From NCBI GenBank assembly GCA_024239075.1, contig JANBVI010000064.1:310001-374000 (forward strand): a stretch of 64,000 nt of DNA, in the 5' to 3' direction. Position 1 is the first letter of the stretch; each line of letters opens with the position of its first letter. The position numbers and the translations under genes are program-made. Positions 1 through 64,000 of the stretch are shown here, one piece after another. This DNA comes from Fischerella sp. CENA71 (lineage in GTDB: Bacteria; Cyanobacteriota; Cyanobacteriia; Cyanobacteriales; Nostocaceae). The notes under the pieces are model-generated. The model had not been told where the DNA came from, searched no databases, and worked only from the letters and a program-made list of their open reading frames with translations.

Positions 1-773
1 AGCATTGCTGATATTAACCCTCTGGGCATATTTTTAGATATGTTCGAGGTTTCTTCGCTGGCTAGTGGTAGTATTTCTATTGCTAAATAGAACCAGATTG
101 CATAGGGTATTGCCGCAAAAACACCTTGCCAACCTTTAGGTAGCCATGTTGCAGATTGTCCGTAATCAGCAGGAACATTGAAGAGCAGTTCTAGCTTAAA
201 AAAATTCGCTGCCAGCATACTCACATAAAATATGCCCAATACCATAATTGCTATCAGAGTAAGCCAAAAACTTACATACAAGCTCAGTTCCATACTCTGA
301 ATGCAAATTGCCACAAAAGTAGCATAGAGAATTATCCAAATCAAGTAACTTGGTAGGGGAAACAAGTTGTTAATCAAAGGCTTGAGGTAATTACTCATGC
401 TGTAGACGAGTGCAGCAGTAGCAAATACATACTCAATAGCGACAGAAACACCGCAAATATAACCCCAAAAAGGGCCAAAAGCATTGCGAGTGAAAGAGTA
501 TAAACCACCTGCATGAGGTAAGGCTACTGATAATTCTGCCAAACTATAAACCATGCATAAATACATGATTGCCATCAAACAAGTCGCAATAGTTAAACCC
601 CAAAAACCACCTGCGATTAAACCATAATTCCAACCATAAAAATCACCTGAAATGACAGCACCTACACCTAATCCCCATAACATGAAAGAACCAGCACCTG
701 GTTTTAACTTCCTCCGCCTTAAATAATTTTCCGAAACAATTTCGTAAGAAATAATATTTGTTTTCTTGTGCAT
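1..773 (-). CDS. APC-superfamily amino acid/ethanolamine permease, N-terminal part (cut by window edge)
   Basis: The reading frame starts at an ATG at 773 and stays open to the first base of the window, giving about 257 residues of an integral membrane transporter. I see the glycine-rich first helix of APC permeases (GAGSFMLWGLGVGAVISGD, about residues 26-44), a FYGWNYGL segment, a LPHAGGLYSFTRNAFGP segment near residue 85 and several further hydrophobic helices. The GD-FYGWN-GL and LPHAGG-YSF segments resemble the ethanolamine permease (Eat) branch. The expected role is proton-coupled uptake of ethanolamine or an amino acid across the plasma membrane. The missing C-terminus, and any eut-like neighbour, lie outside the window, so substrate is an inference. 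Confidence 0.85.
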   Translation of the reverse strand, partial: MHKKTNIISYEIVSENYLRRRKLKPGAGSFMLWGLGVGAVISGDFYGWNYGLIAGGFWGLTIATCLMAIMYLCMVYSLAELSVALPHAGGLYSFTRNAFGPFWGYICGVSVAIEYVFATAALVYSMSNYLKPLINNLFPLPSYLIWIILYATFVAICIQSMELSLYVSFWLTLIAIMVLGIFYVSMLAANFFKLELLFNVPADYGQSATWLPKGWQGVFAAIPYAIWFYLAIEILPLASEETSNISKNMPRGLISAM

Positions 774-1274
774 CTAAATACCTTAACGAGCAACTAATTT
801 TGAATTCATCTTTCAACATTTAATACGTATGGTTAGATGCAGCCTAATATTTAATTGAACATTAGCAATGTTATGAACACGCAGGTTGATATATGATACT
901 GTTCTGCTTCGCTCAGAATCACAAATAATACTTGTTATATATTTATTTAGTCATTCTGATATTTACTAACCGCAAGCTGATATAAATATATTTGCAAATA
1001 TATGTCTTATTTTTCCACAAAGTAGCTTTTTACTCAACCTGAGTATTGAAATTAGAAAAAAAGAATTTTTAAGTAAATTTAAAATCAAGTTATTAAACAT
1101 ACAGGAACTTGATTCTGTAATATTTTTTTGAACGCTTAAATATTAGAGATTATTTATAAACTAAAATCTCGATCGCTTTCAGAATCTCACGGTTTTGTAT
1201 ATTACGACACATCAATCGACATTCATTCCATACTGTAATGTACTCATTCAGTGTGAAATGAATGTCCGATTCAG
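774..1274. other. Non-coding stretch between permease and DUF924 gene
   Basis: About 500 bases of AT-rich sequence with no convincing reading frame. It contains a short dispersed word (GCTTCGCTCAGAATC near 907-921) that resembles the repeat at 34070-34165. The promoter of the permease gene should lie at its left end. Confidence 0.5.
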
Positions 1275-1850
1275 CTAAAACCACGCACTAGATTGCTTCA
1301 AAAACTCCTTTTCATCCGCGGTTGAGGCTCTTCCTAAAATTGCGTTTCGGTGAGGAAAACGCCCAAAACGTTCAATCACTTCCATATGACGAATTGCATA
1401 CTCAATACAAATAGCGCTATCAGGATCGTCACTTAGTTGTTGAAATAATTTTACTGCTTGACGTTGATGTTCTAAGTTTTCACTGTGTTCAAAAGGTAAA
1501 TAAATAAACCAACGCTGTACAGGTAGCAATTTTTGATCGTAGCCTTGAGCAACAGCATGATGAGCTGTTGAAAGTGCTTCCCAGTCAGTAGCAAAAGCTT
1601 CTGGAGTATCACGAAACATATTACGAGGGAACTGGTCTAGCAGCAAAATCAATGCTAGACAAGATTCCGGAAATTCCATCCAATCGTCTAAGTAACCTTC
1701 TGCTGCTTTGTGATAATCTTTAGCAAACCTAGTTCGCAATTCTTCATCAACTTCTGGTTTCTTGCTAAACCAAAAATCTTGTGGTTTACCGTAACTGGGT
1801 TGATCGGACTTACCAAACCAAAAGTCTAATATTTCTTGTGCCTGTGTCAT
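1275..1850 (-). CDS. DUF924 family protein
   Basis: A 191-residue soluble protein of the DUF924 family. Diagnostic segments are an N-terminal ILDFWFG, the central LLLDQFPRNMFR, a FIYLPFEHSE block and a C-terminal RFGRFPHRNAILGR block. The fold is all-helical (TPR-like) by family knowledge, and the biochemical role is unknown. I place the start at the ATG at 1850 (MTQAQEIL): the longer frame begins with TTG at 1871 and would overlap the upstream gene, which stops at 1856. The two genes are 5 bp apart on the same strand, so they are probably co-transcribed. Confidence 0.88.
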   Translation of the reverse strand: MTQAQEILDFWFGKSDQPSYGKPQDFWFSKKPEVDEELRTRFAKDYHKAAEGYLDDWMEFPESCLALILLLDQFPRNMFRDTPEAFATDWEALSTAHHAVAQGYDQKLLPVQRWFIYLPFEHSENLEHQRQAVKLFQQLSDDPDSAICIEYAIRHMEVIERFGRFPHRNAILGRASTADEKEFLKQSSAWF

Positions 1851-1855
1851 TGATA

Positions 1856-2416
1856 TTACTGAGAAGTACAAATAACTTGTCGCATTTTACGCATGTTTGC
1901 AGGCAATTCAAAATTCATTGCTTGTTGAATAAAAATAGACGGAACAGGGATGTTAGGAGTAGCTTTGACAGTATAGGTTAGCAAAGTGCCATTGGCATAA
2001 TCTTGTAAGTGTAACTCGGCGCTAAAGTCGTGAAAAGTACCTTTTTCTAGTCGAAATTGCACTCTCTGTCCCAATTCTTCTATGACACTTAAGTAAATTT
2101 CCACATGGGCTGTGAAAAACAAGAAGGCTTTTTGTGCCGCTTGATACAGACACTTGACCTCACCTCGTTTTTGCAAAACCTCACTTTTAGTTATATCGGG
2201 AAAATACTGTACCCAACGAGGGTAATCTGTGATTTGTGAAAAAACTTGCGATCGCAATAGGGGTAAATACATCCAAGCAGTGACACAACCACCCCATGAC
2301 GTATGTGATCCCGTTTCTGTCAATATTTCACCCTGTATGATCTTCTGTTGCTTGTCTTGACTCCAAGTCATTGGTAAGCCTTTGGTAAATGATTCTGAAA
2401 TATAAGATGCAGACAT
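1856..2416 (-). CDS. SRPBCC (START-like) family protein
   Basis: 186 residues. The pattern is that of the cyanobacterial polyketide cyclase/dehydrase-like SRPBCC fold: an early GGCVTAWMYLP segment, YPRWVQYFPDI (the typical 'WxxYFPxI' block around residue 75), several amphipathic beta strands, and an amphipathic C-terminal helix (IFIQQAMNFELPANMRKM). Such proteins form a hydrophobic cavity for a lipid or other apolar ligand; the ligand here is unknown. The start is the ATG at 2416, preceded by GAGGAG 13 nt upstream; a longer frame from TTG at 2446 is less likely. First gene of a probable two-gene unit with the DUF924 gene. Confidence 0.8.
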   Translation of the reverse strand: MSASYISESFTKGLPMTWSQDKQQKIIQGEILTETGSHTSWGGCVTAWMYLPLLRSQVFSQITDYPRWVQYFPDITKSEVLQKRGEVKCLYQAAQKAFLFFTAHVEIYLSVIEELGQRVQFRLEKGTFHDFSAELHLQDYANGTLLTYTVKATPNIPVPSIFIQQAMNFELPANMRKMRQVICTSQ

Positions 2417-2939
2417 AATGTTTAACTCACTCCTCAATAAAGTCAATCGTTTTTGGAAAAAATTAAAGGTGAGCTAATGCTAGCTTGCAGTTTCCTTTTT
2501 CCTGAACTCGACTTTTACACAAATTCTGGTTTAAAGTTGTAATCATCTCAATTGATTGAGTATATTTGACCAATTCTAGTTCCAAATCAATATATATAAT
2601 TTCCGGAAATACTTTGTATCTGGGTTGTTATGTCAAATTTTCATCAATTTTAAGTGATCCTAATCACAAATTCTTTAAGTAAAAGTACTTACAATGCTCA
2701 AAGTCTGCCATAGATTTGCCTAAAGTGTTGCTTGTTCATGGATAAAATGACCAAAATGAAGATGAAGGCTGAAGTCTGAAGGATGTCCCTAACGGGAAAC
2801 CAATAACTATGGTAGCTGCGTAATGATTTAGTACAAATCGCTACTAAATATCTAAGTGCAGCATCAGCTGAAAAATGGAAAATTTCACACTTCATACTTC
2901 ATAATTAATAATTCAGTTGTTGAGTTAATAGTTATTCAT
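2417..2939. other. Non-coding stretch, divergent promoter region
   Basis: About 520 bases between the minus-strand SRPBCC gene and the plus-strand small membrane protein. It must carry promoters in both directions. I see AT-rich sequence and a copy of a 'TTCATACTTCATAATTAAT' type dispersed word near 2890-2910. A 65-codon frame on the minus strand (2698-2895) has no protein-like character and was rejected. Confidence 0.45.
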
Positions 2940-3140
2940 ATGAGTCAATCTTCTTCTAAATTAAATCGCAGATTAACCCAGCTTGTTGCTGTAATTCTTG
3001 GTATTACGATTGCCATTTGGGTATTAAGGGGATTTGGTGTACTGACTTTTATTCCTGGAGGAATTATTTTACTCTTGTTAATGGTAGCGATCGCAATCGG
3101 TGTTCTCAATCACTTGCAAAAAACCTGGTGGCGTTTCTAA
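2940..3140 (+). CDS. Small two-helix membrane protein, conserved-hypothetical type
   Basis: 66 residues starting at ATG 2940 (MSQSSSKLNRRL). Two hydrophobic segments (about residues 14-32 and 37-56) are joined by a short GFGVLTFIPGG turn, and the protein ends in KTWWRF, so it is a membrane hairpin with positive N- and C-terminal flanks. I do not recognise a named family. It stops 23 bp before the giant histidine kinase on the same strand, so the two are probably co-transcribed; whether it works with the kinase is unknown. Confidence 0.65.
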   Translation: MSQSSSKLNRRLTQLVAVILGITIAIWVLRGFGVLTFIPGGIILLLLMVAIAIGVLNHLQKTWWRF

Positions 3141-3163
3141 ACCACGTCAATTAAAAACCAATT

Positions 3164-6100
3164 ATGAGTAGCAGCAATTCACAACAAAAAAGCCAAGGAA
3201 ACATTCTCGTAGTTGATGACTGCTGGGAACATTTACAAGCTTTATCTGCTACTTTGTCCCAATACGGCTATGCTGTCCGGAGTTTAATTACAGGTTCGAT
3301 AGTATTAGAAGTAGCAAAATTAGCTTTACCGGATCTGATTTTGCTTGATATAAAAATGCCAGATATTGATGGATATGAAGTTTGTCAACAACTCAAAGCA
3401 GATAAGACTACTTGCCATATTCCGGTAATTTTTATTAGTGTCTATAATGATATTTTTGACAAGGTTAAAGCTTTTAAAATTGGCGCTGTCGATTATATTA
3501 CTAAACCCTTTCAAGCAGAAGAAGTTTTAGTACGTGTAGAAAATCAAATTACTATCCAAAAACTGCAACAGCAACTTAAACAACAAAATGAACAGTTGCT
3601 GTTAGAAATGCAAGAATGTCAACGCATTGAAGCAGCTCGACAATTGCGTGAACAATATCTCACAGCACTTTTAGAAGTGCAGCATCGGTTATTGTCGTTT
3701 GATGGCAGCGACAAATGCTATCAGGATATTATGCCAATTCTTGGGACTGCTTCCAAGGCGAGTCGCGTTTACGTATTTGAAAATCATCATGCAGATGATG
3801 GTAACTTGCTCATGAGTCAACGGGCTGAGTGGTGTAGTGAAGGCATTCAGCCGGAAATTGATAACCATATTTTGCAAAACTTATCATATCAAGAATATTT
3901 TCCTCGCTGGGCTACTTTATTGCCACAGGGCAAAATTATTTCTGGTATCGTCGCAGAATTACCCTCATCAGAACGAGCAATTTTAGAACCACAAGGTATA
4001 CTTTCAATTTTGATTTTGCCAATTATTGCTAAAGGAGAATTTTTAGGTTTTATTGGCTTTGATAACTGTGTAGAATCACGCCCTTGGGAAACTTCTGAAG
4101 TCGCTTTTTTGCAAGCAGCCGCAGGAGCAATTTCTATAGCCTACGAACGATATAAATCAGATTTAGAATTACAAAAACAATTAGAACGTAGTCATCTTCT
4201 CAGAAAAATTATAGAAAAAATCCGTTCGGAATTAGACACACAAATTATTATCAAAACAGCTATTAAACAAATAGGTGAGGCTTTCGGTGTCAGTCGTACA
4301 CTCATTCATACTTACGTAGACTTGCCAACTCCTCAAATCCCTATATTAGAAGAATTTTTGGCTCCTGAGTGTACCTCCCTCAGCCATTACAATATACCTG
4401 TAAATGGTAATCCCCACACCCAACAATTATTAGCTCAAGATCAAGCTATCGCAGCTAATAATGTTTATACTCACCCACTGTTAGAAAACGCTCAAGAATT
4501 ATGTCGGGAATATAATATTAAATCTATACTCGCAGTCCGCACTTCTTATAATGGGCAAGCAAATGGAATGGTTTGTTTACATCAGTGCGATCGCTATCGC
4601 AACTGGAGTCTAGAAGAAATTGAACTACTAGAATCAATTGCTGCTCAATTGGGAATTGCCATCGCCCAAGCCAAACTACTAGAACAGGAAAAACAAGCCC
4701 GGATAGAATTAGAGCAAGAAATTCGCGATCGCCTCAACGCCGAAGCAGCTTTGCGACATTCCCAAGCCAAGCTAGCTTCAGCTTTTCGCTCATCTCCCGA
4801 TCCCATAGCCCTGACCACTTTTCCAGAAGTCCGCTACATTGAAGTTAACGATAGCTTTTGTAGATTTTTTGGCTATTCTCGTTCTCAGATAATTGATCGC
4901 AACTATCAAGAATTAAATATCTGGGCGAATCAAGAAGAATTTGCCATGCTTACCCAAGTTCTGCGCCATACAAAAGCAATTGACAATCATGAGGTTGAAT
5001 TCCGTACTGCGAGCGGAGAACTTAAGACGACACTCTTTAGTGCTGAACTAATTGAAATCGACGGACAACAATATTTACTTGGTACAGCTCATGATATTAC
5101 AGAGCGCAAGCAAGCTGAAAATGAAAGCCGTTTGCTGTTGCTGACAACCCAAGCTATCAGTCGCGCTGTAGATGTAGACAATGCTTTAGCCCTTGTTTTG
5201 CGCTTAATCTGTACAACTATTGATTGGAATTTTGGTGAGGCTTGGATACCTACTGAAAACGACACCGCTTTGGAATATAGGTTAGGTTGGTATGGACGCC
5301 ACAATAACTTAGACGAATTTTGCCAGTACAGCCAAGTGATCAGACTTGAAAAAGGGATGAGACTACTGAGGCGAGTTTGGCGCCACCAAAAACCAGAATG
5401 GATAGAAGATATTTCTGAAGTGACAGAGTCATCTGTTGTAGGATTCTCTATAGAAGGAGACGCAACCTATTGGGAATCTACGCGATCGCAAATCGGATTA
5501 AAAGCTGGTTTTGTTGTTCCAATATTAGCTGGTAGTCAAGTAGTCGCTGTCTTGACTTTTTTTAAAAGTAGCTCCCATGCTTTGGATCGCCGTTTGCTCT
5601 ATTTGGTGGGTGCTGTTGCAGCTCAATTAGGGGCGCTTATTCAACGTAAACAGGTAGAAGCAGCCCATTGTCAAAGCGAAGAACGTCTACAACTGGCACT
5701 AGCAGGAAGCGATTTAGGATTATGGGATTGGAATATCAAATCTGGGAAAGTCTACCGCGACTGGCGATGGAAGAAAATGTTGGGATACGAACCAGACGAC
5801 ATTTCAGATGATTCCCGTGCTTTTGCTCAACTGCTGCATCCAGATGATGTAGAGCCAATTAAATTCAAACTAGATGCCTATTTGCGGGGTGAGAGTCCCG
5901 CCTACGAAGTAGAATTTCGCCTGCGTGCCAAATCCGGTGAGTGGAAATGGATACAGTCTCGCGCTCAGGTATTTGAGCGTGACGAATCGGGCGAACCACT
6001 ACGGATGACAGGTACACACAAAGACATCACCGAACGTAAAACCCTAGAAAGGGAATTAGCCTTACGGGAAGCCCGCCTCAATGCTTTTTTCTCCTGCGCT

Positions 6101-9067
6101 CCTGTAGGGTTAGCGATATTAGATGATCAATTGCGATTTGTGCAGATCAACGAACTGCTAGCAAATATTAATGGGTTGTGCCAAAGCGAGCATATAGGCA
6201 AGAGTGTTTGGGAAATAGTCCCCGAAGTAGCGCCTGTTGTAGCACCAATCCACGAACAAGTCCTGCAAACTGCGAAACCCATTCTCAACATAGAAGTGAG
6301 CGCACCATTGCCTTCGCAGCCAGGTATTATACGGCATTTTTTGACTTCTCACTTCCCCATTTTTGGAGAAGACAGTCGCCCTCGTGGTGTGGGTACAGTT
6401 GTAGTAGAAATCACAGATCGTAAACACACTGAACTAGCTTTGCAAGAGAGTCAACGTCGTTATCAAACTTTAGCAGAAGCCTCGCCTGTAGGCATTTTCC
6501 ATACTGATCATGAGGGCAAGTACCTTTATGTAAATCAGCGTTTCAGCGATATCACTGGGCTTGCTGCCAGGGCTGATTTGGATAAGCGTTGGCATGAAAT
6601 TATTCATTTTGATGATCGCGATCGCGTCTTTGCCCAATGGCAAGCAATGATATCAGCAAGAAAGTCTTTTTATTCAGAGTATCGCTTCGTACATCCCAAC
6701 GGTAGGGTAATTTGGGTCATAGGTCAAGCCTTACCAGAATTTGGAGATGATGGTGAATTTAAAGGCTACATTGGCACAGTCACAGATATCACTGAACTTA
6801 AACTTGCCGAAGATGCCTTGCGTGAAAGTGCAGACAGAGAAAAAGCCATCACCCAAGTGATTCAGAGAATGCGCCAGACATTAGATTTGGCAACAATTTT
6901 TACTGCTACTACTCAAGAATTGCGGCAAGTACTGAACTGCGATCGCGTCGTGGTGTATCGCTTCAACTCTGACTGGAGTGGGGAATTTGTCGCCGAGTCA
7001 GTCGGCAGTGGTTGGGTATCGCTCATCGAACAACACCAAGATGAACCCGTTATCATCGAAAATACTCTCCAAAACGAACGCTGTACAGTCAGAATCCTCA
7101 GTAGTGGAGATAACCAAGTAATTGATACTTATCTCCAACAAACCCAAGGCGGTGTATACACCAAAGGTGCAAGTTTCCTATGTGTACCAGATATTTATAC
7201 GGCTGGTTTTGATCCTTGTTACATCAATCTCTTAGAACGCTTTCAAGTCAGAGCCTACATAACAGTTCCGATCTTTTGTGGTAATCAACTTTGGGGACTA
7301 CTAGCTAGTTTTCAAAATTCTACTTCCCGGCAGTGGAAGCAAGGAGAAATTAACATTGTTGTGCAAATTGGCAATCAATTGGGAGTTGCTTTGCAGCAAG
7401 CAGAGTTACTAGCACAGACTCAACAGCAATCAAGCGCACTCCAAAAAGCTGTGATCGCTGCTGATGCTGCAAACCTTGCCAAAAGTGAATTTCTGGCCAA
7501 CATGAGCCATGAATTACGCACCCCACTGAATGCAATCCTTGGCTTTACTCAAGTCATGAGTCGTGACAGGACTCTCTCTAGTGAAAACAAACAAAACCTG
7601 GCAATTATCAATCGTGCTGGCGAACACCTGCTCAATTTAATTAACGACATTCTGGAAATGTCTAAAATCGAAGCCGGTAGAACCACATTAACTTTGTCTA
7701 GCTTCGATTTAATTTATCTGTTGGACAATCTGCAAGAAATGTTGCACATCCGTGCTGTAGCCAAAGGTTTAGAACTGGTATTTGAATATGCACCTGAAAT
7801 TCCCAGATATGTAAAAACCGACTCTAGTAAACTGCGACAAGTTTTACTCAATGTCTTGGGAAATGCCATTAAATTTACTGAAACTGGTAGTGTAAAGCTA
7901 CGGGTTTACCTTGGAGATGAAGAGAAAGTAAAATCAGATTCTTCCCAACCACACAAACAGGAAAACCCTAACCCTCTATCAACCCATCACAACACACTCC
8001 TTCTCTGCTTTGAAGTCATTGACACCGGGCCTGGTATTTTCCCAGAAGAAATTGACTTACTTTTTCAAGCTTTTGCACAAACTGAAACAGGTAGAAAATC
8101 ACAGCAGGGAACTGGGTTAGGTTTAGCAATTAGCCGCAAGTACGTACAGCTGATGGGAGGTGAGATCAACGTCAGTAGTACTGTAGGGGTAGGAAGTGTA
8201 TTTTCCTTTTATATCCCGATTGCGATCGCTTCTGTTGACGAAATTCAAACCACTGCTTCTGTTTCTCAGCAAGTGATTGGTTTAGCACCTGGTGAACCGG
8301 AATACCGTATTTTGGTAGTTGATGACGCTCATGATAGTCGTTTGCTAGTAGTACAATTACTAACATCTATTGGCTTTTCAGTCAGAGAAGCTACAAATGG
8401 TAGAGAAGCCATCTCTGTTTGGGAATCCTGGAAACCTAATCTCATTTTCATGGATATGCGGATGCCAATCATGGATGGTTACGAAGCCACTAGGGAGATT
8501 AAAGGGAGAGAAAGAGATGCGGTGCAGGGACACGGGGACATGGGAGAGACGGGGAATATAAATCAAACAATCTCCGCGTCTTCCTCCCTCTCCGTATCAC
8601 CGCTTCTTCCTGTCACTACGTCTTCTTCGCATACTGTCATTATCGCCCTCACTGCTAATGCTTTCGAGGAACAACGACAGGCGATGATCTCAGCTGGGTG
8701 TGATGATTTTATTAATAAACCCTTCCGTGAAGCATTATTACTAGAAAAACTTGCTCAATATCTGGGGGTGAAATATCTTTTTCATGAAGAGAATCAAGAA
8801 GAAATATCACAAAACCAAACAAACACAGAGGCGATTTTAAATTCCATTGATATGGTTGCTCTATTGTCAGAAATGCCAAGTGAGTGGTTGACACAGGTGC
8901 ATTATGCCGCAGCGCAATGCAGTGATGACTTGATTATAGAGTTAGTTAAGCAAATTCCTTCTGGCAAATCTTTGTTGAGTAATTTCCTCACCGATTTAGC
9001 TGAAAACTTTCGGTTTGAGAAAATTCTCGAATTAGTTGACTTAGTAATAGTTAATGGACAAAGTTGA
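3164..9067 (+). CDS. Multi-sensor hybrid histidine kinase (REC-GAF2-PAS-GAF-PAS3-GAF-HisKA-HATPase-REC)
   Basis: A 1967-residue cytoplasmic hybrid sensor kinase. Order: receiver (about 13-135, D18/D19 and phosphoacceptor D62), GAF (166-334), GAF (346-510), PAS (530-650), GAF (653-833), PAS/PAC (836-956), PAS (963-1088), PAS (1090-1213), phytochrome-like GAF (1226-1414), HisKA with H1449 in MSHELRTPLN, HATPase with N box near 1557, DTGPG at 1620 and GTGLGL near 1649, and a second receiver (D1720/D1721, phosphoacceptor D1764). No transmembrane segment is seen. The last GAF has C1352 in DPCYINLL at the place where cyanobacteriochromes bind bilin, but followed by Tyr instead of His. The second receiver carries a low-complexity 42-residue insertion (1781-1822) encoded by a G/C-rich repeat. 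Signal and target are unknown. Confidence 0.95.
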   Translation: MSSSNSQQKSQGNILVVDDCWEHLQALSATLSQYGYAVRSLITGSIVLEVAKLALPDLILLDIKMPDIDGYEVCQQLKADKTTCHIPVIFISVYNDIFDKVKAFKIGAVDYITKPFQAEEVLVRVENQITIQKLQQQLKQQNEQLLLEMQECQRIEAARQLREQYLTALLEVQHRLLSFDGSDKCYQDIMPILGTASKASRVYVFENHHADDGNLLMSQRAEWCSEGIQPEIDNHILQNLSYQEYFPRWATLLPQGKIISGIVAELPSSERAILEPQGILSILILPIIAKGEFLGFIGFDNCVESRPWETSEVAFLQAAAGAISIAYERYKSDLELQKQLERSHLLRKIIEKIRSELDTQIIIKTAIKQIGEAFGVSRTLIHTYVDLPTPQIPILEEFLAPECTSLSHYNIPVNGNPHTQQLLAQDQAIAANNVYTHPLLENAQELCREYNIKSILAVRTSYNGQANGMVCLHQCDRYRNWSLEEIELLESIAAQLGIAIAQAKLLEQEKQARIELEQEIRDRLNAEAALRHSQAKLASAFRSSPDPIALTTFPEVRYIEVNDSFCRFFGYSRSQIIDRNYQELNIWANQEEFAMLTQVLRHTKAIDNHEVEFRTASGELKTTLFSAELIEIDGQQYLLGTAHDITERKQAENESRLLLLTTQAISRAVDVDNALALVLRLICTTIDWNFGEAWIPTENDTALEYRLGWYGRHNNLDEFCQYSQVIRLEKGMRLLRRVWRHQKPEWIEDISEVTESSVVGFSIEGDATYWESTRSQIGLKAGFVVPILAGSQVVAVLTFFKSSSHALDRRLLYLVGAVAAQLGALIQRKQVEAAHCQSEERLQLALAGSDLGLWDWNIKSGKVYRDWRWKKMLGYEPDDISDDSRAFAQLLHPDDVEPIKFKLDAYLRGESPAYEVEFRLRAKSGEWKWIQSRAQVFERDESGEPLRMTGTHKDITERKTLERELALREARLNAFFSCAPVGLAILDDQLRFVQINELLANINGLCQSEHIGKSVWEIVPEVAPVVAPIHEQVLQTAKPILNIEVSAPLPSQPGIIRHFLTSHFPIFGEDSRPRGVGTVVVEITDRKHTELALQESQRRYQTLAEASPVGIFHTDHEGKYLYVNQRFSDITGLAARADLDKRWHEIIHFDDRDRVFAQWQAMISARKSFYSEYRFVHPNGRVIWVIGQALPEFGDDGEFKGYIGTVTDITELKLAEDALRESADREKAITQVIQRMRQTLDLATIFTATTQELRQVLNCDRVVVYRFNSDWSGEFVAESVGSGWVSLIEQHQDEPVIIENTLQNERCTVRILSSGDNQVIDTYLQQTQGGVYTKGASFLCVPDIYTAGFDPCYINLLERFQVRAYITVPIFCGNQLWGLLASFQNSTSRQWKQGEINIVVQIGNQLGVALQQAELLAQTQQQSSALQKAVIAADAANLAKSEFLANMSHELRTPLNAILGFTQVMSRDRTLSSENKQNLAIINRAGEHLLNLINDILEMSKIEAGRTTLTLSSFDLIYLLDNLQEMLHIRAVAKGLELVFEYAPEIPRYVKTDSSKLRQVLLNVLGNAIKFTETGSVKLRVYLGDEEKVKSDSSQPHKQENPNPLSTHHNTLLLCFEVIDTGPGIFPEEIDLLFQAFAQTETGRKSQQGTGLGLAISRKYVQLMGGEINVSSTVGVGSVFSFYIPIAIASVDEIQTTASVSQQVIGLAPGEPEYRILVVDDAHDSRLLVVQLLTSIGFSVREATNGREAISVWESWKPNLIFMDMRMPIMDGYEATREIKGRERDAVQGHGDMGETGNINQTISASSSLSVSPLLPVTTSSSHTVIIALTANAFEEQRQAMISAGCDDFINKPFREALLLEKLAQYLGVKYLFHEENQEEISQNQTNTEAILNSIDMVALLSEMPSEWLTQVHYAAAQCSDDLIIELVKQIPSGKSLLSNFLTDLAENFRFEKILELVDLVIVNGQS
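8504..8629 (+). repeat. G-rich/C-rich repeat inserted in frame in the kinase C-terminal receiver domain
   Basis: 126 bases (42 codons) between the conserved receiver blocks ending YEATREIK and beginning HTVIIALTANA. The left half is G-rich (GGGACACGGGGACATGGGAG, GAGACGGGGAA) and the right half C-rich (TCTCCGCGTCTTCCTCCCTC), the same words seen in trpD (18131-18229) and in intergenic copies at 15815, 19095 and 57957. The length is a multiple of three and the frame stays open. Confidence 0.8.
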
Positions 9068-9146
9068 AGGACTGGGGAAAAATATTTGTTGTGCGATCGC
9101 TCTTACTCATCTCAGATGATACTAAAATGTAAAAATTTCATCCACA

Positions 9147-9920
9147 ATGAGTATGAGTAAATTATTACCTAAAGTTGGGCAAATTCTGCGGTATTACCGG
9201 AGCTTGGCAGTATTATGCTTATTATGTCTGGTTCTCACTTGGTCATTGCCAGCCCAAGCTGCTACCCGCGTTAACCCACAACTCGAAGAGCAAGTTTTAG
9301 AAATCATCCGTAAGCACCCAGAAGTAATTATCGAATCTGTTCAAGCTTATCAACAGCAAAAAGAACAGAAATTAGATAAAGTACGACAAGGATTTTTAGA
9401 GGATTTAAAAACCAATCCTCAAGCAGTCATTGCTGATTCTCCGACAATTGGCTCAAATGAATCAAAAACTATATTGGTAGAGTTTTCTGATTTTCAATGT
9501 CCCTACTGTGCTGAAGCTCATAAAACTTTAAAAAAACTGCTCGCAAAGCATCAAAAAGATGTCAAATTTGTTTACAAACACTATCCTTTAACTCCAATTC
9601 ATGCTGAGGCAATGCCAGCTGCAAAAGCAGCTTGGGCAGCACAACAACAGAATAAGTTTTGGGAATATCAAGATGAGTTATTTACTAATCAAGATCAACT
9701 AGGTGAATCTTTATATGTAAATACTGCTAAAAAGCTGAATTTAAATTTAGCAAAATTCAACCAAGATAGAGAGATTGCTAATAGTGCCATTGAGAAAGAT
9801 ATACAATTAGCTAAAAAATTAGGTCTTTCTGGTACACCATTTTTTATTATTAGCAGTGAAACGGTTTCTGGTGCTGTACAGATATCTGACCTGGAAAATA
9901 TTTTAGCGAACGCCAAGTAG
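9147..9920 (+). CDS. Secreted DsbA-like thiol-disulfide oxidoreductase
   Basis: 257 residues. An N-terminal signal segment (hydrophobic about 20-35, ending LPAQAAT) directs it across the membrane, to the periplasm or thylakoid lumen. After an alpha-helical, Gln/Lys-rich spacer comes a thioredoxin-fold DsbA/ScsC-like domain: EFSDFQCPYC with the redox pair C118-P-Y-C121, KHYPLTPIH, a helical insertion, and the cis-proline loop SGTPFF. This matches the disulfide-forming branch (thioredoxin_4/DSBA), so the protein probably oxidises or isomerises disulfides in exported proteins. The start can be the ATG at 9147 or at 9153; neither has a Shine-Dalgarno. It lies 79 bp behind the kinase gene; I see no functional link. 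Confidence 0.88.
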   Translation: MSMSKLLPKVGQILRYYRSLAVLCLLCLVLTWSLPAQAATRVNPQLEEQVLEIIRKHPEVIIESVQAYQQQKEQKLDKVRQGFLEDLKTNPQAVIADSPTIGSNESKTILVEFSDFQCPYCAEAHKTLKKLLAKHQKDVKFVYKHYPLTPIHAEAMPAAKAAWAAQQQNKFWEYQDELFTNQDQLGESLYVNTAKKLNLNLAKFNQDREIANSAIEKDIQLAKKLGLSGTPFFIISSETVSGAVQISDLENILANAK

Positions 9921-9939
9921 TTGATACAAATACAGACGA

Positions 9940-9969
9940 TGTAGAGACAGTAAATTTACGGTCTCTACA
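9940..9969. repeat. Hairpin-forming dispersed repeat (TGTAGAGAC...GTCTCTACA)
   Basis: TGTAGAGAC at 9940-9948 pairs perfectly with GTCTCTACA at 9961-9969, and the loop itself contains GTAAA/TTTAC. It lies 19 bp after the DsbA-like gene and may act as its terminator, although no T-run follows. Similar GTCTCTACA words occur elsewhere (for example near 36031), suggesting a dispersed repeat. Confidence 0.6.
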
Positions 9970-10055
9970 AGTTTATCAAGTACTCCGGAAAGTTTTTCTA
10001 TTGGTGTGAATCTCAAAATATATTGACTCATCGCTGCCAAGTTCTGAGGTTATTA

Positions 10056-10754
10056 ATGCATCGGCTGCTATCTTGGATATTTACCTCTATTCCCATAATC
10101 ACAAGCTGTTCTGCAAATCAAGTCTTTCAGCCTGATTTTGTAGCGACAAAAACTCCTGTTGCAACTTCTAATCCACCAAAGCGGGGAGACTATCTTTCGC
10201 CATTGGAACAACAAGTAATTGTGGAAATGAACAAGGCGAGGACTGATCCTAAAAGTTATGTAGCTGTACTCAAAAATTACAGAAGCCGCTTTGTGGGTAA
10301 TCAAGTCCGAATTTCTCAAAATGTTTATTTACAAACTCAAGAAGGAGTCAAAGCTGTTGATGAAGCGATCGCCTATCTCAACTCAGTTCGTCCTGTGGGT
10401 GCTTTGAGTGCATCTAAAGGTATGTCTCTAGCAGCTAGGGATCATGTTAAAGATCAAGGTGCTAAAGGTGCAACAGGTCATAATGGCAGTGATGGTAGCG
10501 ATCCCTTCACACGTCTGAATCGCTATGGGAGTTGGAAAATTACTGCTGGCGAGAATATTAGCTACGGTTCGCACACAGCCCAAGATATTGTCATGCAGCT
10601 AATTATCGATGATGGAGTGAGCGATCGCGGTCATCGCATAAATATTTTTAACCCAAATTTTAAAGTTGCAGGAGTGGCTTTTGGAATTCACTCCACATAC
10701 AGGCAAATGTGCGTTATTAATTATGCTGGAGGGTATGTAGAAAAATCTGTGTGA
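10056..10754 (+). CDS. CAP-domain (SCP/PR1-like) lipoprotein
   Basis: 232 residues. The start is fixed by GAGGT five bases before the ATG at 10056; a longer frame begins with TTG at 10023. A short signal ends in a lipobox-like IITSC (C18), so the mature protein is probably lipid-anchored outside the cytoplasm. The rest is a CAP domain (CYTH/SCP family): [19 protein letters not shown] at its beginning, a [18 protein letters not shown] block with the metal-binding-type His, AGENISYG, and [15 protein letters not shown] at the end. Bacterial CAP proteins are common and mostly uncharacterised; protease, lipid-binding and cell-wall roles have been proposed for the superfamily. Confidence 0.88.
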
Positions 10755-10772
10755 AAACAAAGGCTAAGAATC

Positions 10773-11630
10773 ATGGGCGATCGCTCTGTTTACCAAAATT
10801 TCCCAGCCATATCATTGAACGTCCAAATAAAAGGTCAGGGCTTCCCCATTCTCTGTTTACATGGTCATCCTGGTTCTGGTTCTAGTCTTTCTGTTTTTAC
10901 CGATCACCTCTCTAACCGCTTCCAAACTATTGCTCCAGACCTCCGTGGCTATGGCAAAAGTCGATTTAATGACAATTTTGTTATGAGCGACCATTTAGAT
11001 GACTTAGAGAGCCTTATAGAACGCTTGCAGATAGAAAAATGCTTGATATTGGGATGGTCGCTCGGTGGCATTTTGGCGATGGAATTGGCACTCCGGTTAT
11101 CTGAGCGCGTGACTGGGTTAATTTTGATAGCAACTGCTGCTCGACCGAGAGGAAACCATCCACCCATAACTTGGCAGGATAATTTCTATACCGGGGTTGC
11201 CTCTATTTTGAATTTAATCAAACCAGGCTGGGAGTGGAATATTGAGACATTTGGTAAGCGATCGCTATTTCGCTACCTGATTCAACAACATACCACCACT
11301 ACCTACAAATACATAGCCAAGGATGCTGTGTCAGCTTATTTACAAACCTCAGCGTTTGCAACTCGCGCTCTCTATACGGCAATCAAAGCAGGTTACAACC
11401 GCCTTGCTGATCTTGAGCAAATTCAGTGTCCTGCTTTAGTCATGGCAGGTTCTCAAGATCGCCACATCACACCCGATTCTAGTATAGAAACAGCCCGACA
11501 CTTACAAAATTGCCAGTGGCAGTGTTACGCCAATACTGCTCATCTTTTCCCGTGGGAAATTCCCAATCAGGTATTGAGCGATATTGATCATTGGTTGGAG
11601 GCGCATCCAGAAATAGTCAAGAGTAATTAG
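10773..11630 (+). CDS. Alpha/beta hydrolase
   Basis: 285 residues with the complete alpha/beta-hydrolase signature: oxyanion loop LHGHPGSGSS, PDLRGYGKSR, nucleophile S96 in GWSLGG, acid D229 in GSQDRHI, and general base H257 in NTAHLFPWE. The cap domain between strands 6 and 7 (about 125-205) is helical. No signal peptide, so cytoplasmic. It is typical of the broad esterase/C-C hydrolase branch; substrate cannot be read from sequence. The ATG at 10773 lies 18 bp after the CAP lipoprotein stop, so the two genes are probably in one transcript. Confidence 0.88.
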   Translation: MGDRSVYQNFPAISLNVQIKGQGFPILCLHGHPGSGSSLSVFTDHLSNRFQTIAPDLRGYGKSRFNDNFVMSDHLDDLESLIERLQIEKCLILGWSLGGILAMELALRLSERVTGLILIATAARPRGNHPPITWQDNFYTGVASILNLIKPGWEWNIETFGKRSLFRYLIQQHTTTTYKYIAKDAVSAYLQTSAFATRALYTAIKAGYNRLADLEQIQCPALVMAGSQDRHITPDSSIETARHLQNCQWQCYANTAHLFPWEIPNQVLSDIDHWLEAHPEIVKSN

Positions 11631-11645
11631 TCAATGGTCAGGGAA

Positions 11646-11722
11646 TTTTGGATTTTAGATTTTGGATTGTGAGAAAAACAAGAAAGCGAATTTATTCACG
11701 GGGATAATCCAAAATCCAAAAT
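11646..11722. repeat. Dispersed GGATTTTAGATTTTGG repeat pair in inverted orientation
   Basis: TTGGATTTTAGATTTTGGAT (11648-11667) and the opposite-strand words ATAATCCAAAATCCAAAAT (near 11704-11722) flank a short spacer between convergent genes. The same word recurs at 25141-25155, 25182-25201, 30993-31018 and 47226-47240, always at gene borders, so it is a dispersed cyanobacterial repeat. Confidence 0.6.
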
Positions 11723-11760
11723 AGTTCGACGATTGATACTTGACTTTTGACCAGCCTTAC

Positions 11761-12063
11761 TTAAACTTGACCGCTAAAGACAGGCTGTACTTTGCGGTCA
11801 GTCAATTCCCCCAGGTCTTCAGCAATTGTCAAGACATTTGGTTTACAACGTTTTACATCTATAGCTATTCCTTGCGCGCCTTCCTGTTCCAAATCTTCTA
11901 CATAACCTTTAACAGCTGCTTTTGCTTCTGCCGAGTTAAAAAATGGGCCAAAGTAGTATGTACATTTGGGATTCTGTGTAACAATTTCTATCCACCAAGC
12001 CAATCCCAAAGTATCGAATATGTTAGCCAAAAATTCCCTAGATTGTTCCCAAATAGTTTTCAT
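11761..12063 (-). CDS. DUF1816 domain protein
   Basis: A 100-residue soluble protein starting at ATG 12063. The segment LGLAWWIEIVTQNPKCTYYFGPF followed by SAEAKAAVKGYVEDLEQEGAQGI is the DUF1816 signature, a small domain found mainly in cyanobacteria, often in stand-alone proteins of about this size. No catalytic residues can be named. It is the first of a run of minus-strand genes and lies 70 bp beyond the rlmB stop; the close spacing allows co-transcription with rlmB but does not prove it. Confidence 0.85.
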   Translation of the reverse strand: MKTIWEQSREFLANIFDTLGLAWWIEIVTQNPKCTYYFGPFFNSAEAKAAVKGYVEDLEQEGAQGIAIDVKRCKPNVLTIAEDLGELTDRKVQPVFSGQV

Positions 12064-12133
12064 GGTTTGCGCCAGTTTATTAACGTTGTATTGGGTCTTA
12101 AAGGTTTGTTGTAGTTGTGTGCTTTACATTTCT

Positions 12134-13141
12134 TTATACTCTGTTACCACCGTTTTTCCAAGTGGTTTTTTGTAGTTTATCGAAATGTAGCGTATTTTTT
12201 TCCCAGCGTTGGCGATAAATTTCATACAAAGCCATCCCAGCTGCAACTGATGCATTCAGGCTAGGAGTCTTACCCTGTAAGGGGATTGACACTAAAACAT
12301 CACAGCAACGTTGTGTCAACAAACTTAGACCTTCTCCTTCAGATCCCACTACTAAAACGATCGCACCATTAAAATCGACTGTTTGTATTGGTTCGTTACC
12401 TTCACAAGCAGTTCCGTAAATCCAGAAACCGGCTGTTTTCATTTCTTCCAAAGCACGGTGCAGATTCACGACTCTCGCAACTGGAAAATGTTCTAAAGCA
12501 CCTGCTGCTACTTTCATGACTGTGGAAGTGATCCCACATGCTCGTCGTTGCGGGATAATCAACCCTTGAGCACCGATCGCTTCAGCTGTGCGAATAATTG
12601 CCCCTAAATTATGGGGATCAGTGATCCCATCAGCAGCAACGATGACTGGATTGGTCACCGATTTGGCACTTTCGAGCAACTCGTGGAATTCTATGTAGCT
12701 ATAGGGAGCAATTTGTGCTGCTATACCTTGGTGATTTCTCCCCTCAGTAATTTGGTCTAAGCGCTTGGGTTCTACCTCATCAATGATCGTCCCATTGTCC
12801 TTGGCTTGTAAAATCAAAGAGTGAAAGCGGTGATCGTAGCGCAGGCGGGAAGTAATCCAAATCCGGTTCAGCAAGCGTTGACTTTCCAATGCACTCAAGA
12901 CTGGATAGCGACCGTAGATCAGATCGCTATCTTGATCTTGTGCATTATCTAGTGCTTTATCCTGTGGTTGTTTTTTATGGCTTGGTGTATCCACTTTTTG
13001 AGTGGAAGTGCGAACAATATTAGGAACAACGCGCTTGCTCTTTAATTTTAGGGTTTGTCCCCGATTTCTTTCACCAGTAGTGATAATTTTTTTCGTGTTG
13101 TTTGCCATGGGATTGTTTGGGTTATGCGTAGGAGTGGGCAT
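12134..13141 (-). CDS. rlmB: 23S rRNA (guanosine-2'-O-)-methyltransferase RlmB (SpoU/TrmH family)
   Basis: 335 residues. It has a charged, disordered N-terminus (1-70), a SpoU substrate-binding domain (about 73-150, beginning [12 protein letters not shown]), and the SPOUT trefoil-knot methyltransferase domain with its three motifs: N178-L-G-A-I-I-R184-[11 protein letters not shown] (265-273) and [20 protein letters not shown] (285-304). It transfers a methyl group from SAM to the 2'-OH of a guanosine in 23S rRNA (G2251 in E. coli). The start can be the ATG at 13141 or the one at 13108 (MANNTKK); neither has a clear Shine-Dalgarno. It lies 170 bp downstream of mrnC, a widespread bacterial gene neighbourhood for ribosome maturation. 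Confidence 0.93.
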
Positions 13142-13310
13142 CCGATATTGAAAAACTTAAAAACCATAAAAATTTGTTGCTTGAATCTAGCGATGACGAC
13201 CTTTTTCGGTGTCCACAAGCTGTCAATAGTCAGTCTAAACTCATAACCTCACACCATATATCGAACATAAATAATAAGCAATTCTACTTTTATGAGGTTG
13301 TTTTTTCTCA

Positions 13311-13769
13311 CTACTTTTCTAATTGCAGTTGTTGTAATATTTCAGTTAAACGTAGGTAATCAGTAATATATAAATAGCCGATTAAAGTCTCTAGGCTAGT
13401 TGCTTGTTGATATATTTTCGGGTTTAGCCGTTTAGGACGTCCTGTGGCAGCATTACGGCCCCGTCGGACTATTTCTAATTCGCTGTCCCGCAGATGAGGA
13501 ATAAGCGATCGCAGATGCAGCGCCTGCTTTTCTGCCCTGACCTGTGCCACTACCAAACGATGGTAAGTTTCGCTTCGCTGCGGCGGCAGCAGATAATACA
13601 TCCTAACATAAAGTTCGTACACTGCATCTCCCAAATATGCTAAAGCAACAGGAGAAAGTTGTTGTAGTTGTGCTTGGTCAGTGTGCTGTGGGAATAAATT
13701 TTCTATAGTTGCTCGCATCAACTGCCAACAAGACGAATCTAACACCCCAGATTCATCTTGTTCATTCAA
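13311..13769 (-). CDS. mrnC: Mini-ribonuclease III
   Basis: An RNase III-like catalytic domain without the dsRNA-binding domain, which defines Mini-III. Visible are LSPVALAYLGDAVYEL with the catalytic Asp, VRAEKQA, RRGRNAATGRPKRLN and SLETLIGYLYI. It trims 23S rRNA ends in characterised bacteria, which fits its neighbour rlmB. Start choice: the open frame extends to a GTG at 13793, but a perfect AAGGAGG followed by 8 nt precedes a TTG at 13769, so I prefer TTG (about 152 residues, close to the family size). Either way the catalytic domain is complete. Confidence 0.92.
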   Translation of the reverse strand: MNEQDESGVLDSSCWQLMRATIENLFPQHTDQAQLQQLSPVALAYLGDAVYELYVRMYYLLPPQRSETYHRLVVAQVRAEKQALHLRSLIPHLRDSELEIVRRGRNAATGRPKRLNPKIYQQATSLETLIGYLYITDYLRLTEILQQLQLEK

Positions 13770-14019
13770 TAAGTTTTCCTCCTTTGATTTCACAAGCTCA
13801 TTATTCCTTGAAAACTATATTTGGGAGGTTGGGGATGGTGCATTTGTTTAAGCAGATCAGTGTTCTCCCAATAGACCAGCTTTATTTAAGATTAGAATGA
13901 ACTTTGAGATTGTGAAGTACCTAATTTTCATTCTTTATAGTTTTTTTGGGATTGCTATTGCTCAATGGTCAGTGATAGACATTCAACAAGCAACCAACAA
14001 CCAAACTAACTGCTCACAA

Positions 14020-14054
14020 AAATTAAGCTATCCAGATTGAACATCGGATAGCTA
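14020..14054 (-). terminator. Probable intrinsic terminator of the STAS gene
   Basis: AGCTATCC (14026-14033) pairs with GGATAGCT (14046-14053). Read on the minus strand, the hairpin follows the STAS stop at 14078 and is followed by TAATTTTTG, a short T-rich tract. Confidence 0.6.
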
Positions 14055-14077
14055 ATTTTATCAGCACAGCCAAGCTA

Positions 14078-14482
14078 TCAAGAAGGGTTCTTGACGTTTT
14101 CTAAAGCTTCATCAACTGATTTTTGCAGCATCAGAAACTTTTCTAAACGGACAAGCTTGACTGTTTGAGTGACGCGAGCATTAGTGACGATCTGCAAAGT
14201 ACCTTCAGCATTTTGCGCCTGCTTGGCTAGTTGCACCAAAGCACCCAAGCCGGAACTATCAACAAAGTCGATTTGTGAGAGATCCAGAATAATGTGCTTG
14301 GGACCCTCGTCAATCTTGCTTCCTAGTACTTTGCGGAAGGTCGGTTCCGAAAACGCGTCTAACAAACCTGTGAGGCGGAATAGCTGACAGTTATCCCGGA
14401 CTTCACGAGTACCTCTCAGGCTAACGGTTAGGTTTAGTGGTTCAGCAATAATTCCCTCCTCATATTCATAATGAACGCTCAA
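14078..14482 (-). CDS. STAS-domain protein (anti-sigma factor antagonist type)
   Basis: 134 residues forming one STAS domain. Core motif: HIILDLSQIDFVDSSGLGAL, with S76/S77 at the position phosphorylated in SpoIIAA/RsbV-type antagonists, and a C-terminal helix KLVRLEKFLMLQKSVDEAL. It would switch a partner (anti-sigma factor/serine kinase) by phosphorylation, but no kinase or phosphatase gene is adjacent. No in-frame ATG exists before the domain; the only usual start codon is TTG at 14482, giving MSVHYEYEEG. It sits between an STRR cluster (upstream) and a terminator. Confidence 0.88.
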   Translation of the reverse strand: MSVHYEYEEGIIAEPLNLTVSLRGTREVRDNCQLFRLTGLLDAFSEPTFRKVLGSKIDEGPKHIILDLSQIDFVDSSGLGALVQLAKQAQNAEGTLQIVTNARVTQTVKLVRLEKFLMLQKSVDEALENVKNPS

Positions 14483-14520
14483 GTATAGATGGTTTTGGTA
14501 GATGTTGTCTACATTGGAGA

Positions 14521-14602
14521 TCAGTTACCAGTTACCAGTTATTCAGTTATCAGTTAACAGCGAAAGGAAACTGTTCACTGTTCACTGTTTACTGTTCACT
14601 GT
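14521..14602. repeat. STRR cluster (CAGTTAC / CTGTTCA heptamer-like units)
   Basis: Tandem units of two types: GTTACCA/GTTATCA on the left and CTGTTCA on the right (CTGTTCACTGTTCACTGTTT). They fill the gap between the carA stop and the STAS start. This matches the short tandemly repeated repetitive sequences reported in filamentous cyanobacteria. Confidence 0.75.
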
Positions 14603-14620
14603 CTCGCACTTTCTCCATTT

Positions 14621-15799
14621 TTACTTTATTTTTACCTTATTAGAACTGTTTGCTGTTTGACGATCTGCGCGCATTGCTTGCACGAAATTCTCAAACAGGT
14701 AATCAGCGTCGTGAGGACCAGGAGAAGCTTCTGGGTGATACTGCACAGAAAATATAGGTAGATTCTTGTGACGTAATCCAGCAACAGTGCGATCGTTCAA
14801 GTTTAGGTGGCTGATTTCTACAGTGGTCTGAGGTAGGGTATCTGGGTTAATAGCAAAACTGTGGTTTTGACTGGTAATTTCCACCCGTTTTTCTAAACCT
14901 GCTGGCTGATTCAAGCCACGATGCCCAAATTTTAGTTTATAGGTTTCTGCTCCCAGTGCATGACCCAAAATTTGATGTCCCATGCAAATGCCAAACATTG
15001 GTTTTTGAGATGACAGTAAAGCTTTCGTAGTCTCAATACCTTCGGTCACAGTGGCGGGATCACCAGGACCATTGGAGAGAAAAATCCCATCTGGATTATA
15101 TTTGAGAATTTCTTCTATGGGGGTGTGGGCTGGAACAACAATAACTCGGCATCCGTAACTTGCCAGACGACGCAAGATATTACGTTTGATGCCAAAATCT
15201 AGAGCCACGACGGTGAAAGTTTCTTCAGAATTAGTTTTTGCCTCTGGGTTAAACTCCCAAACGGGATCAGTGGTTTGTGACCATTCGTATGCTGTTTGGG
15301 TAGTCACTTCACGGACAAGATTTAGTCCATTCATCGCAGGAGCTGCTAATACCCGTTCTAGCAGTTCGGCTTCGTCTAAAATTTCTGTAGAAATGCCACC
15401 ATTCATGGCTCCAAAAATGCGAATTTTGCGCGTTAAGGCGCGGGTGTCTATGCCGTAAATACCTGGTATTTGGTGCTGTTTGAGGTAGTCTGGTAAAGAT
15501 TGCGAGGATCGCCAGTTACTCGGTCGGGTACAAATATTGCGCGCGATCGCTCCCCGCACATACGGTCGATCTGATTCTTCATCCTCTGGATTTACACCTG
15601 TGTTACCCAATTCTGGATAAGTAAAAATTACTATCTGACCACAGTAACTAGGATCTGTCAGGACTTCTTGATATCCGGTCATACCGGTGTTAAATACCAC
15701 TTCCCCGATAGTAGTGCCTGTAGCACCAAAAGACCAACCGCGATAAGTGGTTCCGTCGGCAAGAACTAGTAAGGCAGGTATTGCGTCAAATAAGGCCAT
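14621..15799 (-). CDS. carA: Carbamoyl-phosphate synthase small (glutaminase) subunit
   Basis: 392 residues from ATG 15799. The N-terminal CPSase_sm_chain domain (about 6-140) contains [21 protein letters not shown], and the C-terminal class I glutamine amidotransferase contains the nucleophile C272 in FGICMGHQ and the catalytic His/Glu block [12 protein letters not shown]. It hydrolyses glutamine and channels ammonia to CarB to make carbamoyl phosphate for pyrimidines and arginine. CarB is not in the window, as usual in cyanobacteria. It stands alone between repeat-rich intergenic regions. Confidence 0.97.
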
Positions 15800-16305
15800 A
15801 GGCTGTTAGGTTGAAAAAAGGGATTGGGGATTGGGGATAGTGGGGCCCCCTCTGGGGAACTCGGGGCCCCCACACCCTTGGGGGAGTGGGGATTAGGGGC
15901 GAAGGGGCAACGGGGATCGGGGACAAGGGAGACATATCAATTCAAAATACCCTACAGGAAGGCTGCGTCTACAAAATACCTACGGTAGGCGCGTAGCGAC
16001 TTCTGGTAAGTAGCCTCTCCGCGTCTACAAAATTAAGAACTTGTTTACCCCAATCCCCGATCCCTGACCCCCTATCCCTGTTCTCCAGTCCACAGCGAAG
16101 AATCATTATCCCATGAATTTATCATTTGAATTGCTTTGTCTGCTTGCAGTACAATAGCCACAGACAAAATTAACTCGAAATAATTTTTATCGGCAACGGC
16201 ATTCTCTTTAAATTTAAAAATATAGTGCATCTTTTATTGAATTCGGATATTAGCATGATTCCAAAGTATCTTGGGTATAGGGGAAGGTATGCGTTCTAAA
16301 CAATT
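15800..16305. repeat. Repeat-rich intergenic region upstream of carA (G-rich/C-rich and GCGTCTAC elements)
   Basis: No gene. From 15815 to 15935 the plus strand is strongly G-rich (GGGATTGGGGATTGGGGAT, ACGGGGATCGGGGACAAGGG) and contains GGGGCCCCC-type inverted pieces; 16055-16085 has the complementary C-rich word (CCCCAATCCCCGATCCCTG). Between them are two GCGTCTACAAAAT words (15966 and 16021) around GGCGCGTAGCGACTTCTGG. The arrangement, G-rich arm, middle, C-rich arm, can fold into a long imperfect hairpin and matches the elements at 18131, 19095 and 57957. Confidence 0.75.
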
Positions 16306-17394
16306 ATGCTTCAGTCTTTGTTATCCCAAGTCACGCTAATATTTCTTTCCACCACACTCGCGATTTTTGCTGTTGCTTGTCGGAAGGACAAACAGGCTGT
16401 TGTGGATCATCAGCAACAACAACCAGAAGCTGTAGAAAAGAGTCCGATCGCTTCTGGTGAGAACACACCATTACCGACAATCACTCCACAACCACAGCAA
16501 TACCAAGCTTCTGACATGCCATCCGATACTTTTGAGTTAGGCTTGGATAAAGCAGCTAGTGCTGATACTATCAGTCAATCTGCTCAATCAACAGAAGATT
16601 GGAATTTAGTAGTTAGTCAGTATGAAGATGCGATCGCGTTGATGAAACAAGTAGATCGGCAAAGTACTTTCTTTCCCAGCGCTCAAGACAAGATCATCCA
16701 ATATCAACGCCGGATTAAATACGCTCGACAGCAAGTCTTCTCTCGCAAGGAACCACCACCAAAAGTAACAACACAAGTACAACAACAACCTTCCAGGATA
16801 GTGCTTGTTGTTCCTCAACCTTCTGCTAAACCAGCAATTCTCCAAAAAACTCAACAACCAACAACCAACAACCGACAAGTAACAAGCAATACACAACAAC
16901 AGGTATTTGTAGCACCCACTACACAGCAGCGCAATGAACCTGTGGTGTTTGTCGCTCCGATTAAACGACGAGTCGGGGGGACACCAATCATTGATGTTGC
17001 TTTTAATGGCAATCAACAATTTGAGATGATTTTAGATACGGGAGCAAGTGGTACAGTCATCACCCAAGGTATGGCAAATGCCTTGGGGATAGTACCTTTT
17101 GGGAGAGCGAAAGCAAATACAGCCAGTGCAAAAGCGGTAGAATTTCCCGTTGGTTATGTAAATTCTATGGAAGTTGGCGGAGTGAGTGTCAAAAAAATTC
17201 CGGTGGCGATCGCTGGAACAGAATTAGAAACAGGACTTTTGGGACACGATTTTTTTGGTGACTACGAGATCACCATTAAGCGTGATGTGATAGAATTTCG
17301 TCCACCATCCTACTCTGGGCAACTCAATCCTGTAGGAACTCAACTAACTGTTCCAACTTCGTCCAAGCCACACCACTCTGAAGAATATCCCTAG
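16306..17394 (+). CDS. Lipoprotein with retropepsin-like aspartyl protease domain
   Basis: 362 residues from ATG 16306. Residues 1-25 form a signal ending AVAC (C25), a likely lipobox. Residues 30-215 are low complexity, rich in Gln, Pro and Thr, with a short helical stretch (about 85-145). The C-terminal domain (about 225-340) is a single-lobe clan AA protease: [12 protein letters not shown], the active-site D244-T-G-A-S-G, and the hydrophobic-Gly 'flap/psi-loop' [14 protein letters not shown]. Such proteins dimerise to be active. The target is unknown. The last 71 bp overlap the 3' end of trpD on the other strand. Confidence 0.85.
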
Positions 17395-18463
17395 CCAATT
17401 GTATACCTTGAGCGTGATCCAATAATGGGATTGCTCCACCCACTTGCAGCGCTAACGCAGTGTTTAATGCTACTACATCCTGCTGTGCTTGTGTCCCTTT
17501 ACCTTGTAGCACCGCTTTTAAGATATCCGCATTTTCTTGAATGTCCCCACCCACGAGTGCTGTAATGGGAGCAGGAGTTAACCCTAGTTCTTGTGGATTT
17601 ACTGTAGTTAATGTTACTTCATTTGCCGATAAGACAGCTAAATCAGTAATATCACCTAAACCAGCTTCATCCAATTTTTCTCGTCCGTGTAGGGCGATCG
17701 CTTTTTGTGTACCCAGTAGCTGTAAGGCTTGAGCAATTGTCGTTAATAATTTGGGATCAAATACCCCAATCACTTGCCCTGTGGGACGTAAAGGATTCAC
17801 CAAAGGCCCAAGTAAATTAAATACTGTTCGCACCTTGAGACTCCGTCGCAACGCAGCAACTGACTTGAGGGCTGGATGCCAACCAGCAGCAAACAAAAAG
17901 GTTATTCCCACTTCTTTGACTGCTGCTTCTACCTTCTCACTAGAACAGTTCAGGTTTATCCCCAAAGCCTCTAATACATCCGCACTACCAACACGACTGG
18001 ATGCCGAACGATTCCCATGTTTTGCAACAGATATACCACTCGCAGCAGCCACAAAAGCAACAGCTGTAGAGATATTAAATGTTGATGCTCCATCTCCTCC
18101 AGTACCGCAGGTGTCGATGAGGGGATCGGGGAGTGAAGAAGACGTAGGGACGCGGAGAATGGGAGACGCGGAGATTTGTTTCCCCGCGTCTGCGTGTCCC
18201 CGTGTCATCGTGTCCCCTTGTCCTCTAAGAGACTGAGATTGCAAGACTTCAGCCATTCCTGCTAATTCTTCAGCAGATACGCCTTTGCAATGTAGTGCAG
18301 CTAAAATTGCCCCTGATAATTCCGGGGGAATAGCCTCACTTAGCCATCCTTGCATCAATTCTGCTGCTTGAGGGCGAGATAAAGATTGGCGTTCTAGTAA
18401 TTGTTGAAGCAGATTAGACCAGATCGCAGAAGATTCTTGTCCAGGCTGCGACGAATGGTTCAT
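17324..18463 (-). CDS. trpD: Anthranilate phosphoribosyltransferase, with an extra low-complexity insert
   Basis: About 379 residues from ATG 18463 (a TTG two codons upstream is less likely). It joins anthranilate to PRPP in tryptophan synthesis. Visible: helical N-domain with a [13 protein letters not shown] helix, the pyrophosphate loop [14 protein letters not shown] (about 119-132), [21 protein letters not shown] (KHGN/SS motif), [14 protein letters not shown], and DEAGLGDIT. Family members are usually about 340-350 residues; the excess is explained by a 33-residue insertion (about 79-111) immediately before [11 protein letters not shown], encoded by a G/C-rich repeat (18131-18229). The insert falls in a loop preceding the PRPP site, so activity is probably kept. 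Convergent overlap of 71 bp with the protease gene. Confidence 0.95.
18131..18229. repeat. G-rich/C-rich palindromic repeat inserted in frame in trpD
   Basis: On the plus strand a G-rich arm (GGGACGCGGAGAATGGGAGA) is followed by TTTGTTT and a C-rich arm (CCCCGCGTCTGCGTGTCCCC). GACGCGG and CCGCGTC pair perfectly near 18174-18190. The segment is 99 bases, a multiple of three, and encodes Arg/Gly/Ser/Pro-rich residues absent from the TrpD family pattern. Confidence 0.82.
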
Positions 18464-19259
18464 AAACAAGTTTATTTAATAAAAATAAATCGCCATAAAT
18501 CAAATTAACCCGAAAGGGTTTTGAATAGTTAGCTTTGAACAAAGGATTTATTTGTTTTAATAAAATTTTTAAGTAAATATACGGTTGCAAATTTATCAAT
18601 TAGCTACAAAAATCTGATTGAAGAACAGTGAGGAAAAATTAAGTATCTTTAGATACAATTATTATATAATGATTCTATATTGTCATTCCACAGTACCAGC
18701 TATGATCTTAAATCAGTGAACAGTGAACTTGTGGAAATTATTCTTACCTCACTAAATAAACCTGATAAGTCTTAAAACAAAGATTTTTAATATTTAATTG
18801 TTAATTTTAGATGTGATGAGCTGTTGATCCCCTAATATACATTGTCCAACATTATAGGTGATTTAAAACAAGATTTAGGAACAGTTAAATTTTTACTGAT
18901 TTTTACATATAACAGAGTATTTTATTTATCTTTATATATGTCTTGGCATACGCAAACTATTTAGGGATTTTACGTAAATTTAATTAAAGCGGAGTTAAAA
19001 AATAAATGATAAGCTGCTACCCTATTACTAATTCACTTTTTGCTGCAACATTTGAACCCTCTAAAATCTGTGGTTTACAGAATTTGGAGGGATTCTTTTT
19101 TGGGATCGGGCATTGGGAAGAGACAAAAGAGAGCGGAGAGTGGGAGACGCGGTGAATCAATCAAAAATATTCGACCTGTCCCTACCTCCCCGTGTCCTCC
19201 TTGTCTCCCGTGCCTCCCGTGTCTTCAGTTCCTCATTTTTGCTAAACTAGCAAAAGCTA
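18464..19259. other. Long non-coding region with one G/C-rich repeat copy
   Basis: About 800 bases between divergently arranged trpD and the ACAD-cyclase gene. The left 600 bases are AT-rich with no convincing gene. From about 19095 to 19215 lies a repeat copy: GGGATCGGGCATTGGGAAGA, GTGGGAGACGCGGTG, a short AT-rich middle, then CCTCCCCGTGTCCTCCTTGT and CCCGTGTCTTC. Frames that cross this repeat (for example 19040-19354) are artefacts. Confidence 0.6.
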
Positions 19260-21125
19260 ATGGATTGCGATCGCCAAGTGTTGCCAGAGGAAAATCATTC
19301 TGTTTTAGAAATAGCCCATTCCTATTTGCTCAACCCAGTTGCAGCCAAAGCTAATGAAATAGACAGAGATCCAGATACACTCATGCAAGCGCTGCAAGGA
19401 CTTGGAAATTTGGGTTTGCTGGCGTTACGTATTCCCCCTGATTGGGGTGGTAAAGGAGTTAGTGAAGACACTTTTAGTAAATTTCAAGAACTCGTAGCAC
19501 GGTACTCCGGCGCTTTAGCTTTTTTGCAAACTCAACACCAAAGCGCTGCTGCAATGCTAGTTGCTAGCAGTAATTTTAGTTTGCAGCAGGAATATTTACC
19601 CCGTATAAGTAAGGGTGAAGTTTTACTCGGTATTGGTTTTTCGCAGTTGCGACGTGTAGGCGAACCACTCACAGTTGCTAAACCAGTCACAGGAGGATAT
19701 CAATTAGATGGAGTCGTACCTTGGGTGACTGGATGGGGAATATTTGACGATTTTATTATTGCTGCTACGCTTCCCGATGGTTGTGCCGTGTTTGGTGTTG
19801 TTCCTTTTCAGGAAACTTACCAAAATTCAGAAAGCAAAATCACATTTACTTCGCCAGCACAACTAGCAGCGATGACATCAACTAATACGGTGACTGCTAA
19901 TTTGAGTAGTTACTTTTTACCTGAAGAGTACGTAGTTTCAATTAAACCAGCTGGATGGATTCATGAAAACGATAAAAATAATGTCCTGCGTGCCACCTTT
20001 TTAGCTACAGGTTGCGCTTTTGCTGGTTTAGATATTATAAAATCTGCCGTAGAGACAAAATCATTGCCTGCGATCGCTCATGCTTTGACAGCTTTTCAAC
20101 AAGAATTAAACCAGTGTCGCAGCGCAATTCATCAGGCACAGAAAAATATTAATATACAACTGTCAGAAAAATTACAACTACGAGCCTGGGCAATTGATTT
20201 AGCAACACGCATTGCTCATGCAGCTGTTACCGTTTCTAGCGGTGCTGCCAATTATTTACATCATCCTGCACAAAGAGTATACCGCGAAGCACTGGTGTTT
20301 ACAGTTACTGGGCAGACTAATGCGATAATGGAGGCGACGCTGGAGAGGTTAAGTAGGAAGTGGGGAGATGGGAGAGATGGGAAAGACAATAGTTATTTGT
20401 TTTCTCAATCAAAAGTTATTCAACCAAAAACTATCACCTATTCACGAGTTATTCATCTGAGTCATGTGATAGACACCGATATTCCTCAGTGGGAAGGTGA
20501 TCCTCCGGTGGAATTTGAGACTGTTGCAGAAATCGAAAAAGACGGGTATCATCTGCGACGCTTTTCTTTAGGTGAACACAGCGCTACTCATATTAATGCC
20601 TCAAAAAGCTTTTATCATGATGGTGTTGGCATTGATCAATATCCCGCAGAATCGCTAGTTGTACCTGCGGTAGTTATTAATATTCAAGAGCAAGTAAAAA
20701 TTAACCCGGACTATATTCTCAATGTTGCTGATATTTTGGAGTGGGAAGAGCAATACGGAGAAATTACTAGTAAGAATATAGTGTTATTATACACAGGATG
20801 GCAGGAAAAGTGGTGCGATCGCACGGCTTTTATGAACCCAGATTCTCAAGGAAATATGCATTTTCCTGGTTTTAGTAGTGATGCAACTGAGTTTCTATTG
20901 CATGAGCGTGACATTGCTGGAGTTGGAATTGATACACATGGTGTAGATCCTGGGCAAGATACTACTTTTACCACCAACTGTCTAGTACTAGAGAAACCAC
21001 GTATTGTTCTAGAAAATCTTACGAATTTAGATCAGTTACCAGCCAAAGGCGTAACTTTGGTGATTGGGATTTTGAGGTTAAGAGATGGTTCAGGTTCGCC
21101 AGCTGGAGTGATGGCGCTGATTTAA
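19260..21125 (+). CDS. Acyl-CoA dehydrogenase-like / cyclase family fusion protein
   Basis: 621 residues. Residues about 10-370 read as an acyl-CoA dehydrogenase-like flavoprotein: an N-terminal helical domain (GLLALRIPPDWGGKGVS), the beta middle domain (VLLGIGFSQLRR ... TGGYQLDGVVPWVTGWGIFDDFI) and a helical C-domain (ATRIAHAAVTVSSGAANYL). Residues about 395-621 are a cyclase (kynurenine formamidase-like) domain: HLSHVIDTDIPQWEGDPPV, the metal motif variant GEHSATHINASKSF, GIDTHGVDPG. In this family the metal motif is usually HxGTHxDAP; here Gly is Ala and Asp is Asn. The linker (about 366-385, GDGRDGKDN) resembles the local G-rich repeat. Substrate unknown; the ATG at 19260 is not supported by a Shine-Dalgarno. 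Confidence 0.82.
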   Translation: MDCDRQVLPEENHSVLEIAHSYLLNPVAAKANEIDRDPDTLMQALQGLGNLGLLALRIPPDWGGKGVSEDTFSKFQELVARYSGALAFLQTQHQSAAAMLVASSNFSLQQEYLPRISKGEVLLGIGFSQLRRVGEPLTVAKPVTGGYQLDGVVPWVTGWGIFDDFIIAATLPDGCAVFGVVPFQETYQNSESKITFTSPAQLAAMTSTNTVTANLSSYFLPEEYVVSIKPAGWIHENDKNNVLRATFLATGCAFAGLDIIKSAVETKSLPAIAHALTAFQQELNQCRSAIHQAQKNINIQLSEKLQLRAWAIDLATRIAHAAVTVSSGAANYLHHPAQRVYREALVFTVTGQTNAIMEATLERLSRKWGDGRDGKDNSYLFSQSKVIQPKTITYSRVIHLSHVIDTDIPQWEGDPPVEFETVAEIEKDGYHLRRFSLGEHSATHINASKSFYHDGVGIDQYPAESLVVPAVVINIQEQVKINPDYILNVADILEWEEQYGEITSKNIVLLYTGWQEKWCDRTAFMNPDSQGNMHFPGFSSDATEFLLHERDIAGVGIDTHGVDPGQDTTFTTNCLVLEKPRIVLENLTNLDQLPAKGVTLVIGILRLRDGSGSPAGVMALI

Positions 21126-21131
21126 GCAAAA

Positions 21132-21149
21132 AACCCCCTATCGGGGGTT
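21132..21149. terminator. Hairpin between convergent genes
   Basis: AACCCCC (21132-21138) and GGGGGTT (21143-21149) form a 7-bp GC-rich stem with a 4-nt loop, six bases after the ACAD-cyclase stop and ahead of the end of ctaE on the other strand. The A-run on its left supplies a T-run on the minus strand, so it best suits ctaE transcripts and may work both ways. Confidence 0.65.
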
Positions 21150-21182
21150 AATGTCATCAAATGATGGAGTAAAAAGTAATAC

Positions 21183-21800
21183 TCACAGTATATACAATAA
21201 TCCGAATAAGATTATCCAAATTACGTCTACGAAGTGCCAATAAATTTCAGCAGCTTCAATCCCAAAGTGCTTATCACTACTGTAGTGTTCTTTTTTGCGC
21301 GATCGCCACAACACTGCCAAGATTGCTAAAACACCAATCGTCACGTGCAAACCGTGGAAACCAGTTAAAACATAAAATGCACTGGCGAACAAATTAGTTG
21401 TCAGACCAAATTCCAGGTGGAAGTATTCATACATTTGTCCCGCCAAGAAAATGATCCCCATGACAGCAGTAATTGCAAACCACATTTGCATACCGCGGAC
21501 ATCATTTTTCTTAATGGCAGTATCGGCATTATGAATGACAAAACTGCTAGCAATTAGATTTATGGTGTTGACACCGGGAAGCAACAGTTCTAATTCTGGA
21601 GTACCTTCCGGTGGCCAAGCAGGTAATGTCGAACGAAAAGCTAAATAGGCTCCGAACAAGCCCATGAAAATCATCCCTTCGGCAACTAGAAATACAATTA
21701 GTCCAAACAGACGATAGTCATGATGTTCTTCGTGATGAGCAGTTTCTGCTGTGTGGTGATAATTTAGCGCTGTTTTTGCTGGGTCAATAGTTTGACTCAT
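21183..21800 (-). CDS. ctaE: Cytochrome c oxidase subunit III
   Basis: 205 residues from ATG 21800 with five or more membrane helices. Recognisable segments are FLVAEGMIFMGLFGAYLAFR, the internal GVNTINLIASSFVIHNAD, and the C-terminal GFHGLHVTIGV and IYWHFVDVIWIILFGLLYIL that define subunit III (COX3). It stabilises the catalytic subunit of the heme-copper oxidase in the plasma or thylakoid membrane. It is the last gene of the ctaC-ctaD-ctaE unit, 84 bp behind ctaD; the gap contains a TTCATAATTCATTATT dispersed word. Confidence 0.96.
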   Translation of the reverse strand: MSQTIDPAKTALNYHHTAETAHHEEHHDYRLFGLIVFLVAEGMIFMGLFGAYLAFRSTLPAWPPEGTPELELLLPGVNTINLIASSFVIHNADTAIKKNDVRGMQMWFAITAVMGIIFLAGQMYEYFHLEFGLTTNLFASAFYVLTGFHGLHVTIGVLAILAVLWRSRKKEHYSSDKHFGIEAAEIYWHFVDVIWIILFGLLYIL

Positions 21801-21884
21801 GAATCTTTTTTAAATTTATGAATTGTGAATTATGAATTATGAAGAATGAATTCAGGATTCATCATTCATAATTCATTATTAAAC

Positions 21885-23630
21885 TTAGATTTCGCCTTTT
21901 TCAGCTGCGATCGATGGATAGGGCTCGTCGGGATTGGCGCGTAAGACTGAGTTTGGCCCTGCTGACAAAGTTGGATCAGAACTAGATAAAGGTACACCTT
22001 CTTTAGTCCTTTCCAAACCGTAGTCGTAGGGGCCAGTAGCCAATACAGGGGGTTTATCAAAATTCTCAAATGCTGGCGGTGATGCAGTCATCCACTCCAA
22101 AGTTAGAGCTTTCCAAGGATTGTTACCAGCCTTGGGGCCATACATCCAACTCCAAATCACATTGACAATAAAAGGCAAAGTCGAAACTGCGAGTATGTAA
22201 GAACCATAGGTGCAAATTTCGTTGATCAAGGCAAATTTGGGATCATACTGGGCAACACGACGATTCATACCCATTAATCCGAGTTTGTGCATGGGTAAGA
22301 AGGTCATATTCAGACCAATCATGGTAAAAGCAAAATGAACCTGACCCCAAAATTCGTTTAGCATCCGTCCCGTCATTTTTGGGAACCAGTGGTAGAAAGC
22401 AGCGTAGATACCCAAAACACTACCACCAAACAGAACGTAATGCAGGTGAGCGACGACAAAATAGGTGTCGTGAACGTGGATATCAAAAGGCACTGCTGCC
22501 AACATAACGCCACTGATACCACCAATCACAAAAGTTCCCACAAAGCCGATCGCAAACAGTAAAGCGGTACGATCAACGCGGAGTTTACCACCCCACATGG
22601 TTCCTAACCAACTAAAAATTTTAATACCTGTGGGTACGGCGATGATCATCGTCGTGATCATGAAAAACATCCGCAACCAACCAGGGATACCACTGGTAAA
22701 CATGTGGTGCGCCCATACAATTAAACCCAGAAAGCTAATTGCCAAAGAAGAGTAGGCGATCGCTTTATAACCAAAAATCGGTTTACGAGAATGAACGGGG
22801 ATCACCTCAGAAATTACCCCAAAGAAGGGCAAAATCATGATGTAAACTGCTGGGTGGGAGTAGAACCAGAACATGTGCTGGTAAACAACCGGATCACCAC
22901 CGCCAGTCGGATTAAAAAATGTTGTACCTGCGAATAAATCAAAAGCCAGCAAAATTAAGCCTGCTGCTAGCACAGGTGTAGACAGCAGAACTAAGGCTGA
23001 AGTTGCCAACATCGCCCAGCAGAACAAAGGCATTTGATGAAAACCCATGCCAGGGGTACGCATTTTCAGTAAAGTGACGAGGAAATTAATCGCCCCCAAA
23101 ATCGATGATGTACCCAACAGCAGGAGGCTCATAATCCAGATTCCCTCACCCACCTGGCCTGTTACCAAACTCAAAGGAGGGTAAGAAGTCCAACCTGCAT
23201 CTGGAGCATCACCTACAGCTAAACTGGCAACGAGCATCAAACCGGCTGGAGGGATGATCCAAAAAGCCAGGGCATTGAGGCGAGGAAATGCCATATCTTT
23301 TGCCCCAATCATCAGGGGCATCACATAGTTAGCAAAACCCGCACCCGCAGGCACAATCCACAAGAAAATCATGATTGTGGCGTGCAGCGTAAACAAGCTG
23401 TTGTAGACTTCGGGAGTTACAAAATCTACTTCTGGCGTTCGGAGTTCAGTACGTACCAAATCAGCCATCACCCCACCAATACAGTAGAAGATGAAAGTGG
23501 TGACTAAATATTGAATACCAATGACTTTGTGGTCGGTGTTAAAGGTAAAGAATTCCCACCATTTTCTGATCCCTGGTTCGTCTACCTCCGCAGGGATATT
23601 AGCTGTTTCTTGTATCTGTGCTTGTGTCAT
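21885..23630 (-). CDS. ctaD: Cytochrome c oxidase subunit I (heme-copper, A2-type helix VI)
   Basis: About 581 residues. The ATG at 23630 (MTQAQIQ) is preferred to a TTG five codons upstream. Twelve helices with all metal ligands: FTLHATIMIFLW (low-spin heme His), HMFWFYSHPAVYIM (CuB His and cross-linked Tyr), AHHMFTSG (two CuB His), HDTYFVVAHLHYVLFGG (heme a3 and heme a His). Helix VI reads FYSHPAVY: the Glu of A1 oxidases is Ala and a YS pair precedes it, as in A2-type enzymes. It reduces O2 to water using electrons from cytochrome c6/plastocyanin and pumps protons. Middle gene of ctaCDE. Confidence 0.97.
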   Translation of the reverse strand: MTQAQIQETANIPAEVDEPGIRKWWEFFTFNTDHKVIGIQYLVTTFIFYCIGGVMADLVRTELRTPEVDFVTPEVYNSLFTLHATIMIFLWIVPAGAGFANYVMPLMIGAKDMAFPRLNALAFWIIPPAGLMLVASLAVGDAPDAGWTSYPPLSLVTGQVGEGIWIMSLLLLGTSSILGAINFLVTLLKMRTPGMGFHQMPLFCWAMLATSALVLLSTPVLAAGLILLAFDLFAGTTFFNPTGGGDPVVYQHMFWFYSHPAVYIMILPFFGVISEVIPVHSRKPIFGYKAIAYSSLAISFLGLIVWAHHMFTSGIPGWLRMFFMITTMIIAVPTGIKIFSWLGTMWGGKLRVDRTALLFAIGFVGTFVIGGISGVMLAAVPFDIHVHDTYFVVAHLHYVLFGGSVLGIYAAFYHWFPKMTGRMLNEFWGQVHFAFTMIGLNMTFLPMHKLGLMGMNRRVAQYDPKFALINEICTYGSYILAVSTLPFIVNVIWSWMYGPKAGNNPWKALTLEWMTASPPAFENFDKPPVLATGPYDYGLERTKEGVPLSSSDPTLSAGPNSVLRANPDEPYPSIAAEKGEI

Positions 23631-23637
23631 AAGTTTT

Positions 23638-23730
23638 TTGGTCAATGGTCAATAGTCAATGGTCAATGGTCAATGGTCAATGGTAAATAACTCTTGACAA
23701 TGGACTTTTGACAATGGACTCTTGACTATT
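23638..23730. repeat. STRR cluster between ctaC and ctaD (GGTCAAT heptamers)
   Basis: Tandem GGTCAAT/AGTCAAT units (at least six) followed by degenerate GACAATG/GACTTTT units fill the ctaC-ctaD gap. One edge runs up to the ctaD start and the other ends at the ctaC stop. Confidence 0.8.
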
Positions 23731-24808
23731 TGTGAAGTTGATGTAACATTTCTGGCTGAATGCCCATGTCTTGGGTGTATGGGGTGAGATATTCAGCTGG
23801 GGATAGTTCGCTTGGGTTCACAGCGACTGCTTGATTGAGAGTTTCAGCACTAGCAACCTGCTGTTCTTGTATCCATTTTTCAAAGGCTTCTGGTTTTTCT
23901 ACTATGACTTGTGTCCTCATCGCGCCGTGGTAAGGGCCACATAGTTCTGCACAGATTACAGCATAATCGCCTTCTGTCTTGGGTGTAAATCGAATTTCTG
24001 TTTGCCGGCCGGGGATCACATCTTGCTTGAGGCGAAATTCTGGTACCCAGAAAGCATGGATAACGTCATTAGCTGTCATATTGAGTTTCACTTCTCGCCC
24101 AATGGGAACGTGCAACTCACCAGAAGTAATTCCTGTATCTGGGTAGGTAAAAATAAAGGCATACTGCAAACCTGTAACATTAATCACTAGTTCCGGTGGT
24201 TTGCCTTGGTTTTCCCGACTAGCACCAATTGTGGGAGCAACACTGCCAACACCAGGAGCATCCTGCTTTTGGGGAATTTGGTCAGCATTCCGAATTACTG
24301 CGGTGGCTGGATCTTGCATTGCCTCATCAGATTTTTGCTGATTGAGATTGGGTTGATCACTCGCAGGTGTATCGGTCAATGTTGCTGCTATGGCTGCCCC
24401 TGGCATGTTCATTGCTTGGGGAGTCATGGGTGCGTCGTGAATGGCATGGGGATCAAAGCCACCCATTTCATTGTAGACATCGAAACTGTAAACAGAGATA
24501 CCGATAACAATAATCGCGGGGATCGCTGTCCAGAGAATCTCTAAGGGTACATTGCCATGCACTGGCGGACCATCTGTATCATCACCTGCACGTCGGCGAT
24601 ATTTAAAGGCAGCGTATATTAAAACACCTTCTACGATTAAAAATATACCTGTAGATACGATCATCATTGCATTGAACAGGCCATCCACTAAAACAGCTTC
24701 ATCGGAAGCCTGGGTAGGTAATAGACCATGATTTTGACCATACCAGAGGCTGGCCAGTGTCAGCACGATGCCAATAAGTAATGTCCAGATTGAACTTGGA
24801 ATTTTCAC
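23726..24808 (-). CDS. ctaC: Cytochrome c oxidase subunit II with CuA site and long Ala/Gln/Pro linker
   Basis: 360 residues starting with GTG at 24808 (MKIPSSIWTLLIG). Two transmembrane helices (about 8-24 and 45-67), then the cupredoxin CuA domain (about 205-312) with H251, C286, C290, H294 and M297 (CAELCGPYHGAM). It accepts electrons from cytochrome c6 or plastocyanin on the lumenal/periplasmic side. Residues about 118-203, between helix 2 and the CuA domain, are an unusually long Ala/Pro/Gln-rich linker. First gene of ctaCDE; divergent from ctaA. Confidence 0.96.
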   Translation of the reverse strand: MKIPSSIWTLLIGIVLTLASLWYGQNHGLLPTQASDEAVLVDGLFNAMMIVSTGIFLIVEGVLIYAAFKYRRRAGDDTDGPPVHGNVPLEILWTAIPAIIVIGISVYSFDVYNEMGGFDPHAIHDAPMTPQAMNMPGAAIAATLTDTPASDQPNLNQQKSDEAMQDPATAVIRNADQIPQKQDAPGVGSVAPTIGASRENQGKPPELVINVTGLQYAFIFTYPDTGITSGELHVPIGREVKLNMTANDVIHAFWVPEFRLKQDVIPGRQTEIRFTPKTEGDYAVICAELCGPYHGAMRTQVIVEKPEAFEKWIQEQQVASAETLNQAVAVNPSELSPAEYLTPYTQDMGIQPEMLHQLHK

Positions 24809-25356
24809 GGTTGATAAAGTTAATGACTTTACTACTTAGACGGAACTGCTCACTTACTACGGTAGTCCAGCCTACAGGAGATAGAGTCCTAGAAAGTAAA
24901 ATCATTATTAATTTTTAAGCTGATTTTTCGATCCTCAACAGAATGTATTGGTTGGATATGTCGGAGGTGAGATGCAAATTCAGAGAAAACTTTTCTTCAG
25001 CTAGAAGTATCTCCAGCAGTCTATTGCCTACAACTTGAAAAATACCTAAAGCTTAGGCGCAAAGTAACGAAGGTGCTTCAAAGTATAAGTGAGAGCCGAA
25101 CTTTCACCCCAATTTCCATAAGCTAGGGTGGAGATGTGAATTTTAGATTTTGGACTTCGTCGTGAGCGCTCAGTCGAACGATTTTGGATTTTAGATTTTG
25201 GGAACGACGTTTCAACCAAGTCACAACTCCTGTATCGATAATTCAAAATCCCCAACCCTCTGGATGGATGGTATGGACAATCTCTATAAAGTCCAAATCG
25301 GCTGGTAAACGTTTGAAATTTTGTGGCTCACGAAGAGCAACTCAAAGGTATCTTTC
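24809..25356. promoter_or_regulatory. Divergent ctaC / ctaA intergenic region
   Basis: About 550 bases without a gene between divergent oxidase structural genes and heme A genes, so it must contain both promoters. I cannot assign -10/-35 boxes with confidence. It contains two copies of the TTTTAGATTTTGG word (25141-25153 and 25190-25202) around GTCGTGAGCGCTCAGTCGAA, a known type of dispersed repeat. AAAGG 8 nt before the ATG at 25357 is a usable Shine-Dalgarno for ctaA. Confidence 0.55.
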
Positions 25357-26322
25357 ATGAGCGAATTTGTTCTGAAACAACAAAATGTAGAGGCCTTAGA
25401 ACAGCAGCAAAATCCTAAGGATCGAATTCGACGCTGGGTGTGGAGAATGTGTGTAGCCACTTTGATTTTGATGGCGATCGGCAGCGCCACCCGTGTCATG
25501 AATGCAGGATTAGCTTGTCCAGACTGGCCTTTGTGCTACGGTAAACTAGTACCAACCAAGCAAATGAATTTCCAGGTGTTTCTGGAATGGTTTCATAGAT
25601 TGGATGCGTCATTAATTGGGATCAGCGCGATCGCACTCGTGGGTGTATCTTGGTGGAATCGTCGCTCCTTACCCAAGTGGCAACCTTGGGCATCCACATT
25701 TGCTTTGTTTTTAATTATCTTCCAAGGCGTGTTAGGTGGACTCACTGTTACTGAACTGTTGCGGTTTGATATAGTTACTGCTCACTTGGGAACAGCTTTA
25801 GTATTTTTCTGTACTCTATTGGTGATTGGTACTGCACTTACTCCCTACCAAGCCACCGGAACAGTTGGTAAATTACCTTGGGTAGGTTTGATTGCCACTA
25901 TTTTGATTTACGTACAGAGTATTCTCGGCGCTTTAGTCGGTTCTCGCTGGGCGCTACACCAATGTTTTGGAGGTTACGAACTTTGTGATGTGATGTATGG
26001 TCACATCTTTGGCTTGATCCCGCCCACAGTGGCTATATTGGTACTGGTATTTATGGCTTGGCGTACACCAGCGCTTCACCCAGCCCTACGCAAATTAGCA
26101 AATATGGCTGGTGGATTATTGCTTTTACAACTTATCGTAGGATTTGCTACTTTTCGATTACATCTCCAAGTTGAACCACTAACTGTCTCTCACCAAGCTA
26201 TAGGGGCAAGTTTACTTGGTATTTTGGTGGTTTTCACTGTTCTGTCATTACGCGATTGGGCAGTAAGCCGCAGTATTAACGCTGACACAAATACTGAAAC
26301 TGCCAATCCACTTCCAAGTTAA
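25357..26322 (+). CDS. ctaA: Heme A synthase (COX15/CtaA)
   Basis: 321 residues from ATG 25357, chosen because AAAGG lies 8 nt upstream; the frame opens earlier with TTG. Eight hydrophobic helices with internal duplication. Motifs: GSATRVMNAGLACPDWPLCYG (first half), EWFHRLDASLIG (His ligand and conserved Arg), VTAHLGTAL, and in the second half the Cys pair region HQCFGGYELC and LTVSHQAIGASL. It oxidises the C8 methyl of heme O to the formyl group of heme A for the aa3 oxidase encoded next door. Followed by ctaB with an STRR cluster between. Confidence 0.95.
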   Translation: MSEFVLKQQNVEALEQQQNPKDRIRRWVWRMCVATLILMAIGSATRVMNAGLACPDWPLCYGKLVPTKQMNFQVFLEWFHRLDASLIGISAIALVGVSWWNRRSLPKWQPWASTFALFLIIFQGVLGGLTVTELLRFDIVTAHLGTALVFFCTLLVIGTALTPYQATGTVGKLPWVGLIATILIYVQSILGALVGSRWALHQCFGGYELCDVMYGHIFGLIPPTVAILVLVFMAWRTPALHPALRKLANMAGGLLLLQLIVGFATFRLHLQVEPLTVSHQAIGASLLGILVVFTVLSLRDWAVSRSINADTNTETANPLPS

Positions 26323-26396
26323 TCAGTTAACAGTTAACAGTTATTAAAAAGAGCCACTAGTAACTGATAACTGATAACTGATAACTGATAACTGAC
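26321..26396. repeat. STRR cluster between ctaA and ctaB (AACTGAT heptamers)
   Basis: Starts at the ctaA stop. GTTAACA units on the left and at least four perfect AACTGAT heptamers near 26361-26390 (AACTGATAACTGATAACTGA). Confidence 0.8.
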
Positions 26397-26445
26397 TGAT
26401 AGCAACAGCATACAAATTATTGAACATTAAGGAATTAGTGCCAAG

Positions 26446-27399
26446 ATGATTGAGACTAATGTCTCGAAGCAGCATGAATCATTTTTACAGGTTCTGCAAA
26501 GCTATTACCAACTAACCAAACCCAGAATTATCCCATTGCTGTTAATAACCACAGCTGGCAGTATGTGGATCGCAGCCAAGGGACAGGTAGATCCACTGCT
26601 GTTGCTAGTAACTTTGTTTGGTGGCACTTTAGCCGCTGCTAGCGCCCAGACAATTAACTGTATTTATGATCGGGATATAGATTATGAGATGGAGCGCACC
26701 CGTCATCGTCCCATCCCTTCTGGTAGGATACAGTCACGTGATGCTCTAATTTTTGCGATCGCTCTAGCTGTTATTTCCTTTAGCCTATTGTCAGTATTTG
26801 CCAACTTGCTAGCTGCCTCGCTAGCAATGGCTGGTATAGTTTTTTATGTTTTAATTTATACTCATTGGCTAAAGCGTCACAGCACCCTAAATATTGTGAT
26901 CGGTGGAGCCGCAGGAGCTATTCCTACACTGGTAGGTTGGGCGGCTGTTACTGGTAGTTTAAGCTGGACAGCATGGTTACTATTTGCAATTGTCTTTTTA
27001 TGGACACCGCCTCATTTCTGGGCTTTAGCCTTGATGATTAGCGAGGATTACGCAAAAGTTGGTGTGCCAATGCTACCAGTAGTTGCCGGCAATCAGGCGA
27101 CTGTGCGTCAGATTTGGTGGTATACCTTAATCACAGTCGCAGCTACACTGATGCTAATTTATCCTTTGCAGCAAACAGGATTTGTTTATGGTGCGATCGC
27201 GCTATATTTAGGCGGAGTATTCATTTACAAAGCTTGGCAATTGCTCCATCATCCAAGCGATCGTAATTTCGCCAGAGGATTATTTCTCTATTCCATTTCT
27301 TACATGATGCTATTGTGTCTGGGTATGGTAATTGATAGTCTACCTCTTACGCATCATGCAATTAGTTTTGTGGCGAGTCAGTTGCATTTGGTGAACTGA
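26446..27399 (+). CDS. ctaB: Protoheme IX farnesyltransferase (heme O synthase)
   Basis: 317 residues from ATG 26446 with AAGGA 13 nt upstream. UbiA-superfamily prenyltransferase with about nine helices: [17 protein letters not shown] at the N-terminus, first Asp-rich motif [19 protein letters not shown] (Asp ligands for Mg-diphosphate), [18 protein letters not shown], and [12 protein letters not shown] with the second polar motif. It adds a farnesyl chain to protoheme, the step before CtaA. Downstream is a strong terminator. Confidence 0.96.
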
Positions 27400-27421
27400 A
27401 AGGTAGATAACTGGAATTAGG

Positions 27422-27448
27422 CCGGGTTTTTCTCAAAACCCGGTTTTT
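27422..27448 (+). terminator. Rho-independent terminator of ctaAB
   Basis: CCGGGTTTT (27422-27430), loop TCTC, AAAACCCGG (27435-27443), followed by TTTTT. It lies 22 bp after the ctaB stop and right before the end of a small minus-strand gene. Confidence 0.9.
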
Positions 27449-27455
27449 ATTTCAA

Positions 27456-27605
27456 TTATTTAATTGCAGAAAGAGCGCGTCCACACACACCAGCAGCTAT
27501 ACCCGCCGAAGCCGCCAAAGAAGGCTGATTCTTCACGACACCAAGAATAGCTGCTAAAAAAAGAGCAAAAAAAGCACTCAACGCCATTTGACGTAAAATA
27601 CTCAT
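27456..27605 (-). CDS. Small 49-residue hydrophobic protein, function unknown
   Basis: Starts at ATG 27605 with AGAGGA six bases upstream, and stops with TAA at 27456. The protein begins MSILRQMALSAFFALFLAA, a single hydrophobic segment (about 8-24), followed by KNQPSLAASAGIAAG and a Cys-containing tail (VCGRALSAIK). This could be a signal anchor or a cleaved small secreted peptide: Ala-rich sites after the hydrophobic stretch would allow signal cleavage. I do not recognise a family. The Shine-Dalgarno, the sensible composition and the terminator placed right after its stop are the arguments that it is real. It is on the same strand as the leader peptide gene at 27853-27993 and downstream of it. 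Confidence 0.5.
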   Translation of the reverse strand: MSILRQMALSAFFALFLAAILGVVKNQPSLAASAGIAAGVCGRALSAIK

Positions 27606-27771
27606 CTTGAATCCTCTAGCTAGATTTAATAGGGCTGATACTAATATAATTATCCATTAACTTTGTTTATAAAAGTAAAATAAATTATACAAATTATTCA
27701 ATTTCAAAATCCAGCTTTAAGGAATAATGTTGTGTACGAACAGATTTAGGTTTCAGCTAAAGACGATTATT

Positions 27772-27800
27772 CTCGTTACCAGGTTGAACCTGGTAACGAG
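27772..27800. repeat. Near-perfect palindromic repeat (CTCGTTACCAGGTT...AACCTGGTAACGAG)
   Basis: Two 14-base arms, 27772-27785 and 27787-27800, pair perfectly around a single G. Variants of this word (CTCGTT-CCAGG-type) are scattered in many cyanobacterial genomes. It lies 50 bp downstream of the leader-peptide gene on the minus strand and could end its transcript, though no T-run follows. Confidence 0.75.
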
Positions 27801-27852
27801 GGTTTAAAGGCTTCGCATCCTGGTACTACAAACTAGTGGAAGTTGTCAATCT

Positions 27853-27993
27853 TTAGTCCTTGTAACAATCGTAACATCTATAGCATTTGTATTTGTCTTT
27901 GTCTTTGCCTTTGCCTTTGCCTTTGTCGTCTTTACCACCAAAAATTTGACTAGATTCAACAGATTCAATGTGATTCAAATCAGAAATAATCAT
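27853..27993 (-). CDS. Double-glycine-leader peptide with Lys/Gly repeats and a Cys-Tyr-rich tail (candidate bacteriocin/RiPP precursor)
   Basis: 46 residues from ATG 27993, whose start is fixed by AGGAG six bases upstream; a longer frame from TTG at 28080 lacks support. The first 20 residues (MIISDLNHIESVESSQIFGG) look like a double-glycine leader of the Nif11-unrelated, ISDL-type cyanobacterial bacteriocins: acidic, hydrophobic at regular spacing, ending IFGG. The following core is KDDKGKGKGKDKDK and then YKCYRCYDCYKD with three Cys spaced C-x2-C-x2-C. By analogy a C39 peptidase/ABC exporter would cleave after G20. No exporter, cyclodehydratase or lanthipeptide enzyme is within the window; the nearest enzyme gene is a methyltransferase 500 bp upstream on the same strand. 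Confidence 0.7.
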   Translation of the reverse strand: MIISDLNHIESVESSQIFGGKDDKGKGKGKDKDKYKCYRCYDCYKD

Positions 27994-28495
27994 GACTTTC
28001 TCCTGGGAATTAATTAATGGTAATTGCGGTGATTTTAAGGATGTCTGAAAAGTACTGGACTGCGACTTAGTTAATGCCAATTTTGATTAATTTTTCACTT
28101 CTCACACATCCTATTAGCCTCACTTACAAAATCAGGTGAGCGATAACCTTAGTAACCTAATTGAGGTATTGCTTATCGGACATTCATATGTCCAAAGATA
28201 GAACATACATCTGTCAAAAGTAGTTCTCGATTTCTGGATAGCAATCAGCTATCTATCTAAAAATTTGAAAGTTTTAGCTTGAAAAATAAAGTTATTAACT
28301 ATTTTTTTGAATCAATTGGAATGTTAATACCAATTTAATATGAAGACGCATACAAAGACCCCACCCCCGCTAACGCGCACCCTCGCCGATGCCTTGGAGA
28401 GGGTTAGGGAGGGGTAAAATTCTATGCAGCTTCACAAATAATTGGTATAAGGGTTGTATTTGTTGGTGCAAAATTAATCGTATTAATTCAATTAA
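27994..28495. other. Non-coding region with a C-rich/G-rich repeat
   Basis: About 500 bases between the leader-peptide gene and the methyltransferase stop. The left part should hold the leader-peptide promoter. At about 28357-28418 lies a dispersed repeat: ACCCCACCCCCGCTAACGCG followed by GAGAGGGTTAGGGAGGGGT, partly self-complementary. No gene seen. Confidence 0.55.
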
Positions 28496-29305
28496 TCATT
28501 TACGACCAATTGTGAAAATAGTCAGATTTTCATACCAAACACCTTGCTCTGTTGCCATTGCTTCTATTTGTTGACGATACTCTATTTGTAATTCTTGCAT
28601 TTGCTCCGCAGAAACCTGTAATAATGGATTCTCTCTAGGATGAAACCATCCTCCATTCCATTCTTGAGCTTTCTCAACACTACGGTAAAAACCAAATTGT
28701 TCGCTTTGCACTTGAATATCTTTAAAACCAGCTTCTCGGAGCAAATTTTGACATTTCTGGGGAGTTCCTGTTGGTTCATTAATATTTGTTAGTGAAATAC
28801 CATGTTTGTCACAAACTTTAATGATGAGTGGTGCTTCACATGATTCCTGAGAGCAAGAAGAAAAACCAACAATACCACCTTTTTTGAGAAAACTATACCA
28901 TTTACGTAGAGCAGCAGGAATATCTGTAAAGTAAACTATGGCTGTAGAACAAATAATTACATCAAAACTTTCATCATCAAAGTCTATATACTCTGCATCG
29001 GCTGCAATTAATTCTATATTTTGCAAACCTAATTCATCTATTTTTTGTTGAGCTTGCTTAAGCATTCCTGAAGAAAAGTCTACTCCGATTACTTTGCCTT
29101 CTGAGCCAACAATTTGAGCAACAGAGATGGCAATGATACCTGTACCTGTTGCTATATCTAATACTTTTTGTCCCTTTTTTAATTTAACTAACTCTAATAA
29201 AGGCAGAGTGCGACGAATGGTGTAATCATTGTCGTAACTAGTTCTGCTGTTAAAAAAATCAATTACTTTTTGTTTGTATTGTTGTTCGTATTGGTTATTG
29301 TGCAT
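28496..29305 (-). CDS. Class I SAM-dependent methyltransferase
   Basis: 269 residues from ATG 29305. Rossmann-type methyltransferase: motif I KVLDIATGTGIIAISVA (about 47-63), motif II acid in VIGVDFSSGML, DAEYIDFDDESFDVIICS (motif IV region) and FLKKGGIVGFSS. This resembles UbiE/COQ5-like and small-molecule methyltransferases. The C-terminal third (GFYRSVEKAQEWNGGWFHPRENPL) is a substrate-specific cap that I cannot assign. It is divergent from rtcB. Its proximity to the leader-peptide gene is noted but proves nothing. Confidence 0.85.
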   Translation of the reverse strand: MHNNQYEQQYKQKVIDFFNSRTSYDNDYTIRRTLPLLELVKLKKGQKVLDIATGTGIIAISVAQIVGSEGKVIGVDFSSGMLKQAQQKIDELGLQNIELIAADAEYIDFDDESFDVIICSTAIVYFTDIPAALRKWYSFLKKGGIVGFSSCSQESCEAPLIIKVCDKHGISLTNINEPTGTPQKCQNLLREAGFKDIQVQSEQFGFYRSVEKAQEWNGGWFHPRENPLLQVSAEQMQELQIEYRQQIEAMATEQGVWYENLTIFTIGRK

Positions 29306-29528
29306 GATATTGTTTTTTTTGCTTTAGGAACGAGGAACTGTTCCCGCTCCGAAGAGTTACACATTTCTCTAGACAGAGGTTTCAAGCAAATAGAAACTTT
29401 ATCCTCAAATCTATAAATATGCAAAATTTTATCAGCGTATTTTGAAACTCCCGCCACGAAGCAATGGGATTTTGTGGCAATGTCTTTTTACTAACAACAA
29501 ACACCGAACAAATGCGGGAGTGCTGTAT

Positions 29529-30989
29529 ATGGCAATGATAGAAGATTTAAAAAGAATTTCTGACACGGTGTGGGAAATTCCAGTTTCCTACAAACAGGGA
29601 ATGCGCGTTCCGGCGCGTATTTATGGAACAGAAAAGTTAATTCAGGAATTGGACGACGCAGTTTATGATCAAGTTACTAATGTCGCTACACTTCCGGGTA
29701 TAACTAAGTACGCTTTGTGTATGCCGGACGGACACTTTGGTTATGGTTTTCCGATTGGGGGTGTGGCAGCAATGGATGTAGAAGCAGGGGGTGTGATTTC
29801 TCCTGGTGGTATCGGTTTTGATATCAATTGCGGTATGCGCTTGGTGGTAACAAATTTAACCTACGATGAAGTTAAACCCTATATTAAAAAGTTAGTAGAC
29901 AGGCTGTACGAAAGGGTTCCGGCTGGGGTGGGAAGCACTGGATTTGTGAAACTTTCCCGGAATGAGTTTCGTAAAGTAGTGGAAGAAGGCGCACAATGGT
30001 GCATCCGTAATGATTACGGTTGGGAAGAAGACTTGGAATTGATAGAAGAAAACGGGTGCATTCAGGGTGCTGATGCTAGCAAAATCAGTGAAAAAGCGAT
30101 TGATAGAGGTTTCAACCAAATCGGAACTTTGGGATCTGGAAATCACTATTTAGAAATTCAAGTTGCCCGACCAGAGAATATTTATGATCAGGAATTAGCC
30201 CGGAGTCTGGGAATTATTATTCCGAATCAAGTGGTGATAATGTTCCACTGTGGAAGTCGGGGATTTGGTCATCAGGTAGCAACTGATTATCTGCAAACTT
30301 TTTTAAAGGTAATGGAAAGTAAGTATGGAATCAAAATTTTGGATCGAGAATTAGCCTGTGCGCCTTTTGACTCTCCTGAAGGACAAGCTTATTTTGCGGC
30401 GATGAAATGCGGTATCAATATGTCGTTTGTTAATCGTCAAGTGATTTTGCATCGAATTCGGGAAGTATTTGCGGAAATGTTGGGGCGATCGCCCCAACAT
30501 TTAGGTATGCATATGGTTTATGACGTCGCTCATAATACAGCCAAATTAGAACATCATATTATTGATGGCAAAGAGCGATCGCTACTTGTCCATCGTAAAG
30601 GTGCAACTCGTGCTTTTGCTCCTGGGATGGCAGATGTCCCTGAACAGTATAAAAACATTGGCCAGCCAGTAATTATTGGCGGTAGTATGGAAACTGGCTC
30701 TTATTTATTAGTGGGTGTACCCAGTGGTGAGCAAACTTTCTTCAGCACTGCTCACGGTAGCGGACGCACGATGAGTCGAACGAAAGCACGAAAAATCTAT
30801 CGTGGTGAAAAACTCAAAAAAGAGATGGAAAGCCGAGGTATTTATGTCCGCAGTACCTCCTATTCAGGATTAGCAGAAGAAGCGGGTGGAGCCTACAAAA
30901 ATATTGATGATGTCATTGAAGCGGCTGAGTTAGCAGGGATTAGCAAGCGGGTAGCAAGGTTGACACCAATCGGAAATATCAAGGGGTAA
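29529..30989 (+). CDS. rtcB: RNA-splicing ligase RtcB
   Basis: 486 residues from ATG 29529, with GGGAG eight bases upstream; the frame extends to a TTG at 29442 that is not needed. All RtcB signatures are present: MPDGHFGYGFPIGGVAAMD, GGIGFDINCGMRLV with metal ligand C101, LGTLGSGNHYLEIQV, FHCGSRGFGHQV, and STAHGSGRTMSR with H409, the position expected to be guanylylated. RtcB joins 2',3'-cyclic phosphate or 3'-phosphate RNA ends to 5'-OH ends using GTP and Mn2+. It heads a plus-strand group with a COG0523 GTPase, archease and an MBL-fold protein. Confidence 0.95.
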   Translation: MAMIEDLKRISDTVWEIPVSYKQGMRVPARIYGTEKLIQELDDAVYDQVTNVATLPGITKYALCMPDGHFGYGFPIGGVAAMDVEAGGVISPGGIGFDINCGMRLVVTNLTYDEVKPYIKKLVDRLYERVPAGVGSTGFVKLSRNEFRKVVEEGAQWCIRNDYGWEEDLELIEENGCIQGADASKISEKAIDRGFNQIGTLGSGNHYLEIQVARPENIYDQELARSLGIIIPNQVVIMFHCGSRGFGHQVATDYLQTFLKVMESKYGIKILDRELACAPFDSPEGQAYFAAMKCGINMSFVNRQVILHRIREVFAEMLGRSPQHLGMHMVYDVAHNTAKLEHHIIDGKERSLLVHRKGATRAFAPGMADVPEQYKNIGQPVIIGGSMETGSYLLVGVPSGEQTFFSTAHGSGRTMSRTKARKIYRGEKLKKEMESRGIYVRSTSYSGLAEEAGGAYKNIDDVIEAAELAGISKRVARLTPIGNIKG

Positions 30990-30992
30990 TAC

Positions 30993-31018
30993 GATTTTGG
31001 ATTTTAGATTTTAGATTC
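30993..31018. repeat. Dispersed GGATTTTAGATTTT word in the rtcB-COG0523 gap
   Basis: GATTTTGGATTTTAGATTTT followed by AGATT fills the whole 31-bp spacer between the rtcB stop and the next ATG, so this repeat provides the ribosome-binding region and no Shine-Dalgarno is present. Confidence 0.6.
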
Positions 31019-31020
31019 TT

Positions 31021-31905
31021 ATGGTAGTACGTACACCATTAACAGTAATTACTGGGCCGTTGGGAAGCGGTAAAACAACACTGCTGCGTCATATCCTTGA
31101 CACTTTCCCTAAAAAAATTGCCATTTTGATGAACGAATTTGGCGAAATAGCGATTGATACCAAAATCATCCAAGGTAAAAACGTCCAGATGGCAGATTTG
31201 GGTGGTGGTTGCGTTTGCTGTTCGCTACTGGGTGAATTTGAAGCCGCTGTAAATGAAATTATTGATAACGTTGACCCTGATTACATCGTAGTGGAAACTA
31301 CCGGAGTCGCAGAACCAGATGCTTTAGTTTTTGATATTCAAGAAAGTTTGCAGAGAGTACGACTAGATGGAGTAATTACAGTTATTGATGCTGATGCAAT
31401 GATTAAATTTCCTTCCATCGGTCACACAACCAAAATTCAAATTGAAGCAGCGGACATTATTCTTTTAAACAAAGTTGATTTAGTTTCTGAAAGTGAATTG
31501 CAAGCCATTGAGAAAAAGTTAAATTCAATTAATGAAACTGCTTCGATTGTACATACTATACGAGGTCAAGTAGATCCAGATTTACTATTCGGTATTAGTA
31601 GAGAAAAAGTACAAGCTCCTCCACGCCACGTTCATCAGCTAGAATTGGAATCATTTAGTTATAGTTCATCTGCTATTTTTAACCGGCAGCTTTTTGAGGA
31701 ATTTGCTGATAATTTGAAAACGGAAGTTGATCGAGCTAAAGGCTTTATCCGCTTTGATGATGGCATATATTTGTTTAATTTTGTGGTTGGGCGTTGGGAA
31801 TTAGAGGTGTTTACGCAAGAAGCCACAGAATTAGTATTTATTGGCAAAAATTTAAACTTGATGAAATCAGAAATTATTAACAAATTAAAATTGTGTGAAC
31901 AATGA
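31021..31905 (+). CDS. COG0523 (CobW/P47K-like) GTPase, putative metal chaperone
   Basis: 294 residues from ATG 31021. G3E-family GTPase: Walker A GPLGSGKTTLL (12-21), the metal-binding GGGCVCCSLLG with C64-V-C66-C67, a Walker B-like VVETTGVAEP, and NKVD for guanine recognition. The C-terminal CobW_C domain (about 205-290) is present. Family members insert or traffic Zn, Co, Fe or Mn. It lies 31 bp behind rtcB and 102 bp ahead of archease, so a role in metal supply to the Mn-dependent ligase is an attractive but untested inference. Confidence 0.92.
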   Translation: MVVRTPLTVITGPLGSGKTTLLRHILDTFPKKIAILMNEFGEIAIDTKIIQGKNVQMADLGGGCVCCSLLGEFEAAVNEIIDNVDPDYIVVETTGVAEPDALVFDIQESLQRVRLDGVITVIDADAMIKFPSIGHTTKIQIEAADIILLNKVDLVSESELQAIEKKLNSINETASIVHTIRGQVDPDLLFGISREKVQAPPRHVHQLELESFSYSSSAIFNRQLFEEFADNLKTEVDRAKGFIRFDDGIYLFNFVVGRWELEVFTQEATELVFIGKNLNLMKSEIINKLKLCEQ

Positions 31906-31926
31906 AATATTGTAAAAATCGAGAGG

Positions 31927-31963
31927 TAAGATCCCCGACTTCTCAAAGAAGTCGGGGATCTTA
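31927..31963. repeat. 16-bp-stem hairpin repeat between COG0523 gene and archease
   Basis: TAAGATCCCCGACTTC (31927-31942) pairs perfectly with GAAGTCGGGGATCTTA (31948-31963), loop TCAAA. Only TT follows, so it is a weak terminator at best. The sequence is a dispersed cyanobacterial repeat type and may protect or attenuate the polycistronic transcript. Confidence 0.8.
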
Positions 31964-32007
31964 TTCTTATTTAATGAACCACAGAGAAAATTAAAATAGA
32001 GAATTTT

Positions 32008-32439
32008 ATGCGTTACGAATTTTTGGAAGATATTGCCACCGCTGATATTGCCTTTTGTGCTTGGGGAGAAGATTTGCAAAAGCTTTTCGAGGCCGCAGGT
32101 AATGCCACAATCAATACTATGGTTGAAAATTTGGATGCAATAGAACCAAAAGAAACACGAAATATCAGCTTAGATAATGATGAATTAGACCTGTTATTAT
32201 TTAATTTCTTGCAAGAACTTGTTTATTACAAAGATAGCGAACAACTTTTGTTGCAAACACAGCAAATTAATATTGATGGTAAAGATGGTAAATACCACCT
32301 CACTGCTGTACTCCAAGGAGAAAAACTTGACCCTCAACGCCATCAACAATTAGTAGATGTAAAAGCTGTCACGTTACATCAGTTTCATATAGAAAAAATA
32401 AATGATGGTTGGAAGGCGATGGTTATTCTTGATATTTAG
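32008..32439 (+). CDS. Archease, RtcB cofactor
   Basis: 143 residues from ATG 32008. Archease family: MRYEFLEDIATADIAFCAWGE at the N-terminus (TADI-x-F block with conserved Asp), LLLFNFLQELVYYKD in the centre, and the C-terminal VDVKAVTLHQFHIEK (family TEVKAVTYH-type) with acidic metal-site residues, ending AMVILDI. Archease accelerates RtcB guanylylation and turnover in characterised systems. Finding it two genes behind rtcB supports a working RtcB-archease system. Confidence 0.93.
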   Translation: MRYEFLEDIATADIAFCAWGEDLQKLFEAAGNATINTMVENLDAIEPKETRNISLDNDELDLLLFNFLQELVYYKDSEQLLLQTQQINIDGKDGKYHLTAVLQGEKLDPQRHQQLVDVKAVTLHQFHIEKINDGWKAMVILDI

Positions 32440-32588
32440 TTGAAATTGTGAGGTGAACACTAGAGATTCAAACTGCTTGAGATAATACAATTTTTAAACA
32501 AAATTGGAGAGCATCGCTAGATAGCGATCGCATTTGTTAGTGTAGTCATAGATGATTAATAACTCTTCTATAAATTAACTTGCTTAAT

Positions 32589-33470
32589 ATGGCTAATTTA
32601 AATCTGCGTCGTCCGCAAAATATTAGTGGTGATTTTTATGTCGATACCACTTGTATCGACTGTGATACCTGTCGTTGGATGGCTCCAGAAGTATTTACTG
32701 AAGCTGAGGGAATGTCAGCAGTTTATCAGCAACCAGCAAACGACCAAGAAAGATTAAAAGCATTGCAAGCACTTTTATCTTGTCCTACTAGTTCAATTGG
32801 TACTGTTGAGAAGCCTCAAGATATCAAAATTGTTCAGCTAAGTTTTCCGATTCCTATAGAAGAAAATGTCTACGATTGTGGCTACCATTCAGAAAAATCC
32901 TATGGTGGAACTGGCTACTTTATTCAACTATCAGAAGGTAATGTTTTAGTAGATTCTCCTCGCTTTACATCGCCTCTAGTCAAGCGTTTGGAAGAAATGG
33001 GGGGAATACGTTATATGTTCTTAACTCACATAGATGATGTGGCAGATCATCAAAAGTATGCAGAACATTTTGGGTGTCAACGTATCCTACATCAAGATGA
33101 CATTAATGGGGGTACTCGTGATGTCGAAATTCAATTGACTGGTTTAGAACCTTTTCAGTTAGCTTCCGATTTATTGATTATCCCTGTTCCTGGACACAGT
33201 AAAGGACATACTGTCTTGCTATACAAAAATAAATTTCTCTTTACTGGCGATCATCTGGCTTGGGATGATGATATTCAACAGTTAATTGCTTTCCGTAATT
33301 ATTGTTTTTACTCTTGGTCAGAATTAATCAAATCAATGCGGAAGTTGGCTAATTATACTTTTGAGTGGGTGCTTCCAGGCCATGGACGAAGATATCACGC
33401 AGATACAGAAACTATGAAAGAACAAATGCACAAGTGTATTGCGTGGATGGAAACCCAATCACGCAATTAG
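32589..33470 (+). CDS. MBL-fold hydrolase with N-terminal [4Fe-4S] ferredoxin-like domain
   Basis: 293 residues from ATG 32589 (MANLNLRRP); the frame opens three codons earlier with TTG. Residues 18-70 form a ferredoxin-like cluster site C22-x2-C25-x2-C28 with C65 as fourth ligand. Residues about 85-285 are a metallo-beta-lactamase fold: THIDDVADHQKYAEHF replaces the usual HxHxDH, with HIDDVADH as in plant/cyanobacterial relatives, PVPGHSKGHTV, LFTGDHLAW and LPGHGRRYH. A redox-linked hydrolase or oxidoreductase is likely; the substrate is not known. It is the last gene of the rtcB group, 150 bp after archease, and is followed by a strong terminator. Confidence 0.85.
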   Translation: MANLNLRRPQNISGDFYVDTTCIDCDTCRWMAPEVFTEAEGMSAVYQQPANDQERLKALQALLSCPTSSIGTVEKPQDIKIVQLSFPIPIEENVYDCGYHSEKSYGGTGYFIQLSEGNVLVDSPRFTSPLVKRLEEMGGIRYMFLTHIDDVADHQKYAEHFGCQRILHQDDINGGTRDVEIQLTGLEPFQLASDLLIIPVPGHSKGHTVLLYKNKFLFTGDHLAWDDDIQQLIAFRNYCFYSWSELIKSMRKLANYTFEWVLPGHGRRYHADTETMKEQMHKCIAWMETQSRN

Positions 33471-33516
33471 TATTGATGAAACTAGTTTGAAAAAGTTTAC
33501 AAACTAGCCAAGAAAC

Positions 33517-33550
33517 CGGGTTTTAATCATATGATTAAAACCCGTTTTTT
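33517..33550 (+). terminator. Rho-independent terminator of the rtcB group
   Basis: CGGGTTTTAATCAT (33517-33530) and ATGATTAAAACCCG (33531-33544) form a perfect palindrome followed by TTTTTT, 46 bp after the MBL gene stop. Confidence 0.9.
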
Positions 33551-33716
33551 CTGTAAACATCCTCACTTCATCACTACATACTTCCACACTCAGTAATCTA
33601 TTTCCGGAATTTCACGAATAAAGTCAGTAGCATATTGTGTAGTTGCTTGCCGAAGTAGTATATAGAACTATTAATCACGGGAGCGATTATGAACAAAGAA
33701 TGAATTTTACGTTTAA

Positions 33717-34013
33717 TTATGTTGGCTTATCAAACCAATCTGCACTCAAATCATGCCATTGTGAATTCATTGATTCAATCAAAGCAATCTTTTTGACACG
33801 TAACCAACCCTTAATTTGCTTTTCACGAGCGATCGCTTCTGTAACATCTACTGTTTCCTCGTAGTAAACTAGTCTATCAATGTTGTATTTGTGAGTGAAT
33901 CCAGGAATCAGCTTTTGCTTATGCTCGTATATACGACGAACCAAGTCATTAGTCACGCCAGTATAAAGAGTTTTTGAGTAGTGCGTCAAAATATATACGT
34001 AATAAGTATTCAT
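33717..34013 (-). CDS. GIY-YIG superfamily endonuclease (YhbQ-like)
   Basis: 98 residues from ATG 34013. A stand-alone UvrC N-terminal-like domain: YYVYILTHYSKTLYTGVTND carries the two Tyr blocks (VYI and YTG in place of GIY-YIG), LVRRIYEHK with the catalytic Arg, GFTHKYNIDRLVYYEE, and REKQIKGWLRVKKIALI with the acidic Glu. These small proteins are DNA-structure or damage nucleases in the few studied cases. Single gene flanked by repeat-rich spacers. Confidence 0.92.
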   Translation of the reverse strand: MNTYYVYILTHYSKTLYTGVTNDLVRRIYEHKQKLIPGFTHKYNIDRLVYYEETVDVTEAIAREKQIKGWLRVKKIALIESMNSQWHDLSADWFDKPT

Positions 34014-34184
34014 TTATGGCGAAAAGCACGTAGGATGCTCTACATCACCTTATCTGAATCATCCCTAAATTGTCATTCTGAGCGCAACGCCAGTGGAGCG
34101 AAGAATCTGAATCTTTGCTGAAAAATACAAGATATAGATGCTTCGTTCCACTCAGCATGACATCTTAGAACTTAGGCTCAATTT
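34014..34184. repeat. Inverted dispersed repeat (GTCATTCTGAGCG ... CGTTCCACTCAGCATGAC)
   Basis: TTGTCATTCTGAGCGCAACG near 34070-34090 and its degenerate complement CGTTCCACTCAGCATGACAT near 34144-34163 flank GAAGAATCTGAATC. This is a widespread type of cyanobacterial intergenic repeat that can fold back on itself. No gene. Confidence 0.6.
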
Positions 34185-35876
34185 TCAACTCGCCATCACC
34201 TGTGAGGGTGTATAACGCCACAACTGATGCAAACGATTGGCTGGCATTGTTAAGTATAAAATATCTCCAGCACTGAGACTAATTTCCAGTAAATCCCAGC
34301 TGTGAATTTCTTGGTTATTTGTCTCTACATACAACGGCACAAAGTCCGCGTCCATCGCTGCATCTTTCACCCGTTGACCACAAAAGGGATGAGAGGGTGT
34401 AATTAATGTTGCAAAAGCTACCCACAAGCTATCAGCGGTAATTCCATTACCAAGGATGCGTCCGCCTAAAGCAGCAGCAGCAAAAGCCGGGGCGGCGAGT
34501 TCGGCGGGACTAAGAACTGCTTCAAAGTCAAATACCTGTTGCGCCATCCGGGCAAAATCTGGATCGGCGTAATGGACAATCACTGGTACTTTGGCCGTGA
34601 TGGCTTTGGCTTTGAGAGCAATTTCCATATTTGTGGCGTCGTCGTTGGTGACAGCAATGAGTGCAGATGCATTTTCTAAATTGCTGACTTTGAGAATTTC
34701 GGCAAAGCTACCATCACCATGAATGACGGGAATACCCAATCCTCGCGCTGTGTTGACAAATCTGTTGTTGGTATCGCGCTCAATCACTATAACTTCGTGT
34801 CCACTGGTGTGGAGTTGCTGAACAATTTTAATCCCAATTCCTCCCAAACCACAGACAATATAATGATGGCGATGGGGAATGCGGGCTGCGTCTAAAAATT
34901 GTTTGAAGCGACTACCTAAAACAAAATCGTTCAGTAAGGCATAGAAAAGACCAATTACCGCAGCTCCTACCAGCATCATCAACACGGTAAATAATCTTAC
35001 ACTCGTGGGAGCATGTTCGACAACTTTATCATTACCACCCGCCCCCGTAATCATTCCGACAGCAAAATAAAGAGCATCAACAATAGAAACAGTTCTTTCG
35101 GTGGAAGTGTAGATGAGTGTAGCGATCGCAATAATCACCAGCAATACCAAAGACATCATTACCACCGCTTGAGCATGTTTCTGAAACTGTCGCAAACTGG
35201 TAAACACTTTCAGCAGTTTGGCAATCATTGATCTGCGAATGCTACGCACGCGGGGTTGAGTTCCCACAATTAAGCGATCGCCTACTTTTAATTTATGTCC
35301 CGTAACTACGGCAGATACTAAATCCACCTCGCCTTCTGCTGGCATATAGTAAATTAGCATCCGTGTCTGATCGTTCCACAATTCGCTGAGTTTGCGATCG
35401 CGCCACGGGTGATCTTCATCTATATATTCTTCGTGAATCGGCCAAGTTTGCTGAAATAGCTTGATCTGTCCAATTGCTTCACTTCCCAACGCCGCAAAAG
35501 TAAATACAGGTGCTGCTAATCCCGCAACACTCATAGTTAAATGTTCTGGAACCGCATGATCCAGCCGTTCCCCTAAACTGGTGTTAAAAAAGCGATTGAT
35601 AATCCGAATCCGCGGATTTAGTACCCGCGCTTGCATCATAATTCGTAAATTGAGTGCATCGTCACCTCCAGCGATCACCAGGGTGTGCGCCTGCTGAACC
35701 CCAGCTGCTTTGAGGGTGCTAGCTGCGTGCAGATCGCCGACAATGACATCTCCTGCTCTCTCGCCTGGAACTGGTTTATGATGAATGCCGATGACTAACG
35801 CCCCTTGTTGTCTCAGCAAACGAAAAACTTTATATCCAGTGCGTCCTAAACCACAGACAATTATTCGAGGTTTCAT
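34185..35876 (-). CDS. Double-RCK potassium-transport-like protein with atypical pore filter
   Basis: 563 residues from ATG 35876. Order: TrkA-N Rossmann (5-130, VCGLGRTG), TrkA-C like region (about 150-207), helix at 238-255, a re-entrant pore region, helix at 297-314, second TrkA-N Rossmann (338-460, VCGLGGIGIK) and a second TrkA-C-like tail (about 490-555). This is the two-TM channel architecture with RCK domains on both sides. The filter position reads VGMITGAGGND (273-283), not TVGYG, so K+ selectivity is doubtful. It probably gates ion flux in response to nucleotide binding. Single gene; promoter region not resolved. Confidence 0.88.
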   Translation of the reverse strand: MKPRIIVCGLGRTGYKVFRLLRQQGALVIGIHHKPVPGERAGDVIVGDLHAASTLKAAGVQQAHTLVIAGGDDALNLRIMMQARVLNPRIRIINRFFNTSLGERLDHAVPEHLTMSVAGLAAPVFTFAALGSEAIGQIKLFQQTWPIHEEYIDEDHPWRDRKLSELWNDQTRMLIYYMPAEGEVDLVSAVVTGHKLKVGDRLIVGTQPRVRSIRRSMIAKLLKVFTSLRQFQKHAQAVVMMSLVLLVIIAIATLIYTSTERTVSIVDALYFAVGMITGAGGNDKVVEHAPTSVRLFTVLMMLVGAAVIGLFYALLNDFVLGSRFKQFLDAARIPHRHHYIVCGLGGIGIKIVQQLHTSGHEVIVIERDTNNRFVNTARGLGIPVIHGDGSFAEILKVSNLENASALIAVTNDDATNMEIALKAKAITAKVPVIVHYADPDFARMAQQVFDFEAVLSPAELAAPAFAAAALGGRILGNGITADSLWVAFATLITPSHPFCGQRVKDAAMDADFVPLYVETNNQEIHSWDLLEISLSAGDILYLTMPANRLHQLWRYTPSQVMAS

Positions 35877-36105
35877 GAATTAGCAGCATGATGTGCAGAA
35901 AAGCTGCATATGTAAAACTAAATATTATTTAAATTTTTGCCTGATTCTCAAGAATCGAACTGTAGCTGACAACACGATCAGTCAAATTGGGCAAAACTGC
36001 ACTAAATAAGTAACAGACGTAGCACTGCTACGTCTCTACATCTGGATTCATACCGCCATTATGCAAGGCACTTTATTTTTCTTCTAAGATTACTTCTTCT
36101 ACAAT

Positions 36106-37145
36106 TTATTCTTCGGACTGACAACTGTTATCTTCAATGGGACCCAGCCAAACCGAGATATAGTTTGGAGTATGTGGGTGAATGTTGGGACCATTGGCTT
36201 CTTCTAAAACAAAAGTTTGACTTGGAATTATACCTTCAAGAATGCGCTTCAATACATTAGCTGCTATTTTCTCTTGACCATAATCATACCGAATTTCAAA
36301 GTTTGCTGGAAGACAAAGTCCTGCGTTTCTCAAGCTTGAGAGGCTTCCTGGACGCAGGTTCACTTTAGACTTCAAAGCACTACTCTCAAGTTCACTCTTA
36401 ATAGTAGAGGCTATATCTTTCAATCCTCCAGGTTCATTTAAAAAAAAATTTCTATTGTGTAGCCGTCAAGCAATGCAAGTTCAGCATTTTTGTAGGATGG
36501 CTTCAATACTTTTTCTGTAGGGGAAGAGACTTGGGAAAGAGGGGATGTAAATGTGGGGGAGGGAGTAGGTAACGGAGGTGGTGATTTTTGGTAAGAAGAC
36601 TGAGATTTGGAAGAACGATTGGGCAAAGGAGATGGTGATATATAGGAGGTGGGGCTAGGTAAAGGTGGAGGTGACAACGACTGTCGGAGATCAGGTTTTA
36701 ACTCGTACTCTATAGTCTTGCCATTATTAATAATTGGATTGATAGTGTATATGGCAGTTTTGAACCCTTTCTTCCGAAGAATAACTCGTTGTACGTTAAG
36801 TTTATTAGGAATCTGAATACTCGCATATCCATCAGTTCCAGTTTTACTAGTTAAAGACGATCCAATGGAAAGTGAAAACTCGACTTCTACATCAGCTACT
36901 GACTCTCTATTTTCTCCCGTCCATACATGAATTCCAAAATCCTTCTGATCTGGCGAGGGACTAATAGAGGGAGGAACTGGAGAGGGAGGAACTGGAGAGG
37001 GAGGAACTGGAGAGACAGTAGTCGGTTTAGGCTCAGGAGTTTTAGAGTTAGCAAATAATTCAGTTGTTTTGACACCACTAAAAGTAAGTAATATCAGTCC
37101 CAAAGCACCGAATAAAATTTTTTGCCATAAAGGCATATCAGGCAT
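36106..37145 (-). pseudogene. Pro-rich single-pass membrane protein split by a frameshift at a 9-nt T run
   Basis: Frame A runs from ATG 37145 to a stop at 36438 (235 codons): a membrane helix (about 9-27), Pro/Ser-rich linker with VPPSP repeats, a beta-rich domain (about 70-150; DFGIHVWTGENRESVADVEV, GTDGYASIQIPNK, a carboxypeptidase-regulatory-like look), another Pro-rich linker, then ELALLDGYTIEIFF. Frame B (to 36106) continues exactly after the T9 run at 36440-36448: a -1 shift there reads FLNEPGGLKDIASTIKSELE and on through FEIRYDYGQEKIAANVLKRI to NYISVWLG, one continuous C-terminal domain. So this is one gene with an indel, a sequencing error, or programmed slippage. Frame B alone would have to start at TTG 36423. 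Function unknown; the C-domain resembles tails of cyanobacterial regulatory/peptidase-like proteins. Confidence 0.75.
36971..37015. repeat. Three 15-bp tandem repeats coding for VPPSP
   Basis: GAGGAACTGGAGAGG is repeated at 36971, 36986 and 37001 (last copy one base different). On the minus strand it encodes the VPPSP linker repeats of the split membrane protein. Confidence 0.85.
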
Positions 37146-37359
37146 AAAAAATCTTGTGGAATATACCTATAGTATCAGCTTAATATTTGGCTTTCATCAA
37201 GCTATTTAATGTATACTAAATTCAATAGTATAAAGTTAAATTCCTGACTAAGCACTTATCCTAACATAATTCACACATACCATTCCCAAGAACAAGTGAG
37301 AATGTAAAAGGCAGATAGCAGAATGCAGAAAGCAGAAGAGAAAACCCCTTCGTGAGTCC

Positions 37360-37941
37360 CTAAATCTCCTGAATACAAGGCGCTGTTGCCAAAATTTGCG
37401 CCTCTGTTTGCATCAGTTCAATATCTGATTGTAACCACTGACGAGGGGCTTGACAGTGATGCGCCACTAATAGTCCCCATAATCCTTTAGAAGTCAAGAT
37501 AGGTACAACTAAGTTTGCACGAACCTGCAATTGGCGCAGAAAATCTCGGTGACAAGTAGCAATTGCTTCTGATTCAATGTCAGGAATTGCTCTGACTCTT
37601 CCTGCCAAATACAGTGCAGCATACTCATCATTAAAGCAATCATCAGGTCCTGTTGAACCTAAGATAGAAAATTCATCAGAACTCAAAGCTTCAAAAGTCA
37701 CTTGTCCGTGCCACTGATAGTAAAAGTAATACAAAACCACGCGATCGACTTGAAGCGTTTCTCTGAGACGGTTTGCTGTTTCTATGATTAGCGCGTCTCG
37801 CTTCATTGTTCCGATCAGGCGTTCAAGTACTTTTTGCAAACCGCGATTACGATCCACTGTGACACTATGGTTGAATTCTGGATTGGAATGACTTTGCACT
37901 AGTCTGCAATAACAAGTGATTGACAATTTTTTCCATGCCAC
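37360..37941 (-). CDS. Stand-alone GAF protein with DXCF-type cyanobacteriochrome cysteines
   Basis: 193 residues; the only usual start that covers the domain is GTG at 37941. One phytochrome-like GAF domain (about 35-190): RLRETLQVDRVVLYYF, then D100-D-C102-F, AGRVRAIPDI, C130-H131 in ATCHRDFLRQLQVRANLVVPI, and GLWGLLVAHHC. C130-His is the canonical bilin-binding pair, and D-x-C-F supplies the second cysteine of DXCF cyanobacteriochromes; the 28-residue spacing equals that of the well-studied TePixJ cysteines (494/522). A phycobilin-binding blue/green-type photosensor is likely. No output domain is attached and no partner kinase is adjacent. Confidence 0.82.
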   Translation of the reverse strand: MAWKKLSITCYCRLVQSHSNPEFNHSVTVDRNRGLQKVLERLIGTMKRDALIIETANRLRETLQVDRVVLYYFYYQWHGQVTFEALSSDEFSILGSTGPDDCFNDEYAALYLAGRVRAIPDIESEAIATCHRDFLRQLQVRANLVVPILTSKGLWGLLVAHHCQAPRQWLQSDIELMQTEAQILATAPCIQEI

Positions 37942-38074
37942 ACACGGCTGGTGATTCTCTTAACTTAGCGTTAGAAATTCCTGACTCAACGAGATGACAT
38001 AAATTCTTAAGAATCTATAAGACAGATTTAAAACTGACACCTTAAATATCCAATTGCCAATTACCGATTCTGAT

Positions 38075-38136
38075 TTCTCCGTTAGTATCGGATTCTACCT
38101 GGGTAACATAACACTAACGAAAATGAGAACGGAGAA
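38075..38136. promoter_or_regulatory. Nested inverted repeats upstream of the DegT aminotransferase gene
   Basis: TTCTCCGTT (38075-38083) pairs with AACGGAGAA (38128-38136), and the overlapping CGTTAGT (38080-38086) pairs with ACTAACG (38113-38119), allowing two exclusive folds. The element ends 54 bp before the ATG at 38191; it may be an operator or leader structure. Confidence 0.45.
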
Positions 38137-38190
38137 TGAGAAATAAAAATTCCTCTGTTCAAGAGTAACGATTTTTGAGTGTAAGTGAAA

Positions 38191-39360
38191 ATGAATATAC
38201 CAACAACAATCCCTTTTGTAGACTTGAATTTACAACACCTACCAATTAAAAATCAATTGCAACAAGCAATTCAAAAAGTATTAGAACAAGGAGATTTTGT
38301 TTTAGGAAAAACGCTTTCTGATTTTGAAGCAGCTTTTGCTGTTGCTTCTGGTACAAAATATGGAATTGGTGTTGCATGTGGAACTGATGCGATCGCTCTC
38401 GGTTTACAAGCTTGTAATATCGGTGCTGGCGATGAGGTAATTTTACCAGCGAATACTTTTGTCGCCACACTAATTGGTGTGTTACGTACAGGAGCAAAAC
38501 CTATTTTAGTAGATTGCGATCGCCATACAGGTTTAATTGATTTAGAAGCAGCAGCAAAAGCAATTACATCAAAAACAAAAGCAATTATTCCCGTACATCT
38601 TTATGGTCAAATGGTATCACCAAAAAAGCTATTAGACTTAGCTGATACCTACAAAATCCTAATCTTTGAAGATGCTGCTCAAGCACATTTGGCTGAACGA
38701 GAAGGATATCGCGCCGGTTCAGTAGGTATAGCAGCTGCTTTTAGTTTTTATCCCAGCAAAAATTTAGGAGCATTTGGAGATGGGGGAATACTCTTAACGC
38801 GAGATCAACAAGTAGCTGAAAAAATGGTACGGTTGCGAAATTATGGTGCATCCCGCAAGTATTTTCACACAGAAATCGGAACCAATAGCCGCTTAGATAC
38901 CATCCAAGCTGCTGTACTGCACCAAAAATTACCATATCTCCAAAATTGGAATCGCGATCGCCTTAACATTGCCAAAAATTATGATGCAGAACTAGCACCT
39001 CTCACCACAAAAGGTATTATCCCCATCCAAAATCAGAGTGGTGAAGGTCATGTATATCACCTATATGTAATTAGAGTTTGTGAATCTTGCGCTGTAGAGC
39101 GTTGTGTCATTCAAGAACAACTCACAAGTCTAGGAATTCAAACAGGAATTCATTACCCAATTCCTTGTCATCTGCAACCAGGATTCGCAAATTTGGGCTA
39201 TCAAATAGGTGATTTTCCGCAGGCGGAAATGTTAGCAAATCAAATTTTATCATTACCCATGTATCCAGGTTTAAGCAACAACCAAGTTCAGAAAATTACA
39301 GATGCGATCGCCCAGATTTTAACAGTTAATTCTTTCGATAAAAATTTGCTATTTACTTAA
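38191..39360 (+). CDS. DegT/DnrJ/EryC1/StrS-family PLP aminotransferase
   Basis: 389 residues from ATG 38191 (GTG two codons earlier is less likely). Fold-type I aminotransferase that acts on nucleotide-linked keto-sugars: IPFVDLNLQ at the N-terminus, GVACGTDAIALGLQA, DEVILPANTFVATL, VHLYGQMV, FEDAAQAHLAE with the PLP-contacting Asp, FSFYPSKNLGAFGDGG with Schiff-base K190, and IHYPIPCHLQPGF. It makes amino sugars for surface polysaccharides, O-antigens or natural products. No other sugar-nucleotide gene is adjacent; the next gene, 53 bp downstream, is a cyanoexosortase, which fits an envelope context. Confidence 0.92.
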   Translation: MNIPTTIPFVDLNLQHLPIKNQLQQAIQKVLEQGDFVLGKTLSDFEAAFAVASGTKYGIGVACGTDAIALGLQACNIGAGDEVILPANTFVATLIGVLRTGAKPILVDCDRHTGLIDLEAAAKAITSKTKAIIPVHLYGQMVSPKKLLDLADTYKILIFEDAAQAHLAEREGYRAGSVGIAAAFSFYPSKNLGAFGDGGILLTRDQQVAEKMVRLRNYGASRKYFHTEIGTNSRLDTIQAAVLHQKLPYLQNWNRDRLNIAKNYDAELAPLTTKGIIPIQNQSGEGHVYHLYVIRVCESCAVERCVIQEQLTSLGIQTGIHYPIPCHLQPGFANLGYQIGDFPQAEMLANQILSLPMYPGLSNNQVQKITDAIAQILTVNSFDKNLLFT

Positions 39361-39385
39361 AAGCTAGATGATGAAAATGGAAATA

Positions 39386-39416
39386 ATAACTAATGACTAA
39401 TGACAATTGACCAATG
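39386..39416. repeat. STRR (AATGAC-type units) supplying the exosortase start codon
   Basis: ACTAATGACTAATGACAATT and GACCAATGACCA units run from about 39386 into the ATG at 39414, so the first codons (ATG ACC) are part of the tandem repeat. Confidence 0.7.
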
Positions 39417-40298
39417 ACCAAACAAAAGATAATTTCACCGAATTCTCTTAATTTAGCCATTATAGCTATTTTAGGACTGCTTTATGCACCTCTATTACTA
39501 CATTGGCTTGATGGTTGGCTGCATAAAAATATCAGTACAGAACATGAATATTTTAGTCACGGGATGATTGGTTTACCTTTTGCCTTATATATAGCTTGGC
39601 TCAAGCGGAAACTATGGCAAAGACTACCAAATTATCAGCATCCTTTGGGTGCTGTATTATTATTAATAGGAGGAATTTGTTATCTTACTGGTATTAGCGA
39701 ATGGGTTAATCTTTCCTTCCCAGCTATACTTGCAGGATTGTGCTTATGGTTGAAAGGTATTTCTGGCTTTAAGTTACAAAAGTTTCCTTTGCTATTAGTT
39801 TTTCTGGCAACACCAACACCATTACCCTATTTAATTGCTCCCTATACCTTCCCTTTACAAAGTTTTATTGCTGGGACTGCGGGTTTTCTTCTCAATCAAT
39901 TTGGAATAACAGTAACTGTTGATGAGATAAATATATATGTGGGAGGAAGAATTGTAGAAGTAGCCCCATACTGTGCGGGATTAAAAATGTTATTTACTAC
40001 TCTCTATGTTAGCTTGATGTTACTTTATTGGACTGGTAATTTATCATCTCGCCGTCAAACAGTTTCGTTTTTATTGATAGCAATGTTGATTAGTATTAGC
40101 GGCAATATTATTCGCAATACTTTACTCACCTATTTTCATGGTACAGGTAACGAAGCTGCTTTCCATTGGTTACATGATAGTTGGGGTGGCGATATGTTTT
40201 CTGCTGTGATGCTTTTGCTATTGATACCGATACTGAATAATCTTGATAATTTATTCTCTGAATCTGTTGTTATTCAAAAAGAACAAATAAAGACTTAA
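39414..40298 (+). CDS. Cyanoexosortase B (exosortase/archaeosortase superfamily)
   Basis: 294 residues with about eight membrane helices. The exosortase catalytic set is present: C187 in VEVAPYCAGLKM, R234 in GNIIRNTLL and H254 in HWLHDSWGGD. The N-terminal EYFSHGMIGLPFALYIAW and LATPTPLPYLIAPYTFPLQ are typical of the cyanobacterial B-type. The enzyme is thought to be a transpeptidase that processes PEP-CTERM-like tails during export of surface proteins. The partner gene that usually follows in cyanobacteria is not here: crcB follows on the opposite strand, only 5 bp away. No PEP-CTERM substrate was seen in the window. Confidence 0.88.
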   Translation: MTKQKIISPNSLNLAIIAILGLLYAPLLLHWLDGWLHKNISTEHEYFSHGMIGLPFALYIAWLKRKLWQRLPNYQHPLGAVLLLIGGICYLTGISEWVNLSFPAILAGLCLWLKGISGFKLQKFPLLLVFLATPTPLPYLIAPYTFPLQSFIAGTAGFLLNQFGITVTVDEINIYVGGRIVEVAPYCAGLKMLFTTLYVSLMLLYWTGNLSSRRQTVSFLLIAMLISISGNIIRNTLLTYFHGTGNEAAFHWLHDSWGGDMFSAVMLLLLIPILNNLDNLFSESVVIQKEQIKT

Positions 40299-40303
40299 AT
40301 ACT

Positions 40304-40720
40304 CTATCTCCAAAATCTAGCTAAAATCACTCCTAATTGGATGCTGATAATTCCTAATATTGCACTACCAGCCCAATAAAAAACCGTTTTTGCTAAATTA
40401 CCACTATTTAATAGATTAATAGTATCTAGCCCATAGGTTGAGAAGGTTGTGTAGGCTCCTAAAAATCCTGTTGCTACCAATAAACGTACTTCTGGAGAGA
40501 TAATATCTCCTTTATACAAAGCTAGGGTAGCGAAGAATCCCATAAAAAAGCAGCCACTAAGATTAATCACAAATGTGCCATAGGGGAAACTTATACCAAA
40601 ACGTTGGGTAAACCACACTGTTAAATAGTAGCGGCTCAAAGCGCCTCCTATGGCTCCTAAACTAATAGCGATCGCATTTCTCACAGTTGGTTGTTGAAAA
40701 ACTTGTAGTAGTAACATCAT
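40304..40720 (-). CDS. crcB: Fluoride ion channel CrcB/Fluc
   Basis: About 138 residues from ATG 40720, with four helices. Signatures: [12 protein letters not shown] (N-terminal), [16 protein letters not shown] (Asn and Na-site region) and [16 protein letters not shown] with the Phe/Thr-Ser fluoride-lining residues. It exports fluoride as a dual-topology dimer. The frame extends upstream to a GTG at 40774, which would add 18 hydrophobic residues not usual in the family, so I prefer the ATG. I looked for a fluoride riboswitch in the 72 bp to msrA and saw none. It ends 5 bp from the exosortase stop. Confidence 0.93.
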
Positions 40721-40792
40721 GCAGGCGATCGCTATAATCTTTAAAATATTAAGTAAAGTAAAAATAAGTCTCACATATTAGAGTAAAAGTCA

Positions 40793-41449
40793 ATGGTGCT
40801 ATTTGGATTTGGTAAAAAATTAACATTGCCTAGTCCCCAGGAAGCTTTGCCAGGACGGGCAGAATCGATGCCAGTAAATAACCGTCACTATATACTAGGT
40901 AATCCTATCCAGCCTCCATTTCCAGAAGGTATGGAAATGGCAATTTTTGGGATGGGATGTTTTTGGGGTGCAGAACGTAAGTTCTGGCAACACAGTGGTG
41001 TTTATACTACCGCAGTTGGTTACGCTGCTGGTATCACTCCTAATCCCACCTATAAAGAAGTTTGTAGCGGCATGACTGGTCACAACGAAGTAGTATTGGT
41101 TGTTTATGATCCCAAAGTGATTAGTTACACCGATTTACTCAAAACTTTTTGGGAAAACCATGATCCCACCCAAGGAATGCGCCAAGGTAACGATGTTGGT
41201 ACACAGTATCGCTCTGGAATTTATGTATACTCTGAGGAGCAAAAAAAGCTAGCTGAAGCTTCACGAGATCAATATCAAAAAGCCCTCAATAGCGCAGGTT
41301 ATGGCAACATCACTACAGAAATCCTCAACGCGCCAGAATTTTACTACGCGGAAGACTACCATCAGCAATACTTGGGTAAAAACCCTGGTGGCTATTGCGG
41401 TTTAGGAGGAACAAATGTAGCTTGTCCTGTAGGATTAGTTGAATCTTAA
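40793..41449 (+). CDS. msrA: Peptide-methionine (S)-S-oxide reductase
   Basis: 218 residues from ATG 40793. The catalytic motif [13 protein letters not shown] has nucleophile C56, followed by [38 protein letters not shown] and [17 protein letters not shown] with resolving-type C-terminal cysteines. It repairs methionine-S-sulfoxide with thioredoxin. The N-terminal 46 residues ([13 protein letters not shown], then [15 protein letters not shown]) are the usual extension of the plant/cyanobacterial type. Divergent from crcB. Confidence 0.96.
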
Positions 41450-41609
41450 ATTTAGATTGATTTAGTTGTCAGGATTTTGACCGATAATCCAACGGCGAGC
41501 AAGCTCCTGTATGCGCGACATGGGGAGTGTCAATGTAGCAATCTTAAACGAACCTGAGTTCGATAAATATTATTAGAATGATGTTTATCGAATTCATTTG
41601 AAATGGTGT

Positions 41610-42515
41610 TTACTCATATCCCAATTCTTGAGCCATCTTGATGACTTCAGGGGTAAAACCTTGATTATCTGGACGCCAAGGTAAAGCTCCCTCAAGATGG
41701 CTGGGTTTGATGGTAGAAGCGCGATAACCAGGTGATTTGAGAAAGTTGGGGTCATTGCCTAATTGAGCGCCGTAGGGACCCAAGCAAGCATAAGGAGAGT
41801 TTTCGGGCTGCAACATGACCTCATAAATTGAATCATCCCAAGAAAGATTTAACCATTTGCATAATTGTTCAAAATGTGAGCGAGGATCACTTAACAAATC
41901 TTCTCCTCGCAAACGCATTTGTTGCTCAACAGGAATAGTACTTAAAAACTCTAGAATATTGCACTGCATTTTGTACCACGAAACTTGAGGATCAACAGTC
42001 GGTGGATCTGTAGAGTAGTCTATAGAATTAGCAAGTATAGCCATTAACCCATCAGCAATATTCATGATGGATTTTCCTTGAGTTCTCGGATGGCGCACAA
42101 GATGCAAATAATAAGCATTGGGAAAATAGTGGCGCATCCGGTTGAGAATATCTAGGTGAGTTGAATATGCTGGACTTTTATCTACAATGCGTAGTGGTGC
42201 TACTTTACGACTCAGTTCTAGATATACTTCTCCTGTAGGCTGATGCAGCCTAGTTAATACCCAACGCCGTGCCATTTCTACTGATAGAATAGTTTGCTCG
42301 CCTGCATAGAGCTGCGCTACAGTACGCAACAAACCATGCATCTGAAACTGACGTACCCCCTTCAATCTATCTAACAGTTGTTCCAGAGTTTCAGTAATGA
42401 ATAAATTTAGTTCTGGCATCCCATAAGCTTCGGGATGCTGACCTAGCATAGCGCAAATCAAAGATGTAAAAGAACGTGGGGAACCCAGAATAAATAGAGG
42501 TGGAGGTACAGTCAT
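41610..42515 (-). CDS. Sulfotransferase family protein
   Basis: 301 residues from ATG 42515; a TTG one codon earlier is less likely. PAPS-binding pattern: 5'-phosphosulfate loop LFILGSPRSFTSLICAMLG (8-26), DKSPAY in the middle and the 3'-phosphate block YLHLVRHPRTQGKSIMN. The C-terminal part has LSWDDSIYEVML typical of sulfotransferase_3-like proteins. It would sulfate a carbohydrate, lipid or small molecule. It overlaps the neighbourhood of the BNR-repeat gene, whose stop is only 10 bp upstream, so both are probably one transcript. Confidence 0.82.
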   Translation of the reverse strand: MTVPPPLFILGSPRSFTSLICAMLGQHPEAYGMPELNLFITETLEQLLDRLKGVRQFQMHGLLRTVAQLYAGEQTILSVEMARRWVLTRLHQPTGEVYLELSRKVAPLRIVDKSPAYSTHLDILNRMRHYFPNAYYLHLVRHPRTQGKSIMNIADGLMAILANSIDYSTDPPTVDPQVSWYKMQCNILEFLSTIPVEQQMRLRGEDLLSDPRSHFEQLCKWLNLSWDDSIYEVMLQPENSPYACLGPYGAQLGNDPNFLKSPGYRASTIKPSHLEGALPWRPDNQGFTPEVIKMAQELGYE

Positions 42516-42525
42516 CAAGGCAAAT

Positions 42526-43860
42526 TTAATTTGGTACTACTGGTTCTCTAGAAAGCTTCAAAGTCTCAGTAGGAATATTATTATTCAAAGCTTGAGATGT
42601 AGTGTCTAGTTTCAAATTATAGTAGAGTAATCTTTGTTTGCCATCCATCACAAATTGTTGAAGAATAGGAAGCCACGATCCTACTCTTGCTGGTGCTTCA
42701 ATTCTCGGACGTGTAAAATCTGCTGATGGGTTAAGAGACTCTTTTTTCGGATGTACTAATAGTGTACTAGTAGGGAAAGTTTTACCATAATCGGAGCTTT
42801 GCAATACTCTCACAAAACTCTGTTGGTTATATGAGATAAATAATCTGTTATCATCTGATACACTTGCTTGCACATAAGCTACCGAAGAATCATTTGTTAG
42901 TATTCTTGGAGTATCCCAGCTTTGATTTTGTCGATCAAATCTTAAATATAATAATTTTCCTTGATCTCGTGTGGGGACATGAATATTTTCGAGTTGATCA
43001 ACAACTACGTTGAAATGACTAGCATAAGGGTCTCTGTCAGAGCCTTGTTGATGTTGAAATAACAACTGCCCTGACCAAGGTGTATTTAATGACCAGTCAT
43101 TCATCCGATATGCCCAGTTAATTGTATCTTGATCTGTATAAACAACAGCAATTCTATCTGATAATCTGACAAGTTTTGCGCTTTTTGCTTTTGAAGAATT
43201 TACTGTTCCTAGAGTTAATCCAGTATCTTGCCATGATGCACCATTAGTAGTGCTATATAAAGTTTTTATTTCAAACTGATTTGTTGTTAAATTCTGCCGA
43301 ATAAAAGCAATCCACAAGCGATTATCATTATCTACTGCTATAGTTGCATTGCTAGCAATATAATTATCATCTTCATACGCTACGTTTGTTTGAATGGGTT
43401 GCCAAGTTTTATTTGTGGCATCGTAGCGGAGAATGGAAAAGTATATTTTACCCGTAGAGGAACTATAAGTTAAAAATAGGTTACTGTTATACAAAAACCC
43501 ATCCGGAGTTGACTCTTCATTCGTATTACTGATTGCGCTCATAGCTTTCCATGTAGCACCATAGTCAAAGCTGGAATAAAGCACTAAGCTACTATTTGTA
43601 GAATTATTACCCTCATTAATTATTAAATGCATTACACCATCTTCAGTGAACCACATCCGTTCTTGATGTCTGTAGGAAATCATTCGTTCTGAAGAACTCT
43701 GAAGATTAGTAACCTTACCAACAACAACATTCGTATTATTCTGTGATAGCTTTGATTTTTCTAGTGAATATTTATGGTTTTTAGTAGAACTCAAGGCTGG
43801 ATGATAAGGAGATAAGAGTAGTAATACACTTACAAAAACTAACGCATTTTTTATTTTCAT
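42526..43860 (-). CDS. Secreted BNR/Asp-box repeat protein (sialidase-like beta-propeller)
   Basis: 444 residues from ATG 43860. A signal peptide (hydrophobic 5-18, cleavage near ALSS) suggests export. At least three Asp boxes are visible, SSFDYGATWKA, STTNGASWQD and SSDYGKTF, in the S-x-D-x-G-x-T-W pattern of sialidase-type six-bladed propellers. I could not find the arginine triad and catalytic Tyr/Glu of true sialidases with confidence, so a binding or non-sialidase glycoside role is equally possible. It is co-directional with the sulfotransferase. Confidence 0.75.
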   Translation of the reverse strand: MKIKNALVFVSVLLLLSPYHPALSSTKNHKYSLEKSKLSQNNTNVVVGKVTNLQSSSERMISYRHQERMWFTEDGVMHLIINEGNNSTNSSLVLYSSFDYGATWKAMSAISNTNEESTPDGFLYNSNLFLTYSSSTGKIYFSILRYDATNKTWQPIQTNVAYEDDNYIASNATIAVDNDNRLWIAFIRQNLTTNQFEIKTLYSTTNGASWQDTGLTLGTVNSSKAKSAKLVRLSDRIAVVYTDQDTINWAYRMNDWSLNTPWSGQLLFQHQQGSDRDPYASHFNVVVDQLENIHVPTRDQGKLLYLRFDRQNQSWDTPRILTNDSSVAYVQASVSDDNRLFISYNQQSFVRVLQSSDYGKTFPTSTLLVHPKKESLNPSADFTRPRIEAPARVGSWLPILQQFVMDGKQRLLYYNLKLDTTSQALNNNIPTETLKLSREPVVPN

Positions 43861-44374
43861 TTCTGGTTTTGATTTTGTCTATTTTTAGGTCTATATGTAG
43901 CTACACCTCTGTAAAATCCTCTGTTGACAGAGGCTATTGATTAATTGGCATATACTATGCAACTGCCCAATAAAAATTAGTTGATAGTTGCCTATCCTAC
44001 GGTAGATTATTGATGAAACCCTTTAAACTTGTTAAAAATATTTAATGGTTTAACTGAATATGTCTGAGTAAAAATTTTTCACTCAGCTTGTACCTAGCAG
44101 CCTAGCCATATCTACTTGAAAAGCTTGACGCCTAACTTGTCAATGCAACATTTTATAAATAGCGATCGCACCAAAATTTCAAAACGCTTAAAGACGCTAC
44201 TGCAAGATTGAATGCTGCTCTATACTGTCTGATTTAGAGCATAATCTACAATTTGCTCTTCAATGCTAAAGTTTATACCGAATTCAACAAAATTCCGCTA
44301 AAGCTTTTTTGAGAGTAATAAAGATTGTATAAATTTTTGCCGATATTTGCACAGACTGTTGGAGTAATCTCTGA
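43861..44374. other. Divergent intergenic region
   Basis: About 510 bases between the BNR protein and the secreted hydrolase, both starting here. AT-rich, one HIP1 site near 44162, no gene. A GGAG ten bases before ATG 44375 serves the hydrolase. Confidence 0.5.
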
Positions 44375-45577
44375 ATGATTCGCTACTTAGCCCCACTTGT
44401 ATTTATAATTTTCTTTATGTGTCCGAATCTTTGTGCTTGTTCATTCGGAACTCTACAAAAAATTGTATTAAAAAATACTGAGGATAAATCTAACTCAGGA
44501 GCTGCGATCGCTCAAGTCACAGATAGAGAATGTGCTAATGCTGTCTTACCAATCACAACAGGATATGGTAGTGATGGTTCTCGTCGCGTAGTTACCGAAA
44601 CTTTCGTTCATCCCCAATGGCCAAGAGAAAAAGTTTATGTATTTCATCCTGCTAATAACTCATCACCTGCTCCAGTAATATTTTTTTCTCATGCTTATGC
44701 TGCTACTTCGCCGCAATACTACGCAAAATTTATAGAGCATATTGTTAGTCGGGGTTATGTAGTAGTTTATTCCCCATATAAGACTTTGCGAGCAACTCAC
44801 TCCCAAAGATATACCTTACTTTGGAGTGGTTTTGCAGCCGCCAGTGCTAAATATGGCAAATTTATGGACTTAACAAAAGTAGGTTTTGTGGGGCACTCTT
44901 TTGGTGGGGGTGCAACTCCCGCTATGGCTTATAAAGGATTGGTAGAAAAACGATGGGGAAGTAAAGCAGCATTTATCTATATCATGGCTCCTTGGTATTC
45001 CTTTGAAATTACCCAGCAGCAAATGAAACGTTTTCCGAAACAAACAAATCTGCTAGTTCAGGTTTACCTAGACGATAAGATCAATGACCATCGTATGGCG
45101 ATCGATTTATTTAAGACTATTAACGTCCCTCAAAAAGCTTATATGATTCTACAGTCTGCAAGTTCTCAAAATTGCCAGCTAACCGCAGATCATTTTGTGC
45201 CTTTGACTTCTGGAAACAATGGTAGAGTGGACGGACTGGATTACTTTGGGGTTTACCGTATATTTGATGCATTAGCCGATTATTCATTTACTGGCAACCA
45301 AAATGGTAAACAAATAATTTTCGGTAAGACCAATAATACTGAACAACAAACTACAGTTAATTCGACTGATGGCAAATTAGTAATGAGGCTTACTTACAGT
45401 AACAATCCTCAACCCATCAAGAGTGAAGATTATTATAGATTTCCTCAAAATCAACAATCTCGTTATAGTAACACCACTGAAAGTGTGATTGATTCTTTTG
45501 GTAATACACAGAATAATGACACTCACAGAAGAGGTCGAAGACGGTTATTTTGTGGGTTTATTAGAAGCTGTAATTGA
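44375..45577 (+). CDS. Secreted alpha/beta hydrolase (dienelactone hydrolase/chlorophyllase-like)
   Basis: 400 residues from ATG 44375. A hydrophobic N-terminus (1-22, with several Cys, ending CAC) is a signal or lipoprotein-like leader. The core (about 70-300) is an alpha/beta hydrolase: PAPVIFFSHAYAATS (oxyanion side), nucleophile Ser in VGFVGHSFGGGATP, Asp in VYLDDKINDHR and His in TADHFVPL. It resembles PET-hydrolase/chlorophyllase-type esterases acting outside the cytoplasm. The last about 100 residues are low complexity, Asn/Thr/Gln-rich, ending in a basic Cys-containing tail (RRGRRRLFCGF). Substrate unknown. Confidence 0.8.
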   Translation: MIRYLAPLVFIIFFMCPNLCACSFGTLQKIVLKNTEDKSNSGAAIAQVTDRECANAVLPITTGYGSDGSRRVVTETFVHPQWPREKVYVFHPANNSSPAPVIFFSHAYAATSPQYYAKFIEHIVSRGYVVVYSPYKTLRATHSQRYTLLWSGFAAASAKYGKFMDLTKVGFVGHSFGGGATPAMAYKGLVEKRWGSKAAFIYIMAPWYSFEITQQQMKRFPKQTNLLVQVYLDDKINDHRMAIDLFKTINVPQKAYMILQSASSQNCQLTADHFVPLTSGNNGRVDGLDYFGVYRIFDALADYSFTGNQNGKQIIFGKTNNTEQQTTVNSTDGKLVMRLTYSNNPQPIKSEDYYRFPQNQQSRYSNTTESVIDSFGNTQNNDTHRRGRRRLFCGFIRSCN

Positions 45578-45589
45578 CATTAAGTAAAA

Positions 45590-45741
45590 GTTTGCAAAAA
45601 CACAGTTTTTTTAAACGCAGAGGGACGCAAAGTCAGCGCAGTGAGACCAGCCCCCGTCTTGGCGGTCTCCGTCACGTAGACGCGGAGCGGCTTCCCGTAA
45701 GGGTAGGGGGACTGGCGAACCCGAAGGGAGGTTCGCAGAGG
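45590..45741. repeat. Intergenic repeat cluster (CGCAGAGGGACGC / GTAGACGCGGAGCGG elements)
   Basis: Contains AAACGCAGAGGGACGCAAAG, CGTCTTGGCGGTCTCCGTCA, GTAGACGCGGAGCGGCTTCC and CGTAAGGGTAGGGGG. These words are shared with other repeat-rich spacers (GTAGACGC/GCGTCTAC at 15966, 16021, 54610). The element fills the gap between convergent genes up to the stop at 45742. Confidence 0.65.
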
Positions 45742-47223
45742 TTATGAATCCCAGTTGAATTTTCCTTGCCAGACTTCCAATCCACCGTCAGGATTATCTA
45801 CATATATCCACTTTCCATCTTTTTGCACTGCTACACGCGGGCCAAAAGGATTGGTTGTCCCTATAAATAGACCATGTGGAGTCGAAATCAAGTTACGGAC
45901 TCCAAAATTATAGACATTGCCAAATCCTTGTCGAGTTACTGGTAGCCAGTTTTCGCCATCAAAGCTGCGCCAGACTTCAAAACCACCTTGATGCTTGACG
46001 ATTTCTTCTAAACCGACTCGGTTTAGCATTCGGACTGTTTTCTCTGGTCTACCTTCTAAGGAGACATAACGCATAATATCACTCCAGTCCATAGTCCCTG
46101 TGTATAACCAACCATCATGTACTCCCATTCTCCAGAGATAGCCATTACATAGGCTATTGAATCCGGCTGCTAATCCACTTAAAGGACATTTACCATCGCT
46201 GCGGATGTCTCCCATAATCACATCCCAAGAACCATCATGGTGAATCCTGATCAGTTCAGCACCAGCAGGGCCTATTTTGTTGAGGTGATCGTAACCGCCG
46301 TTTTGAATGCCAGTACCCACATATAAGGCATCTTTAAAAACCATCATGCTGGCAGCAATTTGATTGAGACTACCACGACCTGCACCGTCAGAGATCACGT
46401 TAATCCAATGATAGGGAGGCTTTCCTTCTGCTTTGGTACGCCAGATTTGGAAACCTTTGTTGTTAACAGTTCCAGCATAGAGATAATCTCCGAAAGGGCG
46501 TAACTCGAAAATGGTGCGATTGTCAGGATCTCCAAAACTGCGATCGCTTGCAGCATACCACTCTCCTTTGCCAGGATCACTACTTTCATAAACTTGAGTG
46601 ACTCCAGAAGTATTAGGATTTCCTCCCGCAGCACCCGTAGGAGCAGTAAATAAGCGTCCTTTGAAGGGAATTAGTAAGCGCAAACTGGTAATTGGTAAAC
46701 CCACTAATCCAGGTTTTGAGACAATCTCAAAGTTTTTACCATCGATCGTACGCATGATTAAGGGACCATTGGCGCGAGACCTTGACCAGGTACTGACATA
46801 TAATGCTGGTTCTGGGTCTGATTTGCCTTGAAAAACTGCCATCCCACGATAGCCAAGATCACGACTGAACTCATCCCCTTCTTTACCGAAGGTCATTGGA
46901 GCCTGAAAAACCCGTTCCCAATGTTTGATGACTGGATTGTAGCGCCAGATTTCTGCTCGCGCCCAAGTTCGTTCAAATTCTGGCGAATATACTTTATGAG
47001 GACATTCAACAGGCCAAACGTCTATTTTTACCTGTGGCATACTATGACGGATCAGACAAAAATTGGCACGGGTTGTTCCAACATACAAGTGTCCATTAAA
47101 CCAAGCCATGGAATGAGCATAAGCATTATTCCCATCTCCAAAGCCGTTTTTGCAAATTTTACGGAAATTAGCTTCACTTAATCCGGGGTTTGGTTCTGGA
47201 TTAAAAATTCGCACCTGATTCAT
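45742..47223 (-). CDS. Propeller-like protein of unknown function
   Basis: 493 residues from ATG 47223 (MNQVRIFNPEP); a GTG at 47259 would add a piece encoded by the GGATTTTAG repeat. No signal peptide. The sequence has repeated 'xxLYVGTxxxxxxxIWR' strands, for example FNGHLYVGTTRANF, GDYLYAGTVNNKGFQIWR, KDALYVGTGIQNGG, DGWLYTGTMDWSDI and PHGLFIGTTNPFG, which suggest a beta-propeller with six or more blades. SFDGENW near the end is an Asp-box-like element. No catalytic residues can be named. It shares the propeller theme with the BNR protein 3 kb away. Confidence 0.72.
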   Translation of the reverse strand: MNQVRIFNPEPNPGLSEANFRKICKNGFGDGNNAYAHSMAWFNGHLYVGTTRANFCLIRHSMPQVKIDVWPVECPHKVYSPEFERTWARAEIWRYNPVIKHWERVFQAPMTFGKEGDEFSRDLGYRGMAVFQGKSDPEPALYVSTWSRSRANGPLIMRTIDGKNFEIVSKPGLVGLPITSLRLLIPFKGRLFTAPTGAAGGNPNTSGVTQVYESSDPGKGEWYAASDRSFGDPDNRTIFELRPFGDYLYAGTVNNKGFQIWRTKAEGKPPYHWINVISDGAGRGSLNQIAASMMVFKDALYVGTGIQNGGYDHLNKIGPAGAELIRIHHDGSWDVIMGDIRSDGKCPLSGLAAGFNSLCNGYLWRMGVHDGWLYTGTMDWSDIMRYVSLEGRPEKTVRMLNRVGLEEIVKHQGGFEVWRSFDGENWLPVTRQGFGNVYNFGVRNLISTPHGLFIGTTNPFGPRVAVQKDGKWIYVDNPDGGLEVWQGKFNWDS

Positions 47224-47682
47224 CCGATTTTGGATTTTAGAAAACAGAATTGATTCCACAGAGGAAACAGTTTCAAGATATACACAGTTACTTTAGGGAC
47301 TGCGTAACATTTGATTCTTAAGAATTTTTCAACATCTGAATCAACAGCACAGGATAAAAATCAGAAAATCCTCTAGCAGCCTACTGTAAAAATTGCGCCA
47401 GATAAAGCTGTTCAAGAATACTAACAACTTATCAATCAACGCCAGTATGTACATGTTTTGGACACTCTAGCCCTCGCTTGCGTGAAATACACAAATCTTA
47501 CTCTGTTGTATTAGATACTTGCCCCCATAAGATTGAGGTGATATTTTCAGATAGGGTAAGGTTAAAGAAAAATAGGTGAGTTTTTGCAAGCCGATGCATT
47601 CGCATTGCAAGCCAATGCAAGTACCAAACTACAACACAACTAATCACGCTGGTAGTTAATTCAAGTGGTAAGGGATTAATTG
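47224..47682. other. Non-coding region with short direct/inverted words
   Basis: About 460 bases. It contains GCAAGCCGATGCATTCGCAT followed by TGCAAGCCAATGCAAG (near 47587-47622), a small direct repeat with internal dyads. A minus-strand frame of 63 codons (47498-47689) has no protein-like features. Confidence 0.4.
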
Positions 47683-47808
47683 ATGACACAAGAAAGTCGG
47701 AATTTCCGTGATCTTCACAATCAATTCCTACAAACTCTGTCTAGATATAAAAAAATGGTATATGTCTTTGAAACTAATTTAAATTTTAATCCTACAGCTA
47801 AACTTTGA
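47683..47808 (+). CDS. Possible 41-residue small protein or 5' remnant of a lost gene
   Basis: ATG at 47683 is preceded by AAGGG with eight bases of spacing, and the frame stops with TGA at 47806-47808. It reads MTQESRNFRDLHNQFLQTLS and continues to NPTAKL, a plausible amphipathic N-terminus without further domains. It ends 8 bp from the stop of the convergent AlkP-like gene. It could be the remnant of a longer gene. Weak evidence. Confidence 0.3.
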   Translation: MTQESRNFRDLHNQFLQTLSRYKKMVYVFETNLNFNPTAKL

Positions 47809-47816
47809 CATTCAAA

Positions 47817-48641
47817 TCACGGTCTTTTTCCTTCTAAAAATGGAACTTCAAAACATTTAGAATGCATGATTGGCCCGTGTCCAAAATAACCATCTTCTCC
47901 AAATAATTCGCCGTGGTCAGCCGTAATAATAATGTGGGTATTTTCAGGACATTTATGAAATAAATCACCAATTAATTTATCAACGTATTCTACGCAATTA
48001 ATTTGTTGCTTATGTAAGCGAGTCATTTCCTCTGGTTCAAAAAACTTCTTTTCTTCTGATTGATTCCCAACCAACAAAAATTCATCAATATGTTTAAAAA
48101 CTCCATGCACACCAGATATGCGAGGCATGTCATCTCCCTTTAACATATAGGGATAATGAGTTTCGCCTAAGTTGAAAAAGTAAAAACGAGGTTGATCATC
48201 AGGAAATTCCATTTCATGAATCATGGATGGAAAATCGGTATGATTTGGCATTAGTTTATAGTCATTAAAATACTTGTTAATGTTGGTAAATTGATTGAGA
48301 ACAGGCATGGAAACTCTGGCGATTGTCTTATAGCCATTGTCTTGTAAAACTTTCGGTAAGGATAAGTAAGGAACAAAAGTTTTAAAAGACAGGTTTGGGA
48401 TATGCAAACGATCCACCCATTTGACAAACTCCTGCTTGTACACTTCTGAAGCAAATACACCCCGTGGGCTTTGATGTGGAATCATGCCCATCAGCATAGT
48501 GTAGTGAGAAGGAGAAGTCCAAGATGCATAGCTATAGCGACACTCTGCTTTTCCTAGCAAATCAATATTGGGTGTTGCAGCAGCTGCATAGCTATCGTAT
48601 CGACAGCTATCCATGATGATGTATACAAGATTGTTGGGCAT
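47817..48641 (-). CDS. Alkaline-phosphatase-superfamily (sulfatase-like) hydrolase with Thr nucleophile
   Basis: 274 residues from ATG 48641, no signal peptide. N-terminal metal site NLVYIIMDSCRYDSY with D11, nucleophile block SWTSPSHYTMLMG, and the C-terminal metal block IIITADHGELFGEDGYFGHGP. In sulfatases the nucleophile is the Cys of CxPxR turned into formylglycine; here the aligned residue is T42 (T-S-P-S-H). A phosphohydrolase or phosphotransferase is therefore more likely than a sulfatase. The protein is short for the family and ends soon after the GHG block. The nearby sulfotransferase makes a glycan/sulfur context possible. Confidence 0.8.
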   Translation of the reverse strand: MPNNLVYIIMDSCRYDSYAAAATPNIDLLGKAECRYSYASWTSPSHYTMLMGMIPHQSPRGVFASEVYKQEFVKWVDRLHIPNLSFKTFVPYLSLPKVLQDNGYKTIARVSMPVLNQFTNINKYFNDYKLMPNHTDFPSMIHEMEFPDDQPRFYFFNLGETHYPYMLKGDDMPRISGVHGVFKHIDEFLLVGNQSEEKKFFEPEEMTRLHKQQINCVEYVDKLIGDLFHKCPENTHIIITADHGELFGEDGYFGHGPIMHSKCFEVPFLEGKRP

Positions 48642-48767
48642 GGATATTGGGTATAAAGATTGACTTTCCGCAAATTATACATTCGTCACTGAGTTAGCAT
48701 TGTAAAATATTTGCGATCGCCTACCTTTCACTTTTACGACAGCAAGTCATACCTTAAAAATTTGTAA

Positions 48768-48819
48768 AGGATTGTCACAGTCATAAGGATTCACTGCTTA
48801 TGTAGTGGGTGACAATCCT
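48768..48819. promoter_or_regulatory. Large nested inverted repeat in the cydA leader/promoter
   Basis: AGGATTGTCAC (48768-48778) and GTGACAATCCT (48809-48819) are perfect complements. Inside them CATAAG (48782-48787) pairs with CTTATG (48797-48802). The element ends 36 bp before the cydA ATG and could be a regulator-binding operator or an RNA hairpin in the leader. Confidence 0.65.
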
Positions 48820-48855
48820 GACACATAGTTTTTCAACCAGTGAAAAGAAGAACTT

Positions 48856-50298
48856 ATGGAATTTCTCTCTGATACCGTGGTGCTGTCGCGGATGCAGTTT
48901 GCTTTGACAGCCATATTTCACATACTTTGGCCTGTACTAACTACGGGTATGGCAATTTATCTAGCGATTGTAGAGGGAGTATGGTTGAAGACTCGTAACC
49001 CAGATTACTACTACCATGCTCGTTTTTGGTCAAAACTCTATGTTTTAAACTTTGGTATTGGTGTAGCTACTGGTATCCCGATGGAGTTTCAGTTTGGGAC
49101 AAATTGGGCGCCTTTATCAGAAGCGATTGGTAATTTCTTTGGTAGTGTCATCGGTTTTGAAGCTTCTTGGGCATTTATGCTAGAAGCTGCTTTTTTAGGA
49201 ATAATGGTGTTTGGCTGGGAACGTGTTCACCCAATCATTCACTTTATCTCTACTATTTTGGTTGCCGTTGGTGCTAACTTATCAACTTTCTGGATTTTGG
49301 CAGCTAATTCCTGGTTGCAAACTCCTGCGGGTGGAGAAATGGTCAACGGTAAGTTTGTCGTCCATGATTACTTTCAGGGGATCTTCAATCCGTTTATGGC
49401 GGTGAGTGTGTCACATATGTTTCTTGGCACACTAGAAACTTCACTATTTGTGATTGGTGGAATTAGTGCCTGGTATATTTTCAATAATCGTCAAAGTGCC
49501 TTCTTTGCCAAGGCTTTTAAAATTGCCCTAGCAACTGCGATCGCTGTGGCACCATTGCAAATATACGTAGGACATCTCAGTGGTGAACAAGTATATCACT
49601 ACCAGCCCTCTAAATTAGCAGCAATGGAAGCACAATGGCAGACAACCCCAGCAGGACAAGCAGCAGATTGGAGTTTGGTGGCTTTACCCAATGAACAAGC
49701 CGAGAAAAATGACTGGGAAATCACCATTCCCAACGCTTTGGGCTATATTTTGGAATTTAAGCAAAAACTTTCTGAACCTGTGCGTGGTTTAAAAGAATGG
49801 CAACCAGCAGATAGACCACATCTAATCGGATTGATTTATTACTCTTTCCGGATCATGATTGCCATTGGCTTCTTCTTAGCAGGATTAATGCTAATCAGTA
49901 CTCTGCAATGGCTACGCGGTAAACTCTCACCCGAAAACATTGCCCAACAACGCCTTTTAATGCTGGGTTGGATTTTTGCTGCTCCTTTAGGATACATTGC
50001 CGTAGAGTCAGGTTGGATAGTTCGCTGTGTGGGTAGACAACCGTGGACTGTCTATGGATTAATTCGCACTGCTGACGCTGCCTCAAATTTGCCTGCAACC
50101 AATGTACTAACATCTTTAATTGGATTTGCAACCGTCTATAGCCTTTTATTTTTCACCGTTTTATACTTCGGTAGTCGGATTATCCGTAGAGGGCCAAGAC
50201 TCGATTTACCCATACCAGGCGTAGAAAACCAACCCGCAGTCGAAACGACTCCTGGAGAATTTATCCCAGATGAACGTCCTGTGGAAGCGCAGCAATAG
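48856..50298 (+). CDS. cydA: Cytochrome bd-type quinol oxidase subunit I
   Basis: 480 residues from ATG 48856. CydA with its heme ligands and conserved blocks: SRMQFALTAIFHILWPVLTTG (heme b595/d-side His), GVATGIPMEFQFG, SVSHMFLGTLETS (heme b558 His), GHLSGEQVYHYQPSKLAAME (quinol loop) and ESGWIVRCVGRQPWTVYG. The Q loop is short, as in the cyanide-insensitive branch, and cyanobacterial enzymes use plastoquinol. It is a low-proton-yield terminal oxidase of the plasma or thylakoid membrane. cydB follows after 8 bp. Confidence 0.96.
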   Translation: MEFLSDTVVLSRMQFALTAIFHILWPVLTTGMAIYLAIVEGVWLKTRNPDYYYHARFWSKLYVLNFGIGVATGIPMEFQFGTNWAPLSEAIGNFFGSVIGFEASWAFMLEAAFLGIMVFGWERVHPIIHFISTILVAVGANLSTFWILAANSWLQTPAGGEMVNGKFVVHDYFQGIFNPFMAVSVSHMFLGTLETSLFVIGGISAWYIFNNRQSAFFAKAFKIALATAIAVAPLQIYVGHLSGEQVYHYQPSKLAAMEAQWQTTPAGQAADWSLVALPNEQAEKNDWEITIPNALGYILEFKQKLSEPVRGLKEWQPADRPHLIGLIYYSFRIMIAIGFFLAGLMLISTLQWLRGKLSPENIAQQRLLMLGWIFAAPLGYIAVESGWIVRCVGRQPWTVYGLIRTADAASNLPATNVLTSLIGFATVYSLLFFTVLYFGSRIIRRGPRLDLPIPGVENQPAVETTPGEFIPDERPVEAQQ

Positions 50299-50306
50299 GA
50301 GGTTTG

Positions 50307-51320
50307 ATGGAGACACTAAGTTATTTTTTACCGCAGGTATGGTTCGGTATCTTAGCTCTTTTCCTGTTTCTCTATGTGATGCTGGATGGGTTTGACTTGG
50401 GAGTCGGAATCTTATCACTGACTGCTTCCAACGAAGAACGCCGTGGGATCTTAATGACTAGCTTGAGTAATATTTGGGATGCGAACGAAACTTGGTTAGT
50501 TCTCATGGGTGGTGGCTTGTTTGGAGCATTTCCCCTTGCCTATGCCACGATTTTAAATGCGCTTTACATTCCCATTTTGTTGATGGTGTTTGGATTTATT
50601 TTTCGTGGCGTCGCATTTGAATTTCGCGAACAAGCCAAACGAAAATTATTTTGGAATTTTGCCTTTGGTGCTGGAAGTTTTTTCGCAGCCTTGGGTCAAG
50701 GATTTGCCCTTGGTGGTGTACTCAAAGGAATTCAAGTAGATCAAGCAGGTCACTTTATCGGTACAACTTGGGATTGGTTAAGTTGGCAAACTGTACTAGT
50801 TGCTTTGACTCTGATTCAAGGCTACGTCCTGATTGGTTCCACCTATTTAGTATGGAAAACCACAGGCGAATTACAACAAACCCACTATAAAACTGCGAAG
50901 ATTGCAGCCGTGACAACTCTAATTGGAGCCATTTTGATTACAATTGGCACTCCGATATTTTACGATTACGCCAGAGAGCGTTTATTCCATCGCCCGCAGG
51001 TGTACATATTTGCTGTGATTCCGGTGTTGGGAGTTTTGTTGATTTCGCTATTAATTAGAAGCTTGTTTCGCAAAGAAGAAAGAGCGCCTTTTATCTGGAC
51101 AATTTTACTGTTTTTGCTGACATTTATAGGGTTAGCAATGGTTGTCTTTCCCTACATTATTCCGACTGAAATCACCATTTATGAAGCTGCTGCTGATCCG
51201 AGTGCGCTGGTTTTTATGATTATTTTTATTGGCGCGCTGATTCCCGTAATGTTGTTCTACAACCTCTATCAATACATTGTTTTCCGGGGTAAGATTACTG
51301 GCGGTCACTACGGAGAATAA
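50307..51320 (+). CDS. cydB: Cytochrome bd-type quinol oxidase subunit II
   Basis: 337 residues from ATG 50307. An AGGAGG that overlaps the cydA stop codon lies four bases upstream, which favours this ATG over the adjacent TTG and indicates translational coupling. CydB family: WFGILALFLFLYVMLDGFDLGVG, IWDANETWLVLMGGGLFGAFP, FEFREQAKRKLFW, and the C-terminal FPYIIPTEITIYEAAADP. About eight to nine helices. It forms the heterodimer with CydA. Followed by a GTTGTCGCGTAGCGCAACGC dispersed word. Confidence 0.96.
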   Translation: METLSYFLPQVWFGILALFLFLYVMLDGFDLGVGILSLTASNEERRGILMTSLSNIWDANETWLVLMGGGLFGAFPLAYATILNALYIPILLMVFGFIFRGVAFEFREQAKRKLFWNFAFGAGSFFAALGQGFALGGVLKGIQVDQAGHFIGTTWDWLSWQTVLVALTLIQGYVLIGSTYLVWKTTGELQQTHYKTAKIAAVTTLIGAILITIGTPIFYDYARERLFHRPQVYIFAVIPVLGVLLISLLIRSLFRKEERAPFIWTILLFLLTFIGLAMVVFPYIIPTEITIYEAAADPSALVFMIIFIGALIPVMLFYNLYQYIVFRGKITGGHYGE

Positions 51321-51443
51321 TTGATAACCCTTTCAAGTTTTTTAGGGTGTGTTGTCGCGTAGCGCAACGCACCAATTATACATCACTAATACGAGTGAAT
51401 AAATAGTATTAACTTAAAGCATTTTTTATTTTTGCGAAAGTCT

Positions 51444-52313
51444 ATGAATCGAATAGTTCGTTTGGCAATGATTGGTTTTGTGACATTGTTTTGCATTCCC
51501 TTTATCCTATTTCAGACACTGCAATCAGCAGCAACAACGCCAAATTCAGCCATTGAGTCTCCAGTTCGTGTAAATGTTGCTCAGAACACCGATTTTGCAC
51601 GACACTTTCGAGAACTAGGGGTTGAAGGTTCTATTCTAATCTATGACTTGAACAACGATCGCATCTTTCAACATAATCCCCAACGGAACGCAACGCCTTT
51701 TTTACCTGCATCAACTTTTAAGATTCTCAATTCCCTGATTGCGCTGGAAACCGGAGTCATTTCAGATGAAATCGCGGTTCTCACATGGGACGGAATTCCC
51801 AGAAAGCTTCCTGAATGGAACAGGGACTTAAATATGAGAGAAGCGATCAAGCTTTCTGCTTATTGGTTTTACCAAGTTTTAGCCCGTCGAGTCGGACATG
51901 ATCGGATGCAAAAATGGGTGACTCAAGTAGGATACGGAAATCAAAAAATTGGTAGTAAAGATGATATTGATAAATTCTGGTTAGAGGGAGAACTGAGAAT
52001 TACACCCCAAGAGCAAATTCGGTTTCTCCGGCGTTTTTACAATAATGACTTACCCTTTTCCAAGCGATCGCTCTCTATTGTCAAAGATATTATGATTATG
52101 GAGCAGACTCCAGACTACACAATTAGGGGCAAAACAGGTTGGGTTGGTTTTGTGGGCGACGTTACACCGCAAATCGGATGGTATGTTGGTTACTTGGAAA
52201 GAGGAAAGAATGTTTACTTTTTTGCTACTAACATTGATATTCGTAACAAGAAAGATCCATCTGCTCGCCTGGAGTTAACACGTCGTTGTTTCAAAGACCT
52301 GGCGGTGCTTTGA
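51444..52313 (+). CDS. Class D (OXA-type) beta-lactamase-like serine hydrolase
   Basis: 289 residues from ATG 51444 (TTG at 51432 is less likely). A signal/anchor (about 8-30) exports it. All OXA motifs: S90-T-F-K93 in PASTFKILNSLIALE, a tryptophan block (LPEWNRD), SAYWFYQ (the S-x-V motif, here SAY), Y164-G-N166, and K230-T-G in KTGWVGF. It would hydrolyse penicillins through an acyl-enzyme, or act as a penicillin-recognising peptidase. Class D relatives occur on cyanobacterial chromosomes as intrinsic genes. No regulator or mobile element flanks it. Confidence 0.9.
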   Translation: MNRIVRLAMIGFVTLFCIPFILFQTLQSAATTPNSAIESPVRVNVAQNTDFARHFRELGVEGSILIYDLNNDRIFQHNPQRNATPFLPASTFKILNSLIALETGVISDEIAVLTWDGIPRKLPEWNRDLNMREAIKLSAYWFYQVLARRVGHDRMQKWVTQVGYGNQKIGSKDDIDKFWLEGELRITPQEQIRFLRRFYNNDLPFSKRSLSIVKDIMIMEQTPDYTIRGKTGWVGFVGDVTPQIGWYVGYLERGKNVYFFATNIDIRNKKDPSARLELTRRCFKDLAVL

Positions 52314-52331
52314 GACTTTTGAGCGCTCGCT

Positions 52332-53036
52332 TTATTTTTTGCTCGCCACCCAACCACCAACCCAAATTCCTGTATAAAATTTGATCACATCTCCAAAACC
52401 AGCTTGCTGTAACAACTCCAATACTCTAGCTTCTGGAATCGGATAAACACCCGTGTTCAAAGATTCTAGCAATGTCACGATCTTTTCTGGCGGTACTTTC
52501 ATTTCTTGCCAATATTCTTTCATAAAAGAAACAGTCCGCTCAAATTCACGAGTGTTTTTTTCACCAAACACATCTACTAATATAAAAGCTGCTGATGAGT
52601 GCAAACGTTGGGCGATACTTTGGAGAAAAGCCAGTTTACTGCCATCATCTGGAATAAAATGCATCACCAAGATAGAAGTTGCTGCATCATACAAAGGATG
52701 AATAGGCAAATCGTGGATGTATCCCCGAAATAAGGTGATTTGCTCAGATAATCCCTGCTGCTGAATTTTTTCTTGGGCAATAGAGAGCATATCAGCAGAT
52801 GGATCTACACCTAGCATGTGCCAGTTTTGATTCCCCTGAGCAAACTTGACTAACTCCATCCCCGTACCAGCACCGACAATTAACAGATTTGCTTTTTCTG
52901 CTAGGTGCGATCGCAAACAAGACAACACCATTGTATGCATAGCGTCATAGCCAGGTAGAGCTATTCGCGCCATATTGTCATATTCATTGCTTGTAACTGG
53001 TGGGTTTTTGTCAAAATCTATACTCTGATTTGACAT
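52332..53036 (-). CDS. Class I SAM-dependent methyltransferase
   Basis: 234 residues from ATG 53036. Motif I NLLIVGAGTGMELVKFA (about 50-66), motif II LGVDPSADML, a motif IV-like YDAATSILVMHFIPDD and FILVDVFGEKN. The early IALPGYDAMHTMV helix is typical of small-molecule or carboxyl methyltransferases (methyltransferase_25-like). The product is unknown. It lies 18 bp from the convergent beta-lactamase gene and 50 bp from the next minus-strand gene. Confidence 0.85.
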   Translation of the reverse strand: MSNQSIDFDKNPPVTSNEYDNMARIALPGYDAMHTMVLSCLRSHLAEKANLLIVGAGTGMELVKFAQGNQNWHMLGVDPSADMLSIAQEKIQQQGLSEQITLFRGYIHDLPIHPLYDAATSILVMHFIPDDGSKLAFLQSIAQRLHSSAAFILVDVFGEKNTREFERTVSFMKEYWQEMKVPPEKIVTLLESLNTGVYPIPEARVLELLQQAGFGDVIKFYTGIWVGGWVASKK

Positions 53037-53086
53037 TTATAGTCCTGTAAGAATTACAACAGAAAAAATTTTCATTGGGACTGTCT

Positions 53087-53365
53087 TCATACCTGTAAAA
53101 ATTCAATTTTTGGTAATAACGGATCAGAAACCATAGCCACACCGCCAAAACCCCAACGTTTGAGCAAGGCTTTGAGCTGCGATCCTGGAATAGATTCCAC
53201 ACCAAAACGATTCGCTAATTCTCCAGCGTGTGTGTTGAGATAGCTAAGAGCATCAGAGTATTCGCGAAACATCAAAAGATAACTCACACCTTCTGGGTTG
53301 GGACGGGCTGTTAGATAACGGCCGTCAGTTTGTGACCTTACCAAATAATAAATTTCGGAAAACAT
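53087..53365 (-). CDS. Conserved-hypothetical-type 92-residue protein
   Basis: Starts at ATG 53365 (MFSEIYYLVRSQTDGRYLTA). Mixed alpha/beta composition, no signal, no membrane helix. Segments such as GRYLTARPNPEGVSYLLMF and LLKRWGFGGVAMVSDP look structured and not repeat-derived. I do not recognise a family. It is followed 50 bp later by the methyltransferase on the same strand and preceded by a nine-copy heptamer STRR that reaches to within 10 bp of its start. Confidence 0.6.
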   Translation of the reverse strand: MFSEIYYLVRSQTDGRYLTARPNPEGVSYLLMFREYSDALSYLNTHAGELANRFGVESIPGSQLKALLKRWGFGGVAMVSDPLLPKIEFLQV

Positions 53366-53374
53366 AATTAAACG

Positions 53375-53437
53375 TCATTGGTCATTGGTCATTGGTCATT
53401 GGTCATTGGTCATTGGTCATTGGTCATTGGTCATTGA
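53375..53437. repeat. STRR: nine tandem TCATTGG heptamers
   Basis: Eight perfect TCATTGG units from 53375 to 53430 plus a ninth ending in A (TCATTGA). It is the cleanest of several STRRs in the window and sits directly upstream of the 92-residue gene. Confidence 0.95.
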
Positions 53438-53485
53438 TTAATAGTTACTATTTCTTACAAATGACAAATGACTAATAACAAATAA

Positions 53486-54532
53486 CTAATTTAAATTTTC
53501 TAAACGAATCCGAGGATCGGCTGCTTTAAGTAATAAATCTGCGATTAAATTACCAACTATTAATAACACCGCACCCATGACCAAACTTGCCATTAGTAAA
53601 TATAAATCTTGGTTTTGCACTGCTTGCAAAGTTAATCTTCCTAAACCAGGCCAATTAAAGAAAAATTCGGCAATAAATGCGCCACTTAATAAACCCGCCA
53701 ATTCAAAACCTAACAAAGTAATTAGGGGGTTGATGGCGTTCCGCAGAGCATGAACGTAAATGACTCGATTTTCTGGTAGTCCTTTGGCGCGAGCCGTTTG
53801 GATATAGTCTTGACGCAATACATCTAGTAGTTCACCACGAGTGATGCGCTGTAAGCCAGCAAAACTAGTGATACTAAGAGCGACAGTAGGTAAAATCATG
53901 TGCCAGCCGATATCGAGGATTTTACCAAACCATGTCAAATCGGTGTGATTGATGCTAGTCATCCCACCGACAGGAAATATGGGAGTAGTCAATTGAGCAA
54001 AAATCAGCAATAACAAAGCAGTGATGAAACTGGGAAATCCTTGCCCAGCATAGCTAACCACTTGTAAAATTCGGTCTGTAAAGCGATTTTGCTGCACAGC
54101 AGCAACAATACCCAAAGGAATAGCGATCGCCCAAGTCACGATTAAAGAAGAAATAGCCAACAATAAAGTTGCTGGAACTCGCTCCCAAATCAGTGACGCT
54201 ACAGAACGTTGGTAAACAAAACTAGTACCAAAATCTCCTTGAGTAATAATGCGCCCCAACCAGAGAAAGAATTGCTCTGGCCACGACTTATCCAAACCAA
54301 ATTGTCGTCTAAGTTGTTCTATTCTCGCTGGATCGATTTTTGGGTTTTGCTGTAGCGTTGATAAGAAATCCCCAGGAGCAAGCTGAATAATAAAAAACGA
54401 CAAAGCCGACGCCAAAAACAAAGTTAACAGCGCCTGCAATAATCTTTTAACCACATAAAGAAATGTTTCGTTAGTAACTATTCTTACTAGCCTATCCCTA
54501 AATGCTTCTGGGGAAATTCTTGTGGTAGTCAT
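53486..54532 (-). CDS. ABC transporter permease, DppB/OppB type
   Basis: 348 residues from ATG 54532. An N-terminal helix (YVVKRLLQALLTLFLASAL) and FIIQLAPGDF are typical of peptide/nickel permeases, followed by five more helices, and the EAA loop reads QDYIQTARAKGLPENRVIYV then HALRNAINPLIT. It would form half of the membrane channel for an oligopeptide or similar substrate. No second permease, ATPase or binding protein is adjacent, so its partners are encoded elsewhere, as is common in cyanobacteria. Confidence 0.93.
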   Translation of the reverse strand: MTTTRISPEAFRDRLVRIVTNETFLYVVKRLLQALLTLFLASALSFFIIQLAPGDFLSTLQQNPKIDPARIEQLRRQFGLDKSWPEQFFLWLGRIITQGDFGTSFVYQRSVASLIWERVPATLLLAISSLIVTWAIAIPLGIVAAVQQNRFTDRILQVVSYAGQGFPSFITALLLLIFAQLTTPIFPVGGMTSINHTDLTWFGKILDIGWHMILPTVALSITSFAGLQRITRGELLDVLRQDYIQTARAKGLPENRVIYVHALRNAINPLITLLGFELAGLLSGAFIAEFFFNWPGLGRLTLQAVQNQDLYLLMASLVMGAVLLIVGNLIADLLLKAADPRIRLENLN

Positions 54533-54703
54533 TTGTCAATTGTCCTTCGTCATTCGTCATTTGTCATTCGTCATTTGTCAATTGTCCTACACTGCGGAAA
54601 GCCGCCAAAGCGTCTACGTCATTTGCCATTTGTTTTTTTGTAACAACTAGTTAAGTATTAATCAATGACCAATAACCAATGACTAATGACCAATGACTAA
54701 TAA
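54533..54703. repeat. STRR-rich spacer between apt and the ABC permease
   Basis: TTCGTCATTTGTCATTCGTC-type units on the left (54540-54590), a GTCTACG-containing fragment near 54612, and ACCAATGACTAATGACCAAT-type units on the right (54664-54705). The tandem units run up to the ABC permease start on one side and the apt stop on the other. Confidence 0.8.
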
Positions 54704-55222
54704 CTAATATTCAACAAGGCTAACAATCGGCACATCTGGCAGATTTTTACGTCCTTGTAAATCTCGTAGCTCGATAATAAACCCAAATCCTACCAGTTCG
54801 CAGCCAATTTTTTCTACTAATTTTGCAGTTGCACCTGCGGTTCCACCTGTAGCAATCAAATCGTCTACAATCAAAACTCGGCTTTGAGGGTGCAAAGCAT
54901 CTTGGTGTACTTCCAAACAATCTGTACCGTATTCTAGTTCATATTCAATTGAATGTACTGCTGCTGGTAATTTGCCCGGTTTACGGACAGGAATAAAACC
55001 AGCTCCCAATTGATAAGCCAGAGGTGTACCAAACATGAAACCCCGCGACTCCATTCCGATGACGTAATCTGCCTTCAGTCCGGCTTCTAGAATTCTTTGT
55101 GTAAACAAGTCTATGGTGTAGCGCAGCCCCTGGGGATCACGCAGTAGTGTGGTGATATCCCGAAATAAAATTCCGGGTTTAGGGAAATCTGGAATATCAC
55201 GAATCAGAGACCTAAGATCCAT
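54704..55222 (-). CDS. apt: Adenine phosphoribosyltransferase
   Basis: 172 residues from ATG 55222. Type I PRTase: [18 protein letters not shown] at the N-terminus (APRT signature), [37 protein letters not shown] flexible loop, and the PRPP motif [17 protein letters not shown]. It converts adenine and PRPP to AMP in purine salvage. Single gene with STRR downstream. Confidence 0.96.
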
Positions 55223-55698
55223 AAGTGAAGAAAGATAGCGTAGATGAAGGTGGGTAAGAAAGCAAAACAGAAGAAGGCAAAAGGGAAGAAGGCAATAATG
55301 CTTGTTGGCATGAAATCACAGCCTTTATTCTTACTGATTTCCTTTACCTTTTTAATTAGCCCTATTCTGCCGAGGGAAATATGTCGAACAGTGAGGGCAG
55401 ATACCTGAAAAATCGTACACTATTATGTCGTACGCTTGGAAATATTCACAAACACCATCCATTGACTATTAAGAGAAACTACACCAAGCTAAGGATGAAA
55501 TGTTACTAAGTAAACTATAAAAAACAACTGTGGTTGGAAAACTTGCATTTTGTGTATGCGGAAAACTTTAAATAGAAGGGGTAAGTTAATGTATATATCG
55601 AGCGACTATGCCCTGCTCACAACCAAACACATGCCAATTTGGCTATATATCTTAAATTAGTTTTACCGACTCTGTTGCAGCTGCACAAGGTATTTATA
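55223..55698. other. Divergent intergenic region, no gene seen
   Basis: About 475 bases between apt and the DUF3038 gene. Purine-rich near apt (AAACAGAAGAAGGCAAAAGG), otherwise AT-rich. An AAGG eight bases before ATG 55699 serves the DUF3038 gene. A minus-strand frame crossing into it was rejected. Confidence 0.5.
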
Positions 55699-56328
55699 AT
55701 GAATGTCTCCGCTAGTTTAACGCCATATAACAGCCCTATTCCCCAGTCACCGCCGATGATTTTGGATACTCTACCTGATCCTGCTATTGAGGGACAGGCT
55801 TCTTGCCCCCGGAAAACTAGGGTGCAAATAGACTTGATTTTATTGGCCATTGAAGCTTTAGACCTTGGTAGTTCAGAAGCCATTTTGTCATTTGCACAAG
55901 AGTTGGAATTGAAAGGAATTATTAAAGACAGGGTGAATTTGTGGCGAATGCGTAGCACTAATCCCCTCAGAAGAGCGCATATTCGCCGTTCTTTGACAAT
56001 TACGGAGGCTAAAGCCTTAGTGGTAATTGCTTGCTATTTAGCACGGCGCTTGACAGTTGTAATTCGTCAGTTGCTCATGATATACCAGCAACTGGATGAA
56101 AAGCAGATTCCACTCGAACAAAATTTACGATTGTCTAATTACCTAGAGCGGTTTAGAGCGCATTTTAAAAGTCGGATGAATCCACGCCGTTCTGGAGTAA
56201 TGGCACTAAATTCAGATGAAAAATTAGATGAGTTGGCTATAGATTTGCTGGGTAAATTACTATTTTGTACAGGTACGGCTGGAATGCAGCGCTTCTGGAT
56301 TAGTCTTTTTGACGGTGAAGTGGAATGA
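55699..56328 (+). CDS. DUF3038 family protein
   Basis: 209 residues from ATG 55699, chosen for AAGG eight bases upstream (the frame opens earlier with TTG). A mostly helical soluble protein: QIDLILLAIEALDLGSSEAI, VNLWRMRSTNPLRR, EAKALVVIACYLARRL and a C-terminal DELAIDLLGKLLFCTGTAGM. This matches the cyanobacterial DUF3038 family. Its stop overlaps the start of the next gene (ATGA), which indicates translational coupling with the DUF4335 protein. Function unknown. Confidence 0.82.
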   Translation: MNVSASLTPYNSPIPQSPPMILDTLPDPAIEGQASCPRKTRVQIDLILLAIEALDLGSSEAILSFAQELELKGIIKDRVNLWRMRSTNPLRRAHIRRSLTITEAKALVVIACYLARRLTVVIRQLLMIYQQLDEKQIPLEQNLRLSNYLERFRAHFKSRMNPRRSGVMALNSDEKLDELAIDLLGKLLFCTGTAGMQRFWISLFDGEVE

Positions 56329-57953
56329 ATATTCAACGTAAGTATAGTTTACCAAATTGCACGTTAGTTCTAGAGGGTTTAAGTGATGCTACAAGGGCTG
56401 CACAATTTCAGGAACTGCGCCCAGCACTATCGATATTGGTAAATGCAGAATGTTATTTATCAGGTTATAGTCAACCACTATCGGGTGGTAGGGAATTTTT
56501 TGAAAGTTTGGTGAGAGCGGTTAGTGCTTATGCTCAAGAATTTTTGAGTAGCGTTTCTCACCCGCAAGCGCACAATTTTGATTCTGAATTGGTGCAAATG
56601 CAAAAGCTTGAGTACAATCGACATCGATTGATTGTACATTCAGAAATTCCTAATGGGCAAATATTACAACCTAATTATGTTCATGATGGCAAGCAGCCAG
56701 TTCAAATAGATTTAAATACAGTACAGTTATTTGATTTGGTAGAAGCCGTTGATCAATTTTTTGCTGATACCCAAACTCTACCGGAGCTATCGTTAGAGTT
56801 ACAACCAGTTCCGAAACGTTATGGCTCTGGTAATGAAGGTTTGGTTAAACAAGTAGTACCAGCTAGTGTCGGGGTAACTAGTTTGGCAGCTGCGGCGATC
56901 GCTTTTGCCATGATACCACCTCCCCCTCCACCACAAACAACTACACAGCAACAATCTAGCTCAACCGCCTTAAGTGTCACTCCTTCAACACCAGCTGCTA
57001 ATCCAGAAGCGACTACTACTCCTTCGCCAGATGCCAATCAAGTAATAGCGACAAATCCCACCTCCGGTGTGAATGCACAAATAGCAGCAACTCCCGAATT
57101 TACCCCGACTCCAACTGTCAATACACAAATAGCAGCGACTCCTGCACTGACCCCGACTCCAACTGTTAATGAACAGATTGCAGCAACTCCTGAATTTACT
57201 CCTACATCCACTTCTACAACTGTTGCTAACTCCACACCGAATTCAACATCTGTAGTTAATCAAAATTTAGAAGCACTTTTAACTAGTGTTCCTGAAATCA
57301 CAGATGCATCCCAGTTACGTGCCTTAAATCGGCAAGTTTATAACCAAATTCACCCCAATTGGAAAAATCGCCAAGGATTGAAGACGGATTTAGTCTTTCG
57401 TGTAGGTGTAGCAGCAGATGGTGCGATCATTGGTTACAAAGCTGTCAATCCAGAGGCGAATCAGGCAGTAAATCAAACTCCTCTACCAAATCTAATTTAC
57501 AATCCTGCTGTTCGTCCTCCAATTACCAATGAACCGATCGCTCAATATCGAGTCGTCTTCACTAGAGATGGCGTACTGCAAGTTAGTCCTTGGCGTGGTT
57601 ACACAACCAAACCGGATGTCATCGGTGCTAAAATTACTGACGCCAATCAAGTTAAACAGTTAAGCCAACTACTGTATGATGGTATTCGCCAAAATTGGCA
57701 TAGTAAACCCAGCTATACCATAGATTTAAAGTATCGTGTAGCAGTCAACAAAGATGGGGTTATTACTGATTATGAACCACTTAACCAAGTAGCATTTGAT
57801 TATTTTCGAGAAACACCCCTGCCACAAATGTTCCAGTCATCTAACCCCTCAAATCAATCAATGTCAATTAGCAAAGAACCTCTGGCTCATTTCCAAGTCA
57901 TTTTTCAGCCAACTGGCAAGTTAGAAATTATACCTTGGCAAGGGTATCAGTGA
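56325..57953 (+). CDS. DUF4335 protein with duplicated C-terminal domain
   Basis: 542 residues from ATG 56325, overlapping the DUF3038 stop by 4 bp. N-terminal DUF4335 domain (1-170: YSLPNCTLVLEGLSD, LSGYSQPLSGGREFFESLV), a hydrophobic segment (about 184-198, ASVGVTSLAAAAIAFAM), a Pro/Thr-rich linker with three 16-residue QIAATP repeats (encoded at 57078-57221), and two homologous domains (about 310-425 and 430-542) sharing ALNRQVYNQIHPNWKNR / QLSQLLYDGIRQNWHSK, FRVGVAADGAIIGY / YRVAVNKDGVITDY and a final PWRGY / PWQGY. Together with DUF3038 it is a cyanobacterial module of unknown function, probably membrane-attached. Confidence 0.82.
   Translation: MNIQRKYSLPNCTLVLEGLSDATRAAQFQELRPALSILVNAECYLSGYSQPLSGGREFFESLVRAVSAYAQEFLSSVSHPQAHNFDSELVQMQKLEYNRHRLIVHSEIPNGQILQPNYVHDGKQPVQIDLNTVQLFDLVEAVDQFFADTQTLPELSLELQPVPKRYGSGNEGLVKQVVPASVGVTSLAAAAIAFAMIPPPPPPQTTTQQQSSSTALSVTPSTPAANPEATTTPSPDANQVIATNPTSGVNAQIAATPEFTPTPTVNTQIAATPALTPTPTVNEQIAATPEFTPTSTSTTVANSTPNSTSVVNQNLEALLTSVPEITDASQLRALNRQVYNQIHPNWKNRQGLKTDLVFRVGVAADGAIIGYKAVNPEANQAVNQTPLPNLIYNPAVRPPITNEPIAQYRVVFTRDGVLQVSPWRGYTTKPDVIGAKITDANQVKQLSQLLYDGIRQNWHSKPSYTIDLKYRVAVNKDGVITDYEPLNQVAFDYFRETPLPQMFQSSNPSNQSMSISKEPLAHFQVIFQPTGKLEIIPWQGYQ
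57078..57221 (+). repeat. Three 48-bp coding tandem repeats in the DUF4335 gene
   Basis: Copies start at 57078, 57126 and 57174 and encode QIAATPEFTPTPTVNT-like 16-residue units. The third copy is the most degenerate. Confidence 0.85.
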
Positions 57954-57956
57954 ATT

Positions 57957-58114
57957 TGGGATTGGGGATTGGGGATCGGCGATTGGGAAGAGACTTGTTA
58001 CATAATTCTCCCTTGTCCCCCTTGTCCCCCTGCTCCCACACTCCCCACACTTCCCACACTCCCCGTTCGCGTAGCGTCTCCTCTGGAGAATCCCCGATCC
58101 CCAATCCCCAATCC
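57957..58114. repeat. G-rich/C-rich dispersed repeat between convergent genes
   Basis: GGGATTGGGGATTGGGGATC on the left, C-rich CCTTGTCCCCCTTGTCCCCC and CACACTCCCCACACTTCCCA in the middle, CGTTCGCGTAGCGTCTCC, and CCCCGATCCCCAATCCCCAA on the right. Left and right ends are complementary, so it folds into a large imperfect hairpin. It begins three bases after the DUF4335 stop and ends at the PBP stop. Confidence 0.8.
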
Positions 58115-60388
58115 CTATCTAACCACTCTACCCATATAATTTCCCCACAGTTGGGCAGCTTGAGCGCTACTACCAGATGTCGGGGAATTGTTGTCGTTGC
58201 CTAGCCAAATACCAGTTACTAGTTGGCGACTGGGAATAAAGCCAATAAACCATAAATCAACATTGTTGTTGGTTGTACCAGTTTTACCAGATACTGCAAA
58301 ATCGCCGATCGCTGCGCGTCCACCAGTACCATTAGTTACTACTCCTCGGAGTAAGCGAGTCATAGTATCAGCGACATCGTTTCGCAGTACGCTTTTGTTA
58401 GCTTCGGGATCTTTATCAAAGGCATAAATTACACGGCAAGTCTTTAAATCTTTGCGATCGCGACAATCACTGCTATCTAAAATCCGGCTAATTGCATGGG
58501 GACGATTCCAGACACCGCGATTACTTATAGCGCCAAAAGCACCAGTCATTTCCAAAACATTGACTTCGCTTTGTCCTAATACTAATCCTGGTACTGGATC
58601 TAAATTTGATTTGACTCCCAAACGCTTTGCCATCTCCACTACTCTATTGAGTCCAATTTGTCTAGCAACTCGTAGGGCGATAGGGTTTTCAGATTGGGCA
58701 AGTCCAGTAGCGATACTTAAACTCACATCAGAACCTGCTCGACAAGGTTTGTAGGTAAAACCCTGCCAACTTAAAGGAGAGCAAGAATAACTCGTAGCGG
58801 GTGAAATTCCTTGTTCAATGGCGGCGGTATAAGCAAATACTTTGAAGGTAGAACCAGGTTGTCTTTTCGCCTGATAAGCACGATTGAACTGACTAGTTCT
58901 ATAATCTGTGCCACCTACCATTGCCCGGATACCGCCAGTACTGGAATCTAGGGTAACTATTGCTCCTTCCGAAAATTTAAAATTGCTCCCAGCGTTGTTA
59001 ACATAGTTACGCAACGAGGCTTCTGCCTGTTGTTGCATCCCAATATCTAGCTGAGTTTCGATAATAAAGTTACCTTCACCCGCCAAGTCTTTTCCCAAGA
59101 TGGATTCCAGTTCTTGGAAAATGTAGCTGTAGAAATATGGAGCGATGGTTTTTGCTTGCTGTTGACAAACTTTCGGGCTGACATCTACGGGCGATCGCCT
59201 GGCTCGATTATAATCATCTTGCTTGATTTTACCAGCTTCAAGCATCCGCCGTAGAACGCGGTTACGATACTCTATAATGCGTGTTCTACTCTGGTTATCG
59301 CCACAGAAATTAAAACTGTTAGGACCGGGCAAAATACCCACTAAAGTCGCAGATTCAGCCAAAGTTAACTCTTTGGCTGACTTGTCAAAGTAATACCGTG
59401 CCGCATCTTCAAACCCAGAAGTATCAGCCCCTAAAAATACTCGGTTTAAATAAGTCAATAAAATCTGGTCTTTGCTGTAAAAGGCTTCCAATTTCAAAGA
59501 AACGATCGCCTCTCGTACTTTTCGTCCGAGGGAGTCTTGTCTACCCACATAATCACGGAACAAACTGCGAGCAACTTGCTGGGTAACTGTACTAGCACCT
59601 TGTTGCACATCACCACTGCGAGTATTGATCAAGACGGCTCGTAGAATGCCATAGGGATCTACGCCAAAATGCCAGTAGTAACGGCTATCTTCAGAAGCAA
59701 CTACCGCCGACGGTAGATACGGGCCGAAATCTTTGAGTCCTTTCATGTCTACATGAGCAGTATTCCTTGGCTCACGTAGTGGTGTTTCCCCATCACCTGC
59801 ATATACAACCACAGGAGCGCGAGTTGGATTAGGTAGAGGTCTAACACGAAATCTTAGCGATTCAGCACCAATCACTAGCACTGTCAGAGCGCTAATACCA
59901 CCAATCCCGTAAGCAGTCCAAGTTGCGCCTTTGACGTACCAAGGAGGTGGATCAACGTATTGCAGTTTCACTGAAGCAGCCAGTTCTGGTGGTCCCAAGG
60001 TAAGGACATCACCATGACGTAATTCTAGGGATGTGAGCCGACGCTTGCCACGATAAATGCCATTTGTAGAATTTTCATCTTTGATGACAAAAATAGGTTG
60101 CCGTTGAGTCGAATCCCGCGACAGTGACAAGTGAATTTGGCTGACAACTGGGTTGCGGACGACGATATCGCAGGATTTGGAACTGCGACCTAGCATATAG
60201 CGATCGCCCAATAGCGGATATACTTCTGCCTTATCCGCCCCCGCATCCTGCACCCAGAGTTCTGGTACTCTGGCATTAGGCTTAAGTGCTAGTTTGGAAA
60301 AATCAACCCGAGCTTGAATTGTTTGTACTGCTTGCGTTATCTGACCAAGCAATGTTTGTGGCTTTTGAGGGGGTTGGGGGGAACTCAT
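58115..60388 (-). CDS. Class A penicillin-binding protein with N-terminal FHA domain
   Basis: 757 residues from ATG 60388. Domains: FHA phosphothreonine-binding domain (about 55-140, YMLGRSSKSCDIVV, DENSTNG, LRHGDVLTLG), transmembrane helix (158-176), GT51 glycosyltransferase with catalytic E233 in VVASEDSRYYWHFG, GASTVTQQVARSLF and YLNRVFLG, and transpeptidase with S513-T-F-K516, S566-E-N568 and K702-T-G704. It polymerises and cross-links peptidoglycan in the periplasm; the cytoplasmic FHA domain should link it to Ser/Thr kinase signalling, a layout known in cyanobacteria. Convergent with the DUF4335 gene. Confidence 0.95.
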   Translation of the reverse strand: MSSPQPPQKPQTLLGQITQAVQTIQARVDFSKLALKPNARVPELWVQDAGADKAEVYPLLGDRYMLGRSSKSCDIVVRNPVVSQIHLSLSRDSTQRQPIFVIKDENSTNGIYRGKRRLTSLELRHGDVLTLGPPELAASVKLQYVDPPPWYVKGATWTAYGIGGISALTVLVIGAESLRFRVRPLPNPTRAPVVVYAGDGETPLREPRNTAHVDMKGLKDFGPYLPSAVVASEDSRYYWHFGVDPYGILRAVLINTRSGDVQQGASTVTQQVARSLFRDYVGRQDSLGRKVREAIVSLKLEAFYSKDQILLTYLNRVFLGADTSGFEDAARYYFDKSAKELTLAESATLVGILPGPNSFNFCGDNQSRTRIIEYRNRVLRRMLEAGKIKQDDYNRARRSPVDVSPKVCQQQAKTIAPYFYSYIFQELESILGKDLAGEGNFIIETQLDIGMQQQAEASLRNYVNNAGSNFKFSEGAIVTLDSSTGGIRAMVGGTDYRTSQFNRAYQAKRQPGSTFKVFAYTAAIEQGISPATSYSCSPLSWQGFTYKPCRAGSDVSLSIATGLAQSENPIALRVARQIGLNRVVEMAKRLGVKSNLDPVPGLVLGQSEVNVLEMTGAFGAISNRGVWNRPHAISRILDSSDCRDRKDLKTCRVIYAFDKDPEANKSVLRNDVADTMTRLLRGVVTNGTGGRAAIGDFAVSGKTGTTNNNVDLWFIGFIPSRQLVTGIWLGNDNNSPTSGSSAQAAQLWGNYMGRVVR

Positions 60389-60829
60389 CGGCTAAAGAAA
60401 CCACGGATATTACTGAAAAATCGGCGAACTGCCATCTTGATGTTTGTATTCCACCATTGTACTCATAACCTTACAAGGACGTTAACAGCACAGAGTGGTT
60501 CCCGATTTTTATTGACATCAAGATAATATATATCAATATGACTTTGAAAGTTAGTTTTTTTACATGTTGATGTAGTCAGTAAGTTTTCTCTTGGTTCTAC
60601 TCGGTTTTATCTTTAAATAGCCTATTTACTTAGATTTCAACAGTTTTAGCTTGGATTTTTAATATTTATTTCTACTAAAAAATTTATTCTTGAATGATTT
60701 AATTTTTACATGCCAAAAACCTTTTACATATAATGGTTTAAAAAACATCTACTTTTAGGAAGATTTTATAAAACCTATTGTTTGATTTAATGGGCCGAGT
60801 ATTCTTTGAAGGTGTTGAGGTTAAGTAAT
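60389..60829. other. Divergent intergenic region
   Basis: About 440 bases, AT-rich, carrying the promoters of the FHA-PBP and of the small secreted protein. I see no gene and no clear repeat. GAGG nine bases before ATG 60830 is the Shine-Dalgarno of the latter. Confidence 0.5.
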
Positions 60830-61093
60830 ATGAAGGGGAAGTTTATTACCCTGACAGGCGCGGCCCTGACTGTGGCATTAACCAGCAATATTGCTGCTGC
60901 CCAAATCACCAAATTTCCTGAACTAAGCCAACAGAATCAAGAAACCACAACCTCACCCCCAGAAATTAAGCTTTCACCAGAGGGGAAGAAGATTCTGTGT
61001 GAATATTTTCCATTAAATTCCCGTTGTCAAGGAGCATCGTCGAGCGGCACCACAACTCCAGCACCGGATAGCACCACAACTCCAGCACCCTAA
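60830..61093 (+). CDS. Small secreted protein, function unknown
   Basis: 87 residues from ATG 60830, with GAGG nine bases upstream (a TTG at 60806 is not needed). A clear signal peptide (KGKFITLTGAALTVALTSN, cleavage after AAA) is followed by a Gln/Thr/Pro-rich stretch, a short conserved-looking motif SPEGKKILCEYFPLNSRCQG with two Cys that could pair, and a C-terminal tandem TTTPAPDS repeat. Short secreted proteins with an ILC-x-x-FPLNS-x-C motif are familiar in cyanobacteria, but I cannot name a function. A hairpin terminator lies 117 bp after the stop. Confidence 0.7.
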   Translation: MKGKFITLTGAALTVALTSNIAAAQITKFPELSQQNQETTTSPPEIKLSPEGKKILCEYFPLNSRCQGASSSGTTTPAPDSTTTPAP

Positions 61094-61209
61094 TGGTACT
61101 GGTACTGGTCAATAATCATAAAGATCAGGCTTCACCTTGTTTGTGAGATGATTCTGATATAGGTTTCTTAGTTTTTGACGTGTTTAAAAATTTGCGGCTT
61201 TTTTAAGAC

Positions 61210-61240
61210 AACAAGAGGCTATGTAGAATAGCCTCTTGTT
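61210..61240 (+). terminator. Hairpin terminator after the small secreted protein gene
   Basis: AACAAGAGGCTAT (61210-61222) and ATAGCCTCTTGTT (61228-61240) form a perfect 13-bp stem with a 5-nt loop; only a short T run follows. Confidence 0.75.
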
Positions 61241-61273
61241 TGCGTATTTTGGGATGTGTGACGTGTAGAGGAG

Positions 61274-61311
61274 GAAATGAAATGAGGTGCGATCGCACCT
61301 CATTTCATTTC
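61274..61311. repeat. 38-bp perfect palindrome centred on a HIP1 site
   Basis: GAAATGAAATGAGGTGCGA (61274-61292) is followed directly by its exact reverse complement (61293-61311); the centre is GCGATCGC. It lies between the convergent small secreted protein and lspA and can act as a bidirectional terminator; a T-run (CTTTTTT) follows at 61320-61326 on the plus strand. Confidence 0.9.
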
Positions 61312-61335
61312 TCCTACAGCCTTTTTTGATAAAAT

Positions 61336-61806
61336 TTACCTGCGACTAGAGGTTGGCGTTTTTTGAAAAGTGGCAATCAACAAACAAACAATACCAATAT
61401 TAATAAATACATCTGCCAGATTAAAAACAGGAAAGTTAATCAGTCGAAAGTCTAGGAAATCAACAACATAACCTAAAGCAAAGCGGTCTATACCATTACC
61501 CATAGCACCACCCAATATAAAGCCATAACCCCATTGCTCCCAACGGTTTAAGTTTGGACCCAACCATGCCAAAGCTATTAGTGCTAAACTCACTGCTAAA
61601 GATAGCCAGCGTAACCACTCTACTTTTCCTGATAGCAAGCTAAAAGCTGCACCAGTATTAGTCACATATGTTAAGTGAAATATACCAGGTAACAGTGGCA
61701 ATGTTTGTTTTAAGCTAAAGGTTTGTACCACCCAGTATTTTGTGATTTGGTCTAAAAAAAAAGCGATCAAGCCAGTAATCCAGAAGAATTTATTTTTAAA
61801 ACGCAT
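61336..61806 (-). CDS. lspA: Lipoprotein signal peptidase (signal peptidase II)
   Basis: 156 residues from ATG 61806 (TTG at 61830 is less likely). Four helices and the family blocks FFLDQITKYWV, YVTNTGAAFSLLSG, GGAMGNGIDRF, VVDFLDF with catalytic D116, and FNLADVFINIG with catalytic D132. It cleaves the signal of prolipoproteins before the lipid-modified Cys; several candidate substrates are in this window (CAP protein, retropepsin protein, PstS). It may be co-transcribed with bioY upstream across an STRR-filled spacer. Confidence 0.96.
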   Translation of the reverse strand: MRFKNKFFWITGLIAFFLDQITKYWVVQTFSLKQTLPLLPGIFHLTYVTNTGAAFSLLSGKVEWLRWLSLAVSLALIALAWLGPNLNRWEQWGYGFILGGAMGNGIDRFALGYVVDFLDFRLINFPVFNLADVFINIGIVCLLIATFQKTPTSSRR

Positions 61807-61856
61807 GGCAAAATAAGTAAGTCGGCACAAATAAAGCTAATGAGTTGGGGTCGTTA

Positions 61857-62025
61857 TTTGTCATTGGTCATTGGTCATTGATAATTGGTCATTGATAATG
61901 GTTTTAAACATGTTGTTTTTTCATAACATAGTAATATTTATCCCACCGACTTACTTAGTCATTAGTCATTCGTCAAAAGCAAATAACAAACGACAAATGA
62001 CCAATGACAAATAACAAATGACTAA
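61857..62025. repeat. STRR-rich spacer between bioY and lspA
   Basis: TTTGTCATTGGTCATTGGTC-type heptamers (61857-61900) and ACGACAAATGACCAATGACA-type units (61990-62025), which reach into the bioY stop codon. The two blocks are roughly complementary in orientation. Confidence 0.8.
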
Positions 62026-62609
62026 TAAAACATTAAGTGACGTAGCACATACGCGATGACAGTGACAGCACAAACCACAGCTAGTTGTCCTGGTAGTGCA
62101 AACCAAGAGTATCTGAGGATTGCTTGCATCAGGGTCAAAGTTTCTGTGCCTTGTAACTGTAAAACATAGCTGAGAATCAAATAACTAATACCGCAGACGT
62201 GAACGGTCAACAAGCCACAAATACAACTAAATGCTAGTGCTTCCAGTCGAGGTCTGGCTTTAAAGGCAAAAAAGCCACAAATCCAAGCTCCAGGAATAAA
62301 GCCCAGTAAATAACCAAACTGTGATAGCTTAACATAGCCAAGACCACCACCACTAGCAAATACAGGTAATAAAGTTAGCCCCATCACCAAATAGGCTATT
62401 TGTGAAATGGCGCCAGCATTTTTGCCGCCTAAACATCCAACAAGTAGGACACCGCCGATTTGAAAAGTGACACCCAAGGAAAAAGTATGAATTCCGTGCT
62501 TACTCCAACTCCAAGGTAAGGTGGTAATATTTGCTTCTAAGAAGGTACCACCCATCGTTAGCAGTAAGCCAATCATAGACCATAACAACTGATTGGACGC
62601 GGCTAACAT
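62022..62609 (-). CDS. bioY: BioY-family biotin transporter (ECF S component)
   Basis: 195 residues from ATG 62609 with six hydrophobic segments. BioY pattern: SLGVTFQIGGVLLVGCLGGKNAGAISQ, AYLVMGL, FASGGGLGYVKLSQFGYLLGFIPGAWICGF with the conserved Gly-rich substrate loop, and a C-terminal LPGQLAVV. BioY binds biotin with high affinity and works alone or with EcfA/EcfT modules; none of those genes is adjacent. Upstream gene of the probable bioY-lspA unit. Confidence 0.88.
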   Translation of the reverse strand: MLAASNQLLWSMIGLLLTMGGTFLEANITTLPWSWSKHGIHTFSLGVTFQIGGVLLVGCLGGKNAGAISQIAYLVMGLTLLPVFASGGGLGYVKLSQFGYLLGFIPGAWICGFFAFKARPRLEALAFSCICGLLTVHVCGISYLILSYVLQLQGTETLTLMQAILRYSWFALPGQLAVVCAVTVIAYVLRHLMFY

Positions 62610-63079
62610 TTACAATACACTCATGCAAATTCTCATATAAAAGCAAAATAATTAATAATAATAGGTTATTCGATTTTAGATTGACCCCCAGGATTTATAC
62701 GCTTTCTTTGACCTTGCTTGGGATGATTGATCATTTTTCTGTAAATGCTATATTTTATCCTTTTTTTGAGAAATATGATTATAGTTTAACCAGGCGATCG
62801 CACTTTGATTTAAAACTAGTAGCCAATAGCCTGAAACAACAAATCCTCTTAATGCACATGAGAGTCATTTTGTACAGCGTGTAAATGCTAATGTCTATTC
62901 ATTCTTAAATGAAAATCAATTGCAATCAAAAACATTTGGTCAATTCAAGAAAATTCAAACTTGTATAAAATTTATGCTTAAAAGCATCATAATCCTTGTG
63001 CCTTTAACCTTCTCTTTACCAAAAAGCTATATCATCATAGGGGTTTAGCTGGAAAAATAGGATCAAACATCATAAATCC
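62610..63079. other. Divergent bioY / pstS intergenic region
   Basis: About 470 bases without a convincing gene; a 67-codon plus-strand frame (62681-62884) starts with TTG and has no features. The right part contains a small dyad (ATGCTTAAAAGCAT near 62974) and the candidate Pho box at 63003-63021. Confidence 0.5.
63003..63021 (+). promoter_or_regulatory. Candidate Pho box upstream of pstS
   Basis: TTTAACCT (63003-63010), a 3-bp spacer and CTTTACCA (63014-63021) form two 8-bp repeats in the 11-bp periodicity of cyanobacterial Pho boxes (consensus CTTAACCT). It ends 58 bp before the pstS ATG, a suitable place for activation by SphR/PhoB. Confidence 0.6.
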
Positions 63080-64000
63080 ATGCTTTCCCGTACGTCAGTA
63101 ATTCATAAATCTCGCCTAACGAGAACTATTTCGGTATTAGCATTAACGTTTAGCCTAGCTGCTTGCGGTGGACAGGAAGCTCAAAACAACACTTCCACTG
63201 GTGATGCAACTCCTGGTGCTGCGACTGATACAACTGCTTCTAGTCCTGCAAAATTGGATCTTGGTGGAAAAGTATCTTTGACTGGAGCTGGTGCAACTTT
63301 CCCAGCACCACTGTATAGTCGCTGGTTTTTTGATTTAAACAAAAAGTATCCTGATCTGCAAGTTAACTATCAGTCTGTTGGTAGCGGTGCTGGAGTTGAG
63401 CAATTTACCCAAGGTACTGTAGACTTTGGTGCCAGCGACGTCGCGATGAAGGATGAAGAAATTCAAAAAGTGGCGGCAGATAAAGGCGTCCTCATGTTAC
63501 CCATGACTGCTGGTAGCATTGTGCTAGCTTACAATTTACCAGATGTTCCAGAGTTGAAGCTGCCACGAGCAGTTTACACTGATATTCTTCTAGGCAAAAT
63601 CAAATCTTGGAACGATCCGAAAATCACTGCTGCAAACCCAGGCGCCAAGCTTCCTAACGAACCAATAACAGTAATTTATCGTTCTGACGGTAGTGGTACT
63701 ACAGGTGTATTTACAAAACACCTCAGCGCCGTTAGCCCAGAATGGAAGAGCAAAGTAGGTGACGGTAAAACTGTCAACTGGCCTGTAGGAGTTGGTGCTA
63801 AAGGTAACGAAGGTGTAACTGCTCAAATTACCCAAACAGCAGGCTCGATTGGTTACATAGAATACGGCTACGCCAAACAAAATAATCTCAAGTTTGCTGC
63901 TTTGGAAAATAAAGCAGGTAAATTTGTTGTTCCCAATGATGAATCAGCGGCGAAAACCCTAGAAGCAGTTACTTTACCTGAAAATCTCCGCGCCTTCATT
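63080..64000 (+). CDS. pstS: Phosphate ABC transporter substrate-binding protein PstS (cut by window edge)
   Basis: 307 residues are visible from ATG 63080 and the frame is open at the window end; the family is usually about 370-390 residues. A lipoprotein signal ends SLAACGG (C29), followed by a Thr/Ala/Ser-rich linker. The phosphate-binding domain shows LTGAGATFPAPLYSRW, YQSVGSGAGVEQFTQGTVDFG, ASDVAM, PMTAGSIVLAYNLP, and IYRSDGSGTTGVFTKHL, all typical of PstS phosphate contacts. It delivers periplasmic phosphate to PstCAB, presumably encoded just beyond the window, and is likely phosphate-regulated through the upstream Pho-box-like repeats. Confidence 0.95.
   Translation, partial: MLSRTSVIHKSRLTRTISVLALTFSLAACGGQEAQNNTSTGDATPGAATDTTASSPAKLDLGGKVSLTGAGATFPAPLYSRWFFDLNKKYPDLQVNYQSVGSGAGVEQFTQGTVDFGASDVAMKDEEIQKVAADKGVLMLPMTAGSIVLAYNLPDVPELKLPRAVYTDILLGKIKSWNDPKITAANPGAKLPNEPITVIYRSDGSGTTGVFTKHLSAVSPEWKSKVGDGKTVNWPVGVGAKGNEGVTAQITQTAGSIGYIEYGYAKQNNLKFAALENKAGKFVVPNDESAAKTLEAVTLPENLRAFI

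Follow-up and report, generated by a model that had tools for sequence, protein, structure and literature searches.

An in-frame palindromic repeat in trpD of Fischerella is probably one copy of a genome-wide family that behaves like Rickettsia palindromic elements

We analyzed a window of 64,000 nucleotides, the whole stretch of Fischerella DNA, and collected the features connected with trpD, the gene of anthranilate phosphoribosyltransferase, in Table 1. The identity of TrpD is supported by NCBIfam model TIGR01245 (374.4 bits against a cut-off of 199.05); its best relative in the PDB is 1vqu, and the closest named organisms among the best 80 of 280 relatives are Pelatocladus (91% identity) and Westiellopsis (90%). 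A frameshifted gene or pseudogene was ruled out by the absence of a stop and by the full TrpD domain. The palindromic in-frame segment that a sequence-only reading of this DNA had reported in trpD was confirmed and proved to be one copy of a genome-wide family. The second in-frame copy claimed for the window was also recovered, in a long open reading frame (ORF) that we take, by eye, to encode a hybrid histidine kinase. A third copy is intergenic, and the ORF beyond it (19260-21125, 621 aa) resembles, by eye, a fusion of two parts, one acyl-CoA-dehydrogenase-like and one cyclase-like.

Table 1. Repeat copies, their genes and the second TrpD-like gene (window coordinates unless a contig is named)
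Feature	Position	Strand	Remarks
trpD, anthranilate phosphoribosyltransferase	17324..18463	minus	379 aa, intact, no internal stop
Repeat copy in trpD	18122-18237		profile match
TrpD linker coded by the repeat	18122..18232	minus	37 aa, starts after ...MAEVLQSQ
Inverted-repeat arms of the trpD copy	18149-18174 and 18181-18206		degenerate 8-nt units
Second copy in the window	8499-8629		in frame in ORF 3164-9067 (plus strand, 1967 aa), receiver-like part
Third copy in the window	19102-19218		intergenic, between trpD and the ORF starting at 19260
Second TrpD-like gene	G000:C45, about 61611-62423 (L293)		short linker without repeats

The two arms of the trpD copy are 73% complementary, and direct repeats inside them recur at a spacing of 16 nt, or two 8-nt units. 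A structural model of TrpD built with 37 sequences had a mean pLDDT of 80.8; residues 82-109 fell below 50, and a few other short segments were low as well. This low segment lies between a helix (64-84) and a strand (115-117), and the insert is thus predicted to be a disordered interdomain linker. The second TrpD-like protein is 71% identical to the window TrpD over residues 113-378. Because its gene, which is free of the repeat, is in the same genome, the cell might compensate for losing one TrpD, and this weakens the earlier argument that an insert in TrpD is telling because the enzyme is essential.

The linker was present at all 80 named loci, nearly all of them Nostocales by title, with varying lengths and peptides. 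Among 110 linkers, in which some genomes are represented twice, the length ranged from 10 to 70 aa with a median of 21, contrary to the claim that the length of the TrpD family is well fixed. A 7-, 8- or 9-nt period was found at the chosen threshold in 39 of the 110, and 57 of 109 had a G-rich first half and a C-rich second half. The sequence-only reading had set the added length at about 33 residues. The insert is real, and the figure changes with the reference. Outside the family, a class-level search listed seven matches spanning the linker, which were 17-23 codons shorter than the window TrpD; four of the seven belong to a single genus, and the figure would move with any other indels. In G057, the closest congener, this element is present but shorter by exactly 24 nt, which equals three octamers or 8 codons, and in the other congeners the linker differs from the window copy by +1, 0 and -32 codons.

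The trpD site holds 7-nt and 9-nt units in other genomes, and two congeners have mosaic linkers, with an octamer-like left arm and a heptamer right arm in G089 and with 9-mers and heptamers in G110. At its right end the window copy has retained a CCCCGATCCCC stretch that resembles these two linkers. None of the four congeners searched yielded the insert-free trpD orthologue that had been hoped for; all have repeat-type linkers, partly of other families, and the original insertion into trpD is therefore out of view. Judged by the occupied and mosaic linkers of the congeners, the present insert sits in a long-occupied linker and not in a protein of fixed length. The sequence-only reading had named as its counter-case an insert conserved in all related TrpD proteins with unrelated nucleotide sequence. 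That case did not arise: the relatives share the site, but its length, repeat family and peptide vary among them.

The repeat family to which the trpD copy belongs is an imperfect palindrome of about 100 bp whose arms are degenerate tandem arrays of 8-nt units. A 121-nt query from trpD gave at least 58 matches at E≤1 in its own genome (G000), with 40 of 159 first-look candidates scored. We built up a profile from the trpD copy and searched samples of the contigs of this 7.47-Mb genome. The profile matched at 22 places in 454 kb, at 68 in 1.254 Mb (the 454 kb included) and at 14 in a further 0.380 Mb, giving 82 places in 1.634 Mb and, by extrapolation, about 375 genome-wide. Median matched lengths in the three context classes were 102, 108 and 105. 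The next-best E-values, about 2e-20, belong to dispersed loci, and both strands matched at the same places. These profile matches disfavor chance or composition as the sole source of the family.

In all, 37 of the 82 copies, spread over 34 ORFs, were in frame in ORFs of at least 200 aa. The first sample (n=68) comprised 33 such copies, 23 intergenic ones and 10 overlapping an ORF end; two more, in ORFs of 84 and 104 aa, were left out of the in-frame count. The in-frame share was lower in the second sample (4/14, although frames were judged there from stop to stop, a slightly looser rule) than in the first (33/68). The peptide is alike at most in-frame sites, of the type DTGTRGHGDTEN..SASPRLRVSASS, and the TCNCCGCGTC-type motif prefers one codon phase (32, 13 and 8 in the three phases). 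Several non-genic copies begin no more than about 10 bases past a stop codon, for example C9:93344 and C27:115922.

To identify the hosts, 20 insert-bearing proteins were scanned against NCBIfam. Above the cut-off were two RecJ proteins, MutS2, CobN and BchH with two inserts each, LysA, MenE, dihydroorotase (PyrC), TrmJ, RsgA, ThiO, HrmK, Pnkp, an FAD-binding enzyme and TrpD; five of the 20 fell short, three without any match at 1e-10 and two with matches below the cut-off only. The LysA protein has 32 residues where its solved relative 2o0t has 6; its predicted structure, made with five sequences, was unusable (mean pLDDT 39.8). Outside the sample, a further in-frame copy was seen on L252 at about 2.7 kb, in a minus-strand ORF (1977-3311) that by eye is presumably a cobyrinate a,c-diamide synthase-like gene, about 1 kb from an IS200/IS605-type pair.

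If insertion were random, two of every three copies inside genes should be out of frame. We defined a split gene as same-strand open frames of at least 80 codons on each side of a copy, and none was visible among the 45 other copies by this check, which is blind to short gene remnants, while the in-frame set is itself defined by openness; the five candidates that came up all looked, on our reading of their peptides, like two different genes. For comparison at orthologous sites, we searched the congeners G004, G057, G089 and G110 for ten insert regions and extracted the linkers. This gave 54 orthologue pairs from 14 sites, 13 of them in four congeners and one in two. The length difference was a multiple of three in 54 of 54 pairs (zero in six), and all 54 linkers were open. 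These data establish a recurrent in-frame process with a frame filter, as the sequence-only reading had proposed when it spoke of recurrent insertion under selection for multiples of three.

The lengths also bear on how the arrays change. Among 20 pairs of octamer linkers, 11 differences were multiples of 24 when zeros are included; among the 14 non-zero differences, five were (1.75 expected, P 0.023) and nine were not, in a test that was chosen after the TrpD case had suggested it. The exceptions are mostly linkers with 9-mers or 7-mers, and the pair from the kinase site, differing by 18 nt, is an exception without these. The linker sequences thus give moderate support to a length change in unit steps under the frame filter.

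Flanks of up to 450 nt were 86-97% identical between congeners, and the linkers between them were often not alignable. By our own reading of rough motif counts, one or more congeners have a repeat of another family at 10 of the 14 sites. These other families are 9-mers of the type GGACAAGGA and heptamers such as CCCCGAT or GATCGGG; BchH has a GTAGAGACGCG...CGCGTCTCTAC palindrome and MenE an AATTACC array. True absence was found at two sites: the kinase site lacks the copy in G110 (102 nt less), the G004 copy there being 18 nt shorter, and the second MutS2 site lacks it in G057, G089 and G110. The second MutS2 insert (G000 C27:21955-22032) shows 111 nt identical between G000 and G004 amid flanks differing by 5-10%, suggesting a recent insertion or exchange. 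Synteny with G110 was only local, and many empty sites at once were not obtainable. From this turnover, we tentatively raise the possibility that certain enzyme loops of Nostocales are recurrent sockets in which unrelated short palindromic families swap from one sister species to the next while the frame and near-identical flanks are kept. If so, the sockets would be places of active replacement or conversion at hairpin-prone loops, with a fast but frame-limited evolution of protein length.

Could the inserts be kept for a function, for example by forming a hairpin or G-quadruplex in the mRNA and so adjusting its translation or stability? The trpD repeat folds strongly as coding-strand RNA (-48.2 kcal/mol, z -4.60, none of 200 shuffles equally stable; as plus-strand DNA, z -2.33 and 4 of 200), and the G-rich heptamers of Nostoc and Xanthomonas are discussed as quadruplex formers in the accessible part of PMC4692102. 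But the length, family and peptide at one site are not conserved between congeners, and the host genes are functionally unrelated, so that we consider such a function very unlikely.

We also scanned ORFs by composition alone. A scan for a G-rich stretch followed by a C-rich one gave 34 hits against 21 in a reversed control for G000, 7 against 4 for G110 and 6 against 7 for G033, and 9 against 2 in a G004 sample picked around insert genes. A stricter array scan picked out 8 ORFs among 918 in G000 (control 1), 7 among 205 in G110 (control 0; one of these hits resembles chance) and 2 among 207 in G033 (control 1). Its sensitivity is low, with 8 ORFs detected in G000 where the profile detects 34. 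As the scans are weak or insensitive, the evidence for a spread beyond the genus comes mainly from the TrpD linkers. The poor separation of the composition scan from its control, together with the 71 of 110 TrpD linkers that lack a 5-12-nt period at the chosen threshold, is what ordinary low-complexity linker variation would give, with the repeat family a by-product of base composition. Yet the profile matches lie at dispersed loci and on both strands, and the stricter scan does exceed its control in G000 and G110, though hardly in G033; of all the explanations weighed here, we find this one the least probable.

A single query matched at least 48 times in G000 and at least 49 times in G004, at least 7 times in G057, 8 times in G089 and 7 times in G110; for G000, G004 and G057 the scoring covered 40 first-look candidates. 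This contrast in copy number points to lineage-specific multiplication. Target-site duplications, proposed earlier as a sign of insertion, were not seen by eye at the sites compared with less-filled congeners; a MITE would have them, along with a parent transposon that has the same terminal inverted repeats. A search for a parent transposon, which consisted of PF01797 only, gave no RAYT in the genome and just two matches, each adjoining an ORF that by eye we take to be TnpB-like; this pairing assigns both Y1 transposases to the IS200/IS605 type. Mobilization by a RAYT was thus rejected for want of a candidate transposase. Since neither a duplication nor a dedicated transposase was found, we infer the copying between loci. 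The trpD-type family had no profile match in the RNase P RNA or tmRNA of G000; by eye, the RNase P RNA gene (L313, G000:C27:206740-207169, 430 nt) contains a different, A/T-richer inverted repeat of tandem units.

These observations also suit a reading with no mobile element at all, in which long-lived linkers are cradles where G-rich and C-rich arrays grow in place by slippage and hairpin-templated copying, and loci look alike because they share unit sequences. The mosaic trpD linkers of G089 and G110, with the stretch that the window copy has in common with them, would be expected from such growth, as would the 24-nt steps, the filling of the same sites in nearly all congeners and the failure to find either transposase or duplication. 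Growth in place accounts poorly, however, for whole two-arm palindromes with the same peptide at dispersed places, for the clear absences at two sites, for the unequal copy numbers of congeners and for a MutS2 insert that is identical in two genomes whose flanks have diverged. We therefore judge it an unlikely, though serious, alternative.

Taken together, these results make it probable, though far from certain, that the trpD segment is a member of a genome-wide family of short palindromes behaving like Rickettsia palindromic elements (RPEs). A putative copying process would seed copies at many places; frame-breaking copies would be lost, through the filter seen in the orthologue pairs, and in-frame copies in permissive loops would survive. 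The survivors would be read as linker peptides, their translation following from the open frame and their disorder being a prediction for TrpD only. The 8-nt tandem arms may then lengthen and shorten by slippage, as the length differences moderately suggest, and because only frame-keeping changes persist in genes, pure octamer arrays would change in steps of three units, or 24 nt. Over time an array in a loop would be overwritten or replaced by other families, which would produce the observed pattern of unrelated repeats at one site in sister species.

The spread of such repeats and their tolerance by proteins become directly testable questions in Fischerella-type genomes, and with several congeners at hand the birth, slippage and replacement of inserts can be traced at orthologous sites. 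A caution also follows: in these cyanobacteria, TrpD, RecJ, MutS2 and proteins like them contain repeat peptides specific to the lineage, which upset alignments and structure work.

The best-known protein-coding palindromes are those of Rickettsia and Wolbachia, which live inside cells and have small genomes. The general phenomenon is already known from RPE, WPE and REP precedents; in the open-access literature we recognized no report on in-frame palindromic inserts in Nostocales enzymes, and same-site turnover of repeat families and array-step length change in coding sequence were not found there. The comparisons below hold for the accessible parts of the papers cited. GTAG/CGTC-tagged REPs occur inside ORFs of several bacteria, DNA-repair genes included, and flexible linkers or loops are suggested to house them (PMC3733652); the Fischerella repeat is likewise palindromic and inside ORFs, and is set apart by the description of REPs as 20-40-bp units with a tetranucleotide tag. 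The STRRs of heterocystous cyanobacteria are short tandem units, usually of 7 nt; some of them form hairpins (PMC2670836), and in Nostoc 7120 the GGGGA(C/T)T repeats are 68% intergenic, so that about one third lie within or touch ORFs, while the 7-nt heptamers are seldom paired as inverted repeats (PMC4692102). The Fischerella family also has short tandem units, but they are 8 nt long, inverted and in frame. REPINs are hairpin-forming inverted pairs dispersed in genomes, that of Nostoc punctiforme among them (PMC3116915); the Fischerella pairs are similarly dispersed, in a genome in which, unlike the REPIN/RAYT system, no RAYT was found.

The closest likeness in behavior is to RPEs, palindromes of 105-146 bp found between genes, in frame in proteins and in RNA genes (PMC2229807, PMC10969869, as far as their accessible text goes), and to the WPE-like in-frame inserts described in the corresponding part of PMC4224334 for recombination genes of Wolbachia. 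The Fischerella repeat is also about 100 bp long, palindromic, intergenic and in frame in unrelated genes. In a comparison by description and not by sequence, it differs from both in its free-living host, its arms made of 8-nt arrays and its turnover of families at one site, and from RPEs in that the trpD-type family lacks a profile match in RNase P RNA or tmRNA. By analogy, then, the Fischerella repeat would work like RPEs, with no claim of descent from them, and would extend RPE-like behavior to ordinary enzymes of a photosynthetic lineage with large genomes.
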